A stretch of 55,839 nt of DNA from Gracilibacillus lacisalsi DSM 19029 (lineage in GTDB: Bacteria > Bacillota > Bacilli > Bacillales > Amphibacillaceae): contig NZ_KB898664.1 in the NCBI RefSeq assembly GCF_000377765.1, positions 311,329 to 367,167 on the forward strand. The letters are read 5' to 3'. The position numbers and the translations under genes were made by a program. Positions within the stretch are counted from its first letter, which is position 1. The number at the start of each line of letters is the position of its first letter. Shown here in pieces: positions 1-55,839 of the stretch. Below the pieces are notes generated by a model. That model was given only the letters and a program-made list of their open reading frames with translations. It made no database searches and was not told the DNA's origin.

Positions 1-1
1 A

Positions 2-118
2 TTAAGAGAAAGAGGAAAAGGGCATTACGTAGCTGTTGGCGCCGTAGCCAGAAAGCTAACACATATTATTTTCGCCATATTACGAGATAACAAGCCATAT
101 GAACCACATGTTAAGTAA
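2..118 (+). CDS. IS110-family transposase, C-terminal fragment (5' end outside window)
   Basis: An open frame enters from the left edge and ends at TAA 116-118, leaving 38 residues. The peptide GKGHYVAVGAVARKL followed by THIIFAIL and KPYEPHV resembles the extreme C-terminus of IS110/IS116/IS902 transposases (DEDD-type, no terminal inverted repeats), which usually ends in a short helix after a 'KPY' segment. Only the tail is visible, so whether the element is intact cannot be told. A short hairpin follows it, and then an interspersed repeat. Confidence 0.6.
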   Translation, partial: LRERGKGHYVAVGAVARKLTHIIFAILRDNKPYEPHVK

Positions 119-146
119 ATAAAATTCGAACATACTTTCCCTTGAA

Positions 147-172
147 ACACCTCTCACATGAGGTGTATTTTC
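147..172 (+). terminator. Short terminator-like hairpin after the transposase tail
   Basis: Arms acacctc (147-153) and gaggtgt (160-166) enclose a 6-nt loop and are followed by attttc. The stem is short and the T-run weak, so efficiency is doubtful. It lies 29 nt past the transposase stop. Confidence 0.45.
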
Positions 173-229
173 GCATGTCTTTTTTTAAATGAAAAATAAT
201 TCTTTAAAAATTACATCTTTATGGTTGAC

Positions 230-690
230 TTTCCATAGCTGGTCTTTCCGTGGGGTTTGCCCTTCAGCTAACTTTTTCGAGCAGAAACCGCTCGAAAAAG
301 TTAGCTGAAGGGCAAACAGGTCCCACAGGAGTGGAAGTGGGCGGCCTTCGTTAAGATATACTCTGCAACACTTATCCGAAATCAGCCAGTCGATTTCTCC
401 ACCATATGTAGCAGAATTACATCCGATTAGCACTGTAACAAAACAGAAAAATATAGTATCATGATTTCATTTCTTACTATAATCAGAGAATAAAAATAGC
501 GTAGGCAGAATACGGAGACTCCTGTGGGACTCACGAGAGCTGAAGATCCATTTTGTAAAGTGGTTTTCTTTGCAAAGTTAGCTAAAAACCGCCCACGGGA
601 AAGCGCAGTATTCTGCCGGAGCGTATGGCAGTACTCATCAAATTCAGTACGGAAGAGAGCAAATCCATGTCCAGTTATTTCGCAGTATAT
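230..690 (+). repeat. Interspersed hairpin element, copy 1 (left end diverged)
   Basis: The stretch matches copy 2 (7672-8248) and copy 4 (42175-42586) over most of its length. It starts near the ctttccgtggggtttgccc module and ends with a degenerate terminal repeat ttatttcgcagtat at 675-688. The left terminal repeat seen in the other copies is not recognisable. The first module contains a perfect 28-bp hairpin (255-282 with 290-317, 7-nt loop). The second has inverted gcagaatac / gtattctgc arms around a smaller stem. Short frames crossing it are by-products of the palindromes. The element fills the gap between the transposase tail and the scpB terminator. Confidence 0.8.
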
Positions 691-712
691 GTATTTTGTA
701 CTGTTATTATAT

Positions 713-751
713 AAAGGAAAAACCCTGTAACTTTGGTGAGTTACAGGGTTA
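713..751 (-). terminator. Rho-independent terminator of scpA-scpB
   Basis: Arms aaccctgtaact (721-732) and agttacagggtt (739-750) pair perfectly across a 6-nt loop. On the minus strand the stem is followed by TTTTTCC. It overlaps the scpB stop codon. Confidence 0.88.
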
Positions 752-1330
752 GTCGTTCATGTTTTGTAGTCGGTCGAAGAATAGGTCAGCTTCCTGTTCT
801 ACATCGATTTCGTTAATATCTTCTGGTAACGGTGGTAAATCATCAATAGAACTTAAGCCAAAATAAGTTAAAAACTCGATAGTTGTCCCAAACAAGATTG
901 GTCTCCCTACACCTTCTTTACGACCTACTTCCTCAATTAATGCTCTGGAGATAAGGGTTTGTAATGGTCGTTCACTTTTCACACCGCGAATTTGTTCAAT
1001 TTCCGTCCTGGTAATTGGTTGCAAATAGGCGATAATTGCTAGTGTTTCTAAGGCTGCTTGAGATAGCTTAGCATGCACTTTCGCTTCTTTCAATTTCGTA
1101 AAATATTCACTATGCTCTGGCTTTGTAGTTAAAAATAGCACTTGTTGTGATTCCATTAACATAATGCCTCGTTTAGCATGTTCATATTCAAACTTTAACT
1201 CATTAATTAAATGATCAGCCATATCTTTATCTAAATCTAACACTTTTCGCAGTTCTTTCTTATGTATCCCTTCGTCTCCGGCAGCGAATATTAATCCTTC
1301 CATTATCGCCTTAATATCATTTATATCCAA
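749..1330 (-). CDS. scpB: Segregation and condensation protein B
   Basis: ScpB is the winged-helix kleisin-associated subunit of the SMC-ScpA-ScpB condensin, which compacts and separates chromosomes at the nucleoid. The product (about 193 residues; B. subtilis 197) carries family hallmarks: AGDEGIHKKEL near the N-terminus, LSQAALETLAIIAYLQPITR, RGVKSERPLQTLI, and an acidic tail EADLFFDRL. A TTG start at 1330 is preferred because GGAGG (1343-1339) lies 8 nt upstream, whereas the upstream ATG at 1345 overlaps that Shine-Dalgarno and has none of its own. It follows scpA by about 28 nt in one operon. Confidence 0.95.
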   Translation of the reverse strand: MDINDIKAIMEGLIFAAGDEGIHKKELRKVLDLDKDMADHLINELKFEYEHAKRGIMLMESQQVLFLTTKPEHSEYFTKLKEAKVHAKLSQAALETLAIIAYLQPITRTEIEQIRGVKSERPLQTLISRALIEEVGRKEGVGRPILFGTTIEFLTYFGLSSIDDLPPLPEDINEIDVEQEADLFFDRLQNMND

Positions 1331-1358
1331 CTTGATAACCTCCATCAATCATTAATCA

Positions 1359-2087
1359 TTAGGATTGGTAACGATATACGATCAATTCATCCAATTGTTT
1401 TTCCTGTTTACAATTTATCTTTCCTTGTTTCATCAATTCCAGTATCGCAATGAATGTCGCAACAATATATGTTCTTGTTTTAGTTGGGAAAAGTTGATAA
1501 AAAGAAATAGGATGTTCGAATTCATCTAATTTCTCCATAATTTCATCCATCCGTTGATCAATTGGTATTTCTTGCCGTTGCACAGAGGTCTCCATTGGCC
1601 GGTTCCACTTTTTTCTTTCCAATACTTTTCCAATTGCTTCAATCATATCATATATATTGGCACCACCTTCAGGTAATGGATATGATTCTTCTTGCCCCAT
1701 TTGCAGTGGTGGTCTTGTGTGTACTTGGCTTTGCTCTACTTCTCTTTCTTTAAGATGCTCCGCTGCTTCCTTATATTTTCGATATTCAATAAGACGTCGC
1801 ATTAATTCTTCACGTGGATCTTCTTCATATTCTTCTTCAATTTCTACCGTTGGGTTAGGTAATAACAGTTTACTTTTGATTTCCAGTAATGTAGCTGCCA
1901 TCACTAAATACTCACTAGCAATATTTAGCTCCAATTGTTGCATCGTATGGATATAAGCCATATATTGTGCGGTTATCTCTTTAACCGGAATGTCATAAAT
2001 ATCGATTTCATATTTATTAATAAGATGTAATAATAAATCTAATGGACCTTCAAATGTCTCTAATTTAACTTGATAATGGTCGGGCAT
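1359..2087 (-). CDS. scpA: Segregation and condensation protein A (kleisin)
   Basis: The kleisin of the SMC condensin bridges the SMC heads and recruits ScpB. The N-terminal YQVKLETFEGPLDLLLHLI and IDIYDIPVKEIT are near-diagnostic. An acidic linker (EEEYEEDPREEL) follows, then the C-terminal winged helix (FIAILELMKQGKI). The length of 242 residues is typical (B. subtilis 251). The ATG at 2087 is chosen because GGAGG lies 8 nt upstream and the protein then begins MPDHYQVKLETF as in relatives; the upstream ATG at 2105 overlaps no usable ribosome site. It is first of the scpA-scpB pair. Confidence 0.95.
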   Translation of the reverse strand: MPDHYQVKLETFEGPLDLLLHLINKYEIDIYDIPVKEITAQYMAYIHTMQQLELNIASEYLVMAATLLEIKSKLLLPNPTVEIEEEYEEDPREELMRRLIEYRKYKEAAEHLKEREVEQSQVHTRPPLQMGQEESYPLPEGGANIYDMIEAIGKVLERKKWNRPMETSVQRQEIPIDQRMDEIMEKLDEFEHPISFYQLFPTKTRTYIVATFIAILELMKQGKINCKQEKQLDELIVYRYQS

Positions 2088-2226
2088 AATGAATACCTCC
2101 AACATGAAAATAAAGATTTATAGGCTATTTCTTATAAACGCCTATACCATATAAATAAAATTGCATACATTAATGTTGAGAAATCAATTTTATAATTGAT
2201 TAATTACATCTTTAGGAGGTTTGAAA

Positions 2227-2310
2227 ATGGGATACTCATACGGCGGTGGCTTTGCTTTAATCGTTGTGTTGTTCATTCTTTTAATCATTGTTGGTGCAGC
2301 TTGGTTCTAG
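2227..2310 (+). CDS. YjcZ-family small sporulation-type membrane protein
   Basis: A 27-residue protein starts MGYSYGGGFALIVV and ends in ILLIIVGAAWF, which is the YjcZ/sporulation YjcZ-type pattern: a Gly-Tyr rich head, then one hydrophobic helix ending in AWF. A perfect AGGAGG (2214-2219) sits 7 nt upstream of the ATG, and a strong terminator starts 16 nt after the stop, so it is a self-contained transcription unit. Members are often annotated as sporulation proteins. Its specific role here is unknown. Confidence 0.82.
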   Translation: MGYSYGGGFALIVVLFILLIIVGAAWF

Positions 2311-2325
2311 AATAAAGTTTACCAT

Positions 2326-2358
2326 AGCTTATCACCAAATTGGTGATAAGCTTTTCTA
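2326..2358 (+). terminator. Terminator of the YjcZ-like gene
   Basis: Arms agcttatcacca (2326-2337) and tggtgataagct (2341-2352) form a perfect 12-bp stem with a 3-nt loop. The stem is followed by tttctatt. Confidence 0.85.
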
Positions 2359-2384
2359 TTGGATAAAAAAATATACAATCCATA

Positions 2385-2430
2385 CGGAAAAGAACCTTTG
2401 CTATTTCATGATTAGCAAAGGTTCTTTACG
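2385..2430 (-). terminator. Terminator of ribT (possibly bidirectional)
   Basis: Arms aaagaacctttgcta (2389-2403) and tagcaaaggttcttt (2413-2427) form a perfect 15-bp stem with a 9-nt loop. On the minus strand it lies directly after the ribT stop and is followed by TTTTCC. Confidence 0.82.
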
Positions 2431-2433
2431 ATT

Positions 2434-2799
2434 TTATTCATCCGTATTTGCATTGCATTTTTGTAGAAATTTTTCAGTTTGTTTATTTGCAATCACTTCA
2501 TAAGTAGCACCATAATGTTTTTTTAAAGCATTGACCATTTTCTTTCCTATCCCCAAGTTGCGGTGGGATGGATTAACTGTTAAATGCTGAACAACTGCAG
2601 ACTCGGATTCTTTATCCAGGTATACGCCAATTGCTCCTAGAACATCTTCTTCTTCTTTCCAAAGAAATAACTGCCAATCTTCATTTGATTCGTATTCTTT
2701 AATGGTATCTTGAAGTTTTGAAACTTCTTTTTCTTCGGGCATAAAGGAAAGTAAACCCATTGCTATTTTTTCAAATCTTTTTTTAAAGCGAATTAACAT
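2434..2799 (-). CDS. ribT: RibT-like GNAT acetyltransferase
   Basis: The protein (121 residues) begins MLIRFKKRFEKIAMGLLSFM and contains LFLWKEEEDVLGAIGVYL, HLTVNPSHRNLGIGKKMV and ALKKHYGA. This is closely parallel to B. subtilis RibT, a GNAT fold with the acetyl-CoA loop (N-x-x-x-G-I-G-K). RibT was named from its place after the riboflavin genes; its substrate is not established. The ATG at 2799 has GAGGGG 6 nt upstream, and a longer reading to 2820 would include that site. No rib biosynthetic genes flank it, so it is an orphan copy. Confidence 0.85.
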   Translation of the reverse strand: MLIRFKKRFEKIAMGLLSFMPEEKEVSKLQDTIKEYESNEDWQLFLWKEEEDVLGAIGVYLDKESESAVVQHLTVNPSHRNLGIGKKMVNALKKHYGATYEVIANKQTEKFLQKCNANTDE

Positions 2800-2886
2800 A
2801 TTGAACCCCTCATTATTCATAACAATTCGTATATTGACATGTTATGTTTTCGTACAAAAGTCGTTACTATTAATCATTTCCAATTA

Positions 2887-2982
2887 CTAGGAAGAAAATA
2901 CAATCCCAAACCAATAATAACAACCCCACACAATACTTAAAATTAGTAAAACAAGAAAAAGTATACTATTTTTTCTACGCAT
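2887..2982 (-). CDS. Possible 31-residue single-pass membrane peptide
   Basis: A small frame begins MRRKNSILFLVLLILSIVWG and ends in YYWFGIVFSS. It has a basic head, then one hydrophobic helix. An AAGGA-like ribosome site lies 9-10 nt upstream of the ATG at 2982. It lies alone on the minus strand between ppiB and ribT. I do not recognise a family. Composition and the ribosome site favour a real small protein, but the evidence is weak. Confidence 0.42.
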   Translation of the reverse strand: MRRKNSILFLVLLILSIVWGCYYWFGIVFSS

Positions 2983-3092
2983 ATCTATCGTTCCTTCGAG
3001 TTCATAGAATATGAGCTTTCCTTCACTTACAATATTATATTCCCATTTGGATGTCAATCTTTATCTAATTATGGTAACTGAAGAAGTTGGTT

Positions 3093-3527
3093 TTATAATT
3101 CTGAAACGCGTACAGTTTTCATGGTATCTCCTTGACGGATACGAAGAACTGTATCCATTCCCTCTGTTACTTGACCAAATACAGTATGAACACCATCAAG
3201 GTGTGGTTGTGGCTCATGTACTAAGAAAAATTGGCTGCCACCAGTATCTTTCCCAGCATGTGCCATCGATAGTGAACCTGCTACATGCTTGTGCGGGTTG
3301 CCCTCTGTTTCACATTTTATTGTGTATCCAGGTCCCCCCATACCAGTCCCTGTCGGATCACCGCCTTGTGCAACGAAACCAGGAATTACACGATGAAAAA
3401 TCACGCCATCGTAAAACTTATCATTTGCTAATTTTTCAAAGTTAGCTACCGTATTAGGAGCTTCTTCTTCAAATAACTCTATAACAATTTGTTCTCCATT
3501 TTCAAATTCTATTACTGCTTGTTTCAT
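3093..3527 (-). CDS. ppiB: Peptidyl-prolyl cis-trans isomerase B (cyclophilin)
   Basis: Cytosolic cyclophilin-type prolyl isomerase that assists protein folding. The 144-residue product shows family motifs in order: [36 protein letters not shown], the long [10 protein letters not shown] segment, [17 protein letters not shown] and [11 protein letters not shown]. The catalytic arginine lies in FHRVIPGF. The start is ATG 3527, with AGGAGG (3534-3539) 6 nt upstream. That ribosome site abuts the lysA stop, so the two genes are probably translationally coupled. No clear terminator is visible downstream. Confidence 0.96.
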
Positions 3528-3537
3528 GTTTATCCTC

Positions 3538-4836
3538 CTATTCATATGACAAATCATTTTGGATCATATCTTTAAATGACTCTCGTTTAATAACTAGTTT
3601 ATCTTGCCCATCTTCAACAAAAACTACAGCAGGTTTGGGAAAACGATTATAATGATTAGACATCGAGTATCCATAAGCTCCGGTTGATAAAACGGCAATA
3701 ATATCATCCTGCGTGACTTTAGGTAATTCTATATCCCAAATCAGCATATCACCAGATTCACAACATTTTCCTGCAAGAGATATTTCTTCTTTATTCGTTC
3801 CATTGACATTATTGGCAATAACTGCATCATACTTGGCGTTATAAAGCGCTGGACGTAAATTGTCCGTCATGCCACCGTCAACGGACACATACTTTCTCAC
3901 ATTTGGTATTTCTTTGACCGACCCAATGGAATACAATGTTAATCCTGCATCTCCGACAATGGAACGACCAGGTTCTATCCAAATTTCAGGAAATGCCATC
4001 TCATTTTCATTTACTTGTTCGCGAATTTTATCAATTAAAGCTTTAACATAAGTTGAAAGTGGCAAAGGATCATCTTCAGCTGTGTACCTAATACCAAATC
4101 CACCGCCAACATTTAATACTTCCGATTCAAAATTATAACGATCTTTCCACCCTTTCAACGTTTGAAAAAGTCTTTCAATCGCCATTGTAAATCCATCTGT
4201 TTCAAATATTTGTGATCCAATATGACAATGTAGTCCTTTTACATGGATCTCATCAATTTTCATTAATTTCTGTAAAGCTTCTTCAGCTTGACCATTTGTT
4301 AAATCAAAACCGAATTTTGAATCTTCATTTCCAGTTAAAATATAATTATGTGTATGTGCTTCAATTCCAGGGGTAACTCTAATTAAAACATCCATCTTTT
4401 TATTCTGTTCTTTTAAAACATGCGCTAATAAATCTATTTCATAAAAATTATCGACAACAATACAACCTATATTATATTCTACAGCCATCGAAATTTCATC
4501 GATATTTTTATTATTCCCATGCATATGAATTTTTTCAACAGGAAAATCTGCTTGCAATGCTGTATATAACTCACCTTGAGATACGACATCTAAGCTTAAA
4601 TTCTCTTGTTTAGCAACCTGCACCATCGCTACAGATGAAAATGCTTTACTCGCATATGCAACCTGTGCTTGCACACCTTCTTCTTTAAATGTATCTACAA
4701 AGGCTCTTGCATTTTCACGAATTTTATTGACATCATACACGAATAGTGGAGTACCGTATTTTTTAGTAAGATCAACTGCATCCAAGCCACCAATTGTTAA
4801 ATGGCCATCGCCATTCACTGCAAACGGATGTAACAT
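3538..4836 (-). CDS. lysA: Diaminopimelate decarboxylase
   Basis: Fold-III PLP enzyme catalysing the last step of lysine synthesis, meso-diaminopimelate to L-lysine. The pyridoxal lysine is K64 in [10 protein letters not shown]. Other motifs are HIGSQIF, the phosphate-binding [19 protein letters not shown], and the substrate cysteine in [11 protein letters not shown]. The length of 432 residues is close to B. subtilis (439). The start ATG 4836 has GAGGG 7 nt upstream. As in Bacillus, it follows the spoVA operon, but an intervening terminator suggests partly separate transcription. No lysine riboswitch is seen in the short leader. Confidence 0.96.
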
Positions 4837-4881
4837 CTTGAACCCTCGCCTTCTCTCTAGCTTCTACCTCTATTCATCAAA

Positions 4882-4932
4882 CAAAAATCCCTTATCCCCA
4901 TCTTTCTTAAAGAAGACAGGTAGACAAGGGAT
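4882..4932 (-). terminator. Imperfect terminator between spoVAF and lysA
   Basis: On the minus strand atccctt-type arms at both ends (about 4887-4905 and 4912-4932) form a long, bulged hairpin ending in GGGATTTTTG. It would reduce read-through from the sporulation operon into lysA. Confidence 0.6.
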
Positions 4933-5020
4933 AAAAGAATTCCCATTTCTACAAAATCTAACAAAGTATAAAGATAATTTATCACAGGCTTATCTCCAGT
5001 TCAAGTGTTTACAATTAAGA

Positions 5021-6490
5021 TTATGCTTGTTTTTGATTATTTTTAGGTTTCACTATACTAGGTCTTGTTTTAGACAATGGCATCGACACCCGGAATAAAA
5101 TTTGCCATAGGGCTTTGTCGTTAAAAGGCAGAAATGGCCATAAATATGGCGTTTGTAAGGATCTCGTCGAAATCAATAGCAAGAGAAAAATCGTCAGTCC
5201 AATAACTAGTCCTTTCACTTGAAAGATAAAAGTTAAAATAATTAAAATAATTCTTGCCATTTTATTTGCGACACTTAATTCATAACTCGGTGTGGCAAAT
5301 GTCCCAACTGCACTTATCGCAACATATAAAATGACTTCTGCACTAAATAAGCCTACATCTATCGCAATTTCCCCGATTAATACCGCTGCAATCAAGCCCA
5401 TCGCAGTTGATAAAGGCGTTGGTGTATGTATGGCTGCCATCCGCAAAAATTCGATACCAATATCTGCTAATAATATTTGGACAATGATTGGCACGTTCCC
5501 TGTTTCATTGGGACCGATAAATTGTAAATTATCAGGTAATAGTGATGGGTCTATCACTAATAATAACCAAAGTGGTAATAAAAATAAGGAAGCAAAAATC
5601 CCGATGAACCTGATCCAGCGGACAAATGTACCTACTGCTGGAGATTCTCGGTATTCTTCAGCGTGCTGCACATGATGAAAATACGTAGTTGGCATAATTA
5701 TCATACTTGGGGATGTGTCAACCATTATGAGAACATGTCCTTCAAATAAATGGGTAGCAGCTACGTCTGGTCTTTCTGTATATCTGACAAGTGGATAAGG
5801 GTTAAAGCCTTGTTGCACCAAATATTCTTCTATAGTCTTGTCGGCCATTGACAGCCCATCTACTTCAATTTGTTCTAATTCATTTTTAATTAAATCTACT
5901 AGACCTTTATCAGCTACATCTTGAATATAGGAGATACAAATATCTGTCTTAGATCGTTCACCAACTTGCATCATCTCATGACGTAGGCGTTCATCCCTTA
6001 TCCGTCTTCTGGTTAGGGCAGTATTTTCAATAATATTTTCGGTATAGCCATCTCTAGAGCCTCGTATGACTTTCTCTGTATCAGGTTCCTCCGGTGACCT
6101 ACCGGGATAGTGACGAACATCAACGATAAAGCACTCGTCTTGACCATCAACTAAGATAACAAGTAGTCCAGATAACATTTGATCGACTGCTTCATCCATT
6201 GTTTTCGCCTTTTCAACCTGTTGATGAACGATACGATTATTCAATACTTCATAAATTTCACTATTGTATTCTTCTTCATCATTAATGGAAATTAGCTTTT
6301 TCATTACTTCAATCACAAAGTCAGTATCAACTAAGCCAGTAACATAATATAACTGGATTTTCTTCTCAAAAATAGTCAGTTCACGAAATCCGACATCAAA
6401 AGATACATCAATACCTAGCCTTGTTTCCATGTATTCTTGATTCTTTTTTAGTAACTTATTAACTGGTGTTTTATTTTTCTTTTTATTCAT
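5021..6490 (-). CDS. spoVAF: Stage V sporulation protein AF (GerA-type membrane protein)
   Basis: A protein of about 489 residues of the GerA/SpoVAF family (A-subunit-like), linked to spore germination and the dipicolinate channel in the spore inner membrane. The soluble N-terminal half contains the family pattern VRHYPGRSPEEPDTEKVIRG, then TALTRRRIRDERLR and EGHVLIMVDTSPS. About five hydrophobic helices follow from residue ~300. ATG 6490 has AAGGAGTT upstream; a longer frame to 6532 would overlap it. It directly follows spoVAB (gap about 14 nt): the C, D and E genes that normally lie between are absent here. Confidence 0.92.
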   Translation of the reverse strand: MNKKKNKTPVNKLLKKNQEYMETRLGIDVSFDVGFRELTIFEKKIQLYYVTGLVDTDFVIEVMKKLISINDEEEYNSEIYEVLNNRIVHQQVEKAKTMDEAVDQMLSGLLVILVDGQDECFIVDVRHYPGRSPEEPDTEKVIRGSRDGYTENIIENTALTRRRIRDERLRHEMMQVGERSKTDICISYIQDVADKGLVDLIKNELEQIEVDGLSMADKTIEEYLVQQGFNPYPLVRYTERPDVAATHLFEGHVLIMVDTSPSMIIMPTTYFHHVQHAEEYRESPAVGTFVRWIRFIGIFASLFLLPLWLLLVIDPSLLPDNLQFIGPNETGNVPIIVQILLADIGIEFLRMAAIHTPTPLSTAMGLIAAVLIGEIAIDVGLFSAEVILYVAISAVGTFATPSYELSVANKMARIILIILTFIFQVKGLVIGLTIFLLLLISTRSLQTPYLWPFLPFNDKALWQILFRVSMPLSKTRPSIVKPKNNQKQA

Positions 6491-6504
6491 AATGAACTCC
6501 TTCT

Positions 6505-6939
6505 CTAAAAAATATCTACGAAGATGATCCAATGAAACAAAGACCCGGTTATTTTACCGATCACAATTGCCATTAATAACCATAGTAATTCTTTATCTAT
6601 CCCTAATCTTTTCATCAAAATTGGAAAAACATTTAATACTTCTGTTAATGCAGCAGCCAACATTCCAATAAAAATACCGTGTAATAACCCCCAGAAACCT
6701 AAGATGTAAACTGGAAGGTTCAACGTCCACTCTGTGAAGGATAAATATGTACCTAGTAAGGCACCAACGATAACACTTGCTTGATAATGTTTCATCCAGT
6801 CAATTGATTTACTTAGCTGGACTAATCTCGGTATAATTCCTAATACAGTTAAAAAAGCTACAAAGCCCGCACCTACCATTAGCCCTGATCCAAATCCTAT
6901 TGCGATTTCCACTACAATATATACTATTTCACGAGTCAT
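6505..6939 (-). CDS. spoVAB: Stage V sporulation protein AB
   Basis: A small polytopic membrane protein of 144 residues (B. subtilis 141) with four predicted helices. It matches SpoVAB in the head (GFGSGLMVGAGFVAFLTVLG, then IIPRLVQLSK) and the tail (GIDKELLWLLMAIVIGKITG). In Bacillus it belongs to the sigma-G-dependent spoVA operon, required with other SpoVA proteins for dipicolinic acid uptake or germination. The start overlaps the end of spoVAA by 11 nt, so translation is probably coupled; the ribosome site is weak. Confidence 0.88.
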   Translation of the reverse strand: MTREIVYIVVEIAIGFGSGLMVGAGFVAFLTVLGIIPRLVQLSKSIDWMKHYQASVIVGALLGTYLSFTEWTLNLPVYILGFWGLLHGIFIGMLAAALTEVLNVFPILMKRLGIDKELLWLLMAIVIGKITGSLFHWIIFVDIF

Positions 6940-7546
6940 TGCGCTTATTTAGAACATTCTCATGATATATTAAATAATGATCAAGGTCCTGTTGATAGTT
7001 AAACATTTCAACTTCTAACGGGCTTGGTTCTTCATTGAAACGTTTTTTGAAAATATGGTTAAAGAAAAGGATCATCCCTAAGCCTAAACCGATTGAATAG
7101 GGAATTTGAATCCATAGTGGTTTATTCTGTTGTTCCCCTGTTAACAAGAAATACAACCCTTGATGTACCTCTTCCATACTGACATCATAATGGAAATTCA
7201 TAATCGCCATTGCAGAACCAATGCAAAGAAGTAGCCAGATTAACAGGATTAAAAAGATATTAGCTTTTTTGTCATTTTTTTTAATCTCTACAATTACTTG
7301 ATTTGAGCCTAACAATTCAACACTAAGGAAAGGATAAGTTTCTACTAGGGTATCTAATAAATGGAAACCATCAATAACAGAAACATTTTGATCTTTCTCT
7401 GTAATTTGATAAATTTTTAAAGTTTTTAATTCTTTCAGATAATCAATATTTCCGGTGATAAAGGCAATATCGTTTAAAGTAATTAAATGTTGTTTATCCA
7501 CTTCAATCTTTTTTTTGAGTCGTATATATACTTTTTCTTCCTGCAC
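6929..7546 (-). CDS. spoVAA: Stage V sporulation protein AA
   Basis: The product (205 residues, B. subtilis 206) has a soluble N-terminal half with VYIRLKKKIEV and LKIYQITEKDQNVSVID, then two hydrophobic helices (about residues 95-115 and 145-165) and a soluble tail. This agrees with SpoVAA, the first gene of the forespore spoVA operon. The start is GTG at 7546, with AAGGA about 9 nt upstream; the ATG two bases upstream is out of frame. A sigma-G-like promoter lies about 50 nt ahead. Confidence 0.88.
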   Translation of the reverse strand: MQEEKVYIRLKKKIEVDKQHLITLNDIAFITGNIDYLKELKTLKIYQITEKDQNVSVIDGFHLLDTLVETYPFLSVELLGSNQVIVEIKKNDKKANIFLILLIWLLLCIGSAMAIMNFHYDVSMEEVHQGLYFLLTGEQQNKPLWIQIPYSIGLGLGMILFFNHIFKKRFNEEPSPLEVEMFNYQQDLDHYLIYHENVLNKRNDS

Positions 7547-7596
7547 ATTACATCATCCTTTAACTTTTAGCTTGCTTGTGAGGAAAATGGTGTTCT

Positions 7597-7626
7597 TAGT
7601 ATAAGTTGATTTTAAATATTCATTCA
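7597..7626 (-). promoter_or_regulatory. Sigma-G/sigma-F-like promoter of spoVA
   Basis: On the minus strand, TGAATG (7621-7626) and TATACTA (7597-7603) are separated by 17 nt. This resembles the sigma-G consensus (TGAATA - 17/18 - CATACTA) and lies about 50 nt before the spoVAA start. spoVA is a known sigma-G operon in B. subtilis. Confidence 0.55.
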
Positions 7627-7671
7627 TAACAGCACAGAAAAACAACACACTCTATTTAGAAATGTAGGTAC

Positions 7672-8248
7672 ATCCTGCGAAGTAATGAAAATACTGTTTG
7701 TTCGAAACTAAATGCACAGTCGCCTATGTAGTAATTTTGATATATATCGTGATCATAACCGCCACTCCGGGTGCCCACTTCCCTTTCCGTGGGGTTTACC
7801 CTTCAGCTAACTTTTTCGAGCAAAAACCGCTCGAAAAAGTGGATCTTCAGGTCAAACAGGTCCCACAAGAGTGGAAGTGGGCGGCCTTCGTTAAGATATG
7901 CTCCATAACACTAATCCAAAATCAACCAGTCGATTTCTCCAACATATATAGCATAAGTTCTAGTATGCTACAGGGGCATTCACAGCCGATTAACACTGTA
8001 ACAAAACAGAAAAGTTTAGTTCCATGAGTTCATTTCTTTCTATAATCAGAGAACAAAAATAGCGTAGGCAGAATACGGAGACTCCTGTGGGAACTCACGC
8101 GTGCCGAAGATCCACTTGGTAAAGTGCTTTTCTTTACCAAGTTAGCTGAGGACGTGCCCACGGAAAGCGGAGTATTCTGCCGGAGCGGTTTGTCTCACTC
8201 TCTAAGTCAAGAATGGAAGAGAGCAAATACAAAGTTACTTCTTAGTTT
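7672..8248 (+). repeat. Interspersed hairpin element, copy 2 (full-length)
   Basis: The copy runs from a left terminal repeat cctgcgaagtaa (7674-7685) to a right one ttacttcttagttt (8235-8248). Module A is bounded by gcccacttcc (7773-7782) and ggaagtgggc (7873-7882) and contains the ctttttcgag/ctcgaaaaag stem. Module B is bounded by gcagaatac (8068-8076) and gtattctgc (8172-8180) around acttggtaaag / ctttaccaagt (8114-8124, 8132-8142). No coding capacity is credible. It sits between the spoVA promoter and the sigF terminator, separating two operons that are adjacent in B. subtilis. Confidence 0.85.
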
Positions 8249-8271
8249 ATGAATATTTGTAAATTTTCCAT

Positions 8272-8300
8272 AAAAAAAGACTATCCCGGAGGATAATCTT
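8272..8300 (-). terminator. Terminator of the spoIIA (sigF) operon
   Basis: On the minus strand AAGATTATCC and GGGATAGTCTT (8277-8300) pair with one mismatch across TCC. They are followed by TTTTTTTA. The hairpin overlaps the sigF stop codon. Confidence 0.85.
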
Positions 8301-9045
8301 AATTTGTGATTTCTTCTTTTATTTTTTCTAATATTTTCTTTTCTATTCGGGAAACCTGAACTTGTGATATTCCCAGTCGGTTTGCAACCTCTGTTTGGGT
8401 TTTATCCTTATAATATCTTAAGTATACAATCAACCGCTCTCGTTCATCTAGATCTTTAATAACCTGTTCCATCGTCATTTTATCAAACCAATTGTCATTG
8501 ACGTCTGCAATCTGATCCAGTAACGTAATAGGATCACCGTCATTTTCATACACGGTTTCATGAATGGATTGCGGTTTCTTTGTCGCTTCTTGCGCATGGA
8601 TGATATCTTCAGGCGTAAGATCTAGCTTTTCCGCAATTTCTTGCACTGTCGGGGCTCGAGCGAGTTCTTTGGTTAGCTCATCTGTTACCCTTCTTATCTT
8701 ATTGCCAATTTCTTTTAAGGAACGACTAACCTTTACTGTTCCATCGTCTCGTATGAAACGTTGGATTTCACCAATAATCATCGGTACAGCATAAGTGGAG
8801 AATTTGACATCGTATTCTAAGTCGAATTTATCAATTGACTTTAGTAAACCGATGCAACCAATTTGAAACAAATCATCTTGATCATAACCTCTATTGAGAA
8901 AACGCTGAACAACAGACCAAACGAGGCGAATATTTTTCTCTACCAATAATGATCTTGCTTCCTCATCTCCTTGTTGACTTAACTGGATATACCTCTTTAC
9001 ATCTTTATCATCTAAAGGCGATGCGTTAGACATTTGTGTTTTCAT
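8299..9045 (-). CDS. sigF: RNA polymerase sigma-F factor (forespore-specific)
   Basis: First compartment-specific sigma factor of sporulation, active in the forespore after septation. The 248-residue product is nearly identical in core to B. subtilis sigma-F: RLVWSVVQRFLNRGYDQDDL (region 2), FSTYAVPMIIGEIQRFIRDD, GTVKVSRSLKEIGNKIRR (region 3), IHETVYENDGDPITLLDQIA, and region 4 GISQVQVSRIEKKIL. ATG 9045 is chosen since AGGTG lies 6 nt upstream; a GTG at 9054 abuts the spoIIAB stop. It is last of the spoIIAA-AB-sigF operon and its activity is held by SpoIIAB. Confidence 0.97.
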   Translation of the reverse strand: MKTQMSNASPLDDKDVKRYIQLSQQGDEEARSLLVEKNIRLVWSVVQRFLNRGYDQDDLFQIGCIGLLKSIDKFDLEYDVKFSTYAVPMIIGEIQRFIRDDGTVKVSRSLKEIGNKIRRVTDELTKELARAPTVQEIAEKLDLTPEDIIHAQEATKKPQSIHETVYENDGDPITLLDQIADVNDNWFDKMTMEQVIKDLDERERLIVYLRYYKDKTQTEVANRLGISQVQVSRIEKKILEKIKEEITN

Positions 9046-9054
9046 AGGCATCAC

Positions 9055-9495
9055 CTAATTACACATGGTTTTGCTAGTTTGAAAATCTTTTGTCATTCTC
9101 ACCTTTGTGCCTTCTCCTGGATGTGAAATAATTTCGACTTTATCCATGAAGTTTTCCATAATCGTAAAACCCATTCCTGACCGCTCAAGTTCTGGTTTAG
9201 AGGTATATAGTGGTTCTTTCGCTAAATCGATATTATCAATTCCCATTCCTTCATCCTCAATTAAAATGGATAATGTCTGATCAGTTAAGGAACAAGAGAT
9301 ATAGACGTATTGGTTTGGGTCCTCTTCGTAACCATGAATAATAGCATTAGTTACTGCTTCCGAAACAACAGTTTTGATTTCTGTTAATTCGTCCATATTT
9401 GGATCAATTTGTGATACAAATGCAGCAACTGAAACTCTAGCAAATGCCTCATTTTCACTGACACTTCTAAACTTTAATTCCATTGCATTATTCAT
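9055..9495 (-). CDS. spoIIAB: Anti-sigma-F factor / SpoIIAA serine kinase
   Basis: GHKL-type ATP-binding protein that either sequesters sigma-F or phosphorylates SpoIIAA. The 146 residues include [20 protein letters not shown] (N-box), IEDEGMGI (G1), [19 protein letters not shown] (ATP lid and G2) and the family's terminal 'MCN'. Its start overlaps the spoIIAA stop by 4 nt (ATGA) and its stop abuts sigF, fitting tight stoichiometric coupling of the three products. Confidence 0.97.
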
Positions 9496-9845
9496 GATGC
9501 CACCCCCAAACTGGAAAGAGCAAAATCTTCATTTGACTCTAGCCTAACAATTTTGAATAATCCCGACATATTAAATAACCTTTTTACTGCTGGGTTGACA
9601 GAACAAACAATCATTTCTCCTCCTAATTGCTTTACTTCCTTATAACGCCCTAATACAACCCCTAAACCTGAACTGTCCATAAAATGTAAGGCATCAAGAT
9701 TTAAAATGACGTGCTTAATCCCCTCTTGATGCAGGCGATCTTGCCATTCTATTTTTAATCGAGCAGCAGAATGGTGATCTAGTTCACCATCCAATCGGAC
9801 GATTAATACATCTTCGACTACAGTAAATTGAGTCTGTAATTGCAT
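9492..9845 (-). CDS. spoIIAA: Anti-sigma-F factor antagonist
   Basis: STAS-domain protein that, when unphosphorylated, displaces sigma-F from SpoIIAB. SpoIIE dephosphorylates it in the forespore. The phosphorylated serine is S58 in [17 protein letters not shown], the same number as in B. subtilis. The length is 117 residues. GGAGGG lies upstream of the ATG at 9845. It is the first gene of the sigF operon, with a sigma-H promoter about 35-60 nt ahead. Confidence 0.97.
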
Positions 9846-9877
9846 ATATTTCCCTCCCAGTTTTTTTCTATATTACT

Positions 9878-9907
9878 TTTTTCTATATCTCTCATCCCTA
9901 ATCCTGC
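9878..9907 (-). promoter_or_regulatory. Sigma-H promoter of spoIIAA-spoIIAB-sigF
   Basis: On the minus strand GCAGGATTA (9899-9907) fits the sigma-H -35 consensus RNAGGAWWW exactly. After a 12-nt spacer, ATAGAAAAA (9878-9886) fits RNNGAATWW with one mismatch. spoIIA is sigma-H/Spo0A~P driven in B. subtilis. Confidence 0.7.
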
Positions 9908-9972
9908 TAATTGACAAAACTAGAACGAAATCGTCTAAATAAGCTTATATTCGACCTATTCTTTTCTTTTCA

Positions 9973-11166
9973 TTAAAAGAATGATTGAAATGTTCGTTTA
10001 AACAGCTGAAGTACATTAGCATGCTTAATATCTTCTAATACAATTAAATCTGTTTCACTAATAATGTCTTCTCCCTCTACCACTTGGAGCTTACCAACCA
10101 TTGTTCCTTTTTCTAGCGGTAACTCTACATCTTGATTAATTTTTATTTTCGTATCGATTTCATCTAAATTGGTTCCTTTAGGATAAAGAATCGATACTGA
10201 GTCGTTGGTAACAACATCCACCTTCTGTTTATTTGCTTTTAACCATTCGAATGACGTCACAGCCTGATTTTTCTCATATAATGGCTTTGTTTCGAATTTC
10301 GCATAAGCATAATCTAACAATTGGCTTACATCACTATTTCGATCTTTCGTACTTTCTGCTCCCATAACAACAGCTATAGTTCTCATACCATTTTTCTCTG
10401 CAGTTGCCGTCAAACAATATTTCGCTTCGTTTGTGTATCCTGTTTTCAGACCATCTACACCTTCATAGAAACGAACTAGTTTATTGGTGTTAACAAGCCA
10501 AAACTCATCTTCAGTGTCTTTACGCAAATAATCCTCATAAATACTTGTGTAATGTGTAATATCCTCGTACTTTAGTAACTCCTTAGCCATAATCGCCATA
10601 TCATGAGCAGTACTATAATGATTTTCTGCAGGTAAGCCAGTTGAATTTTGGAAATTAGTAGATTTAAGCCCCAATTCTTCAACTTTTTCGTTCATCATTT
10701 CCACAAAAACTTGCTCACTGCCAGCAATTCTTTCTGCCATTGCCACACTAGCATCATTACCTGATGCAATAGCAATACCCTTTAACAAGTCATCTACTGA
10801 CATTTCTTCTCCAGCTTCTAGGAAGATTTGTGATCCCCCCATTGATGCAGCATTTTCACTGACTCTGACTTGTTCATCTAAGGATAATTCCCCCTTTTCA
10901 ATAGCTTCCATAATAAGTAGCATAGTCATAATTTTAGTCATACTAGCTGGTGGTAATTCTTCGTTAGAATTTTTATCATATAATATATTACCTGTATCAC
11001 GCTCAATAAGTATCGCTGATTTCGAATTTGTGGCTAAATCTAATGATTCACTTTCACTTACTTCACTTGATACGTGATTTTCTTCATGGTGAGCAAATAC
11101 GTTTCCTTGACTGACCACCACCATACTTATAACAATGAGTATCATTATGCTTATTCTTTTCAACAT
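9973..11166 (-). CDS. dacF: D-alanyl-D-alanine carboxypeptidase (sporulation PBP I*)
   Basis: Secreted, membrane-anchored low-molecular-weight penicillin-binding protein that trims peptidoglycan stems; in Bacillus it shapes the spore cortex. It has a signal peptide (hydrophobic residues ~5-25, ending near VFA-HH), the serine motif PPASMTKIMTM (SxxK), SGNDAS (SxN) and KTGYTN (KTG), then the C-terminal beta domain and an amphipathic tail ending FKRTFQSFF. It has about 397 residues (B. subtilis 389). ATG 11166 has GGAGG 5 nt upstream; GTG 11172 is possible. It lies upstream of spoIIAA in the same direction. Confidence 0.95.
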   Translation of the reverse strand: MLKRISIMILIVISMVVVSQGNVFAHHEENHVSSEVSESESLDLATNSKSAILIERDTGNILYDKNSNEELPPASMTKIMTMLLIMEAIEKGELSLDEQVRVSENAASMGGSQIFLEAGEEMSVDDLLKGIAIASGNDASVAMAERIAGSEQVFVEMMNEKVEELGLKSTNFQNSTGLPAENHYSTAHDMAIMAKELLKYEDITHYTSIYEDYLRKDTEDEFWLVNTNKLVRFYEGVDGLKTGYTNEAKYCLTATAEKNGMRTIAVVMGAESTKDRNSDVSQLLDYAYAKFETKPLYEKNQAVTSFEWLKANKQKVDVVTNDSVSILYPKGTNLDEIDTKIKINQDVELPLEKGTMVGKLQVVEGEDIISETDLIVLEDIKHANVLQLFKRTFQSFF

Positions 11167-11252
11167 CTTCACCTCCGATTTATAACATTTCTATTTTTTC
11201 CAAAATAATCTAAAAGTATAACTTGTACTTTGAAATATTTTAAAAAAGACAG

Positions 11253-11286
11253 CAAAAAAGATAGCGAACATCGTCGCTATCTTTTC
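11253..11286 (-). terminator. Terminator of pdp
   Basis: Arms aaagatagcga (11258-11268) and tcgctatcttt (11275-11285) form a perfect 11-bp stem with a 6-nt loop. On the minus strand a T-run (TTTTTTGC) follows. It separates pdp from dacF. Confidence 0.9.
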
Positions 11287-11292
11287 TACTCC

Positions 11293-12594
11293 CTATTTTA
11301 TGACTTCATAAATCATTTTTTGGCGGGTTGCTTTTTCAGGTTTTATCGTATAAGCATTTTTTACAATAGAGATGATTTGTTCGACATCTTCTTGATCACT
11401 GTTTAATATAGCTAAAGTATCGCCTTGGTCTACATAATCACCGATCTTCTTTTGGAGGGTAATGCCAACCCCGTGATGAATAGCATCATCCTTGGTTGCT
11501 CTTCCAGCACCTAGATGCATAGCAGCCACCCCTATTTCATCTGCCTCCATTTCATGTATATAGCCGCCTTGATCAGCTTTCACTTCCATGTGATAAGATG
11601 ATCCAGGGAGTTGAGACAGGTCTTTAATAACAGTTATATCACCGCCTTGTGCTTCTATAAAGTCCATAAAGTATTGTAACGCGTCACCGTTATCGATTAA
11701 GCTTTCTAATGATTGGGTTGCCTCTGAATAATCCTGATACACACCAGCTAATATTGTCATATGAGCCGCAAGTTCAATTGCTAATTCTCGAAGATCTTCT
11801 ATTCGTTTTCCTTGTAATACTTCAACTGCTTCTTTTACTTCATTAGCATTTCCGATCTCATATCCTAACGGTTGATTCATGTCACTGATCACGGCAACGG
11901 TTTGTCTGTCTAATTGTTTACCGATCGTTACCATTTCTTTCGCTAATCGTTTAGAATCTTGCAATGATTTCATAAAAGCCCCTGAACCTGTTTTAACATC
12001 CAGGACAATACTGTCAGCTCCTGAAGCAATTTTTTTACTCATGATCGAACTTGCGATTAATGGAATTGAATCAACTGTTGCTGTAACATCTCGCAAAGCA
12101 TATAATTTCTTATCAGCTGGAGCTAAATTACCCGTTTGGCCAACTACAGATAACTTGAATTTATTGACATTATCAATAAATTGTTGGTTTGTTAATTCGA
12201 CCTTAAAGCCAGGTATGGATTCTAACTTATCTATAGTCCCTCCTGTATGACCTAACCCTCTTCCCGACATCTTTGCTACTGGGATACCTGCTGCAGCAAC
12301 TAAAGGACCAACGATAAAAGTTGTCTTATCACCGACACCACCAGTTGAATGCTTATCTACTTTGTGACCTTTAATCGGGCTCAAGTCAATAATATCACCG
12401 GATTCAACCATGTTTTTTGTTAAGGATGCAGTTTCTTCTTGTGTCATACCTTGATAATAGATTGCCATCATCAATGCAGACACTTGATAATCGGGAATAT
12501 TTTCTTTCATATACTCTTTGATAAAGAAAGAAATTTCTTGTTCTGTTAACGTTTCACCATTTCGCTTTTTGGCGATAATATCAACCATTCTCAT
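11293..12594 (-). CDS. pdp: Pyrimidine-nucleoside phosphorylase
   Basis: Cytosolic phosphorolysis of uridine and thymidine to base plus (deoxy)ribose-1-phosphate. The 433-residue protein (B. subtilis 433) carries KVDKHSTGGVGDKTTFIVGP (the phosphorylase signature), MSGRGLGHTGGTIDKLES, QTGNLAPADKKLYALRDVTA and GADSIVLDVKTGSGAFMK, then the C-terminal biotinyl-like fold with GVAAMHLGAGRA. ATG 12594 begins MRMVDII as in relatives and has AGGTGA upstream. It is followed by its terminator and preceded by deoB, whose product handles the sugar phosphate it releases. Confidence 0.95.
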   Translation of the reverse strand: MRMVDIIAKKRNGETLTEQEISFFIKEYMKENIPDYQVSALMMAIYYQGMTQEETASLTKNMVESGDIIDLSPIKGHKVDKHSTGGVGDKTTFIVGPLVAAAGIPVAKMSGRGLGHTGGTIDKLESIPGFKVELTNQQFIDNVNKFKLSVVGQTGNLAPADKKLYALRDVTATVDSIPLIASSIMSKKIASGADSIVLDVKTGSGAFMKSLQDSKRLAKEMVTIGKQLDRQTVAVISDMNQPLGYEIGNANEVKEAVEVLQGKRIEDLRELAIELAAHMTILAGVYQDYSEATQSLESLIDNGDALQYFMDFIEAQGGDITVIKDLSQLPGSSYHMEVKADQGGYIHEMEADEIGVAAMHLGAGRATKDDAIHHGVGITLQKKIGDYVDQGDTLAILNSDQEDVEQIISIVKNAYTIKPEKATRQKMIYEVIK

Positions 12595-12748
12595 TCCAAT
12601 CACCTCTTTTTGAAGTCATTTACACAATTACTCTTTTACTATTCTTCCATTTTCTTAGCAGTCAAGGTTCAACCTAAAGGAAAAACTCGGACTAGCCTTT
12701 CTTTTATGAATCCCTATTAAAGGGAGACAATTTAGAAGTTAGAAAATC

Positions 12749-13924
12749 TTATTTTATATCACTCAAAAAACTCTTACCATATTGAGGACGTTTCACTTTA
12801 AAATTGTCCGCAATTGTAGCTCCAACATCAGCAAATGTTTCTCTTAATGGCAACTCTTTTCCTACATCTATCCCGTGATGATAAACAAGTAACGGTACAT
12901 ATTCTCTGGTATGGTCTGTTCCATGATGAGTAGGATCATTACCATGATCTGCTGTTATGATAAGTAAATCAGCTTCTTGTAATTTATCTAAGACTTCCGG
13001 TAAAAATTGATCAAACTTTTCTAGCGCTTCTGCATACCCATCTGGATTTCTTCTATGACCATATTTAGCATCAAAATCAACTAAATTTAAGAAATTCAGA
13101 CCGTGAAACGATTTATCCATTGATTGTATAAATTTTTTGATCCCATCTTCATTATCTTCTGTTCGAATTGATTCCGTGACTCCTTCACCATCATAGATAT
13201 CCGTAATTTTACCTAACGCAACAACATCATAGCCACCATCTTCCAAAGAGTTCATAACAGTATATCCAAAAGGTTTTAGGGCATAATCATGTCGATTAGC
13301 AGTCCGTTCGAAATGATCTGGCTCACCGACAAATGGTCTGGCAATTACACGCCCGATCATATATTTTTCGTCTAAAGTCAGTTCACGGCAAAACTCACAA
13401 ATTTCATATAATTCTTTTACAGGAATTATTTCTTCATGGGCTGCAATTTGTAATACGGAATCAGCTGAAGTATAAATAATAAGATTTCCTGTTTCCATAT
13501 GTTGTGGACCTAATTCCTTAATAATTTCTGTACCTGAAGCTGGTTTATTGCCAATTACTTTTCTTCCCGTTTTCTGTTCAATCGTTTCAATTAACTCTTC
13601 AGGAAATTGTTCAAATGTTCGAAAAGGAGTATCAATATAGAGGCCCATCATTTCCCAATGACCTGTCATTGTATCTTTTCCATTGGACGCTTCTTGCATT
13701 TTCGTATAATGAGCCTTTGGCTTAGCTGTCTTTTCTATGCCATTAATTTCCTTTATATTACTTAAACCCAGTTTTCCCATATGAGGCATATGCAATCCAT
13801 TTCGATGTTCGGCAATGTGACCCAATGTATCAGCACCAATGTCATTAAAATCTGCCGCGTCAGGTGCTTCTCCTATACCTACAGAATCAAGTACAATTAA
13901 AAAAATTCGATTAAAAGTTGGCAT
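12749..13924 (-). CDS. deoB: Phosphopentomutase
   Basis: Interconverts (deoxy)ribose-1-phosphate and 5-phosphate during nucleoside breakdown (called drm in B. subtilis). The 391-residue product is an alkaline-phosphatase-superfamily enzyme: metal site [22 protein letters not shown], substrate threonine region near [10 protein letters not shown], and later metal ligands in [11 protein letters not shown] and [23 protein letters not shown] 13924 has AGGAGGGA upstream. Together with pdp it forms a nucleoside-salvage pair; the purine nucleoside phosphorylase gene often found beside deoB is not here. Confidence 0.96.
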
Positions 13925-13985
13925 GCTAATCCCTCCTATTCTTCCATACCCTCCCTATCAACGTAGTATGCCTCATATTAGTATA

Positions 13986-14038
13986 TTCATTAATGAAATA
14001 TGCATTGTTCCAGAATAATTGTTATGATAGAGGAACAA
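13986..14038 (-). promoter_or_regulatory. Inverted repeats upstream of deoB, possible operator
   Basis: A 12-bp palindrome ttcattaatgaa (13986-13997) and a second pair ttgttcc / ggaacaa (14005-14011, 14032-14038) lie between the xerD terminator and deoB. Nucleoside operons are often repressed by DeoR-type regulators, but these do not match the B. subtilis DeoR site that I know. The regulator is unidentified. Confidence 0.3.
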
Positions 14039-14065
14039 AAAAGAAGCTAAATCGATACACCTATG

Positions 14066-14103
14066 TAAACAAATAAATCGCCACGATGATAATCGTGACG
14101 ATT
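14066..14103 (-). terminator. Terminator of the fur-yqzK-xerD region
   Basis: Arms aatcgccacgat (14076-14087) and atcgtgacgatt (14092-14103) pair with one mismatch across a 4-nt loop. On the minus strand TATTTGTTT follows. It lies immediately after the xerD stop. Confidence 0.82.
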
Positions 14104-15000
14104 TTAAGCTCTTGGATGATGTGTTTTATAAATATCTTTTAATCTAGATTTAGAAACATGTGTATAAATTTGAGTTGTAGATATATCTGCATGACCAAGC
14201 ATTTCTTGGACTGCTCTTAAATCAGCACCATTCTCTAGCAGGTGTGTCGCAAAGGAATGGCGTAATGTATGTGGAGACAGCTCCTTTTCAATACCTGCAT
14301 CTCTGGCAATCTCTTTAATAATCTTCCAAAACCCTTGACGTGACAATGGATTTCCATGATGGTTGACAAATACTGTTTCGGTTTGCTTTTTTTTAACTAA
14401 ATCGTGTCTAGCAGATTGAATATATAAATCTAAAGCATCTTTAGCAATATCACCTAAAGGAACAATCCGTTCTTTAGATCCTTTCCCAAAGCAGCGAACA
14501 AATCCCATTGTTAAATGCAAATCGTTCATCTTTAAATTAATCAGTTCTGAAACACGCAACCCTGTTGCATAAAGGGTTTCTAACATTGCTTTGTTACGTA
14601 TGGAATATTTATCTGTAGCCGGAATATTCAGTAATTTATCAATATCTTTTGCAGATAATACTTTTGGCAATTTTCGGTTTGCTTTTGGCGTTTCGATATG
14701 TAAGCTTGGATCCTCTTTTAGCTGATATTCTCTTATTAAAAATTGGTGAAATAGTCTTAATGTGGACAACATTCTTGCGATAGTAGCGGGTGATTTACCC
14801 TGGTCGTTCAACTGATACAAAAATTGCATAATATCACGACGACCAGCCTCGTTCCATTCCGTTAGTTCTCTTTCTTCCTTAAGAAAATGATAATACTTGA
14901 GAAGGTCTCGTTTATAAGCTTGCAAAGTATTATCAGATAATCCTCTTTCTATTTTTAAAAAGTGAAAAAACTCTTCTACTGGATATTGCATCTCATCCAT
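14104..15000 (-). CDS. xerD: Site-specific tyrosine recombinase XerD
   Basis: Resolves chromosome dimers at dif together with XerC (CodV). The 298-residue protein has an N-terminal SAM-like core-binding domain (to ~residue 95) and a catalytic domain with R149 (ATGLRVSEL), K173, H244 and R247 (SPHTLRHSFATH), H270 (MLGHADI) and nucleophile Y279 (TTQIYTH). The start at 15000 has GGGAG upstream that overlaps the end of yqzK (3-nt gap), so the two genes are coupled. Order deoB-xerD-yqzK-fur is as in B. subtilis (xerD = ripX). Confidence 0.96.
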   Translation of the reverse strand: MDEMQYPVEEFFHFLKIERGLSDNTLQAYKRDLLKYYHFLKEERELTEWNEAGRRDIMQFLYQLNDQGKSPATIARMLSTLRLFHQFLIREYQLKEDPSLHIETPKANRKLPKVLSAKDIDKLLNIPATDKYSIRNKAMLETLYATGLRVSELINLKMNDLHLTMGFVRCFGKGSKERIVPLGDIAKDALDLYIQSARHDLVKKKQTETVFVNHHGNPLSRQGFWKIIKEIARDAGIEKELSPHTLRHSFATHLLENGADLRAVQEMLGHADISTTQIYTHVSKSRLKDIYKTHHPRA

Positions 15001-15003
15001 GAT

Positions 15004-15222
15004 TTATTCTCCCAATCGAAAAAAGATACTCAAACGCTCCCAAACATCGGGCTCTTCCTGCTGAAACACTTTTACAGCATTTCCTTGAGGATACTCATAG
15101 CGATCTAATTTTTCATACTCTTGATGTAACGCTTTGATCACATAATAAAACAAAATGGTACACAATACAAAAATAATAAAAAACTTCATCATTTCAAAAA
15201 AAATTTTTACAATGGAAGACAT
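15004..15222 (-). CDS. yqzK: YqzK-family (DUF4227) membrane protein
   Basis: A 72-residue protein with one hydrophobic helix (about residues 12-30, FFIIFVLCTILFYYVI) and a soluble charged tail rich in E, D and aromatic residues (YEYPQGNAVKVF). This agrees with the YqzK/DUF4227 family found between fur and xerD in Bacillus. Function is unknown. ATG 15222 has AGGAGA about 8 nt upstream. It is co-directional with fur upstream and xerD downstream. Confidence 0.8.
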   Translation of the reverse strand: MSSIVKIFFEMMKFFIIFVLCTILFYYVIKALHQEYEKLDRYEYPQGNAVKVFQQEEPDVWERLSIFFRLGE

Positions 15223-15285
15223 ATGGCATTCTCCTAATAGAATAGACTCTATTAGAATTTATACCGATATTATATAAAAATATAC

Positions 15286-15765
15286 CTATTTAGCGGATAA
15301 TTTTTTTGCTTCACAATTTCGACAAATTCGATCTTGACATTTTTGACATATTCCATGGAATGTTAATCGGTGATCTTTGACAATAAATCCCCAATCAGTT
15401 TGAACAATTTGCTCGACTTCTTCCAACAAGTCATCCATTATTTCTTCTACTGAGCCACATTCCGTACAAACTAAATGATGATGGAAATGCTTTGCCCCTT
15501 CTTTGCGAAGATCGTAGCGAGAAACCCCATCACCAAAGTTAATTTTATCGACAATTTCTAATTCCGTTAATAATTCTAGAGTTCTATATACAGTTGCTAA
15601 ACCTATTTCAGGTGATTTATCTTTTACTAATAAATAAACATCTTCCGCACTAAGATGGTCTTCTTCTCTTTCCAATAATACACGGACAGTTGCTTCACGC
15701 TGTGGAGTTAATTTATAACTTTGAGCGTGCAATTCCTTCTTAATACGGTCTAATCGGTGTTCCAT
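15286..15765 (-). CDS. fur: Ferric uptake regulator
   Basis: Iron-responsive repressor with an N-terminal winged helix (KLTPQREATVRVLLE, GLATVYRTLELLTE) and a C-terminal dimerisation/metal domain. Metal ligands are evident in HFHHHLVCTECG and the paired zinc cysteines C-x2-C (CTEC, CQKC, CRNC). The product has 159 residues. ATG 15765 follows AAGGAGG at 8 nt; the frame can be read from 15819, but that would place the start inside the promoter. Upstream sit a consensus sigma-A promoter, a PerR-like box and a Fur-like box. Family alternatives (PerR, Zur) are less likely given position and sequence. Confidence 0.93.
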   Translation of the reverse strand: MEHRLDRIKKELHAQSYKLTPQREATVRVLLEREEDHLSAEDVYLLVKDKSPEIGLATVYRTLELLTELEIVDKINFGDGVSRYDLRKEGAKHFHHHLVCTECGSVEEIMDDLLEEVEQIVQTDWGFIVKDHRLTFHGICQKCQDRICRNCEAKKLSAK

Positions 15766-15790
15766 AATGAAGACCTCCTTACATATGTAC

Positions 15791-15819
15791 ATTATAAATA
15801 TTCCAATGTAAGGTGTCAA
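15791..15819 (-). promoter_or_regulatory. Sigma-A promoter of fur
   Basis: On the minus strand TTGACA (15814-15819) and TATAAT (15791-15796) are both perfect consensus with a 17-nt spacer. Transcription would start about 20 nt before the fur ATG. Confidence 0.88.
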
Positions 15820-15834
15820 TTAAAATAATTATAA
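15820..15834 (-). promoter_or_regulatory. PerR box adjoining the fur -35 element
   Basis: TTAAAATAATTATAA matches the 7-1-7 PerR consensus TTATAATNATTATAA with one mismatch and abuts the -35 hexamer. fur is a PerR target in B. subtilis, so peroxide and iron control of fur is inferred. Confidence 0.6.
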
Positions 15835-15859
15835 AAAACGCAAATAAACTTTTATTTTT

Positions 15860-15874
15860 TAATAATTATTATCA
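15860..15874 (-). promoter_or_regulatory. Fur-like box upstream of fur
   Basis: TAATAATTATTATCA matches the Fur 7-1-7 consensus TGATAATNATTATCA with one mismatch. It overlaps the spoIIM stop codon, about 45 bp upstream of the fur -35. Confidence 0.45.
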
Positions 15875-16525
15875 ATTAATAAATCTGTCAGATATTAATC
15901 TCATCGTTTCAAATGAAACAATCGATTCCAATAAAGCTGCTATGCTAACCACGATCATTAAGCAGATAAAAACAGCGGTATATCGGTAAAAAATCTGTAA
16001 AATCGGTTGTTTATAACGTCTCGAAAACATACTCTGTAACAAAGTTAATGAGAATATCATAGCGAAACTGCTAGCCATTATATAGATCGGAATGAGAATC
16101 AAGTTTTGTGGTGCTATTGCAGAGAATGAGAACAACAATCCTTTGATACCTAGTTGATTAACAAAAAAACCAACAGTAAATCCGATTGCTACTCCTTTTA
16201 CAAATAATAACACCCAAATGATAGGTAATCCAATAACAGCTAATCCTAGGAAAAAAAGCAAAGATAGAAATTGAATGTGATAAAATATTGCATTTTGAAA
16301 TAATGCTTGTTTCGATATATCTTCATCTTGTAAATAACCAAGAAAGAATCGTTCTAAATAAAAAAATAAATCTTCTTTTTGAACAAAATTCATACTGTTG
16401 ACGATAATTGCGCCAAATATGATCCCGGTTATAAAAAGAATAATCGTAAATATATAGATGGTATGGTATTTTGCAAGATGATTGGAGATGGGTTTTCTGC
16501 TTTTTGGTAGTTTCAATTCATTCAC
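15872..16525 (-). CDS. spoIIM: Stage II sporulation protein M
   Basis: Integral membrane component of the SpoIID-SpoIIM-SpoIIP engulfment complex, which recruits the peptidoglycan hydrolases to the septum. The 217-residue product (B. subtilis 214) has five hydrophobic segments. Diagnostic sequences are GIIFGAIIVNSMNFVQKEDL near the N-terminus, the central KGVAIGFTVGFFVNQLG and SAIAPQNLILIPIYI. Start 16525 is a GTG with a close GAGG; a TTG three codons downstream is possible. It lies between fur and yqxK as in Bacillus. Confidence 0.93.
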   Translation of the reverse strand: MNELKLPKSRKPISNHLAKYHTIYIFTIILFITGIIFGAIIVNSMNFVQKEDLFFYLERFFLGYLQDEDISKQALFQNAIFYHIQFLSLLFFLGLAVIGLPIIWVLLFVKGVAIGFTVGFFVNQLGIKGLLFSFSAIAPQNLILIPIYIMASSFAMIFSLTLLQSMFSRRYKQPILQIFYRYTAVFICLMIVVSIAALLESIVSFETMRLISDRFIN

Positions 16526-16621
16526 ATCCTCTAATTATGTTCTCGTTTCCAATCTATGATTGGAATAATAGAAATAGAACTCAACTAGAGTTTATTTTAA
16601 TTTTACATAATGTTATTACGG

Positions 16622-17782
16622 TCAACTTTCAACTTTTCCATATCGTCCGCCTCCACCTTCAACCACCATTAACTTCCCTTTACGTAATTTAATAATCATT
16701 TCAGCAAGATTATCTCCAACAACTTTTGCTAAATCAACTTCTGGTATATAGTGAATAATATTCATTTCGTTACCAAAATGATCTAATAACTTGTCCATCG
16801 TTTTTGGCCCCAGTTTAGGCAAATATTCAAGGGGGACTTGATATATATAATCTGGTCGCTTACTAGCAGTAACTTGGTCGGAAGCTAATTCTCGTATTCG
16901 ATCTGATACACCCTTAACATATTTACTAGAACCGCATTTTGAACATTTATCTCCTTTAAATGAGGCAAGACAGTTGGCACACACTGTTGCATAATATTTT
17001 CCTAATTTAGGATTCATTCCAAAATTTCGGTTAACACACCGCCCGACTTCATTGTTTAATGCCATTTTTAATTCTTTAAAACTTGGTTCTGCTAAAAGTA
17101 ACTGTTGATATTCTCTTGCTATTTTCGGCAACGAATGGGCATCTGAATTCGTTAAATACGTGTACTGGTGTAATTCTTCAATTTGATCAGCCATCTTGGT
17201 ATCAGAACTTAAACCAAGTTCAATGGCGTCCACTTGATCTGGATCTAATACCTCTGTTAAAGAATAAGCTACTCCTTTCCCGAACAAGCTCTTAAATGGT
17301 GTAAAAACATGAGCAGGAATGAATAACCCATCCAGCTCATGTGTTTTTGTTTGTAAAGTAACAGCATCACCGTAATAACGTTGTGAACTCAGTTCAACGT
17401 TTTTCATATGTGAAGACAGCCAAAGGGAAAATGCCTTCATATTTCGAATAAAGGGAAAGAAACATAACACATGTATCGGCCCTTTACAATTCTTGTCATA
17501 TACCTCTATTTCGCTACCTAAAATTAACGTTGTGTCCCCAAATTGAACACCACCATCTGCTAGTTCCGCTGCCTTCCCTTGTTCAACAGCTAGCTCAACC
17601 TCGTTTAGAACCGTTGGAGCATGACAGTCAATAACACCGACAATATCTATCCCTTTCCGTTCACTGGCCTCTTGCATAATATTCATCAATGTTAAATGTT
17701 GGGAAGCAGTAATCTTCACTGGCTTCCCCTTTAAATTACGTCCAATATGAATATGTAAATCGGTAAAAAATTCTTTTAGCAT
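16622..17782 (-). CDS. yqxK: Endonuclease Q-like PHP-domain protein (YqxK family)
   Basis: The 386-residue protein starts with the PHP motif FFTDLHIHIGR and contains VIDCHAPTV, SEIEVY and the late metal ligand segment YLTNSDAHSLPK. A four-cysteine zinc finger (CANC...CSKC, about residues 268-285) and a C-terminal helix-hairpin-helix region (LPKLGPKTMDKLLDHFGNEM) follow. This layout is that of EndoQ, which cleaves 5' of deaminated bases in Thermococcales and some bacilli. Repair of deaminated DNA is therefore inferred. The start is immediately after nudF. Confidence 0.8.
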   Translation of the reverse strand: MLKEFFTDLHIHIGRNLKGKPVKITASQHLTLMNIMQEASERKGIDIVGVIDCHAPTVLNEVELAVEQGKAAELADGGVQFGDTTLILGSEIEVYDKNCKGPIHVLCFFPFIRNMKAFSLWLSSHMKNVELSSQRYYGDAVTLQTKTHELDGLFIPAHVFTPFKSLFGKGVAYSLTEVLDPDQVDAIELGLSSDTKMADQIEELHQYTYLTNSDAHSLPKIAREYQQLLLAEPSFKELKMALNNEVGRCVNRNFGMNPKLGKYYATVCANCLASFKGDKCSKCGSSKYVKGVSDRIRELASDQVTASKRPDYIYQVPLEYLPKLGPKTMDKLLDHFGNEMNIIHYIPEVDLAKVVGDNLAEMIIKLRKGKLMVVEGGGGRYGKVES

Positions 17783-17783
17783 T

Positions 17784-18329
17784 TTACTTCAAACCCTTGT
17801 GTTGTAAATAAAGAATCGCATAAGCTGTTTTTGCATCATGTATTTTTTGTTCTGTAACTAACCTTTCTGCCTCTTCCAATGATAGTTCGATTAATTCAAC
17901 AAATTCATCTTCGTCCATTGCTTTTGGCTGCTCTACTTTTTTCAATGAACTTGTTTTATATAGGTACATTATTTCATCCGCAAAGCCGGGAGAGGTGTAA
18001 AAAGAAGTCACATATGTTAATTGATCTGTCGTATAACCTGTTTCTTCTTCTAATTCTCTTAATGCCGTTACTTCAGGTGCCTCATCTTGTTCCAGTTTTC
18101 CCGCTGGAATCTCCACTAATGTTTTTTCTAGTGGCTTACGATATTGTTTGACAAAAATAATTTTATTATCCTCCGTTACTGGAATTATCGCAACAGCCCC
18201 TGGATGCTTTACAATTTCTCTTTTTGATGTTTTCCCATTTGGCAAGGTGACGTCATCTACTTGCACATTAATCACCTTTCCTTCAAAAATAGTTGTTGTA
18301 TGAATGGTTTTCTCATTAAAATTAGTCAT
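17784..18329 (-). CDS. nudF: ADP-ribose pyrophosphatase (Nudix)
   Basis: Hydrolyses ADP-ribose to AMP and ribose-5-phosphate in the cytosol. The 181 residues contain a complete Nudix box: G-K-L-E-Q-D-E ... RELEEETGY, with the catalytic glutamates in REXXEE. The flanking segments FVKQYRKPLEKTLVEIPAGK and SFYTSPGFADE are typical of NudF. The start ATG 18329 has AAGGATG upstream. It is followed at once by yqxK and preceded by a promoter shared in mirror image with the divergent aldo/keto reductase gene. Confidence 0.93.
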   Translation of the reverse strand: MTNFNEKTIHTTTIFEGKVINVQVDDVTLPNGKTSKREIVKHPGAVAIIPVTEDNKIIFVKQYRKPLEKTLVEIPAGKLEQDEAPEVTALRELEEETGYTTDQLTYVTSFYTSPGFADEIMYLYKTSSLKKVEQPKAMDEDEFVELIELSLEEAERLVTEQKIHDAKTAYAILYLQHKGLK

Positions 18330-18364
18330 AATATTTCATCCTTTCTCTTTCCTACAGTCTCTTT

Positions 18365-18396
18365 CATTGTATTTCTTTGTTACGATTTGTACAATG
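18365..18396. promoter_or_regulatory. Symmetric divergent promoter for nudF and yqkF
   Basis: The inverted repeat cattgta (18365-18371) / tacaatg (18390-18396) builds two sigma-A promoters on opposite strands. Plus: TTGTAT (18367-18372), 17 nt, TACAAT (18390-18395). Minus: TTGTAC (18389-18394), 17 nt, TACAAT (18366-18371). The -35 of each overlaps the -10 of the other. Both leaders would be about 30 nt. Confidence 0.6.
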
Positions 18397-18430
18397 AATT
18401 TATATGGATGATGTAGAAAGGATGAACAAT

Positions 18431-19345
18431 ATGAAAAAAACGAAACTCGGAATGTCCGAACTTGAGGTTTCTCAAATTGCACTTGGTTGTATGTCTCTAG
18501 GTACCTCCCCAACCAAAGCCAGTGAAATTATTGATGAAGCATTGGAAGTTGGTATTAATTATTTAGATACAGCTGATTTATATGATCAAGGTGTAAATGA
18601 AGAAATTGTTGGTCAATCGATTAAAAATAAACGAGATCAAATTGTATTAGCTACAAAAGTAGGGAATCATTTAAAAGACGATGGCAGTTGGTTTTGGGAT
18701 CCTCGAAAAGCTTATATTAAAGAACAAGTTAAAGAAAGCTTAAGAAGACTACAAACGGATTACATTGACTTATATCAGTTACATGGCGGTACGATTGAGG
18801 ATCCGATAGATGAAACGATTGAAGCTTTTGAGGACTTGGTGAAGGAAGGTGTCATACGCTATTATGGTATTTCTTCGATCAGGCCAAATGTCATTCATGA
18901 ATATATTTCAAAATCTAATATCACTAGTGTGATGATGCAATACAGCATGCTCGATCGTCGTCCGGAAGAAGAAGTGATGACACAGTTAGCTGAACATCAA
19001 ATTAGTGTAGTAACAAGAGGATCACTAGCTAAAGGCATGTTAAGTGCTAAAGGTCCAGAAGTTGTTTCAGCAAAAGGTAAGAACGGATATATAGATTATG
19101 ATGCAAGTACCTTAAAACATACGGTTGAGCAGTTACGAGGGGTGTTGCAGGATAACCAGACATTGAACGGCTTGGTATTGCAATACGTATTACAAGAACA
19201 AGCTGTTGCTTCTGTCGTAGCTGGTGCGAGCTCGATTGCACAATTAAAAGAGAATGCCGAAGCATTAAATCAACATTTTAACCCTGAACAATTTGCAAAA
19301 GTTAAAGAAATAACCAAAGCCAATACCTATCAACAACACAGATAA
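18431..19345 (+). CDS. yqkF: Aldo/keto reductase (YqkF-like)
   Basis: A TIM-barrel NAD(P)H-dependent oxidoreductase of 304 residues. The catalytic tetrad is visible: D and Y in YLDTADLYDQG, K in VLATKVGNH and H in LYQLHGGTI. LGMSELEVSQIALGCMSLG is the usual first strand, and the C-terminal cofactor segment VVAGASSIAQLKENAEA is present. The physiological substrate is unknown. ATG 18431 has AAGGATG 7 nt upstream; the longer reading from 18404 would begin within the leader. In B. subtilis yqkF lies beside nudF (yqkG) as here, but here they are divergent. Confidence 0.88.
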   Translation: MKKTKLGMSELEVSQIALGCMSLGTSPTKASEIIDEALEVGINYLDTADLYDQGVNEEIVGQSIKNKRDQIVLATKVGNHLKDDGSWFWDPRKAYIKEQVKESLRRLQTDYIDLYQLHGGTIEDPIDETIEAFEDLVKEGVIRYYGISSIRPNVIHEYISKSNITSVMMQYSMLDRRPEEEVMTQLAEHQISVVTRGSLAKGMLSAKGPEVVSAKGKNGYIDYDASTLKHTVEQLRGVLQDNQTLNGLVLQYVLQEQAVASVVAGASSIAQLKENAEALNQHFNPEQFAKVKEITKANTYQQHR

Positions 19346-19424
19346 AAAACTAGCAAACCCCGCCACTTCATCATTAAATGCTAAGTAGACGTGGATTACT
19401 TTGGTAGTAATGATGAATATTTGA

Positions 19425-19545
19425 ACAGCTTGACCACCACTAGCTGCTTCCTTTTCTTTCCTGGGGTTTGCCCTTCAGCTAACTTTTTCGAGCAAAAACC
19501 GCTCGAAAAAGTGAATCTTCAGGCCAAACGAATCCCAACTATTTA
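19425..19545 (+). repeat. Interspersed hairpin element, copy 3 (module A fragment)
   Basis: A remnant of the repeat family: tggggtttgcccttcagcta at about 19463 and the ctttttcgag / ctcgaaaaag stem (about 19482-19511) match module A of copies 1 and 2. Module B and clear terminal repeats are missing. It sits between the convergent 3' ends of yqkF and the HesB-like gene, in a 258-nt gap that shows nothing else convincing. Confidence 0.75.
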
Positions 19546-19603
19546 TGCCGTAATACCACCAACAATTCGATAATAACAGCGATTTTATACATCTCTTTTA
19601 TAG

Positions 19604-19924
19604 TTAGGCTATTACTGAATGTATGTGGATAAACGGATTTAACATTTCATTCGGACTTGTTAATCGGAACGTTGCACCATTATAATCTAATTTCATTTTT
19701 TTACTAAAAAATGTAGCTTCTTGGTTATGAACAACTACATCAAATTGATCACATTCCACCTCTATGTGATTTGCTTCTCGTCTAGGAATTAGTGAAATAG
19801 TAGGCATGCCGTTAACACCACAGCCACAGCCCTCTGTGTCATACGTTAAAGCTAAGATAGTGTTTTTAGAATTCGCTAATGAATTTATTTTTTCTAGTGC
19901 ATTTTCTGTAATCATCAATTGCAT
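19604..19924 (-). CDS. yqkB: HesB/IscA-like protein (YqkB family)
   Basis: The 106-residue protein has the HesB-like fold signature with LALTYDTEGCGCGVNGMPT near residue 25-45 and a C-terminal LNPFIHIHSV, like B. subtilis YqkB. The family is annotated as iron-sulfur cluster biosynthesis related. The cysteines here (CGCG) are not in the canonical IscA arrangement, so a cluster-carrier role is unproven. It is transcribed with the upstream SDR gene (12-nt gap). Confidence 0.8.
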   Translation of the reverse strand: MQLMITENALEKINSLANSKNTILALTYDTEGCGCGVNGMPTISLIPRREANHIEVECDQFDVVVHNQEATFFSKKMKLDYNGATFRLTSPNEMLNPFIHIHSVIA

Positions 19925-19936
19925 AATACCCCTCCA

Positions 19937-20725
19937 TTACTTCTTCTTAAATGCGGGTTTTAAAATGGTTTCCATTATTCGTGGAAAGTTTTGATATAGC
20001 TTACTTCCCGCATGCATCCAAAATGGTAAATTGATTTCCCTTTTATTCTTAAAAAGGCATTTGGTTATGTGGTTCGCTACATCATTTGGATCTAACATAT
20101 GCTTTGCGACGCTTCTTTGATAATCCCCGTTTGGATCTGCAGTTTCAAAAAAAGCAGTTTTTACCGGTCCAATATTTACCGATGTAACAGGTATCATTCC
20201 TTCCAGTTCCATACGTAAAGCATTAGAGAAACTAATAACACTTGCTTTTGTAGCACTATATACAGCAGATTTAGGTGTAGCTATTTTCCCTGCTTGAGAA
20301 CCGATGTTAACTATATGTGCGACTGGTTGATTCATAAGTGTTGGAAGCATATAGTAAGTAGTAAAAAACAGAGAATCCAAATTGAGCCGAATCATGTTAT
20401 CAATCTGTTCCCAATTTAATTGATCAAATGCCTCAAAATAACCTACTCCTGCGTTATTGATCAGGATGTCTATTTTACCAGATTCCTTGAGAATTTGGTC
20501 CATTCCCTTCTGCCACTCTTTACGATCTGTAATATCAACTGGATACGTAATCGACTTGATTCCATACATTTTGTCTATTCTTCTTGCAATCTCGATTAAT
20601 TTACTTTCTGTTCTGGCAACTAAGACAGGAATAGCTTTATGTTCCGCTAAAGCAAAGGCCAAAGCTTCACCAATACCGCTGGAAGCACCAGTAATCAATA
20701 CATGTTTTTCTTTTAACTGATTCAT
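19937..20725 (-). CDS. yqjQ: Short-chain dehydrogenase/reductase (YqjQ-like)
   Basis: A 262-residue classical SDR with the cofactor motif TGASSGIG (residues ~11-18), NNAG at ~90 and the catalytic S and YxxxK in NIGSQAGKIATPKSAVYSAT, followed by K. The C-terminus is hydrophobic/basic (LKPAFKKK), as in YqjQ-type enzymes that act on lipid-like substrates. The exact substrate is not known. The start at 20725 is preceded by GGTGGAG. It forms a two-gene unit with the HesB-like gene. Confidence 0.85.
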   Translation of the reverse strand: MNQLKEKHVLITGASSGIGEALAFALAEHKAIPVLVARTESKLIEIARRIDKMYGIKSITYPVDITDRKEWQKGMDQILKESGKIDILINNAGVGYFEAFDQLNWEQIDNMIRLNLDSLFFTTYYMLPTLMNQPVAHIVNIGSQAGKIATPKSAVYSATKASVISFSNALRMELEGMIPVTSVNIGPVKTAFFETADPNGDYQRSVAKHMLDPNDVANHITKCLFKNKREINLPFWMHAGSKLYQNFPRIMETILKPAFKKK

Positions 20726-20898
20726 TCTATCAACTCCACCCTTATCATATCATATTCCATAACATGGACAGAACCAATTGATTTTGAATTGTATGTAAAT
20801 TTTTTGTTAGAAATAACGAATTTATTAGCTAGATCATTGACTTTTCCTAATAAATTAAAGACAATCATGAAGAAGTTAAACTTTTACTTAGAGGTGAA

Positions 20899-21645
20899 AT
20901 GATGTCTACCATTATTTACGCACATCGCGGCGCTAGCAAATATGCACCAGAAAATACAATGCCAGCTTTTGAATTAGCATATAAACACGGTGCAGATGGT
21001 ATTGAAACAGATGTACAATTAACGAAAGACAACATCCCTGTCTTAATTCATGATGAACAACTAAACAGAACTACTAACGGGAAAGGTTTTGTGAAAGATT
21101 TTACTTATGACGAACTGAAACAATTAGATGCAGGAAGTTGGAAATCTTATCATTATAAGGACACAACAATACCGACCTTAGATGACCTACTTGCATGGAA
21201 CCAGGATAAACAATTAAAATTAAACATAGAACTTAAAAATAATATTATTTTCTATCAAGGGTTAGAAGACATAGTCTGCCAAAAATTAGCTAAATACAAT
21301 ATGACAAAACAAACGGTTATTTCGAGTTTTAACCACGATAGTATTACAAAAATTTATGATAAAAGAGTTGATATCGATTATGCTTTATTAACAGGTAGAC
21401 ATAATAAAGCTTTGGTGCCATACAGTACAAAAATTAAAGCAAAAGGTATCCATATCAGTTTTCGCCTACTATCGAACAGGTTAGTTGCGCTGGCAAATGA
21501 TAATCAATTATATGTCGCAGTATATACAGTAAATTCATCAATTGCTATTAAGAAAGCGATCCGTTTAGGGTGTCATGCCGTTTTTACAGATGTACCTAAA
21601 TTAGCGATCGATATCAAAAATAGAAGGTTTGCAGAAAGGAATTAA
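20899..21645 (+). CDS. yqiK: Glycerophosphodiester phosphodiesterase
   Basis: GDPD-family TIM barrel that hydrolyses deacylated phospholipid head groups to glycerol-3-phosphate and an alcohol. Motifs: YAHRGASKYAPENTMPAF (catalytic H and metal ligands), GIETDVQLTKD, PVLIHDEQLNRTTNGKG, LNIELKN. The length is 248 residues with no signal peptide, so it is cytosolic. Two ATGs in tandem (20899, 20902) follow GAGGTGA; the second has better spacing. It precedes rnz by 3 nt and is probably cotranscribed with it. Confidence 0.92.
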   Translation: MMSTIIYAHRGASKYAPENTMPAFELAYKHGADGIETDVQLTKDNIPVLIHDEQLNRTTNGKGFVKDFTYDELKQLDAGSWKSYHYKDTTIPTLDDLLAWNQDKQLKLNIELKNNIIFYQGLEDIVCQKLAKYNMTKQTVISSFNHDSITKIYDKRVDIDYALLTGRHNKALVPYSTKIKAKGIHISFRLLSNRLVALANDNQLYVAVYTVNSSIAIKKAIRLGCHAVFTDVPKLAIDIKNRRFAERN

Positions 21646-21648
21646 TCG

Positions 21649-22566
21649 ATGCACATACACTTTTTAGGAACAGGGGCTGGATTACCTAGTAAAGATCGTA
21701 ATGTTACATCCATCGTACTAGATTTGTTACAAGAGCGTAATGGGCTTTGGATGTTTGATTGCGGAGAAGCAACACAACACCAAATATTACATACCTCAAT
21801 CAAGCCGAGGAAGATAGAGAAAATATTCATCACACATTTACATGGAGATCATATTTTCGGGTTACCTGGCTTGTTAAGCAGTCGATCTTTTCAAGGTGGA
21901 GAGGAACCAGTAACTATTTACGGTCCAGCAGGAATTAAACAATTTATAGAAACTGCATTAACGGTTAGTCAATCCAAACTATCCTACCCCATTATGATAG
22001 AAGAACTGAAAGAGGGGATTATTTTTGAGGATAATCAATTTTCCGTCTCTGTGAAAAAGTTAGACCATGCGATTGACAGCTTTGGATTCCGCATTGATCA
22101 AAAAGACAGTCAGGGTTCATTATTAGTAGAGAAATTAAAAAAAGATGGTATTACACCTGGTCCGATTTATCGTCAATTTAAAACAAAAGAAACAGTACAA
22201 CTCCCCAATGGTAAAACAGTTCATGCCAAAGACTATATAGGAGAGCCGAAGAAAGGTAAAAGCGTTGCCATTTTAGGTGATACCAGAACTAAAGAAGAAT
22301 ATGTCTCCTTTGTCCAAAATGTGGAGTTATTGATTCATGAAGCTACTTTTAACAAGGAACAGGTACAACTGGCACATGATTACTTTCACTCTACTACAGC
22401 ACAAGCTGCAAAAATCGCACAAAAGGCAAATGTAAAGAAACTGATTCTTACCCATATATCATCGAGGTTTCAATTGGATGAAGTAGATCAATTATTATTA
22501 GAGGCTAAACAATATTTTGAAGAAACGGTTATCGCACATGATTTTTATTCAGCCTCCGTAAAGTAA
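21649..22566 (+). CDS. rnz: Ribonuclease Z (tRNA 3'-endonuclease)
   Basis: Matures the 3' end of tRNAs that lack an encoded CCA. It is a metallo-beta-lactamase fold of 305 residues: [19 protein letters not shown], the metal motif [13 protein letters not shown], the exosite-bearing central region, ILGDTR and the late histidines in LILTHISSR. Active-site features of the long exosite form ([14 protein letters not shown]) are intact. It starts 3 nt after yqiK, with AAAGGAATT upstream inside that gene. A hairpin follows the stop. Confidence 0.95.
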
Positions 22567-22570
22567 GACT

Positions 22571-22605
22571 ATGATCAGTGTGGGGGTTTTAACCCCCACT
22601 GATCA
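22571..22605. terminator. GC-rich hairpin between convergent rnz and dinB
   Basis: Arms atgatcagtgtggggg (22571-22586) and cccccactgatcat (22592-22605) pair, with a single bulged t, around a short loop. Neither strand has a strong T-run. A second weaker hairpin (aggtg / cacct near 22622-22640) lies between it and the dinB stop. Termination or RNA protection for the convergent pair is inferred. Confidence 0.55.
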
Positions 22606-22664
22606 TTAGCGAACCTTATCAAGGTGTTAGCTCACCTGACCACTCACTTAGTCTTAGTCAAATC

Positions 22665-23813
22665 CTAATTGGGCTCATCTAAATAATGAAACAGATCTAA
22701 CTGGTAAGTAATATCTTCTTTCTTTACCGCATTTTGTACAGTAATACCTAGTAACCTAACGGGATCAGCATTCCAATGCTCTTCCAATAATTGTTCGCTG
22801 TAAAATAATATGTCAGAAGCTTTTTCAACGTACTGATTCAATCTCATTCTTCTCGTGATTGTTTTTCTATCACTGTAACGGATAGTTAACTGAATAGTAT
22901 CACCTACAGCAGATTTTCGATGCAGACGCTTTTCAACGCTTTCCGAAAGAACTCGTAATTGTCCAAGTAGTTGCTCATAATCAGATACATCAACAGGGAA
23001 AGTCTGAGAGCTTCCGATACTTTTAAAACTGCTCGCACTTTCTGGATCAACTGGACGTGGGTCTTCTCCCAACGCTCTCGTTTTTAACCTCTCCCCATTC
23101 ACTCCTAGTAACCCTTTTAATAGCACTGTATCTGTTTCTACTAAATCTTCAATTGTTTCGATTTGATATTTCTTTAATTTTTCGGCTGTTTTATTTCCAA
23201 TTCCATACATTTCTTCAATTGGCAACGGCCATAGCTTAGAGGAGACATCTCTTTTTCTTAATATCGTAATACCGTTTGGCTTTTTCATATCTGAAGCCAT
23301 TTTCGCCAGAAATTTATTAGGTGCTATCCCGATACTACAAGGTAAGTGTAAATCATTTGCGAGATGTTGTTGAATAGCATCGGCAATATCGAGCGGATTT
23401 CCTAGATCATAGCTGTCTGTAATATCCAGAAACGCCTCGTCAATCGAGACAGGCTCCACATATGGTGTATAATCTTCCAAAATACGAAAAATTTGATTGG
23501 AAACTTCTCGGTAGCGATCAAAATTTGGTCTTTTTACAATCAATTGAGGACAATGTTTTTTCGCTTCCCATAGAGACATCGTAGTTTTTACACCTTTACT
23601 TCGTGCTTCATAACTACTTGTAACAACAATTCCTTTACGTTCATCAGGATTACCTGCAATAGCAAGCGGCTTGCCTTTTAACTGTGGATTATCTGCTATT
23701 TCTACCGATGCATAAAAGCTATTCATATCAACATGTAATATGACACGTCCGTTTTTCGGATACCATGATTTCATATCATCACGCTCATTCAGTTGATTTT
23801 TTAACAATTTCAT
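22665..23813 (-). CDS. dinB: DNA polymerase IV (Y-family)
   Basis: Translesion polymerase. Palm motifs: ILHVDMNSFYASVEIADNP (catalytic D) and YVEPVSIDEAFLDITDSY (catalytic D-E). A GIAPNKFLAKMASDMKKPNG segment and HhH region (GIGNKTAEKLKKYQI) follow, then the little finger. The C-terminus ends with the beta-clamp peptide QLDLF, so clamp binding is kept. It matches the chromosomal B. subtilis YqjH type. The N-terminus overlaps the upstream peptidase gene; a start at 23774 (MKSWYPKNGR) is an alternative to 23813. Confidence 0.94.
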   Translation of the reverse strand: MKLLKNQLNERDDMKSWYPKNGRVILHVDMNSFYASVEIADNPQLKGKPLAIAGNPDERKGIVVTSSYEARSKGVKTTMSLWEAKKHCPQLIVKRPNFDRYREVSNQIFRILEDYTPYVEPVSIDEAFLDITDSYDLGNPLDIADAIQQHLANDLHLPCSIGIAPNKFLAKMASDMKKPNGITILRKRDVSSKLWPLPIEEMYGIGNKTAEKLKKYQIETIEDLVETDTVLLKGLLGVNGERLKTRALGEDPRPVDPESASSFKSIGSSQTFPVDVSDYEQLLGQLRVLSESVEKRLHRKSAVGDTIQLTIRYSDRKTITRRMRLNQYVEKASDILFYSEQLLEEHWNADPVRLLGITVQNAVKKEDITYQLDLFHYLDEPN

Positions 23814-24903
23814 ATAATAAAACAGGTACCTCTGTTAAATCTGAAATACTAATCCTTTCATCTTTTGTATGAATATTTTCGTAACCTACTGCTAAGTTAA
23901 CTGTTGGAATTCCCTTTCCAGATAGATGATTTGCATCACTGCCACCACCACTTACTTTTAATGCAGGGGTCTTGCCTACAGCTTTTACAGCATCCTTAGC
24001 CACTTGTACGACTTGATCCATTTCTGTAAATTGATAATTTGGGTACATGGCTTTAACTTCTATATCAACCGTTCCACCCATTTGTGAAGCTGTTTCTTCC
24101 AACGCATGACACATTACGTTCACCTGTCTATCTAATTTATCTTTTGATAAAGACCTTGCTTCTGCAACTAACAATACTTGCTCACATACTATATTTGTCG
24201 GTCCTTTCCCTTCAAAACTCCCTATATTTGCAGTAGTTTCTTCATCGATTCGACCTAATGGCATATTCGTAATTGCTTTAGCAGTCATACTTATCGCAGA
24301 AATTCCTTTTTCCGGACTCACCCCAGCATGAGCAGCCTTTCCGTTTATCGTGGCATATAATTTTGCTTGTGCTGGCGCAGCTGTAATAATGGTGCCAATC
24401 TCCCCATCACTATCCAGCGCATAACCGTACTCCACCGGTAAGTGCTTAACGTCAAATTCACGGGATCCTACAAGTCCAGATTCTTCTCCACTCATAATCA
24501 CAAAATAAATATCACCATGTTCTATCGGGTTTTCTTTCATGATATGAATAAGCTCTAAAATAGCTGATATTCCAGCTTTATCATCCGCACCTAAAACCGT
24601 TGTTCCATCAGAATAGATGATACCATCACGTATTTCTGGCTGAATCCCTTCACCAGGAGCAACAGTATCCATATGTGCGGTAAAATAAATGCCCGGCATG
24701 TTTTTATTGGTTCCTTCTAGTCGTGCAATGATATTACCTGCTTCATGTCCTGTTACTTGATTGGTTTGATCTTCTTTTACTTCTAACGCTAATTGCTGAA
24801 ATAGATTGATTAGATAATCAGCTATTTTTCTTTCTTTTCCCGTTTCTGAATCCATTTTTACTAACTCAATAAATTGGTTAACAATACGTTCTTGATTGAT
24901 CAA
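23785..24903 (-). CDS. yqjE: M20-family metallopeptidase (PepT/YqjE-like)
   Basis: A dinuclear-zinc exopeptidase of 372 residues. Metal/catalytic motifs: YFTAHMDTVAPGEG (H and catalytic D), VLGADDKAGISA, SGEESGLVGSREFD (catalytic E) and the late histidine in GGGSDANHLSGKGIP. Annotated relatives are tripeptidase T-like. The start is TTG at 24903, matching the conserved MINQERIV beginning, with AAGGGG about 9 nt upstream. It overlaps the beginning of dinB. Confidence 0.9.
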   Translation of the reverse strand: MINQERIVNQFIELVKMDSETGKERKIADYLINLFQQLALEVKEDQTNQVTGHEAGNIIARLEGTNKNMPGIYFTAHMDTVAPGEGIQPEIRDGIIYSDGTTVLGADDKAGISAILELIHIMKENPIEHGDIYFVIMSGEESGLVGSREFDVKHLPVEYGYALDSDGEIGTIITAAPAQAKLYATINGKAAHAGVSPEKGISAISMTAKAITNMPLGRIDEETTANIGSFEGKGPTNIVCEQVLLVAEARSLSKDKLDRQVNVMCHALEETASQMGGTVDIEVKAMYPNYQFTEMDQVVQVAKDAVKAVGKTPALKVSGGGSDANHLSGKGIPTVNLAVGYENIHTKDERISISDLTEVPVLLYEIVKKSTE

Positions 24904-24931
24904 AGTTTATACCCCTTTTCTTGATATGTAC

Positions 24932-24960
24932 TTGTCCATTCTTTTAATTAGTTGTAAAAT
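24932..24960 (+). promoter_or_regulatory. Sigma-A-like promoter of prli42
   Basis: TTGTCC (24932-24937) and TAAAAT (24955-24960) are separated by 17 nt. They lie 35 nt before the ATG of the small membrane gene. Confidence 0.5.
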
Positions 24961-24994
24961 ATAGTTTAGTATTGCTCATAAAGGAGGATTTAAT

Positions 24995-25099
24995 ATGGCA
25001 TCTAAGCGTGAAAAACGAATGAAACTGGTTATATATATTATGATTGTAGCAATGGTATTATCAACTTTAACAGCAGGTTTAGCAATGTTTGTTAACTAA
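24995..25099 (+). CDS. Prli42-like stressosome membrane anchor miniprotein
   Basis: A 34-residue product with a basic head MASKREKRMK and one hydrophobic helix (LVIYIMIVAMVLSTLTAGLA), ending MFVN. The pattern fits Prli42, the Listeria miniprotein reported to tether the stressosome (RsbR) to the membrane; short homologues occur across Bacillales. Aligned traits are lysine/arginine before the helix and a T-A-G-L-A-M end. AAAGGAGG lies ideally upstream. It has its own promoter and terminator. Confidence 0.7.
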   Translation: MASKREKRMKLVIYIMIVAMVLSTLTAGLAMFVN

Positions 25100-25147
25100 C
25101 TTTGACTGTTCAGTATTTTGAAATGATAACGATTAGATAATAACAAA

Positions 25148-25185
25148 TTTAAACCCGTTTCATTCGTGATTGAAACGGGTTTAAA
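25148..25185. terminator. Bidirectional terminator between prli42 and brxB
   Basis: Arms tttaaacccgtttca (25148-25162) and tgaaacgggtttaaa (25171-25185) form a perfect 15-bp stem with an 8-nt loop, with U-rich ends on both strands. It serves the convergent prli42 (+) and brxB (-). Confidence 0.85.
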
Positions 25186-25217
25186 ACTTCTCACGCTATG
25201 GTATGAAATCTCGCCGA

Positions 25218-25649
25218 TTACACTTCCTCACAATACTGATCAAACAATCCTTGCAGTTTATTCACTACTTCTACTGGGCTATGCCCTTCTATTTCATGTC
25301 TTTCCACCATTTTCAGTATTTGTCCATCTTTTAATAAAGCAAATGATGGTGACGATGGTTGATAACCTTCAAAATATTGACGTGCTACTTCTGTAGCTTC
25401 TCGATCCTGTCCAGCAAAAACTGTCACTAGCTGTTCTGGTCTTTTATCATAATGAATAGCACTAGCTGCAGCAGGTCTTGCAACACCGCCTGCACATCCG
25501 CATGTGGAATTCACCATTACTAATGTGGTACCACTTTTAGATAAAGCTTCTTTCACATCTTCAGGCGTTCTAAGTTCTTCAAATCCTGCTTGTGTGATTT
25601 CGTTTCTTGCTGATTCCACTATATCTCCCATAAATAAGTTAAATTCCAT
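25218..25649 (-). CDS. brxB: Bacilliredoxin BrxB
   Basis: Thioredoxin-fold protein that removes bacillithiol from S-bacillithiolated proteins. The 143-residue protein has the CGC active site in [16 protein letters not shown], plus [18 protein letters not shown] and [14 protein letters not shown], nearly matching B. subtilis YqiW. The start is ATG 25649 ([11 protein letters not shown]) with GAGGGCG upstream; a longer reading from 25694 lacks support. Its presence implies that the host makes bacillithiol. Confidence 0.94.
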
Positions 25650-25709
25650 TTTGCTCGCCCTCTCTAAATAAAGTAGTTTTTTAAATAGTAACAATTGACA
25701 TCAACTTTT

Positions 25710-27530
25710 TCAATTAACTGAACTTTTAGTCTTAATAATAGGCAGTGTTATTTTAAATGTCGTTCCTGAAGAATCGCTGGAAACAACAGAAATGTCACCT
25801 TGATGATTTTTAATAATTCTACAAACGACATTTAATCCTAATCCAGTTCCGTTAGATTTAGATGTAGAGAAAGGTTCAAACAAGACATCTTTAACAGAAG
25901 CTGGAATACCTGATCCCGTATCGCTTATATATATATGGTACTTATTATTTTCCACTTTACTTTCTATTTTTATTGAACCACTATCCCCTATTGCATCCTT
26001 ACTATTTCGCAAAAGATTTAAGAATACTTGCTTTAACTGCTTTTGATCGGCAAGTATGTATTCGTCAGTTATATCTGTCTCCACTTTAATATTTTTTGCT
26101 TCCAATGAATTATACATAAGCGGGAGCAAGTCATTTAGCATGTCTTTCAATAATACCATATCTTTTTCTGGCTTTTTATGATTTGACATTAATAACATCT
26201 GTTCCACAATGGAATAAAGTCTGTGAATCTCTTTCATTATTAAATGAAAGTTGTATTTTTTCATTTCCTCTTCTGACATCGACTCCTTCATAAGTGATAA
26301 GAAGCCATGGATAACTGTTAAAGGATTTCTTATCTCGTGAGCTGAACTAGCCGCCATCTCCCCAACTAAAGCAAGTTTTTCTGACTGAATGATACGATTT
26401 TCTAGTTTCGTAGATTCCGTAACATCAATAAAGAAAAGGATTTTTCCTGTTGTCATTTGATGACGATCTTTCAATTTACTCTGCGAAACTAGTAAGACAT
26501 ACTCTTTATTGCGAATAGTAATATGAAGCTTTTTATTTTGGAAAGACTCATTAGAAACAAGCATTTTAAGTATAGGATATTTATTTTGCTTTTCTATAAT
26601 ATCTTTATCCGTAATGATTTCATTGCTCAATTCAAATAAATCACGTACATATGAATTTGCCAAATATTCATTGCCATTATTATCATACGTAATGATACCT
26701 ACAGGCAACGAGTTTAAAATTTGTTCATGCTTCATTTTATCCGAAATGATTTGCTGGAACGACTGTTGCAAGCTGACGGACATTTGGTTAATCGATTTAG
26801 CTAAACTTTGCAATTCCAACTGGGTTGTACTAGATACGGTTTCCCCATAATTACCATTTGCAATTTTGTTTACCTTCGATACCATCGATTCGATAGGTTT
26901 TGTAATACTCTTACTCATTTTAAATGAAAAATATAAAGAAATTAAAACACCGAATATCGTAATGATAAGTAAAAAATATAAGGACTTTTCAATAATCTCG
27001 GGGTATGTATTAGTATTTTGTTGTAAAGAACTGTACTCATTATCTCTCTGCGTAATGATTGTTTCTTTAAGTGATTCTAAAACGGGTAAGTATTCTGATT
27101 CAATCACATTTTTAGCTGCTTCTGCTTCACCATATTCAAGCAAACCAAATACTTTGTTGGTCACAGTGAAATCTAATAACATAAGTTGCTTATGTATGCC
27201 TTCAATACTTTCTGGTATTGGAATTTCATCCTCTAATTCCATACTACTGGTGGCAATCTCATTCTCTTCAAATGCCTGTTGGAAATCATCTTCAAAATTA
27301 GTATGAGAATGACTGAGAACTATCTGTTTTTTTATTTCTAATTCCTTTTCCCACTGATTCAACCATACGATTTCAGGTAAGTTTTCATCTTTGATAGAGT
27401 TCGTTACATCACTTACTTCTTCAATGGATTGAATTAATAAAAGCGAAAAGCCACTAAAAATAACCATTACAGTAAGGAGAATGCATAGTAATTTATTGCG
27501 TAATGAAAATTTTCGAAAAGAGGAAATCAT
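25710..27530 (-). CDS. Orphan sporulation-type sensor histidine kinase
   Basis: A 606-residue membrane kinase. Order: TM1 (~13-33), extracytoplasmic domain (~34-182), TM2 (~184-203), HAMP (~205-258), PAS (~265-370), HisKA with H398 in SSAHEIRNPLTV, and HATPase (N509 in NLLRNSKDA, DTGSGIP 537-543, GTGLGL 561-566). HEIRNPLT is the phosphoacceptor form of Bacillus Kin kinases that feed Spo0F/Spo0A. No response regulator is adjacent. It lies 28 nt downstream of a Med-like gene in one operon, an arrangement that recalls KinD, which needs the lipoprotein Med. AGGAG lies 9 nt before the ATG. Confidence 0.88.
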   Translation of the reverse strand: MISSFRKFSLRNKLLCILLTVMVIFSGFSLLLIQSIEEVSDVTNSIKDENLPEIVWLNQWEKELEIKKQIVLSHSHTNFEDDFQQAFEENEIATSSMELEDEIPIPESIEGIHKQLMLLDFTVTNKVFGLLEYGEAEAAKNVIESEYLPVLESLKETIITQRDNEYSSLQQNTNTYPEIIEKSLYFLLIITIFGVLISLYFSFKMSKSITKPIESMVSKVNKIANGNYGETVSSTTQLELQSLAKSINQMSVSLQQSFQQIISDKMKHEQILNSLPVGIITYDNNGNEYLANSYVRDLFELSNEIITDKDIIEKQNKYPILKMLVSNESFQNKKLHITIRNKEYVLLVSQSKLKDRHQMTTGKILFFIDVTESTKLENRIIQSEKLALVGEMAASSAHEIRNPLTVIHGFLSLMKESMSEEEMKKYNFHLIMKEIHRLYSIVEQMLLMSNHKKPEKDMVLLKDMLNDLLPLMYNSLEAKNIKVETDITDEYILADQKQLKQVFLNLLRNSKDAIGDSGSIKIESKVENNKYHIYISDTGSGIPASVKDVLFEPFSTSKSNGTGLGLNVVCRIIKNHQGDISVVSSDSSGTTFKITLPIIKTKSSVN

Positions 27531-27558
27531 TTGGCATTTCTCCTATCATTAGCTAAAA

Positions 27559-28542
27559 TTATCGCGGTATTTTATGATCTGTTGCTTCTTCGATTAATTC
27601 AATTTCATCTTCTGAAAACATCGGACCAAAAGGTGCAATACCGTAAACTCCATCATTATCATCCAAGTATTTCTTTTCAAACTTAATTCCTTCTTCACTT
27701 AGAAAATCTTCCAAAATGGCATTATAAGCCATAGGCACGTTATTTAGAACACTAGTAAGAACCTTGTTTTCAGCCATATAAGATTGATCTTCTAAGTAAC
27801 CTATTGTATATATACCTTGCTCTTTTGCATAATTAATAACTTCTTGATTGTAGCTGTTCCCTTTCGTATAGATGACATCTACACCTTGATCAATTAATTC
27901 CGCGGCAACTAATTTTGCTGCTGATTTACTTGTTCTTTCAGGGACTACTTTGTACAACAATTCTATTGAATCATCAATTAATTCAATTCCTTTGGGAAAT
28001 CCCCAGTCCTTATGACTGTTTTCAACAGCATCTATTAAACCAATTTTATTCGACTTTGTTTTTAAACCAGCAGCCATACCTGCAATCACTTCTATTTCAT
28101 TTTGATTAAATGTGTAAACAGCCAGGTTTTTCGCTATATTATCACCATGTAATGTCACAAATTGAACATTTTTATACTGATTAATTATTCGGTAAAAAGG
28201 TTCAGAGAATTCTCTTCCATGACCAATAACTAACTCATAACCTTCGTCAACATACCGTTCTACAAGGGAAGAGGTATCTCTTTCTGCATTGACTTCTCCA
28301 AGTACTTCAGCAGTTACATTATACTCTTCTTCTATAAGGATTTTTCCTTTATAAGCTAAACTTCCCCAGCTTTGATCATTTAATCGGTCAGTCGTTAAGA
28401 TTAATACTTTAGTAGGAGCTGATTCAGAAGCATTCATATTATTCATTATCTGATTAGATTTGAACACTAAAAAAATAACAAAGATCGATACGACAATCAA
28501 TGTAATTGCTAATATGTATTTTACCTGTTTTTTTGCTTCCAT
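27559..28542 (-). CDS. Med-like BMP-family membrane-anchored binding protein
   Basis: A 327-residue protein: one N-terminal hydrophobic helix (~8-28) without a lipobox cysteine, then a periplasmic-binding-like domain of the BMP/PnrA family (KVLILTTDRLNDQSWGSLAY, YELVIGHGREFSEPFYRI, NEIEVIAGMAAGL, VDVIYTKGNSYNQEVI). B. subtilis Med is a similar protein reported to be required for KinD-dependent Spo0A phosphorylation and to affect comK. No ABC permease genes are nearby, so transport is unlikely. Ligand presentation to the kinase encoded just downstream is inferred. The ATG at 28542 has GAGGG close by. Confidence 0.8.
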   Translation of the reverse strand: MEAKKQVKYILAITLIVVSIFVIFLVFKSNQIMNNMNASESAPTKVLILTTDRLNDQSWGSLAYKGKILIEEEYNVTAEVLGEVNAERDTSSLVERYVDEGYELVIGHGREFSEPFYRIINQYKNVQFVTLHGDNIAKNLAVYTFNQNEIEVIAGMAAGLKTKSNKIGLIDAVENSHKDWGFPKGIELIDDSIELLYKVVPERTSKSAAKLVAAELIDQGVDVIYTKGNSYNQEVINYAKEQGIYTIGYLEDQSYMAENKVLTSVLNNVPMAYNAILEDFLSEEGIKFEKKYLDDNDGVYGIAPFGPMFSEDEIELIEEATDHKIPR

Positions 28543-28574
28543 TTGCCCTCATCCTTATTCATAGTAACAAGTCC

Positions 28575-28667
28575 ATTATACATAAAAAGACAAGATTTGA
28601 ACACACTTTTACAATTTTCATTTATTTTCGACATTTTTCTTCCGTAAATAATAGTCATATCGACAAA
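28575..28667 (-). promoter_or_regulatory. Candidate promoter region with two Spo0A (0A) boxes
   Basis: On the minus strand a perfect TATAAT lies at 28575-28580, with only a weak -35 (TGTTCA, 17 nt upstream). Further upstream are TGTCGAA (28627-28633) and TTTGTCGA (28660-28667), both close to the 0A box TTGTCGAA. This could place the Med-kinase operon under Spo0A, forming a feedback loop. Confidence 0.4.
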
Positions 28668-28729
28668 GTAGACGAGCATATAGTTAAACGATACAGGATT
28701 TAGTAGCTATAAGGGAGGAGAGTAATGCA

Positions 28730-29413
28730 TTGAATATATCATTGTTTGCAGGAATAGATTGGATCAGTTTATTACAAATAATCTCAATTGATATAGTATT
28801 ATCTGGAGATAATGCTTTAGTTATCGCGATGGCAACAAAAAATCTCCATAAAAAAAATCAAAACAAAGCTATTTTAATTGGGGTTGCTGGAGCTATTATC
28901 CTTAGAATAATCTTTGCGACTGGAATTATTTATCTGCTGAAATTCCCGCTAATTTACCTTATAGGTGGTATTTTATTAATTTGGATCGGTTACAAGATTT
29001 TAATAAAAGAGGAGGAAGCACAAGAAATTACGTCACATCACTCTTTATACAAAGCTGTAATGACCATTATTCTTGCGGATGTCATCATGAGCTTAGATAA
29101 TGTTGTAGCAATCGCAGGTGCTTCCAAAGGTAGTGTTACATTACTGGCATTAGGTGTTATCGTGAGTATTCCGTTAATGATATTTGGAGCTAAATTTATT
29201 GTTCATCTTCTAAAACGTTACCCATATCTCATGTATATCGGATCAGCTATACTAGTTTACACTGGTGTGGATATGCTAGTACATGAACCATTTGTTTATC
29301 AGTTTTTCCAACTGGAATCTGGACTGATTACTGTTTTATTAAGTGTTATCGTCACAATCGGTGTCATCATTTCCGGCTATATTACCAATAAACAAACTGA
29401 GCAAAATTCTTAA
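28730..29413 (+). CDS. TerC-family integral membrane protein (YjbE/YceF type)
   Basis: A seven-helix membrane protein of 227 residues with the two TerC repeats: DIVLSGDNALVIAMATKN and DVIMSLDNVVAIAGASKG, whose intramembrane acidic/asparagine residues are thought to bind metal. Bacillus relatives take part in metal (Mn) export and metalation of secreted proteins. The start is TTG 28730 with GGGAGGAG 9 nt upstream; the ATG at 28725 hits a stop at once. No Mn riboswitch (yybP-ykoY) is evident upstream. It is convergent with the TRIC gene, whose stop codon it overlaps by 4 nt. Confidence 0.88.
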   Translation: MNISLFAGIDWISLLQIISIDIVLSGDNALVIAMATKNLHKKNQNKAILIGVAGAIILRIIFATGIIYLLKFPLIYLIGGILLIWIGYKILIKEEEAQEITSHHSLYKAVMTIILADVIMSLDNVVAIAGASKGSVTLLALGVIVSIPLMIFGAKFIVHLLKRYPYLMYIGSAILVYTGVDMLVHEPFVYQFFQLESGLITVLLSVIVTIGVIISGYITNKQTEQNS

Positions 29414-30048
29414 TAATTGACCGTTCCTTTCTTAACTGCTGCTTTTTTATGAACAACTGGGACATTCCATTTACACTTGACCGCTAGCATACGAATTGTT
29501 AAAGTCACCGTTAGACATATATATAAGCTAATCGTTGGTGACAGCAATTCATATGTGCTGATTAATGCAATAGAACCTGCAATCGAAGCAATCCCGTATA
29601 TTTCTTTGCGAAATACGAATGGAATTTCTCGAACAAATACATCTCGTAAAACACCACCGCCAATTCCTGTTACTAATCCCATTGCTACAATAAGGAATGG
29701 CTGAGAGTAGTCGAGACTTATGGCAGCATTGGCACCAACAGCGGTAAAAACGCCTAATCCAATCGCATCCGAGAACGTGATCCCATGTTCAAATTTGTCG
29801 ATTTTGTCATAAAATAGTATGGTTGCCAAGCTTGCTAGTAAACTAACTAAAAAGTATTGCGGGTCTGCTAGATTAGTTGGTGGTATATTACCGATCATCA
29901 AGTCCCTAATCACACCACCAGCTAGTGCTGTAGTTAGCCCTAATAAAATGACACCAAATATATCTAAATTTTTTTTAATTGCAATTAAAGACCCAGAAAT
30001 AGCAAATGCTATTGTTCCAATATAAACAAATGCTTCAATTAAAAACAT
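29410..30048 (-). CDS. TRIC-type cation channel family protein (UPF0126)
   Basis: Seven predicted helices in 212 residues with two glycine-rich repeats: GGVIRDLMIGNIPP and GGGVLRDVFVREIPFVF. These are hallmarks of the UPF0126 family, the prokaryotic trimeric intracellular cation channels that conduct monovalent cations. The start ATG at 30048 sits 2 nt after the stop of the upstream voltage-sensor-like gene, so the pair is coupled. It could help potassium or sodium balance in a salt-exposed host, but that is inference. Confidence 0.85.
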   Translation of the reverse strand: MFLIEAFVYIGTIAFAISGSLIAIKKNLDIFGVILLGLTTALAGGVIRDLMIGNIPPTNLADPQYFLVSLLASLATILFYDKIDKFEHGITFSDAIGLGVFTAVGANAAISLDYSQPFLIVAMGLVTGIGGGVLRDVFVREIPFVFRKEIYGIASIAGSIALISTYELLSPTISLYICLTVTLTIRMLAVKCKWNVPVVHKKAAVKKGTVNY

Positions 30049-30050
30049 GA

Positions 30051-30680
30051 CTATCCCCCACTTTTCGTAGATGAAAATATCTGTTTCCTTTTATGCCAAA
30101 TATCTTCTAGCTTATCAAATAACCATTGTAACACTAATCCTTGAATAATAACACCGAATATCGAGGTTATCGTTAATAGCAAAATACTAGGAAAATGGTT
30201 AATGCTTTCTAAACTATTCGCAAATATAAACAAATGCTGGAATACGACGAAAAATGCTTCATGCCAAAATTCTAATCTGTTCCCCATTTTCCAGATCATA
30301 ATCGTTTCAATTAGTAACAATGCCGGTAGTGACAATAACAGTAGCATTTTTTTAGTATAGGTTAATTGTTTTATATAAGGTGTAACATAATATTTCGTGA
30401 TCGTTTTGATTCGAAACAGATAGAACAATCGGACAATTCTTGCTACTTGAAAGAATTGATCAAATGGAATCACTGCAAGTAATAGAAAAGGATTTTTTTT
30501 AATGAATTGCCATTTATTATCTGCTAATATGATTCGAATGATATAATCAATTAAAAATACGATCCATACAATCAAATTAATGGTTGAATTTACCGTATGT
30601 TCAACCCATAGTGTCAATATAGTGACCATAACTAACAGAATCATGGCCATGTCATATATCATTCTAGCTTTTTGCTGCAT
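30051..30680 (-). CDS. Voltage-sensor-like ion channel relative without a selectivity filter
   Basis: About 209 residues. Helices 1-4 resemble an ion-channel voltage sensor (VFLIDYIIRIILADNKWQFI; arginine-rich S4-like QVARIVRLFYLFRIKTITKY). Two more helices follow, but the expected pore loop reads AFFVVFQHLFIFANSLES, and no T-x-G-Y-G filter is seen. It is thus a channel-family member unlikely to be a normal K+ channel. ATG 30680 has GGTGATAATA upstream. It is coupled to the TRIC gene. Function is unknown. Confidence 0.65.
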   Translation of the reverse strand: MQQKARMIYDMAMILLVMVTILTLWVEHTVNSTINLIVWIVFLIDYIIRIILADNKWQFIKKNPFLLLAVIPFDQFFQVARIVRLFYLFRIKTITKYYVTPYIKQLTYTKKMLLLLSLPALLLIETIMIWKMGNRLEFWHEAFFVVFQHLFIFANSLESINHFPSILLLTITSIFGVIIQGLVLQWLFDKLEDIWHKRKQIFSSTKSGG

Positions 30681-30816
30681 TATTATCACCATTATTCTAA
30701 AAGAAAAAGCTGGCCTAATGCTCTAGTAATACTAGACAAGTGGACTGATATGCCCAAAGAATCACTGGCACCACTAATTTTCTCTGTCAGAATTATTTTA
30801 GATATTTCGTCAAACA

Positions 30817-30858
30817 AACTAAAGGGAAACCTCAACAACGATCACAGGTTTCCCTTAC
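30817..30858 (-). terminator. Terminator of the bkd operon
   Basis: Arms aagggaaacct (30822-30832) and aggtttccctt (30846-30856) form a perfect 11-bp stem with a 13-nt loop. On the minus strand TTTAGTTTG follows. It lies 55 nt after the bkdB stop. Confidence 0.8.
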
Positions 30859-30910
30859 TTTATTTAGTATACTGTTTTCAGACTTAAATTGAAACTGTTT
30901 TTTACCATTT

Positions 30911-32179
30911 TCAATAAATTGGTGTTGTCTCACTTGAAATATTCTCTAAAATTGCTTTAACGTGTGACATAAACGCTCCACAGATTACACCATCTAACAC
31001 ACGATGATCTAATGATAAACAAAGGTTTACCATATCACGAGCAGCGAACATATCATCGATTATAACCGGTCGTTTTACTATGGATTCTACTTGTAGAATT
31101 GCTGACTGTGGATAGTTGATAACACCCATAGATTCTACAGAACCGAATGACCCCGTATTGTTCACTGTGAATGTCCCATCTTCCATATCGTCTTTCGTTA
31201 GCGTCCCTGTTCTTGCTTTATTAGAGAGCTGAGCAATTTCTTTGGCAATACCTTTAATACTCTTTTCATCTACGTTTTTAATTACAGGGACATATAATTC
31301 ATGTCCATGAGCTACTGCAATCGATAGATTAATTTCATTACGCTGAATGATTTTATCTCCTGCCCAGCAACTATTTAATTCAGGGAATTTCTTCAAGGCT
31401 TTTGCCACAGCATTTAAGAAAAAGGCAAAATAAGATAAGTTATATCCTTCATTTTCCTTAAATTTATCTTTCTCAGCATTTCGATATGCAACCAGATTGG
31501 TAACGTCCACTTCAATCATCATCCATGCATGTGGTATTTCAGTTTTCGACCGTACCATATTTTGAGCAATCGTTCTTCTTAGACCTGTCACCGGTATTTC
31601 ACGATCACCAGGTTTCGCTTGGACAGTTTTACGTCGAATGATAGGTGGCGTAAATTCCTCGAGGTCTTCCTGCTCCGCTGTACTCTCTTCTTGCGTTGAC
31701 ATTGGTTCAGTATTATCTACTGTCGATGTTTGCCCACTATCAATAACTTTTTCAATATCTTTTCTCGTTATGCGGCCACCTTTACCTGAACCTGTTACCG
31801 TACTTAAGTCTATTTGATGCTCTCCTGCTAGCCGCATGACTACTGGAGAATAACGGGTTTTCATATTTTGTTCTACCGACGCTTCATCATTTGATTCTGG
31901 TGCAGGAGCTGAGGATGTTTGCTCATTCTCTTCACCTTCTGCCTCGATGTAGCACATCAATTGACCGACTTCAATTGTTTCTCCTTCTTCAGCAATCAAT
32001 TCTTTAATAACACCAGAATAAGATGAAGGAACCTCTGCATTCACTTTATCTGTCATTACTTCTGCAATTGCATCATATTTCTCGACGTAATCCCCTACCT
32101 GGACAAGCCAGTTACTGACCGTTCCTTCTGTTACACTCTCACCAAGTTGAGGCATATTAATTCGTAGCACCGTCAACAT
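30911..32179 (-). CDS. bkdB: Branched-chain 2-oxoacid dehydrogenase E2 (lipoamide acyltransferase)
   Basis: Core subunit of the complex that turns leucine, isoleucine and valine keto acids into branched acyl-CoAs, the primers of branched membrane fatty acids. Domains: lipoyl domain (residues ~3-77, lipoyl lysine in EVMTDKVNAEVPS), an acidic linker, the subunit-binding domain (RYSPVVMRLAGEHQID, GKGGRITRKDI), a second linker, then the acyltransferase with active site SLDHRVLDG. It has about 422 residues. ATG 32179 has AGGAG 5 nt upstream. It is last of the bkdR-buk-lpdV-bkdAA-bkdAB-bkdB operon. Confidence 0.96.
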   Translation of the reverse strand: MLTVLRINMPQLGESVTEGTVSNWLVQVGDYVEKYDAIAEVMTDKVNAEVPSSYSGVIKELIAEEGETIEVGQLMCYIEAEGEENEQTSSAPAPESNDEASVEQNMKTRYSPVVMRLAGEHQIDLSTVTGSGKGGRITRKDIEKVIDSGQTSTVDNTEPMSTQEESTAEQEDLEEFTPPIIRRKTVQAKPGDREIPVTGLRRTIAQNMVRSKTEIPHAWMMIEVDVTNLVAYRNAEKDKFKENEGYNLSYFAFFLNAVAKALKKFPELNSCWAGDKIIQRNEINLSIAVAHGHELYVPVIKNVDEKSIKGIAKEIAQLSNKARTGTLTKDDMEDGTFTVNNTGSFGSVESMGVINYPQSAILQVESIVKRPVIIDDMFAARDMVNLCLSLDHRVLDGVICGAFMSHVKAILENISSETTPIY

Positions 32180-32191
32180 TCTCACTCCTTC

Positions 32192-33175
32192 TTAAAATTC
32201 CGCTAAATCACGAATAGCTTGTTCAATTTTTTCTGGACTTACCATAAATTCTTTCTCTAACGGTGGTGCATATGGCATTGCGGGTACTTCTGGCCCCGCT
32301 AATCTGCGAATCGGTGCATCCAAATCAAACAAGCAATGTTCACTTATGATGGCAGACACCTCTCCTATTATACTGCCTTCTTTATTATCTTCAGTGACTA
32401 ATAACACTTTTCCTGTTTTAGAAGCAGCGTTAATAATCGCTTGCTGATCTAGTGGATAGACCGTTCGTAAATCAACAATCTCGGTATTAATGCCTTCTTG
32501 CTCCAGTTTTTCTGCTGCTTGTTTAGCGAAATGTACACATAATCCATACGTGATCACTGTTACATCATCGCCTTTTCGAACGGTGTTTGCTTTACCGATC
32601 GGAACGGTATATTCTTCTTCTGGCACCTCTTCCTTCAAAAGACGATAAGCTCTTTTATGTTCTAGGAATAGCACTGGGTCATCATCTCTAATAGCGGCTT
32701 TTAGTAATCCCTTTACATCATAAGGAGACGATGGCATTACAATTTTCAACCCTGGTTGATTTGCAAAAATAGCTTCAATTGATTGTGAGTGATAAAGTGC
32801 TCCGTGTACTCCTCCACCATAGGGTGCTCTTATTGTTATCGGGCAATTCCAATCATTGTTAGACCGATATCGAATCCGCGCAGCTTCAGAAATAATTTGG
32901 TTAACTGCAGGCATAATAAAATCAGCAAATTGCATTTCTGCAACAGGACGCATGCCATACATTGCTGCTCCAATTCCAACGCCTGCGATCGCAGATTCAG
33001 CTAGAGGTGTGTCTATCACTCGTTCCTCTCCAAATTGATCATATAAACCTGCTGTTGCTAGGAAAACACCACCTCTTTTTCCCACATCTTCACCAAGAAC
33101 AAATACTTTCTCGTTTTGTTCCATTTCTTCTTTCAATGCTTGGTTAACTGCCTGGATATACGTCATAACAGCCAT
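32192..33175 (-). CDS. bkdAB: Branched-chain 2-oxoacid dehydrogenase E1 beta
   Basis: The 327-residue beta subunit of the thiamine-diphosphate decarboxylase. Motifs: VFVLGEDVGKRGGVFLAT, the cofactor-binding DTPLAESAIAGVGIGAAMYG, RAPYGGGVHGALYHSQSIEA and a transketolase C-terminal domain (VITYGLCVHFAKQAAEKL, EIVDLRTVYPLD). The start overlaps the stop of bkdAA (TAATG-type junction), giving matched synthesis of alpha and beta. The next gene, bkdB, starts 12 nt on. Confidence 0.97.
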   Translation of the reverse strand: MAVMTYIQAVNQALKEEMEQNEKVFVLGEDVGKRGGVFLATAGLYDQFGEERVIDTPLAESAIAGVGIGAAMYGMRPVAEMQFADFIMPAVNQIISEAARIRYRSNNDWNCPITIRAPYGGGVHGALYHSQSIEAIFANQPGLKIVMPSSPYDVKGLLKAAIRDDDPVLFLEHKRAYRLLKEEVPEEEYTVPIGKANTVRKGDDVTVITYGLCVHFAKQAAEKLEQEGINTEIVDLRTVYPLDQQAIINAASKTGKVLLVTEDNKEGSIIGEVSAIISEHCLFDLDAPIRRLAGPEVPAMPYAPPLEKEFMVSPEKIEQAIRDLAEF

Positions 33176-34176
33176 TAGTGATCCCCCTTTTCACCATAGA
33201 CATAATTATTAATTGTAGAAGCATCTGCATATGGTGCGTTCTCAGCATATTCTGTCGCATCATTTATTTCTTTTTTAATTTCCGCTTCTAAATCGTCATT
33301 TATTGTTTCCGTAAGATATCCCTTTTCAAACAAGAAGTTTTGGAAACGTACTATACCATCTTTTGATTTTTCGTTCGTTACCTCATCTTTCGTTCGATAA
33401 GTCATGTCGTCATCATCACTTGAATGAGGTGTTAATCGATAGGAAACAGCTTCAATCAACGTTGCCCCTTCTCCATTTAAAGCTCGCTGATGTGCTTGTT
33501 TAACTGCTTCATATACTTCGATCGCTTCGTTTCCATCGACTTTAATTCCTTTTATCCCATAACCAATTGCTCGATCCGAAATATTTTCACATGCTACTTG
33601 TTTATTTAAAGGGACACTAATGGCATACTTGTTATTTTCTACCATAAAAATAACAGGTAATTTGTGAACACCAGCGAAATTCAACCCTTCATGAAAATCA
33701 CCTTGATTCGAAGAGCCTTCCCCTAAAGTGACAAACGATACAGCAGGATTCTTTTCCATTTTTGCAGCTAGGGCAAAACCTGCAGCATGTGGTACTTGAG
33801 TCGTTACAGGGGAAGATCCTGTAACAATACGATTCTGCTTCTGACTAAAGTGACTTGGCATTTGTCGACCGCCAGAGTTTGGGTCTTCGCCTTTGGCATA
33901 TGCCTGTAAAAATATTTCTCTTGTAGTCATACCGAAATGAATGACAACACCTAGATCACGATAGTATGGCAATACGTAGTCTCGCTCTTTGTTCAAGGCA
34001 AAAGAAGCTGCAATCTGCATTACTTCTTGTCCTTGACAGGATACAACAAATGGAATACTTCCCGAACGATTTAATAACCACATTCTTTCGTCAATTCTTC
34101 TTGCTAATAACATCTCACGATACATTGCTAGTAACGTATCTTTATCGTTTTCTAATGAATAAGTTTGATTAACCAT
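33175..34176 (-). CDS. bkdAA: Branched-chain 2-oxoacid dehydrogenase E1 alpha
   Basis: The thiamine-diphosphate-binding alpha subunit of E1, 333 residues. The ThDP motif is GEGSSNQGDFHEGLNFAGVH...NN, with the phosphorylation-loop-like region YRLTPHSSDDDDMTYR. The N-terminal YREMLLARRIDERMWLLNRS and QMPSHFSQKQNRI are typical. The end overlaps bkdAB by 1 nt and the start overlaps the lpdV stop, so the three genes are translationally linked. Confidence 0.97.
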   Translation of the reverse strand: MVNQTYSLENDKDTLLAMYREMLLARRIDERMWLLNRSGSIPFVVSCQGQEVMQIAASFALNKERDYVLPYYRDLGVVIHFGMTTREIFLQAYAKGEDPNSGGRQMPSHFSQKQNRIVTGSSPVTTQVPHAAGFALAAKMEKNPAVSFVTLGEGSSNQGDFHEGLNFAGVHKLPVIFMVENNKYAISVPLNKQVACENISDRAIGYGIKGIKVDGNEAIEVYEAVKQAHQRALNGEGATLIEAVSYRLTPHSSDDDDMTYRTKDEVTNEKSKDGIVRFQNFLFEKGYLTETINDDLEAEIKKEINDATEYAENAPYADASTINNYVYGEKGDH

Positions 34177-35593
34177 GAATTTTCCTCCCCTCGGCTGCTA
34201 ATGCAGCCTCTCCAATAATTTCACTTAAAGATGGATGTGGATAGACTACTTCAGATAATTCTAAAGCCGAACCATCGAAATATTTTGCAGTACTTGCTTG
34301 TCCAATTAATTCTGTTACTTGGTCACCTATCATATGAATTCCTAAAATATCATTTGTTTGTTTATCTATAATTATTTTGGTAAAACCCTCTGTATGACCA
34401 TTTACATGCGCTTTTCCAATCGCCTGAAGCGATACTTTCTCCACACGATAGTCATATTCTTTTTGTTTTACTTGTTGTTCTGTATAACCAACCATTGCTA
34501 TTTCTGGACTTCCATAGATACATGACGGAATTTCCTGTTGCGTTATGGAACTGCTACTAATTCCTGCGATATGTTCTACAGCTTTCTTTCCTTCATAAGT
34601 CGCAACATGTGCAAGTTGTTGTCCACCATTCACATCACCTATCGCATAAATGTGGCTCTCTTTAGTTTGAAAATGTTCATTCACCACAATGAACCCTTTT
34701 GGATCAAGTTGTATATCTGTGTTTTCTATTCCAATTTCTTTAGTATTTGCTTGTCTTCCTACTGCAATCAGCAATTTTTCGGCTGAAATATTATGTATTT
34801 CATGCTGTTGTTGATATTTTACTTGTATTTCAGCCCCTTTCTCAATAGAGCTAGGGTCTATTTTGGCTTGTTCAAGAATGGTAATTCCTTTCTTTGTTAA
34901 TACTCGCTTCAATTGTTTCACTATATCATGATCAAATGTCGAAAGTATTTGGTCTTGTGCTTCCACAATTGTTACTTCTACACCAACATCATGTAGGAAA
35001 GAAGCCCATTCCATCCCAATTACTCCGCCACCTACAATGATGATCGATTTTGGTAAGTCAGTCATTTCTACTAAGTCATCTGAAGTAACGATATTTCTAT
35101 GATCGATTTCCATATTAGGCAGTATACTTGGTGATGAGCCAGTTGCAATAATTACGTTTTTAGATACTAATATATCATTTTCTCTTTCGTCTTCATATTC
35201 GACTGAGATTGATCCAGCAATTGGCGAAAAGATAGATGGACCTAATATACGACCAACCCCCTCATAGACATCGACTTTATTGGTGCGGATTAAATGTTCG
35301 ACACCTTGATGTAAAGAGTTGATTACCTTTTCCTTCCTTGCCATTGCTTGGTTCATATTAAATGTTGGGGCTGTTGTTTCCACACCAAAATCAGCTGCGT
35401 TTGTTACTTGTTGGTAAACGGAAGCACTCTTCAGTAAAGCTTTCGTAGGAATACATCCTTTGTGTAAACAGGTTCCACCAAGTTTTTCCTTTTCAACAAT
35501 TGCTGTTGTTAAACCTAATTGAGCAGCACGAATTGCCGTAACATAGCCGCCTGTGCCCCCACCAAGAATAACAAGATCATAATTTAATGCCAT
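34169..35593 (-). CDS. lpdV: Dihydrolipoamide dehydrogenase (E3) of the bkd complex
   Basis: Flavoprotein that reoxidises the E2 lipoyl group with NAD+. It has about 474 residues: FAD motif DLVILGGGTGGYVTAIRAAQ, redox disulfide GGTCLHKGCIPTK, NAD motif IVGGGVIGMEWASFL, FAD motif HIYAIGDVNGG and the active-site base in VVYPHPSLSEIIGEA. ATG 35593 is preferred over 35602, which crowds the AGGAAGG ribosome site. It overlaps bkdAA by 8 nt. Confidence 0.96.
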   Translation of the reverse strand: MALNYDLVILGGGTGGYVTAIRAAQLGLTTAIVEKEKLGGTCLHKGCIPTKALLKSASVYQQVTNAADFGVETTAPTFNMNQAMARKEKVINSLHQGVEHLIRTNKVDVYEGVGRILGPSIFSPIAGSISVEYEDERENDILVSKNVIIATGSSPSILPNMEIDHRNIVTSDDLVEMTDLPKSIIIVGGGVIGMEWASFLHDVGVEVTIVEAQDQILSTFDHDIVKQLKRVLTKKGITILEQAKIDPSSIEKGAEIQVKYQQQHEIHNISAEKLLIAVGRQANTKEIGIENTDIQLDPKGFIVVNEHFQTKESHIYAIGDVNGGQQLAHVATYEGKKAVEHIAGISSSSITQQEIPSCIYGSPEIAMVGYTEQQVKQKEYDYRVEKVSLQAIGKAHVNGHTEGFTKIIIDKQTNDILGIHMIGDQVTELIGQASTAKYFDGSALELSEVVYPHPSLSEIIGEAALAAEGRKIHG

Positions 35594-35610
35594 GTAAGCC
35601 ATTCCTTCCT

Positions 35611-36684
35611 TTAATTGTATTGCTTTACTTTCTCTATTCCTTGTAAAACTCTTAACGTACCTCGCGCAAGAGCTAACATCACATTTTCTCCAGGAAATAC
35701 ATAGGTGTCAGCAATCCAACTTACTTGCTCGATAATTTTTTGATTCAGATAATCGTATCCAGCCAGATCACCTGTTAGAGCAATTGCATTGACATTTCCA
35801 GATACAACCGTACTCATCTTTCCTATCTCTTTTGCTACCTGGTAGGCTAAAATATCAAATACTTCCTTCACTTTCTCGGGTTGTGATCTCAACAATATTT
35901 TTAAATCAGCGCTTCTTTCAATATCTAAATAAGCTTTGATTCCACTCTTGTTAATTAACTGATGTTGTAATGCTTCCTTCGACATACCTGAATCAAAACT
36001 TAATTGTATCAAATCTTTATTCGGAATCGAACCTGCACGCTCAAATGAAAATGGACCGTCTCCATCAAAACCATTATTAACATCAATTACCTGTCCGTAC
36101 TGATGAACACCAACTGTTATGCCACCACCCATATGGGCAATCACTAAACAAAGATCTTCATATGTTGCATGAAGTTGACTGGCAAGCGATCTTCCTACAG
36201 ATTTCTGATTCAATGCATGAAAAATACTTTTCCGTTCAATCGAAGGTATGCCTGTCTTTTTTGCTATATCCAGCATCTCGTCTACTACGACAGGATCGAC
36301 AATATAAGCATTGACATTCCATTCGTTTGCTATGTCAAAAGCTAATAATGCACCTAAATTAGAGACGTGGGTACCATTAATACTATCATTTAAATCTTTT
36401 ACCATTTGCTCATTTACCTGATAGGTACCACCTTCAATCGGACGTAGTAGCCCACCGCTTCCACAGACAGCATCAATTGTAGAAATATCGATACCAATGG
36501 ATTGGATGCTATCCATAATATTTCGCTTTCTTTCATCTCGTTGCGCGATTATGCCTTTCGCTACACATACATCTGTTAAAACGACCAGCTGTTCATATAA
36601 GCATTCGTCATTCTCAAACAGTGCTATTCTCGTACTTTCCACCAATGGATTGATAACTAAAATACGATAAATCTTTTTCGTCAT
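35611..36684 (-). CDS. buk: Butyrate-kinase-like protein with degenerate active-site motifs
   Basis: The protein is 357 residues long and clearly of the butyrate kinase (ASKHA) family: GGLLRPIEGGTYQVNEQM, YIVDPVVVDEM, RKSIFHALNQK, IAHMGGGITVGVHQYGQVID, STVVSGNVNAIALTG. However, the first phosphate loop, NPGSTSTK in typical Buk, reads NPLVESTR (12-19); the usual G-R-GG reads CGSGG (74-78); and the usual TGG near residue 305 is TGD. Kinase activity (acyl phosphate plus ADP to ATP) is therefore doubtful. Neither ptb nor bcd, its usual partners, is in the operon. Its start overlaps bkdR by 4 nt. Confidence 0.85.
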   Translation of the reverse strand: MTKKIYRILVINPLVESTRIALFENDECLYEQLVVLTDVCVAKGIIAQRDERKRNIMDSIQSIGIDISTIDAVCGSGGLLRPIEGGTYQVNEQMVKDLNDSINGTHVSNLGALLAFDIANEWNVNAYIVDPVVVDEMLDIAKKTGIPSIERKSIFHALNQKSVGRSLASQLHATYEDLCLVIAHMGGGITVGVHQYGQVIDVNNGFDGDGPFSFERAGSIPNKDLIQLSFDSGMSKEALQHQLINKSGIKAYLDIERSADLKILLRSQPEKVKEVFDILAYQVAKEIGKMSTVVSGNVNAIALTGDLAGYDYLNQKIIEQVSWIADTYVFPGENVMLALARGTLRVLQGIEKVKQYN

Positions 36685-38294
36685 GGAGCACCTCGATCAA
36701 TCTTATATTTATCCATCTTATAATATAAATTACGAACAGAAATACCTAAGGATTTGGCTGTTTTCGTTTTATTAAAATCATGTTGTTGTAAAGCTAACAT
36801 AATATAATCTTTTTCAAACTGATCGATCGCAGTCTGTAACGGCATATGAGAGCTAGCTCTATGTAAATGACGGGTTTCTTTTGAGTCATCTTTTTCTAAC
36901 TGCTCTTTTGTAATCACATGGGTAAAAGCATCAGCTTCTAGCACGAGATTTTCAAGCGTTCTTTCTAGCTGAGCAATATTACCAGGCCATTCACACTTTT
37001 TCCAATATTCAATAACTTCCTTGTCTATTTTTGATATATTTGTATGATACCGTCGGTTAAGTTTAGCTAAAAGTGTACCTACTAACAATGAGATATCTTC
37101 TTGCCTTTCTCTTAAAGCTGGTAACGTAATTTGGTAACGTTGAATCATATTGTAAAAAGAATCTTTCCAATGTTCGGACAGTAGACCCTGTGAACATCCA
37201 AAAATCACTCGCAATTCTTCTATATTATCTACAAAGCTCAGTAATTGTCCTTGTTTTTCTTTTTCAATTATTTCATCCATATAAAAATATACTGTTCCAT
37301 TTCTTCCGGATCGCAATACATGTTCCAACTCCATGCTCATATTGTTCGAATTTGCTAATGCAGAAAAGTTACATCTTATAAAAGGATGTGAATACCTATC
37401 GCTTAGAGTATGGATGACTCTTGCCAGCATATATTTTCCTGTTCCCATTTCCCCACGAATGAGTAGAGGGGTTTCCATCTTTGCATACAACTTAGCATGT
37501 TCGCGTGCAATATTGATTGCTGGCGACTCCCCAATGATATCGTCTATTTGGTAAGTCTTTTCTAATGTTCTGATGATTTTTTTGGCGAATTGAAGTTCTT
37601 GTTCACTTTTATTTAACTTATCTGCATTTAAAAACTGCACACAACCGATTAACTTCCCATATTTTTGAATTGGCTTACTTATGATCTCAATATGATTAGA
37701 CATAACCTTATTATCTTCAAAAGTCTCCTTGATTTCTCGTCTAGATTCCATCGCTATTTCGGCTAATTTATGGACCCACTTGTCAGCATGTCTACTGATT
37801 GCGTGTAATTCATCCCACCAATCCTCACTACTTAACCATTCACTATGATCTACAAGTACTACACGAAATTTTGCATGACTATTGCGTAATTCCTGCAAGA
37901 CTCCTTGAACTAAATCGATATTCGTTAATTGACTGACACGCTCATGGAATAAAGATAAAGGCTCGACCAGAATGACGACCCCTAGCAATTCTCCTTGCTC
38001 ACTTAAGTAAGGGCTATATAGCGTTACGACTTGCTTTCGATTTCTTTTGGTGATATCGCGTTTTTCTATAGGATCATGCATTTGTTTAACGTCAGTTGTA
38101 GAAGCATTTTCAAGTAATCCATTAATTGAAACAGTGCTTATATCCCCATCCAAATCAAAAATATCTAGAGCTATCTTGTTTAGATAATTTATTTTATCGT
38201 TTTTATCTACCAATAATAAGCCAACTGGTAAGTTATGAAATAAATGGTCATATCTATCCAATATGTTTGCAGTTATTTTCATCACACCTTGCAT
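36681..38294 (-). CDS. bkdR: BkdR-like regulator with degenerate sigma-54 AAA+ domain
   Basis: A 537-residue protein: PAS (~10-110), a middle region, AAA+ (~250-465) and a Fis-type HTH (~505-531, KTAKSLGISVRNLYYKMDKY). Walker A GEMGTGK (281-287) is kept and Walker B reads VYFYMDEI, but the GAFTGA loop is absent (CNFSALANSNNMSMELEHVL spans where it belongs). Sensor I ATN is GCS, the FRxDLxxR arginine fingers read WKDSFYNMI, and GNVREL reads GNIAQL. It is shorter than B. subtilis BkdR (692). It probably cannot activate sigma-54 and may act as a DNA-binding repressor or sigma-A regulator. It is the first gene of the bkd operon. Confidence 0.82.
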   Translation of the reverse strand: MQGVMKITANILDRYDHLFHNLPVGLLLVDKNDKINYLNKIALDIFDLDGDISTVSINGLLENASTTDVKQMHDPIEKRDITKRNRKQVVTLYSPYLSEQGELLGVVILVEPLSLFHERVSQLTNIDLVQGVLQELRNSHAKFRVVLVDHSEWLSSEDWWDELHAISRHADKWVHKLAEIAMESRREIKETFEDNKVMSNHIEIISKPIQKYGKLIGCVQFLNADKLNKSEQELQFAKKIIRTLEKTYQIDDIIGESPAINIAREHAKLYAKMETPLLIRGEMGTGKYMLARVIHTLSDRYSHPFIRCNFSALANSNNMSMELEHVLRSGRNGTVYFYMDEIIEKEKQGQLLSFVDNIEELRVIFGCSQGLLSEHWKDSFYNMIQRYQITLPALRERQEDISLLVGTLLAKLNRRYHTNISKIDKEVIEYWKKCEWPGNIAQLERTLENLVLEADAFTHVITKEQLEKDDSKETRHLHRASSHMPLQTAIDQFEKDYIMLALQQHDFNKTKTAKSLGISVRNLYYKMDKYKIDRGAP

Positions 38295-38310
38295 TATTTT
38301 TCATACTCTT

Positions 38311-38342
38311 ATGATAAAACTTCTTGCAATTTTTTGCAAGAA
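38311..38342 (-). promoter_or_regulatory. bkdR operon promoter overlapping a perfect palindrome
   Basis: On the minus strand TTGCAA (38334-38339), 17 nt, TATCAT (38311-38316) resembles a sigma-A promoter. The -35 and spacer lie within ttcttgcaa / ttgcaagaa (38321-38329, 38334-38342), a perfect 9+9 palindrome with a 4-nt centre. A repressor there would block the promoter. No GG-N10-GC type sigma-54 promoter is seen in the gap. Confidence 0.55.
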
Positions 38343-38369
38343 TAGATAATTTCTTTTATTGTCGTTTTT

Positions 38370-38529
38370 TGCTATAATAAAATAAGAATTTATCAGCATT
38401 ACTATGCTGATGGATAGCGAAACTTATCGTCCATTATATTATCTCCCACATAGCATATGAAAATACTGTGGCTTACGGACGGTTTGCGCGTAATCCATAT
38501 ATTACCAACGCGTGGTAGGAGGAAGTATT
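38370..38529 (+). other. Structured leader upstream of yqzF
   Basis: TATAAT lies near 38382. The roughly 140-nt leader has several inverted repeats: cagcat / atgctg near 38395-38410, ccaca / tgtgg around 38448-38474, and gtaat / attac within gcgcg...cgcg at about 38486-38513, the last just before the Shine-Dalgarno. I cannot match it to a known riboswitch class. A cis-regulatory RNA is possible but unproven. Confidence 0.3.
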
Positions 38530-38772
38530 GTGAGAATTATAGCGTTATTGCTATTAGCCTTACCTGCTATATTAGCAACTTATGGTATTAAATTAATGAG
38601 AGATGCATTTTTCGGTGAGCTTACTGATATATTTATGCACATTATTGTTCAGTTCATTGTGGGACTAGGACTTTTCGCGGGAGGCTTATATTTTATCGGC
38701 GGATTTATCCTTCACAGAGATCGCAAACGACATTTAATAAAAGGTGGAAAAAAAAACAGGTATTCCCAATGA
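38530..38772 (+). CDS. yqzF: YqzF-family (DUF2627) membrane protein
   Basis: An 80-residue protein with two hydrophobic helices: RIIALLLLALPAILATYGIK, then LMRDAFFG, and a second (FIVGLGLFAGGLYFIGGFIL) followed by the basic tail HRDRKRHL. This is very close to B. subtilis YqzF, which also sits beside bkdR. Function is unknown. The start is GTG 38530, with AGGAGG 7 nt upstream. Its last codons lie inside the terminator shared with the convergent aspartokinase gene. Confidence 0.88.
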   Translation: MRIIALLLLALPAILATYGIKLMRDAFFGELTDIFMHIIVQFIVGLGLFAGGLYFIGGFILHRDRKRHLIKGGKKNRYSQ

Positions 38773-38790
38773 GGAATACCTGTTTTTTTA
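38751..38790. terminator. Bidirectional terminator shared by yqzF and aspartokinase
   Basis: Arms aaaaaacaggtattcc (38751-38766) and ggaatacctgtttttt (38773-38788) form a perfect 16-bp stem with a 6-nt loop and U-tracts on both strands. It includes the end of yqzF and abuts the aspartokinase stop. Confidence 0.92.
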
Positions 38791-40134
38791 TTCAAAGAAA
38801 GTGTTATACAATGCTTTAACTGATTCATTTACTTTATCAGCTTTTATCCCAAACATCATAGAGACTTCTGATGAGCCTTGGTTCATCATCTCAATATTGA
38901 CATTTGCTTTAGTAAAGGCATGGGTTGCTTTATCAGCTAAGCCTACTGTACTATCCATCCCTTCGCCAACAACCATAATTAAAGCTAAGTCTCGATCCAC
39001 ACTTACAGTATCTGGATCAAGCTCGTCTTTAATTCGAGCAATTACACGTTCTTCTTTTTCTTTTGTAAGGCTTGATTCACGGATTATGACCGAAAGATCG
39101 TCAATTCCAGAAGGAGTATGTTCGAAAGAGATATCTTCATCTTCTAAAATCGTTAATAGTTTTCGACCAAAACCTAATTCCCTATTCATTAAATATTTAC
39201 TTACATAAATGCTAATAAATCCAGTATCACTAGCAATTCCTACCACAGGATTTGGCTGCGGTTCCTTTTTCGATACAATAATCGTCCCCATTCCTTGAGG
39301 GTTGTTCGTATTTTTAATACAAACTGGAATATCTGCTTTAAAGGCTGGAATTAGTGCCTCATCATGGAAAACAGAGAAGCCTGCATAAGATAATTCACGC
39401 ATTTCTTTGTATGTTAAAGAAGTAATTTCTTTTGGATTCTCGACTATCGTTGGATTTACACAATACACAGAATCCACATCTGTAAAGTTTTCATAGAGAT
39501 CAGCTTTTACACCTGCCGCTACAATTGAACCTGTAATATCTGATCCACCACGGGAAAATGTAATTAATTTACCATCTTTTGTGTAACCAAAGAAGCCTGG
39601 AATAACTACTATCTCATCGCGTTCTCTTAATTTATAAAGCTGATTATAACTCTCATCTAAAATTTGCGCACTACCAGGATTGTCGCTTACCAATATACCA
39701 GCTTCTCCTGGGTTTAAATACGTTGCTTTAAGTCCTAACGATTGCAGATAAGCGCTTAAAACTTTTGCTAATGAATCTTCCCCTGTAGCTTTTAGCGCAT
39801 CCATTTTTAGTGCGTCACTATCATCAGAAGCAAGTATCCCTTCTACGCCATCTCTTATCTCTTGGATAATTTTATCTGTTATGTTGAGTTCTTTCGTAAT
39901 TTCGTGAAAGCGATCTAATACAATTTGTAACTTTCCTTGGTAATCTTGCTTGTTAAAGTATGCTTCACCTAATTCAATAAGCAGGTCCGTTACTTTGATG
40001 TCATCAGAAAATCTTTTTCCAGGTGCGGATACGACAATTACTTTACGTTCTTTATCATCTTGAATAATATTTGCTACTTTCTGTAATTGCTCAGCATTAG
40101 CTACTGAACTTCCTCCAAATTTAGCTACTTTCAT
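38788..40134 (-). CDS. thrD: Aspartokinase (class III / ThrD-type)
   Basis: Phosphorylates aspartate at the head of the lysine, threonine, methionine and diaminopimelate pathway. The 448-residue monofunctional enzyme has KFGGSSVANAEQ at the start, VIPGFFGYTKDGKLITFSRGGSD and two C-terminal ACT domains (around 305-370 and 385-445; ALIMVVGEGMDSTVGLADKA). Length and sequence fit the YclM/ThrD isoform (454 residues in B. subtilis) rather than DapG or LysC (about 400). The effector cannot be told. It stands alone between two terminators. Confidence 0.88.
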   Translation of the reverse strand: MKVAKFGGSSVANAEQLQKVANIIQDDKERKVIVVSAPGKRFSDDIKVTDLLIELGEAYFNKQDYQGKLQIVLDRFHEITKELNITDKIIQEIRDGVEGILASDDSDALKMDALKATGEDSLAKVLSAYLQSLGLKATYLNPGEAGILVSDNPGSAQILDESYNQLYKLRERDEIVVIPGFFGYTKDGKLITFSRGGSDITGSIVAAGVKADLYENFTDVDSVYCVNPTIVENPKEITSLTYKEMRELSYAGFSVFHDEALIPAFKADIPVCIKNTNNPQGMGTIIVSKKEPQPNPVVGIASDTGFISIYVSKYLMNRELGFGRKLLTILEDEDISFEHTPSGIDDLSVIIRESSLTKEKEERVIARIKDELDPDTVSVDRDLALIMVVGEGMDSTVGLADKATHAFTKANVNIEMMNQGSSEVSMMFGIKADKVNESVKALYNTFFE

Positions 40135-40331
40135 GTTTTAACCTCTCCAATAATTATTTTTATGCCAATAAAAATATTATCACACTTTTATCAGAATTGT
40201 TAAACAAAAGTAGTGTCTAAACGCAAAAATATTGGAGTATTTAACCGCTTATGTGAATAAGATGAATGACATCTTAAAATTTTGGTTTAAATCAAATCAT
40301 ATAAACAGAGATTAGTATTAGGTAGGTCTTC

Positions 40332-40931
40332 TTATTTTGCAATAAACATTTGTGTCCAATAATTCCCTGATTTTACATATCCTACACCTACATGTGTATA
40401 TTCACCATTTAAAATATTTGCTCGATGGCCACTTGAATTCATCCAAGCCTGTACGACTTGATAAGGGGTTTCCTGTCCTTGAGCGATATTTTCTGCAGCC
40501 GATCGATAGTTAATATTAAAATCATTCATCATATTAAAAGGAGATCCATATGTTGGACTTTGATGACTGAAATAATTATTTTGCTGCATATCCTGTGATT
40601 TATAACGGGCAACCCGTGACAATTGCCAGTCAGGCCTTAGTGGAGATAATCCGTATTTTGCTCTCTCTTGATTGGTATATTGAATAACTTGATGCTCAAT
40701 CGATTTTATTTCATCCTTGGTTGGGATGGTTACTTTCTGGTTAGGATAGATTAGATCAGGATTTTCAATTTGTTGATTGGCTTCTATGATTTCAGATAAA
40801 CCAATTTGATGCTTTTTTGAAATTTTCCAAAGACTTTCGCCAGGCTGGACGATATGAGTTGCGGCAAAGATTGATTGTACCGGAAACAGAATCATACATA
40901 AAGTAAATATTATCCCTATTATTTTTTTCAT
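40332..40931 (-). CDS. Secreted LysM-CAP domain protein (SafA/YkwD-like)
   Basis: The 199-residue protein has a signal peptide (residues ~1-23, cut near IFA-ATH), one LysM domain (HIVQPGESLWKISKKHQIGL to KVTIPTK, ~25-71) that binds peptidoglycan, and a CAP/SCP domain (~78-197: YTNQERAKYGLSPLRPDWQL, HQSPTYGSPFNMM, AAENIAQGQETP, WMNSSGHRANIL). Bacterial CAP proteins are common in spore coats and cell walls; catalytic activity is not established. AGGAGCTGTAGGT lies before the ATG. It is a single-gene unit. Confidence 0.85.
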   Translation of the reverse strand: MKKIIGIIFTLCMILFPVQSIFAATHIVQPGESLWKISKKHQIGLSEIIEANQQIENPDLIYPNQKVTIPTKDEIKSIEHQVIQYTNQERAKYGLSPLRPDWQLSRVARYKSQDMQQNNYFSHQSPTYGSPFNMMNDFNINYRSAAENIAQGQETPYQVVQAWMNSSGHRANILNGEYTHVGVGYVKSGNYWTQMFIAK

Positions 40932-41057
40932 ACCTACAGCTCCTTGAATTTTTTTCTATATTTCCCCATACAGCTGTTAATATTCGCTTAAATAATTGGA
41001 AATAACAAAGCGATCATGATAAAGTATCAATAGGTTGAAAAGGGTGGAGGGTTAGAC

Positions 41058-42170
41058 TTGAATTGGAGATTTTGGGAAAGCATTACTTATGATGATTATG
41101 TTAATATCGCCATAAGTATAGGAATCGTATTAATTGCATTTATCCTAAGGAAACTTTTTATTAAATATATCTTTTACTTATTGTTGAAGTTAGCTAAAAA
41201 AGGAAAAAGCGACTTTTTCAATTATGTTTTAACAGCATTCGAAAAGCCATTACGTATGTTAATCATGATTATCGGTGTGTATATTGCTATCGGTTATTTT
41301 CCTTATATCAATCAAGAAAATGAGTTATTCGGTAAGGTCATTAGTGTGAGTTTTATTATCGTGATAACTTGGGGGTTGTACAATCTATCCTCTAGTTCTT
41401 CACTACTCTTTATGAAGATAAATGACAGTTTTAATTTTGAAATTGATCAAATTTTAATACCTTTTCTTTCAAAAGCTGTTCGTGTAATCATCATCGCCAT
41501 TAGTTTCAGTATTATTGCTCAGGAATTTGATTACGAGGTAAGCGGTTTTGTTGCCGGGCTTGGTCTAGGTGGTCTTGCCTTTGCATTAGCTGCACAAGAA
41601 GTAATCAAAAATTTATTTGGTGGCGTTGTAATTATTACAGAAAAACCGTTTTCTATTGGTGATTGGATTCAGTCACCTAGTATTGAAGGGGTCGTTGAGG
41701 ATATTAGCTTTCGTAGTACGATCATTCGTACTTTTGCTGATTCTGTGATTACTATTCCCAATGCCACATTATCAAATGAACCGATAACGAACTGGAGTCA
41801 AATGGGAAAAAGACGAATTTTCTTTAATTTAGGTGTAGAATATGGTACATCTAAAGAGCAGCTCGAAGAAGTAATCAAGCAAATTAGAGCCTATTTAGAA
41901 AATAATGAAGATATTCATCCAGAAACCATTTTTGTACGTTTTTCCGAATACAATGATAGCAGCTTAGATATTATGCTTTATTTCTTTACAAACACAATTG
42001 TTTGGGAAGAATACTTAAAAATAAAAGAGGAAGTAAATTTTAAAATTATGGAGATATTAGAAGAACAAAATGTTTCAGTCGCTTTCCCTTCCCGTTCGCT
42101 TTATTTAGATCAGGAAAGCCACGAATTTATGAAGAGCTTCCGTAAGAACAGCGATCAAAACACTAACTAG
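41058..42170 (+). CDS. MscS-family mechanosensitive channel
   Basis: A 370-residue protein with four hydrophobic segments before the MscS pore helix (GFVAGLGLGGLAFALAAQEV, glycine/alanine-rich as in TM3), followed by the beta domain (FSIGDWIQ, VEDISFRSTIIRTFADSVIT, IPNATLSNEPITNWS) and the cytosolic alpha/beta domain. It would release solutes upon hypo-osmotic shock. The longer membrane part resembles B. subtilis YhdY rather than YkuT. The start is TTG 41058, with GGAGGG about 8 nt upstream. A repeat element follows the stop. Confidence 0.9.
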   Translation: MNWRFWESITYDDYVNIAISIGIVLIAFILRKLFIKYIFYLLLKLAKKGKSDFFNYVLTAFEKPLRMLIMIIGVYIAIGYFPYINQENELFGKVISVSFIIVITWGLYNLSSSSSLLFMKINDSFNFEIDQILIPFLSKAVRVIIIAISFSIIAQEFDYEVSGFVAGLGLGGLAFALAAQEVIKNLFGGVVIITEKPFSIGDWIQSPSIEGVVEDISFRSTIIRTFADSVITIPNATLSNEPITNWSQMGKRRIFFNLGVEYGTSKEQLEEVIKQIRAYLENNEDIHPETIFVRFSEYNDSSLDIMLYFFTNTIVWEEYLKIKEEVNFKIMEILEEQNVSVAFPSRSLYLDQESHEFMKSFRKNSDQNTN

Positions 42171-42174
42171 ATAC

Positions 42175-42586
42175 AAACTGCGAAGTAATGTGGTAATTAG
42201 ATGTGCGGTCACCTAAGCGATAATTTTGACATATATCGTGATGATAATTACCACTCCGGCTGCCCACTTCCCTTTCCGTGGGGTTTGCCCTGAAGATCCA
42301 CAGGAGTGAAAGTGAGCGGCCTTCGTTAAGCTATGCTCCACAACACTAATCAGAAATCAACCAATCGATTTCTCCACCATATGTAGTTTCGGAAGACACA
42401 TTTTCTACAGCTTAGTATACAATTCTGATTAAGTGACAAGAAATCAAAGAGTTTAGTTCCATGAGTTCTATCCCTTCTATAACCAGAGCACAACTATAGC
42501 GTAGTATTCTGCCGGAGCGTATGGTAGCACTCAGCTAAATTCAGAGTAGCAGAGAGCAAATCCATGTCTAAGTTACTTCGCAGTTT
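42175..42586 (+). repeat. Interspersed hairpin element, copy 4 (perfect terminal repeats, hairpins deleted)
   Basis: It is bounded by perfect 14-bp inverted repeats aaactgcgaagtaa (42175-42188) and ttacttcgcagttt (42573-42586). Homology with copy 2 runs throughout, but the inner stem of module A (after gtttgccct) and nearly all of module B (between gcgtag and tattctgcc) are missing, giving 412 bp instead of about 577. It lies between the convergent mscS and spo0A genes and accounts for most of the 580-nt non-coding gap. Confidence 0.88.
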
Positions 42587-42614
42587 ATATATTTTGCCGA
42601 TCATAATTAAATAT

Positions 42615-42666
42615 TTAAAATAAAGTACGACCCGTTCCTAACAATGAAACGGGTGGTACTTTTATT
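42615..42666. terminator. Terminator downstream of spo0A (bidirectional)
   Basis: Arms agtacgacccgtt (42624-42636) and aacgggtggtact (42648-42660) pair with one mismatch across an 11-nt loop. U-rich runs lie on both strands (tttattt on plus, CTTTATTTT on minus). Confidence 0.75.
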
Positions 42667-42750
42667 TGGTTATATATTTAATAGCACTTTTTTGAATTTC
42701 ATGAGAAGGATTGTCACTTTAAATTTGTGACAAGGTATTTATTCGTTAAA

Positions 42751-43536
42751 TTAGCTTGCGCGATGCTCTAGTCTCAATCGATCTGCAACCATTGCAATAA
42801 ATTCAGAATTGGTCGGCTTCGCCTTTGAGACACTTACCGTATATCCGAATAATGAAGAAATGGATTCCATGTTACCTCTGCTCCATGCTACTTCAATCGC
42901 ATGGCGAATAGCTCTTTCCACGCGTGAAGCAGTAGTATTGAATTTGGATGCAATGTCTGGATATAACACTTTCGTTATCGAACCTAATAATTCAATGTCA
43001 TTGTAAACCATCGTAATTGCTTCACGTAAATACATATATCCTTTAATATGCGCAGGTACACCTATTTCGTGAATAATGTGTGTGATATTTGCTTCTAGAT
43101 CGAACTTTTTGTTCTGACTGCTGTTAGCAGAAGATCTCTGCTCATTATGTACCGCAGTTTGAATACCATGAACTTGTCTTATTTGCTCTGCAAGATGCTC
43201 CAAATCGAATGGTTTTAAGATAAAATACGATGCACCCAATCCAACAGCTTTTTTCGTTACTTCTTCCTGACCAAACGCAGTAAGCATAATAACATTAATG
43301 TGTTTAGTGTTATTATTTTGTTTTAGTTTAGATAGAACTGCTAAACCATCTATATGGGGCATAATAATATCTAACACGACAACATCAGGATTTAGTTCTT
43401 CTAGATTATCCAGACATTCCTTACCATTATATGCCTTACCTACTACTTCGATATCATCCTGATCTAGTAAGTATTCATCCATTAATTCTACAAGCTCTTG
43501 ATTGTCATCAACTAACATAACCTTTGTCTTTTCCAC
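42751..43536 (-). CDS. spo0A: Stage 0 sporulation protein A (master response regulator)
   Basis: Receives phosphate from the sporulation phosphorelay and controls entry into sporulation. With a GTG start at 43536 (AAGGAGG 8 nt upstream) the protein has 261 residues. The acidic pocket falls at D10-D11 and the phosphorylated aspartate at D56 ([10 protein letters not shown]), the same numbers as in B. subtilis; LTAFGQ and the lysine of ILKPFD follow. The C-terminal DNA-binding domain ([40 protein letters not shown]) is almost unchanged. A sigma-H promoter and two 0A boxes lie upstream. Confidence 0.98.
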
Positions 43537-43584
43537 AAAAAGTTCCTCCTTCAATTCTATGCTACAATTTTGATCCCACCTAAT

Positions 43585-43613
43585 AAATTCGACAAAAGGA
43601 AGAAAAATCCTTC
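43585..43613 (-). promoter_or_regulatory. Sigma-H promoter of spo0A overlapping a 0A box
   Basis: On the minus strand GAAGGATTT (43605-43613) and GTCGAATTT (43585-43593) match the sigma-H -35 RNAGGAWWW and -10 RNNGAATWW exactly, with an 11-nt spacer. A perfect 0A box TTGTCGAA (43588-43595) overlaps the -10, so Spo0A~P could act on its own promoter. Confidence 0.75.
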
Positions 43614-43654
43614 TTATCTTCTTAAAAAAAATATTTTTCTTTTAACTATCAGGT

Positions 43655-43662
43655 TTGTCGAA
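43655..43662 (+). promoter_or_regulatory. Upstream 0A box of spo0A
   Basis: A perfect TTGTCGAA on the plus strand lies about 70 bp upstream of the spo0A sigma-H -10. Autoregulation by Spo0A~P through several boxes is known in B. subtilis. Confidence 0.6.
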
Positions 43663-43730
43663 AAATCTTTATTTTAGCATAGCAAAATTATTCCAACTCA
43701 TCAATACTTTTTATAAAAATAATTCCCATT

Positions 43731-43770
43731 CAAAAAAGTTAACCCGTTTCCATCATTAGATGAAACGGGC
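43731..43770 (-). terminator. Terminator of spoIVB
   Basis: Arms cccgtttc(c)atc (43743-43754) and gatgaaacggg (43759-43769) pair with one bulged c. On the minus strand TTAACTTTTTTG follows. It lies 46 nt beyond the spoIVB stop. Confidence 0.75.
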
Positions 43771-43815
43771 TTTTCAAGTTATTCTGAACCTCTTGAAAAC
43801 GGGAGGACTATAGTA

Positions 43816-45102
43816 TTAGCTTGCCTTTTTCTCTTCCTGTTTGTAAATATCTATTCCTGCTTCATTCAACATCCATTCAATGTGTACGCCATAGCCACTA
43901 GTCGGATCATTGACAAAAACATGTGTAACAGCACCAACCACTTTATCATTTTGAATAATAGGACTACCACTCATTCCTTGGACAATCCCACCAGTTGCAT
44001 CCAATAAACGCTGATCTGTTATTTCTAATATGAGCCCTTTGGTTGCAGGTGCTGATTGCTCAACACTGTTGACAATCTCTACATCAAATGCTTCCACTTT
44101 TTCCCCGTTAATTACAGTTAATATCTGGGCAGGCCCTTCCTCTACTTCATTTGGTAATGCTATCGGCATTGGTTTTGACCATTTGCCTTCTTTAGGTGGC
44201 TCTTTTAATGTACCAAATATACCGAAAGGTGAATTTTTGGTTATATTTCCTAATTGAACATCATTAAATTTAAAATCTGCTTTCTTTTCTCCAGGAATCC
44301 CATTTTCCCCTTTTTTTATGTCAGTTATTTCCGAGCGGACAATGGATCCATCATTGATTTCTACTGGTTTTCGTGTGTCCATGTCAGAAATAATATGGCC
44401 TAAAGCACCGTATTTTTCTGTTGCTGGATCATAAAAAGTCATCGTGCCAATTCCAGCAGCTGAATCACGAATATATAAACCAATACGATAATCTTCTTCT
44501 TTAATGTCATATTGAGGTGTTAAATCAGTTTCAATGGTCTGCTGTCCGCGTTTAATCTCAACATCTAATGATTTATTGTTTTCTCCAGCTTCCTTAACAA
44601 TTGGTGCTACTTCCTCCATATTTGAAATGGATTTATCATTGATCGATATGATGCTGTCACCGACTTGAATATTTGCTTCCTCTCCTGGTGATGATGTTCC
44701 GTCATCAGTTGTAACTAAATGGTGACCAACAACTAAAACTCCCTCGGTTTGTAAATTGATTCCTATCGATTGACCACCAGGAATAATACGAAAATCATCA
44801 TACACATCGACTTTTACTTTTTTAACTGGAAATTGACCTACTGTGTAGGTGACTTCATCACTTCCACTTTCCTCAAGTGAATACTTCATCAAATCTGTAG
44901 CATAATGAACGGAATCACCATTCATCGCGGATACCGAGACATCATCACCTAATGTTGGTAATGAAACAGGTTCTGGCTGAGAAAAGGTTTTAATTTGGTT
45001 TGGGATGGAAAGGTATATTTGAAATGGTGAATACCATGGAAGTACAAATAATATGACAAGGAGTATTAATCCTATACTTTTTCTTACATAATCATTTTTC
45101 AC
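43816..45102 (-). CDS. spoIVB: SpoIVB signalling serine peptidase
   Basis: Secreted from the forespore, it cleaves SpoIVFA to trigger pro-sigma-K processing in the mother cell. The 428-residue protein has an N-terminal membrane anchor (~10-28), a PDZ domain (~100-195; [31 protein letters not shown]) and an S55 peptidase domain. Its catalytic residues fall at H236 (GALGHIISD), D363 (ITDQRLL) and S378 (QGMSGSPII), the same positions as in B. subtilis. The start is GTG 45102 with AAGGAGG 8 nt upstream. It lies between recN and spo0A as in all Bacillus. Confidence 0.97.
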
Positions 45103-45241
45103 AACATCGCCCTCCTTGTAAGTACAGACTGTTTTTGATCTGTATCATTAATTTGACCTTAAGGAGGGCTTTTTAAACCCGTTAAACATAACAAAATCGG
45201 GTGAAGTTTTCCACTTGTAGAAATGTTTTGCCGGGATACTA

Positions 45242-46957
45242 TTATCTTTTATGATTCATTTCAATTAATTCTTTTGCATGTGTTCTGGATGTTTCTGTTA
45301 ATTCAGCACCAGTAATCATCTTGCCAATTTCATCAATTCTTTGATCAAACGATAATTCTTGGATAGTTGTATGTGTTCGATTTTGCTTTACAACTTTTTC
45401 AATTTTTAAATGCGTATCAGCTATGGAAGCTACTTGTGGCAGGTGCGTAATGCAAAGAACTTGTGATCCGACTGATATATTATAAATCTTGTCAGCCATC
45501 GCCTGGGCAACACGGCCACTAACTCCCGTATCGACTTCATCAAAAATGACACTTGTAATTCCTTGATGCTTCGAAAAAATATTTTTGAGCGCTAACATAA
45601 TTCGTGACATTTCTCCACCCGAGGCAATTCGATCCAATTCTTTAACTGGTTCTCCAGGATTGGTTGAAATTAAAAACCTTACTTGGTCAATTCCATCTTC
45701 ATGCGGTGTAACATTTTTCCCTTCAAAAGGAACACCTTTTTCTTTGGAAGGAATGAATACGTCCACTTGGAAATTGGTTTTCTCTAAATAGAGGTCCTTT
45801 AGTTCCATTAAAACGGCTTTTTCCAATTGTTTAGCAGCTTTCTTCCTAATGTTATGCAACTCTTTAGCTTCTAATAATAAATCATTTGCTGCTTCTTGTA
45901 CCATTTCGGATAAATTGGCAAGATGCTGATCACGATTTTTGATTTCATCTAATTCTTCCTCAATTTTGGCACTATATGTCATAATTTCTTCAACACTTTG
46001 ACCATACTTTCTTTTCAATTGATCGATTTCATACAACCTTGATTCAATTAATTCTAACCTGCCTGGTTCATAATCCATACTCTCAAGGTGTTGTCTGATT
46101 TGATAAGATATTTCTTCAATCAAATAGTAATGGTCTACATATTGTTGTTGCAATTTTTGAATGTCTTTATTATGTTCACCAGCTTCTTCAAGGTTATTAG
46201 CAGCATGTGACAACCAGTCCAACCCTTTTTGTTCACCGTGTAATGCATTATAAGCATCGTTTAAATTTTTATGGATCGTTTCGAAATGATGTAATTTATT
46301 GCGTTCATCGGTAAGCACTATGTCTTCGTTTGGTTGTAGATCAGCATTTTGAATTTCATTTAATTGAAATTCTAATAAATCAATTCGTTGAGCCAACTCT
46401 TGTTCATTTTTATTATTGGCTTCGTATTTATATTTTAGTTCTTTCCAATGCTGATATAACTTTTGATAGTGGTTCTTAAACCGGGAATGATTCGACTGAT
46501 AAAAATAATCCAATAACTCGATGTGTTTATCCTGATTCAGTAATGCTTGTGTTTCATGTTGACTATGTATATCTAAGACGGTTTGTCCAATTTCTTTTAA
46601 TATGGCTAAAGTTGTAAGTTTACCATTAATGCGACAAATACTCTTACCTGAATGGGAAATAGTCCGGTGAAGAACTAGCATATGATCTTCCATTATATCT
46701 ATTCCTAATTCCTTTGCCTTCTGATAAACAGGGTGCTTAGTATCATCAATGATAAATAAACCTTCTAATTCCGCCTTCTTTTCACCGTGACGAACATATT
46801 CAACCGATCCCCTTCCACCAATCAACAAACCTACCGCATCGATAATAATCGACTTCCCTGCACCTGTTTCTCCTGTTAATACCGTTAGACCTTTTTGAAA
46901 TGGAATATGAAGTTCATCAATAATAGCAAAATTTTTAATGGATAATTCGGCTAACAT
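45242..46957 (-). CDS. recN: DNA repair protein RecN
   Basis: SMC-like ATPase that gathers double-strand break ends for recombination. The 571-residue protein has Walker A TGETGAGKSIIIDAVGLLIG (residues 28-47), coiled-coil arms (~150-350, rich in E, K, L, Q), the ABC signature ELDRIASGGEMSRIMLALK and Walker B TSVIFDEVDTGVSGRVAQAM. ATG 46957 has AAGGTGGTG upstream. It follows argR by 12 nt in the order argR-recN, typical of Firmicutes. Confidence 0.97.
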   Translation of the reverse strand: MLAELSIKNFAIIDELHIPFQKGLTVLTGETGAGKSIIIDAVGLLIGGRGSVEYVRHGEKKAELEGLFIIDDTKHPVYQKAKELGIDIMEDHMLVLHRTISHSGKSICRINGKLTTLAILKEIGQTVLDIHSQHETQALLNQDKHIELLDYFYQSNHSRFKNHYQKLYQHWKELKYKYEANNKNEQELAQRIDLLEFQLNEIQNADLQPNEDIVLTDERNKLHHFETIHKNLNDAYNALHGEQKGLDWLSHAANNLEEAGEHNKDIQKLQQQYVDHYYLIEEISYQIRQHLESMDYEPGRLELIESRLYEIDQLKRKYGQSVEEIMTYSAKIEEELDEIKNRDQHLANLSEMVQEAANDLLLEAKELHNIRKKAAKQLEKAVLMELKDLYLEKTNFQVDVFIPSKEKGVPFEGKNVTPHEDGIDQVRFLISTNPGEPVKELDRIASGGEMSRIMLALKNIFSKHQGITSVIFDEVDTGVSGRVAQAMADKIYNISVGSQVLCITHLPQVASIADTHLKIEKVVKQNRTHTTIQELSFDQRIDEIGKMITGAELTETSRTHAKELIEMNHKR

Positions 46958-46969
46958 ATGCTCACCACC

Positions 46970-47419
46970 TTATAACATATCTAAAAACTTTTCCTTAAGT
47001 GCTTCTGCTTCTTCTATTGTCTTACATATAATCAGAATCGTATCATCACCACAAATACAGCCGACAATTTCTTCCCAACCCAAATTATCAATTAACGCTC
47101 CCATTGCCTGTGCATTCCCTGGCAATGTTTTCATGACTATGAAATGTGTAGCTGTATCAATACTAATAAATGCATCCATAATAAATCTCTTTAATTTGTT
47201 TAAAGGATTAAATTTTTGATCAGCCGGTAAACTATATTTATACCTGCCATCTGTAGTAGGTACCTTCACCAAGTGCAATTCTTTAATATCTCGTGAAATG
47301 GTTGCTTGGGTAATACCATAGCCTTGACTTCTAAGTTCCTCAACTAAATCATCTTGTGTTTCAATTTCATTTTCGGTAATGATCTCACGAATTTTAATAT
47401 GTCGTTGAGCTTTGTTCAT
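46970..47419 (-). CDS. argR: Arginine repressor ArgR/AhrC
   Basis: Hexameric arginine-responsive regulator of arginine synthesis and breakdown. The 149 residues hold an N-terminal winged helix ([39 protein letters not shown]) and a C-terminal oligomerisation/arginine-binding domain with [19 protein letters not shown] and [15 protein letters not shown] (GDDT binds arginine). GGGAGGA precedes the ATG. It is preceded by a terminator after tlyA and so may be the first gene of an argR-recN unit, with a structured leader. Confidence 0.96.
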
Positions 47420-47478
47420 GGTTCTTCCTCCCGGTTTACTTGTTCATATAAAGTGAGCAAAACTTATCAGGGAGTTCG

Positions 47479-47539
47479 CGTCTGTTACCCTTAAACTTAT
47501 CCTTGTGTTACTTGAAGCTTGAAGTGGGACTTACAGACG
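47479..47539 (-). other. Inverted repeat in the argR leader
   Basis: cgtctgt (47479-47485) and acagacg (47533-47539) face each other across 47 nt in the 169-nt gap between the tlyA terminator and argR; cttgaag repeats lie in the interior. It could be a leader RNA structure or an operator. I recognise no known class and no convincing promoter. Confidence 0.22.
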
Positions 47540-47550
47540 TTTAGCACCGT

Positions 47551-47580
47551 GATAAAATGGACTACTTTAACAGGTAGTCC
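47551..47580 (-). terminator. Terminator after tlyA
   Basis: Arms ggactac (47559-47565) and gtagtcc (47574-47580) enclose an 8-nt loop. On the minus strand ATTTTATC follows. It is modest in strength and may allow read-through into argR. Confidence 0.6.
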
Positions 47581-47588
47581 AATTGGAT

Positions 47589-48410
47589 TTAATGATCTAA
47601 TGCCTGGTGTGATTCTGCTACTATTTTTTCTGTTAAGGCCAAGAAGTCGGTTTCCTCGCTTGTTTCGTCTCTGGATTTCCCCAATAAGCCCAGATATTCG
47701 ATGTTGCCGTCGCCTCCAGTTATTGGTGAAAATGTAACATCCAGAATTTGAAACCCTGTTTCTTTAGCAAAAGTCAATATATTTTGTAATACTTGTAAAT
47801 GGATGGACGGATCTCTCACAATTCCTTTCTTCCCAACTTGTTCTCTTCCAGCTTCGAATTGTGGCTTGATTAAGATTACCGCCTGACTGTCTACTGATAA
47901 CAAATGAAAGAGCGGTGGTAAAATTAAGCGTAAAGATATGAAAGAAACATCTACTGTAGCAAAATTAGGTATCTCCTTCGTAAGCATATCTGGTGTTACG
48001 TATCGAAAGTTGGTTCTTTCCATAACAACTACTCTTGGATCATTTCGCAATTTCCAATCTAATTGGTTGTAGCCCACATCAATTGCATAGCTCAATCTAA
48101 CTCCGTTTTGTAATGCACAATCTGTAAATCCACCAGTAGACGAACCTACGTCAACCATTACTTTATCGTTTAAATTTAACGAAAAATATTCAATCGCTTT
48201 TTCAAGTTTTAATCCACCACGTCCAACATATGGTATCGCCTTACCTTTTATATCAATCGGGATATCATCTTTCACCTTAGTACCAGGTTTGTCCATACGT
48301 TGCCCTTCAGAAAAGACAAGGCCAGCCATGATCGTTCTTTTTGCCTTCTCCCTGGATTCACTTAAGCCGCGATCAACTATTAATTGATCTAATCTAATTT
48401 TTTTACTCAT
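47589..48410 (-). CDS. tlyA: TlyA-family rRNA methyltransferase (YqxC)
   Basis: The 273-residue protein has an N-terminal S4 RNA-binding domain (IRLDQLIVDRGLSESREKAK) and an FtsJ-like Rossmann methyltransferase domain (VMVDVGSSTGGFTDCALQNG as the SAM-binding motif, then KPQFEAGREQVGKKGIVRD). TlyA enzymes 2'-O-methylate 16S and/or 23S rRNA in some bacteria, and members are also annotated as hemolysins; the target here is inferred. It starts 6 nt after dxs, in the isoprenoid operon order seen in Bacillus. Confidence 0.92.
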   Translation of the reverse strand: MSKKIRLDQLIVDRGLSESREKAKRTIMAGLVFSEGQRMDKPGTKVKDDIPIDIKGKAIPYVGRGGLKLEKAIEYFSLNLNDKVMVDVGSSTGGFTDCALQNGVRLSYAIDVGYNQLDWKLRNDPRVVVMERTNFRYVTPDMLTKEIPNFATVDVSFISLRLILPPLFHLLSVDSQAVILIKPQFEAGREQVGKKGIVRDPSIHLQVLQNILTFAKETGFQILDVTFSPITGGDGNIEYLGLLGKSRDETSEETDFLALTEKIVAESHQALDH

Positions 48411-48416
48411 TATTCA

Positions 48417-50315
48417 TCATGCCCTTTTTTGCTTATCATTACTTACGGCTAATAACTTTTTTAGTTCGACAACTATTTGTTCTTTTGTTAAGTCGATTTC
48501 CTCCAGTAATTCTTTGACATTACCGTGCTCAATATATCGATCAGGGATGCCCATTCTTTTGATTTGCGGATGATAATTATTTTCTTCTGCAAATTCAAGT
48601 ATCGCAGAACCAAAACCACCTTTAAGTACTGCTTCTTCCACAGTTAATATCGGTATATTTTTACGCATTCTGTCATGCAATATTTGTTCATCCAACGGCT
48701 TAATGAACCTTGCATTAATGACTTCAACTTGAACACCTTGCTTTTGCAAAAATTCACTCGCAGCAAGAGACATAGCAATGGTAGTACCAAATGTTAAAAT
48801 AACTGCATCGGTTCCTTGTTTTAATACTTCCCATTGACCAATCGGCAATGTTTTTAAATCTTGATCCATTTCTACACCTAATCCATTTCCTCTTGGGAAC
48901 CGTACAGCAATAGGTCCTTCATTATAAGAAATAGCAGTGTTTACCATATGCTGGCACTCATTTTCATCTTTCGGCATCATAATGACCATGTTAGGTAAAT
49001 GGCGCAAGAAAGCAATATCAAAAACTCCTTGATGTGTTTCACCATCAGCACCTACTAATCCCGCACGATCAATTCCGAAAGCAACGTTCAAGTTTTGCCG
49101 ACAAACATCATGAACTAATTGATCATATGCCCTTTGTAAAAATGTGGAATATATCGCCAGAAAAGGTTTCATACCTTGTGTTGCCAGACCCGCAGATAAT
49201 GTGGTGGCATGTTGTTCAGCAATTCCCACGTCAAATAAACGATCTTGATATTTTTCCTGGAATTTATCCAGTTTGGACCCAAGTATCATAGCTGGTGTGA
49301 TTACAGCAAGGCGTTCATCTTTTCCAGCAATATTTTCTAATGTATCACTGACAACTTGGCTCCAAGCTGGTGCCGAATTAGCAGGCTTAATTTTTTCACC
49401 TGAATCGATTTTATAAGGACCTACCCCATGCCATTTATCTTTCTTATCAGATTCAGCAGGGTAATAGCCTTTTCCTTTTTGCGTGATTACATGAACAAGT
49501 ACAGGGCCTTGTGTTTTCTTGGCATATGCAATATTTTCTTCTAAATCCTTAAAATCATGACCGTCCACGGGGCCAAAATAGGTAAAACCAAATTCCTCAA
49601 ACAACATACCCGGAACCATAAAATATTTCATACTATCCTTCACTCGTTCCGCTGTTTGAGCAATCATACCACCGACTGCCGGAATTCTCTTTAGCAGGAT
49701 TTCTAACTCATCTTTAACACGATTATATTTACCGGCACTTCTCATTCTTCCCAACGCATTATGTAATGCCCCGACATTGCCTGCGATGGACATTTCATTA
49801 TCATTGAGTATAACCGTGATATTTTTCTTTTCGTGACCAATATGATTTAGTGCTTCCAACGCCATACCACCTGTTAAAGCACCATCGCCAATAATAGGAA
49901 CTACATAATTATTAGCTTGTTTCATATCACGAGCAATCGCCATGCCCATGGCTGCAGACAGAGATGTTGAACTGTGTCCTGTTTCCCAAACATCATGTTC
50001 ACTTTCCGTCATTTTAGGAAAACCACAAAGTCCTTTATACTGTCTCAAGGTATCAAATTGCTCTGTACGTCCTGTCAGCATTTTATGAATATAAGATTGA
50101 TGTCCGACGTCAAAGATTAATTTATCTTCAGGACTATTAAATTGTTTGTGCAATGCAAGCGTTAGTTCTACTACACCTAAATTAGCTCCTAAGTGACCGC
50201 CCGTTACCGATAATTTTTCAATCAGAAACTGACGTATTTCACCAGCTAAGAGCTCTAGTTCTTCCGTGTTTAATTGTTTAAGAAATGTTGGATTTTTGAT
50301 CCTGGTTAGATCCAT
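48417..50315 (-). CDS. dxs: 1-deoxy-D-xylulose-5-phosphate synthase
   Basis: ThDP enzyme joining pyruvate and glyceraldehyde-3-phosphate, the first step of the MEP isoprenoid pathway. It has about 632 residues. Motifs: [36 protein letters not shown], ThDP motif [18 protein letters not shown]...[27 protein letters not shown] (catalytic E), [15 protein letters not shown] and a transketolase C-terminal domain. ATG 50315 has GGAGG 8 nt upstream; the reading from 50342 is less likely. It lies next to oapA and supplies precursors to ispA upstream in the same operon. Confidence 0.97.
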
Positions 50316-50350
50316 GAAGGAATCCTCCCTACTATTATTCAAGATTCGCC

Positions 50351-50929
50351 TTATTTATTCGACAATACTTTTATTTTAAATTTTTCTTCTAAAAATGCAA
50401 TTATTTTACCAACAATAAAAATAATGTTGGTTGAAGAGTGAATGGCTAAGAACTTCCCCAACGCCTTTCCTCCAACGGTTAAAGCTGCTACAAGGCTTGT
50501 AAGAATGACGTTAATGGATAAATGAAAGGAGGTACCTTCCGCATAACCAAACCCATTCGAAATTTGCAATACTACAATTGCAGATGCTGTCCCACTTATT
50601 ATACCAGAAATGTCTCCAATCACATCATTACAAAAGCTGGCAAACCGATCAGCGTTTCTGACAATTTGTATCGCTTGCTTGGAACCGCTTACCTTCTCTG
50701 CTGCCATTGCGTGAAATGGAACTTCATCTGCAGCAGTTGCTGCTATCCCTAGCATATCAAAAAACACACCGATAAATACAATAATAAATACGATCACTAA
50801 ACCAATGATCGACATTACACCACTTAATATCGAAGAAGACACTATTGAAAAAATAGCCGCTAACACAAACGTGATAACGGCAATGCTTAAACTGAATTTT
50901 ATCGACTTTTGTAATTGTTTTTTATCCAT
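50351..50929 (-). CDS. oapA: OapA-like OLE RNA-associated membrane protein
   Basis: A 192-residue protein with four hydrophobic segments (~10-32, 38-60, 104-125, 138-160) and a charged C-terminal end. Between segments 2 and 3 lies [18 protein letters not shown], then [20 protein letters not shown], and [17 protein letters not shown] follows. Its place immediately downstream of the OLE RNA and upstream of dxs is that of OapA, the inner-membrane protein that binds OLE RNA in Bacillus halodurans. I assign it by position, size and topology together. The middle region also recalls CNNM/CorC DUF21 modules; see findings. Confidence 0.83.
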
Positions 50930-50974
50930 ATCAAAACCCCGTTAACTGGTTACATTATGTAGCAGGAATGGAAT

Positions 50975-51590
50975 GGTCACTTAAAAGGTAAAAACTGCGG
51001 CTTAGGTCCAGTAGGTTTTCCCAGACAGGTACCGAGTGTTGCCACTCTGGCGGTTCCCCTTTAAACCTGTCTTAGCGCAGTCACCCAACGCTAGACTGGA
51101 TTACCACTTAGTCCGCACTATAATCCCTTTTAAATGTCCTCTTATGGAACAGTCTAGGAGATTTCCTCAACAACCCTTAACCGTTCCCTAGCCTCTTTTG
51201 CAGTACGAATTTCATACAGAAAAACATGTCCTTAACTAGTGGCCATCCAGTTAAGAACACTTTGTTGCCTGTAATCCCCTTCGCACCACTCAAGGCAGGC
51301 TACGCTACGAATAAGGGTTTCCCCAACCCTTATTACATAGGTTCATACCCCATTCCATACTTTATTCTTGGCTAAGAATAAAATACAGAGATGGGCCTCC
51401 GCGGAAGAAGGGTCGTCGCCCACATGCCTTTGTGGATCGCCCTTCAACCTTAACTCCCAGCATCGACCCAAGGCTGGGCGCCTCAAGCCGACACAAGGAA
51501 CTTCATCGATGTGCCCTTTGGCGGATTTTTAGGCCCGCCTTCAGAAACGGAGGATTGACTAGAATACTGCACCATCCCATTGACTTACTT
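50975..51590 (-). ncRNA. ole: OLE RNA (ornate, large, extremophilic)
   Basis: About 610 nt of GC-richer, highly structured, non-coding sequence lies between ispA and oapA. Visible stems (plus coordinates): ggcgg 51520-51524/ccgcc 51535-51539; cccagc 51456-51461/gctggg 51473-51478; gaaggg 51407-51412/cccttc 51440-51445; tttattctt 51361-51369/aagaataaa 51374-51382; aataagggtt 51310-51319/aacccttatt 51325-51334; cttaact 51231-51237/agttaag 51249-51255; agacaggt 51023-51030/acctgtct 51065-51072 with gagtg 51034-51038/cactc 51043-51047. Size, synteny and the OapA neighbour identify OLE, known in extremophilic Firmicutes. Boundaries are approximate; the 3' end runs toward oapA without a clear terminator. 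Confidence 0.87.
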
Positions 51591-51592
51591 TA

Positions 51593-51621
51593 AATATAAC
51601 ATGTTTCTTGTTTTTTCACAA
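51593..51621 (-). promoter_or_regulatory. Sigma-A-like promoter of OLE RNA
   Basis: On the minus strand TTGTGA (51616-51621) and TATATT (51593-51598) are separated by 17 nt in the gap after ispA. Initiation would fall near 51586, just before the first structured stretch. Read-through from ispA is also possible. Confidence 0.55.
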
Positions 51622-51626
51622 TATTA

Positions 51627-52511
51627 TTACTGGTTTCGTTCACTTAAATAGCTACTTATCAAAGCCAGATCGGTATTTTCTAATCCGACTTTCTGCAAGC
51701 ATCTTGCTGCTTCTTTAACATATTTCGTTTTATATTGTTTCGCTCCTTCTAATCCCATTATGCTTGGATATGTGCTTTTTTCATTATCAACATCACTGCC
51801 TACGCGTTTACCGATTATTTCCTGATCACCTTCGATATCTAAAATATCATCTTGAATTTGAAATATGATACCAAGGTAATCACCAAATTTCTTTAGTGTT
51901 TCCATTTTATCTAGTGAGACGCCTGCTAAGAATCCACCTATTTCTACCGCAAATGAAATAAGCCTTCCAGTTTTCAAATGATGGATTCTTTCTAAATTCG
52001 AAATCGATATAGTCTGATTTTCTGCTTCCATATCCAAATATTGCCCTGCTACCATTCCTTCTAAACCGCTTGCTTTCGATAATTTGGTAATGATGCTAAC
52101 TTTTTCTTGATCGGTATATAAATTTGAAGTTGTAATGACATGAAAACTATTCGTGAGTAGGCCATCTCCTGCTAAGATAGCGGTGGCTTCGTCATACTTT
52201 TTGTGATTAGTAAGTTGTCCCCTGCGATACGTATCATCATCCATCGCAGGGAGGTCATCATGTATCAAGGAATACGTGTGAATCATTTCTAATGCTACTG
52301 CAGCAGGATATACCTTCTCCGGATCTCCACCTAGTCCTGTACAAGTTAGTTTCATCAAAAGCGGACGTAACCTTTTTCCTCCCGCTTCAATGGAATATAG
52401 AACAGATTCTCTTAATCGATCAGGTATATCTAGTCTTGTAATATAAGAAGTTAAAGCATTATTTAATTGTTGCTGTTCTTTATCTAATAAATTTTGCAAT
52501 GATTGATCCAC
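51627..52511 (-). CDS. ispA: Farnesyl diphosphate synthase (geranyltranstransferase)
   Basis: Condenses IPP with DMAPP/GPP to farnesyl diphosphate. The 294-residue protein has the first aspartate-rich motif in LIHDDLPAMDDDTYRRG, the second in FQIQDDILDIEGD, and GGKRLRPLLM near the start. The start is GTG 52511, with AGGAGG about 8 nt upstream, directly abutting the xseB stop. The downstream order ispA-OLE-oapA-dxs places OLE inside the isoprenoid gene cluster, as known for OLE-bearing genomes. Confidence 0.96.
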   Translation of the reverse strand: MDQSLQNLLDKEQQQLNNALTSYITRLDIPDRLRESVLYSIEAGGKRLRPLLMKLTCTGLGGDPEKVYPAAVALEMIHTYSLIHDDLPAMDDDTYRRGQLTNHKKYDEATAILAGDGLLTNSFHVITTSNLYTDQEKVSIITKLSKASGLEGMVAGQYLDMEAENQTISISNLERIHHLKTGRLISFAVEIGGFLAGVSLDKMETLKKFGDYLGIIFQIQDDILDIEGDQEIIGKRVGSDVDNEKSTYPSIMGLEGAKQYKTKYVKEAARCLQKVGLENTDLALISSYLSERNQ

Positions 52512-52748
52512 TTAATTTTCCTCCTGGATTTCGAAGCTAGAACGTTCGTTATCTTCACGTAAAATTTCTTTCATTTGTTTCTCGGCATTTACTAACTTAT
52601 CATGGCATATTTTCGATAGTTTGGAACCTTCTGCATAATACTCCATTGCTTTTTCTAACGGAACTTCCCCTTCCTCCATCTTGTTGACAATCGATTCTAA
52701 TTGGGCTAATGCTTCTTCAAATGATAATTCCTTCTTTGTTTCACTCAT
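52512..52748 (-). CDS. xseB: Exodeoxyribonuclease VII small subunit
   Basis: Small helical subunit (78 residues) that assembles several copies on XseA. The conserved core SFEEALAQLESIVNKMEEGE, VPLEKAMEYYAEGSKL is intact. Its start overlaps the xseA stop by 4 nt (ATGA) and its stop abuts ispA, so translation is tightly coupled. Confidence 0.96.
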   Translation of the reverse strand: MSETKKELSFEEALAQLESIVNKMEEGEVPLEKAMEYYAEGSKLSKICHDKLVNAEKQMKEILREDNERSSFEIQEEN

Positions 52749-54094
52749 GTATTCTCTCCCTTTCTAATTTCTTGTGCTAGACATTCTACAAAACCGTCTG
52801 ACAATTGGATGGTTAATGAATGATCCTTTTCCACCTGTTCAACACTGCGAATAATATCATTTTCCTCAGAGTATGTAATCGAATAACCTCTACTCATAAT
52901 GCGAGTTGGATTTAAAAGATCTAATTGTGCTAAATGCTTACTAAAACGATTTTCCTTTTGATCCATCTGATGTTTGCTAGCTCGATATAAACGTTTTAAC
53001 AAATGTTGTACTTGTTCGTTTTGTTTTTCCAGTTGCTTATCAATATGGAGACGTTGATAACGTTGATTCAAATATTTAAAATAATCTTCTTTTGATTGAA
53101 CGGTATGATGTAACTGTTTCGTCAACTGATCCACTGCCCTGTCAAGCCTTTGTTCTTTTTCTTCTACTAATCGTCTAGGATACTTGAACACGTATGAACT
53201 TTCAATCGAAATCAACTTTTCACTGGAACGCTCGATTTTATTTCGAGTATTGTTCTCCAAAAACTGACGTATCTTCTTAAGCTTGTCTAATAATTCTAAT
53301 TGCGATGGTACAGCCATTTCAGCAGCTGCTGTAGGAGTCGGCGCACGTAAATCTGCCACCATATCGCTAATGGTTACATCTGTTTCGTGACCAACAGCAG
53401 ATATTACCGGAAGTTCAGATTGAAAGATTGCTCTAGCAACGTCTTCTTCATTAAAAGACCATAATTCTTCTAAAGAACCTCCACCTCTACCCACTATCAT
53501 CAAATCAAGTTCATCGATCTGATTTGCTTTTTTGATCCCATTTACGATAGAGGTTGCTGACTGTTTTCCTTGCACTAATACAGGAATAATTAAAATGTTG
53601 GCAAGCGGATAGCGTCTTTCCATTGTTGTTAATATATCACGGATAGCTGCCCCTGTTGGTGAAGTCAATACCGCAATATGCTGCGGATATTTTGGTAAAG
53701 CCTTTTTATGTATTGGATCAAATAGACCTTCTTTTGAAAGTTTTTCTTTTAATTGTTCAAAAGCTAAATGAAGAGCACCAATTCCATCGGGTTGTAATTC
53801 CTGTATATATAACTGATATTGGCCTTGTGATTCAAAGACACTCACATAGCCGGTAATTAAAACCTTCATTCCATTCTCTGGTCGAAAAGAAAGATCTTGA
53901 TTTTGTCTATGAAACATGACGGCACGAATACTTGTATGATCATCTTTAATAGTCATATACATATGACCTCTAGAGTGATGCTTAAAATTCGATATCTCAC
54001 CCCTTAACCAAATATGATTAAGATGTCTGTCAACGTCAAATTTCTTTTTTATGTACTTTGTTAGCGCAGTCACGGATAAATATTTATCTTCCAC
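52745..54094 (-). CDS. xseA: Exodeoxyribonuclease VII large subunit
   Basis: Catalytic subunit of the single-strand-specific exonuclease. About 449 residues: an N-terminal OB fold (YLSVTALTKYIKKKFDVDRH, WLRGEISNFKHHSRGHMYMT) and a catalytic domain (AVLTSPTGAAIRDILTTMER, RRYPLANILIIPVLVQG, VGRGGGSLEELWSFNEE, ISAVGHETDVTISDMVADLR, APTPTAAAEMA). A coiled-coil region follows (~300-400). GTG 54094 (V-E-D-K) aligns with the start of relatives and has AAGGGATG upstream; TTG 54115 is possible. Confidence 0.96.
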   Translation of the reverse strand: MEDKYLSVTALTKYIKKKFDVDRHLNHIWLRGEISNFKHHSRGHMYMTIKDDHTSIRAVMFHRQNQDLSFRPENGMKVLITGYVSVFESQGQYQLYIQELQPDGIGALHLAFEQLKEKLSKEGLFDPIHKKALPKYPQHIAVLTSPTGAAIRDILTTMERRYPLANILIIPVLVQGKQSATSIVNGIKKANQIDELDLMIVGRGGGSLEELWSFNEEDVARAIFQSELPVISAVGHETDVTISDMVADLRAPTPTAAAEMAVPSQLELLDKLKKIRQFLENNTRNKIERSSEKLISIESSYVFKYPRRLVEEKEQRLDRAVDQLTKQLHHTVQSKEDYFKYLNQRYQRLHIDKQLEKQNEQVQHLLKRLYRASKHQMDQKENRFSKHLAQLDLLNPTRIMSRGYSITYSEENDIIRSVEQVEKDHSLTIQLSDGFVECLAQEIRKGENT

Positions 54095-54119
54095 AACATC
54101 ATCCCTTTTAATCAATTCT

Positions 54120-54165
54120 TTTGCAATAAAAGGTCATTCTAATGATAAGAATGACCTTTTATTTC
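54120..54165 (-). terminator. Terminator between folD and xseA
   Basis: Arms aataaaaggtcattct (54125-54140) and agaatgaccttttatt (54149-54164) form a perfect 16-bp stem with an 8-nt loop. It is followed by a U-rich end on the minus strand. It ends nusB-folD transcripts before xseA. Confidence 0.85.
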
Positions 54166-54208
54166 CATATTAAAATAACTGAAGCTGTTTCACAAGTTAA
54201 TTCTTAAA

Positions 54209-54281
54209 GAGGTTGTTCAAAAAGCCGCCACCACCTGATAAGCGCGCATTTTTCTTTTATCTTGGCAACTTTTTAAATAAA
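54209..54281 (-). repeat. Possible decayed small palindromic repeat
   Basis: gaggttgttcaaaaag at 54209-54224 and ctttttaaata near 54268-54278 look like degenerate inverted ends about 70 bp apart in the folD-xseA gap. Similar 'gaggttgttcaaaaag' palindromes occur in other bacilli as I recall. The assignment is weak; otherwise I see nothing coding in this 169-nt gap. Confidence 0.25.
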
Positions 54282-54284
54282 CAC

Positions 54285-55142
54285 TTATAATAATCCGTTC
54301 GCTTTTTTAGCGGATTTAATTGTATTATGCATTAACATTGTTATCGTCATTGGACCAACACCTTTTGGAACTGGTGTTATATAACTAGCCTTTTCTTTGG
54401 CAGAATCAAAGTCAACATCTCCTGTAAGTGATCCATCTTCCACTCTGTTAACACCTACATCGATCACGATAGCACCTTCTTTTATATGATCCCCATTGAT
54501 AAAATGAGCTTTTCCCACTGCCACTATCAATATATCAGCAGACGCTATGTATTGTTCCATATTTTTCGTCCGGGAATGACAATAGGTAACTGTTGCATTT
54601 TCACTTAAAAGCAATTGTCCTACTGGTTTTCCTACAATATTACTTCTTCCAATGACAACTGCATGCTTTCCTTCTAACGAAATATTTTTTGATTTCATCA
54701 TTTGAATAATACCATAAGGTGTACAAGGATAGAATGTATCTTTTCCGGTCATCATACGACCAATACTTATGGGATGAAAACCGTCTACATCCTTCTCAGG
54801 CGAAATCGCTTCAATAATGACTTCCTCATCTATGTGTGCAGGTAGTGGTAACTGCACTAAGATTCCATGGACCGTATCTTTTTTATTTAATGTATCAATA
54901 AGAGATAATAATTCTTCTTGTGTAGTTGATTTTGGTAACTCAATTAATTCTGAATCAACCCCAACGTAATCTGATGCTTTTTGTTTACCTCTTACATATG
55001 ATTTCGAAGCAGGATCATCACCTATTAAAACTACGGTTAATCCTGGAATAATCCCTTTATCACGGAGTCCTGTTACTTCATCCTTCATTTCATCTCTTAA
55101 AGATTGTGCTAACTCACTGCCATAAATAACTTCTGCTGACAC
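54285..55142 (-). CDS. folD: Bifunctional methylene-THF dehydrogenase/cyclohydrolase
   Basis: Interconverts 5,10-methylene-, methenyl- and 10-formyl-tetrahydrofolate with NADP. The 285-residue protein shows DDPASKSYVRGKQKASDYVG (catalytic Y and K), VHGILVQLPLPAHID, PEKDVDGFHPISIGRM, the Rossmann motif VVIGRSNIVGKPVGQLLL and TPVPKGVGPMTITMLMHNTI. It follows nusB by 12 nt, forming a nusB-folD unit that ends at the 54120-54165 terminator. Confidence 0.97.
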   Translation of the reverse strand: MSAEVIYGSELAQSLRDEMKDEVTGLRDKGIIPGLTVVLIGDDPASKSYVRGKQKASDYVGVDSELIELPKSTTQEELLSLIDTLNKKDTVHGILVQLPLPAHIDEEVIIEAISPEKDVDGFHPISIGRMMTGKDTFYPCTPYGIIQMMKSKNISLEGKHAVVIGRSNIVGKPVGQLLLSENATVTYCHSRTKNMEQYIASADILIVAVGKAHFINGDHIKEGAIVIDVGVNRVEDGSLTGDVDFDSAKEKASYITPVPKGVGPMTITMLMHNTIKSAKKANGLL

Positions 55143-55154
55143 AATAGCTCCCCC

Positions 55155-55535
55155 TTATTTTATCATTTTTGATAATACACCATTGATAAACTTTCCTGAT
55201 TTATCATCACCGAAAACATGTGCAATTTCTATCGCTTCGTTGATTACCACACTTTCGGGTGCATCTTTTAAATAAAATAATTCATATACAGCCATACGAA
55301 GTAGTGTTCTTTCCACTAGGGCTACTCTTTCCAATGACCACTTCTCTAAATGACCTTTGATTCTTTCATCAATCTCTTGTTTGTTTTCAGCAACTCCGCG
55401 CACCATATTTAATATAAACGGATCGTGTTCGTTCTCATCTAATGTGTGTTCAATAGTAGTTGCCAAATCATATTCCTCAGTATCCAATGAAAATAAAATT
55501 TGTAATGCTTTCTCACGCGCAGTTCTTCGTTTCAT
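55155..55535 (-). CDS. nusB: Transcription antitermination factor NusB
   Basis: All-helical RNA-binding protein that joins NusE/S10 at boxA in rRNA operons. The 126-residue protein (B. subtilis 131) starts MKRRTAREKALQILFSLDTE and ends with PESVVINEAIEIAHVFGDDK, SGKFINGVLSKM. ATG 55535 is preferred to the far-upstream 55658 because relatives start MKRRTARE and AAGGAG lies upstream (12 nt, longish). A repeat element occupies its upstream side. Confidence 0.95.
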   Translation of the reverse strand: MKRRTAREKALQILFSLDTEEYDLATTIEHTLDENEHDPFILNMVRGVAENKQEIDERIKGHLEKWSLERVALVERTLLRMAVYELFYLKDAPESVVINEAIEIAHVFGDDKSGKFINGVLSKMIK

Positions 55536-55691
55536 GTACTTATTCTTCTCCTTATCACGGTCATATTCTTCACTTTCAAATGATATCATGTTATCAATCG
55601 GAATGCCATTAAATCTTATCTTTCCTCGACAGAAAATAAAGATACTAAGAAAAACCAAGCATTACCCCAGTTCTTATTAAATACTAGATAC

Positions 55692-55839
55692 ATACTGCGA
55701 AGTAATGAAAATTTGTGAAGTGTGGTCATCTTCCATTCTGATTGATGATGAGTGCTCACATACGCTCCGGCAGAATACTGCGCTTTCCGTGGGCTCGGCT
55801 TCAGCTAACTTGGTGAAGAAAGGCACTTCACCAAGTGGA
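55692..55839 (-). repeat. Interspersed hairpin element, copy 5 (inverted, cut by window end)
   Basis: It begins with the terminal repeat atactgcgaagtaa (55692-55705). Then comes module B in reverse orientation: ctccggcagaatactgc near 55763, tttccgtgggc, and the acttggtgaag...cttcaccaagt stem at 55818-55837. The rest lies beyond the window. It lies upstream of nusB. Confidence 0.82.

Follow-up and report, generated by a model that had tools for sequence, protein, structure and literature searches.

We find that Gracilibacillus lacisalsi DSM 19029 carries a genuine and ordinary example of OLE RNA, a known large bacterial membrane RNA, and that among its relatives the OLE-oapA pair stays when the neighbouring dxs gene goes, so that OLE is independent of Dxs. 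We observe the identity, structure, neighbours and partner genes of this RNA and a conserved promoter element, and across the family its joint presence and decay with OapA and its persistence without Dxs. The explanation that we favour as a whole is that the gene has its own promoter, that its RNA dimerises and acts with OapA in a membrane metal-ion and stress complex, and that it is no accessory of Dxs; we place this slightly above even odds (about 0.55). Among bacterial RNAs with no known biochemical function, OLE is, to our knowledge, one of the largest and best conserved.

The stretch of DNA analysed here, the window, is 55,839 nucleotides long. Searching it with all 4227 families of Rfam 15 yielded one match at gathering threshold, RF01071 (OLE), on the minus strand at 51591-50957, with model positions 1-616 covered completely and a score of 540.4 bits (E 9.8e-156) against a gathering score of 50. 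When 50300-52600 was scanned permissively, three weak sub-threshold matches to other families were added, all outside OLE. The genome has a single OLE copy. The original prediction had named OLE RNA here, and the Infernal search on that strand bears it out at full length. The extent that it gave, 51590-50975, is nearly the same region, although the model match spans 51591-50957; the Rfam structure itself leaves the exact RNA ends loose, with 53 positions at the start of the model and 21 at its end unpaired. Also as predicted, the region has no credible reading frame (no ORF of at least 60 aa with an ATG, GTG or TTG start overlaps 50957-51591) and is richer in G+C than its surroundings (47.7% versus 35.7% for the whole window). 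The identity of this region as a full-length OLE RNA gene is virtually certain. It agrees with the OLE RNAs of Halalkalibacterium halodurans and Clostridium acetobutylicum in sequence, structure, length, strand and neighbours, and it retains P7, P8 and P13, unlike the shortened variants 1 and 2 (PMC11332333). The gene order is ispA-OLE-oapA-dxs-tlyA, all on the minus strand, with the oapA start 28 bases downstream of the OLE match:

51627..52511, minus strand: ispA, polyprenyl synthetase (PF00348, E 1.3e-59)
51593..51621, minus strand: putative sigma-A-type promoter (consensus scan; extended -10 conserved in 112/112 distinct loci)
50957..51591, minus strand: OLE RNA gene (cmscan, RF01071 full model; covariation over 112 sequences)
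50351..50929, minus strand: oapA, membrane protein of 192 aa (shared by the 111 family genomes that have OLE)
48417..50342, minus strand: dxs (PF13292, E 6.3e-119)
47589..48410, minus strand: FtsJ-like methyltransferase with S4 domain (PF01728, PF01479), which we take to be tlyA

Applied to the window sequence, the Rfam structure gives 158 pairs, 154 of them standard, in 18 helices, so the many helices and long-range closing domain of the original prediction hold. The minimum free energy is -255.4 kcal/mol against a shuffle mean of -197.5 (sd 5.6; z -10.3), and none of 20 dinucleotide shuffles folds as stably. We then aligned 112 distinct OLE sequences, 0.65 to 0.96 identical to that of the window, with MAFFT and applied the Rfam structure to the alignment. 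The sequences come from the 129 loci with both end motifs (80 named, 49 unnamed), which are the best OLE matches or the nearest relatives of OapA, with others added by hand for spread, a choice biased to intact copies. Excluded were two oapA-centred cuts of OLE loci (L031, L032), a remnant (L113) and a longer cut of the L122 place (L140). Standard pairs fill 15926 of 17053 cells (93.4%), compared with 6772 to 7664 of about 17000 (40-45%) when the 3′ partners are slid by 1 to 3 columns, and 111 of the 158 pairs are changed on both sides as against 53 to 68 in the slid controls, kinship uncorrected. Pairing is weakest in the helix beneath the kissing loop and in outer P6. The stem and loop names below are mapped from published text, those of P4/L4 and L9.3 from the available part of PMC12286853:

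51520..51539, minus strand: hairpin with loop UAAAAA (51531-51526), taken as P4/L4; loop in 112/112, stem 100% paired
51454..51500, minus strand: helix taken as P5; 20 pairs, 99.5% paired, 9 with double changes
51403..51449, minus strand: helix taken as P6; outer part 80.9%, inner part 100% paired; 3′ arm without CCUCCU
51349..51395, minus strand: helix taken as P7; 17 pairs, 90.4% paired, 15 with double changes
51305..51340, minus strand: helix taken as P8; 13 pairs, 89.9% paired, 11 with double changes
51191..51296, minus strand: P9 arm with loop UGGCCA (51245-51240), taken as the L9.3 kissing loop; terminal helix 71.8% paired
50978..51136, minus strand: 3′ domain; closing helix 51136-51126 / 50988-50978, 97.6% paired, 10/11 with double changes
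Inside 50978..51136, minus strand: hairpins taken as P12.2/P13 (OapB site), named from papers

The loops of two of these elements point to a dimer. In the cryo-EM dimer of C. acetobutylicum OLE, L4 and L9.3 bridge both chains (PMC12286853, available part), and both contact sequences, UAAAAA and UGGCCA, are present in the window's OLE. The P9.3 loop has GGCC in 112 of 112 sequences and the full six-base palindrome in 90. By analogy, OLE here probably pairs with a second copy through UAAAAA and the self-complementary UGGCCA. GOLLD and ROOL, which are separate RNA families, are likewise large ornate homo-oligomers according to the available text of the same paper.

Conservation in the alignment extends beyond the helices, with 273 of 635 columns at least 98% conserved in the 112 sequences, unpaired stretches among them. 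Such conservation, together with size, is the ground on which the Breaker group argues that OLE is a ribozyme for some reaction yet to be found (PMC11332333). We consider a ribozyme unlikely: the OLE literature examined reports no catalytic activity, and protein and dimer contacts explain part of the conservation.

A further reading, somewhat less probable again, holds that OLE mainly sequesters bS21 from ribosomes through a Shine-Dalgarno/anti-Shine-Dalgarno mimic, tuning translation under stress. In H. halodurans, bS21 binds P6 and its loss mimics ole deletion under cold and ethanol (PMC12054373, available part), and a bS21 gene is present in this genome. However, H. halodurans P6 has the anti-Shine-Dalgarno string CCUCCU, whereas P6 here reads CUUCUUCC and lacks it. 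We tried the string as a general OLE feature and rejected it, since only 4 of the 112 P6 arms have it; it does not define the class. The available text of PMC12054373 also describes P6 mutants M1-M3, in which the string is changed with pairing kept and which still bind bS21, and inversions of neighbouring conserved G-C pairs, which weaken binding. Given these two results and the rarity of CCUCCU, mimicry is probably a local feature, with the conserved G-C pairs carrying bS21 recognition. This evidence counts against mimicry as a general rule but not against bS21 binding, for which the conserved G-C pairs remain.

The position of OLE between ispA and dxs has led to the proposal in print, from gene order, of a link to Dxs (PMC10898510, available part), by which OLE would partner or regulate isoprenoid precursor synthesis. 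We examined this in 159 family genomes (G000-G158), scoring OLE with stricter filters under which weak copies may drop out and calling dxs at a PF13292 score of at least 280 bits (the next best score was 60). By this measure dxs is present in 54 genomes and missing from 105. HMG-CoA reductase is found in 110 genomes, namely all 105 without dxs and 5 of the 54 with it, which fits a switch to the mevalonate pathway in the dxs-less genomes, judged from these two enzymes. Together with the five genomes that have both enzymes, this pattern suggests that the switch took place within one family. Retention of OLE was observed in 69 of the 105 dxs-less genomes (one of them as a remnant, G078) and 42 of the 54 dxs-bearing ones, and its absence in 36 and 12, respectively.

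The same picture emerges from gene order. All 80 named loci have the OLE 5′ motif, ispA, oapA and tlyA; dxs lies between oapA and tlyA in 60 and is missing from that place in 20. These 20 loci form two groups, with support of 0.94 and 1.0 in a FastTree tree of XseA, IspA and TlyA, and parsimony with midpoint rooting requires two changes for the absence of dxs among the 80 loci. Because 69 of 105 dxs-less genomes keep OLE, we conclude that OLE is independent of Dxs and is not an accessory of this adjacent enzyme. The persistence of OLE-oapA without dxs in two separate tree groups argues against the proposed link, as do the 12 genomes with dxs and without OLE; the gene order seen here and in the 60 loci still speaks for it, leaving a role with Dxs very unlikely. 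The 'isoprenoid operon' of the original prediction thus stands as a position but not as a function. Since ispA adjoins OLE in all 80 named loci, OLE may be linked to IspA.

The opposite idea, that OLE loss tracks dxs loss, was raised by 8 of 11 hand-picked OLE-less or decaying genomes without a true Dxs. It was rejected over the 159 genomes, where the OLE/dxs counts are 42 (both), 69 (OLE only), 12 (dxs only) and 36 (neither), with a Fisher p of 0.15 that ignores kinship. Downstream of oapA, one genome has a pair of adjacent, strong dxs N-domain matches (G123:C7:424045-426184), a possible dxs duplication. The words dxs, isoprenoid, mevalonate, ispA and operon are absent from the main text of PMC11332333, and a literature search, with most subscription papers outside its reach, returned nothing on OLE RNA with mevalonate or with Gracilibacillus.

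OLE is very probably transcribed from a sigma-A-type extended -10 promoter of its own, located in the gap that separates it from ispA. The putative element has a -35 TTGTGA (51621-51616), a 17-nt spacer and a -10 TATATT (51598-51593) with TG one base ahead of it; the OLE match starts at 51591, two positions past the end of this -10. A consensus scan found 2 sites against 3.3 expected, and with no overall excess a lone match is uninformative. The promoter is instead inferred from conservation at the OLE start: each of the 112 distinct loci has an extended -10 (TG-n-TAnnnT) whose end lies 13 to 26 nt ahead of the conserved UGGUGCAGUAU, accompanied in 90 by a -35 with at least 4/6 matches. The same -10 test was positive in 148 of 5626 control windows 100-900 nt upstream of UGGUGCAGUAU; only loci with a long enough upstream stretch contributed, and composition was not matched. 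An own promoter is also stated for H. halodurans OLE in the available part of PMC9723947. The region could instead be read as a cis-regulatory leader, serving oapA or the operon that follows, and not as an independent RNA; its place immediately before oapA, on that gene's strand, fits this. We consider such a leader highly improbable, for OLE alone reaches threshold with no riboswitch family, the terminator-like sites listed for this strand fall inside OLE or oapA with none between, and H. halodurans OLE is seen as an RNA of ~630 nt (PMC9723947, available part).

The partner that does accompany OLE is OapA. OLE was found in 111 of the 159 genomes and an OapA match in 112, including all 111 with OLE, which identifies the gene between OLE and dxs as OapA and, with the PF00348 and PF13292 flanks, confirms the predicted partner gene and ispA-OLE-oapA-dxs order. 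We set aside the extra OapA match, in G131 (E 4.1e-4), which falls within a 442-aa frame matching CNNM at that very place. As far as these searches show, none of the 159 genomes has OLE without OapA or OapA without OLE. Within the window's genus OLE is present in all 17 genomes (the window's own and 16 others among the 159). OapA here best resembles named Gracilibacillus proteins, with at most 94% identity in the best segment (G. suaedae). Joint decay is seen in G078, where a 394-nt OLE remnant (133.8 bits), with most of the 3′ part gone, precedes an oapA broken by several stops, both of them lying between ispA and tlyA (L113:4797-5790); the promoter -10, TGTTATAAT, is still upstream of the remnant. 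G078 is in transition, with OLE and oapA decaying jointly. In G109 an intact OLE (508.6 bits) stands beside an oapA frameshifted at about residues 118-135 (L140, minus strand), which may be real or a sequencing error.

What OapA is bears on what OLE does. Its predicted fold in one structure model appears nearest to CNNM/CorC/CorB, a comparison in which helical bundles can reach high Z. By sequence it scores 18.0 bits (E 0.0023) against PF01595 (CNNM), below the curated cut-off of 28.4, and is thus not classed as a CNNM member. OapA has no Pfam family at E <= 0.001 and no PDB chain at E <= 1 by sequence, and a Foldseek search of its model against the PDB gave none at E <= 0.001. MpfA and the CNNM-CorC transporters have CBS and CorC domains, for which OapA, at 192 aa, is too short. 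The window's genome has one separate CNNM protein, in a 443-aa frame, and CNNM matches occur in 149 of the 159 genomes. Counting matches whatever their domain architecture and ignoring kinship, we find a mean of 1.62 in OLE-bearing versus 2.52 in OLE-less genomes, and zero or one match in 61/111 versus 3/48, in agreement with the anticorrelation already published (PMC11332333). Among single genera, CNNM is more frequent in the OLE-less genomes of g26 (p 0.02) and if anything commoner in the OLE-bearing ones of g24 (p 0.08).

A second OapA-like protein, OapA2 (197-234 aa, 41-46% identical to the window's OapA), is intact in five genomes, G034 of the window's genus and G139, G140, G143 and G145 of genus g38:

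L133:5614-6207, plus strand: OapA2
L134:5537-6241, minus strand: OapA2
L135:5143-5739, minus strand: OapA2
L136:5604-6215, plus strand: OapA2
L137:5424-6020, plus strand: OapA2

It is broken in G138 and G141 and reduced to a short stretch in G055. The genomes that bear OapA2 also carry OLE and oapA, yet no OLE at gathering threshold lies beside OapA2 within 11-12 kb in L133-L139 (L138 holds an N stretch). OapA and two OapA2 proteins match no NCBIfam family at E <= 0.01. In G139, a group II intron with a reverse-transcriptase-like ORF precedes the OapA2 gene by ~1.4 kb (L136:2452-4192). That OLE-OapA is an autonomous metal-ion unit of the membrane, with its own promoter and independent of the neighbouring isoprenoid enzyme, and that OapA2, with no OLE beside it, either shares the single OLE RNA in a mixed OapA/OapA2 complex or has become RNA-free, seems rather doubtful to us; an RNA-free OapA2 would be intermediate between a transporter of RNA and protein and one made of protein alone.

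In the explanation favoured here, OLE would be transcribed from its own sigma-A-type promoter in the ispA-OLE gap, adopt the known fold and dimerise through the UAAAAA and UGGCCA loops. OapA would anchor the RNA at the membrane, and OapC, bS21 and OapB would bind its k-turn, P6 and P13 regions, respectively. These four protein contacts are published for H. halodurans; here we see the genes and sites alone, those for OapB, OapC and bS21 being present in the genome away from the OLE locus, and with OapA and the conserved dimer loops they match what is known of the class. OapB, OapC and bS21 accompany OLE usually, though not universally. Membrane location, stress phenotypes, protein contacts and the RNA dimer are likewise published for other species. 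OapA may then be a CNNM-type membrane module in which OLE RNA replaces the cytosolic control domains of all-protein MpfA transporters; this inferred role, in which OLE RNA controls a CNNM-like metal transporter, has already been proposed by the Breaker group (PMC12265935, available part). Against this explanation stand the OapA score under the CNNM cut-off, the Foldseek search without a PDB match, a CNNM number that fails to follow OLE in g24, the 36 dxs-less and 12 dxs-bearing genomes that lack OLE, and the promoter scan with its lack of excess sites. The available text of PMC12265935 also states that H. halodurans tolerates OLE deletion harmlessly in good conditions. At a little under even odds, we tentatively see OLE as the RNA component, alongside OapA, of a membrane complex for metal ions and the stress response.

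The OLE copy in this window alone adds little, and its family is the natural experiment on OLE function. Many relatives have HMG-CoA reductase and no dxs, others have lost OLE, and one is losing OLE and oapA together. This comparison speaks against the Dxs guess and weakens anti-Shine-Dalgarno mimicry, and it identifies genera that offer a direct comparison of species with and without OLE. The survival of OLE after loss of an adjacent isoprenoid gene bears on the role of this RNA.
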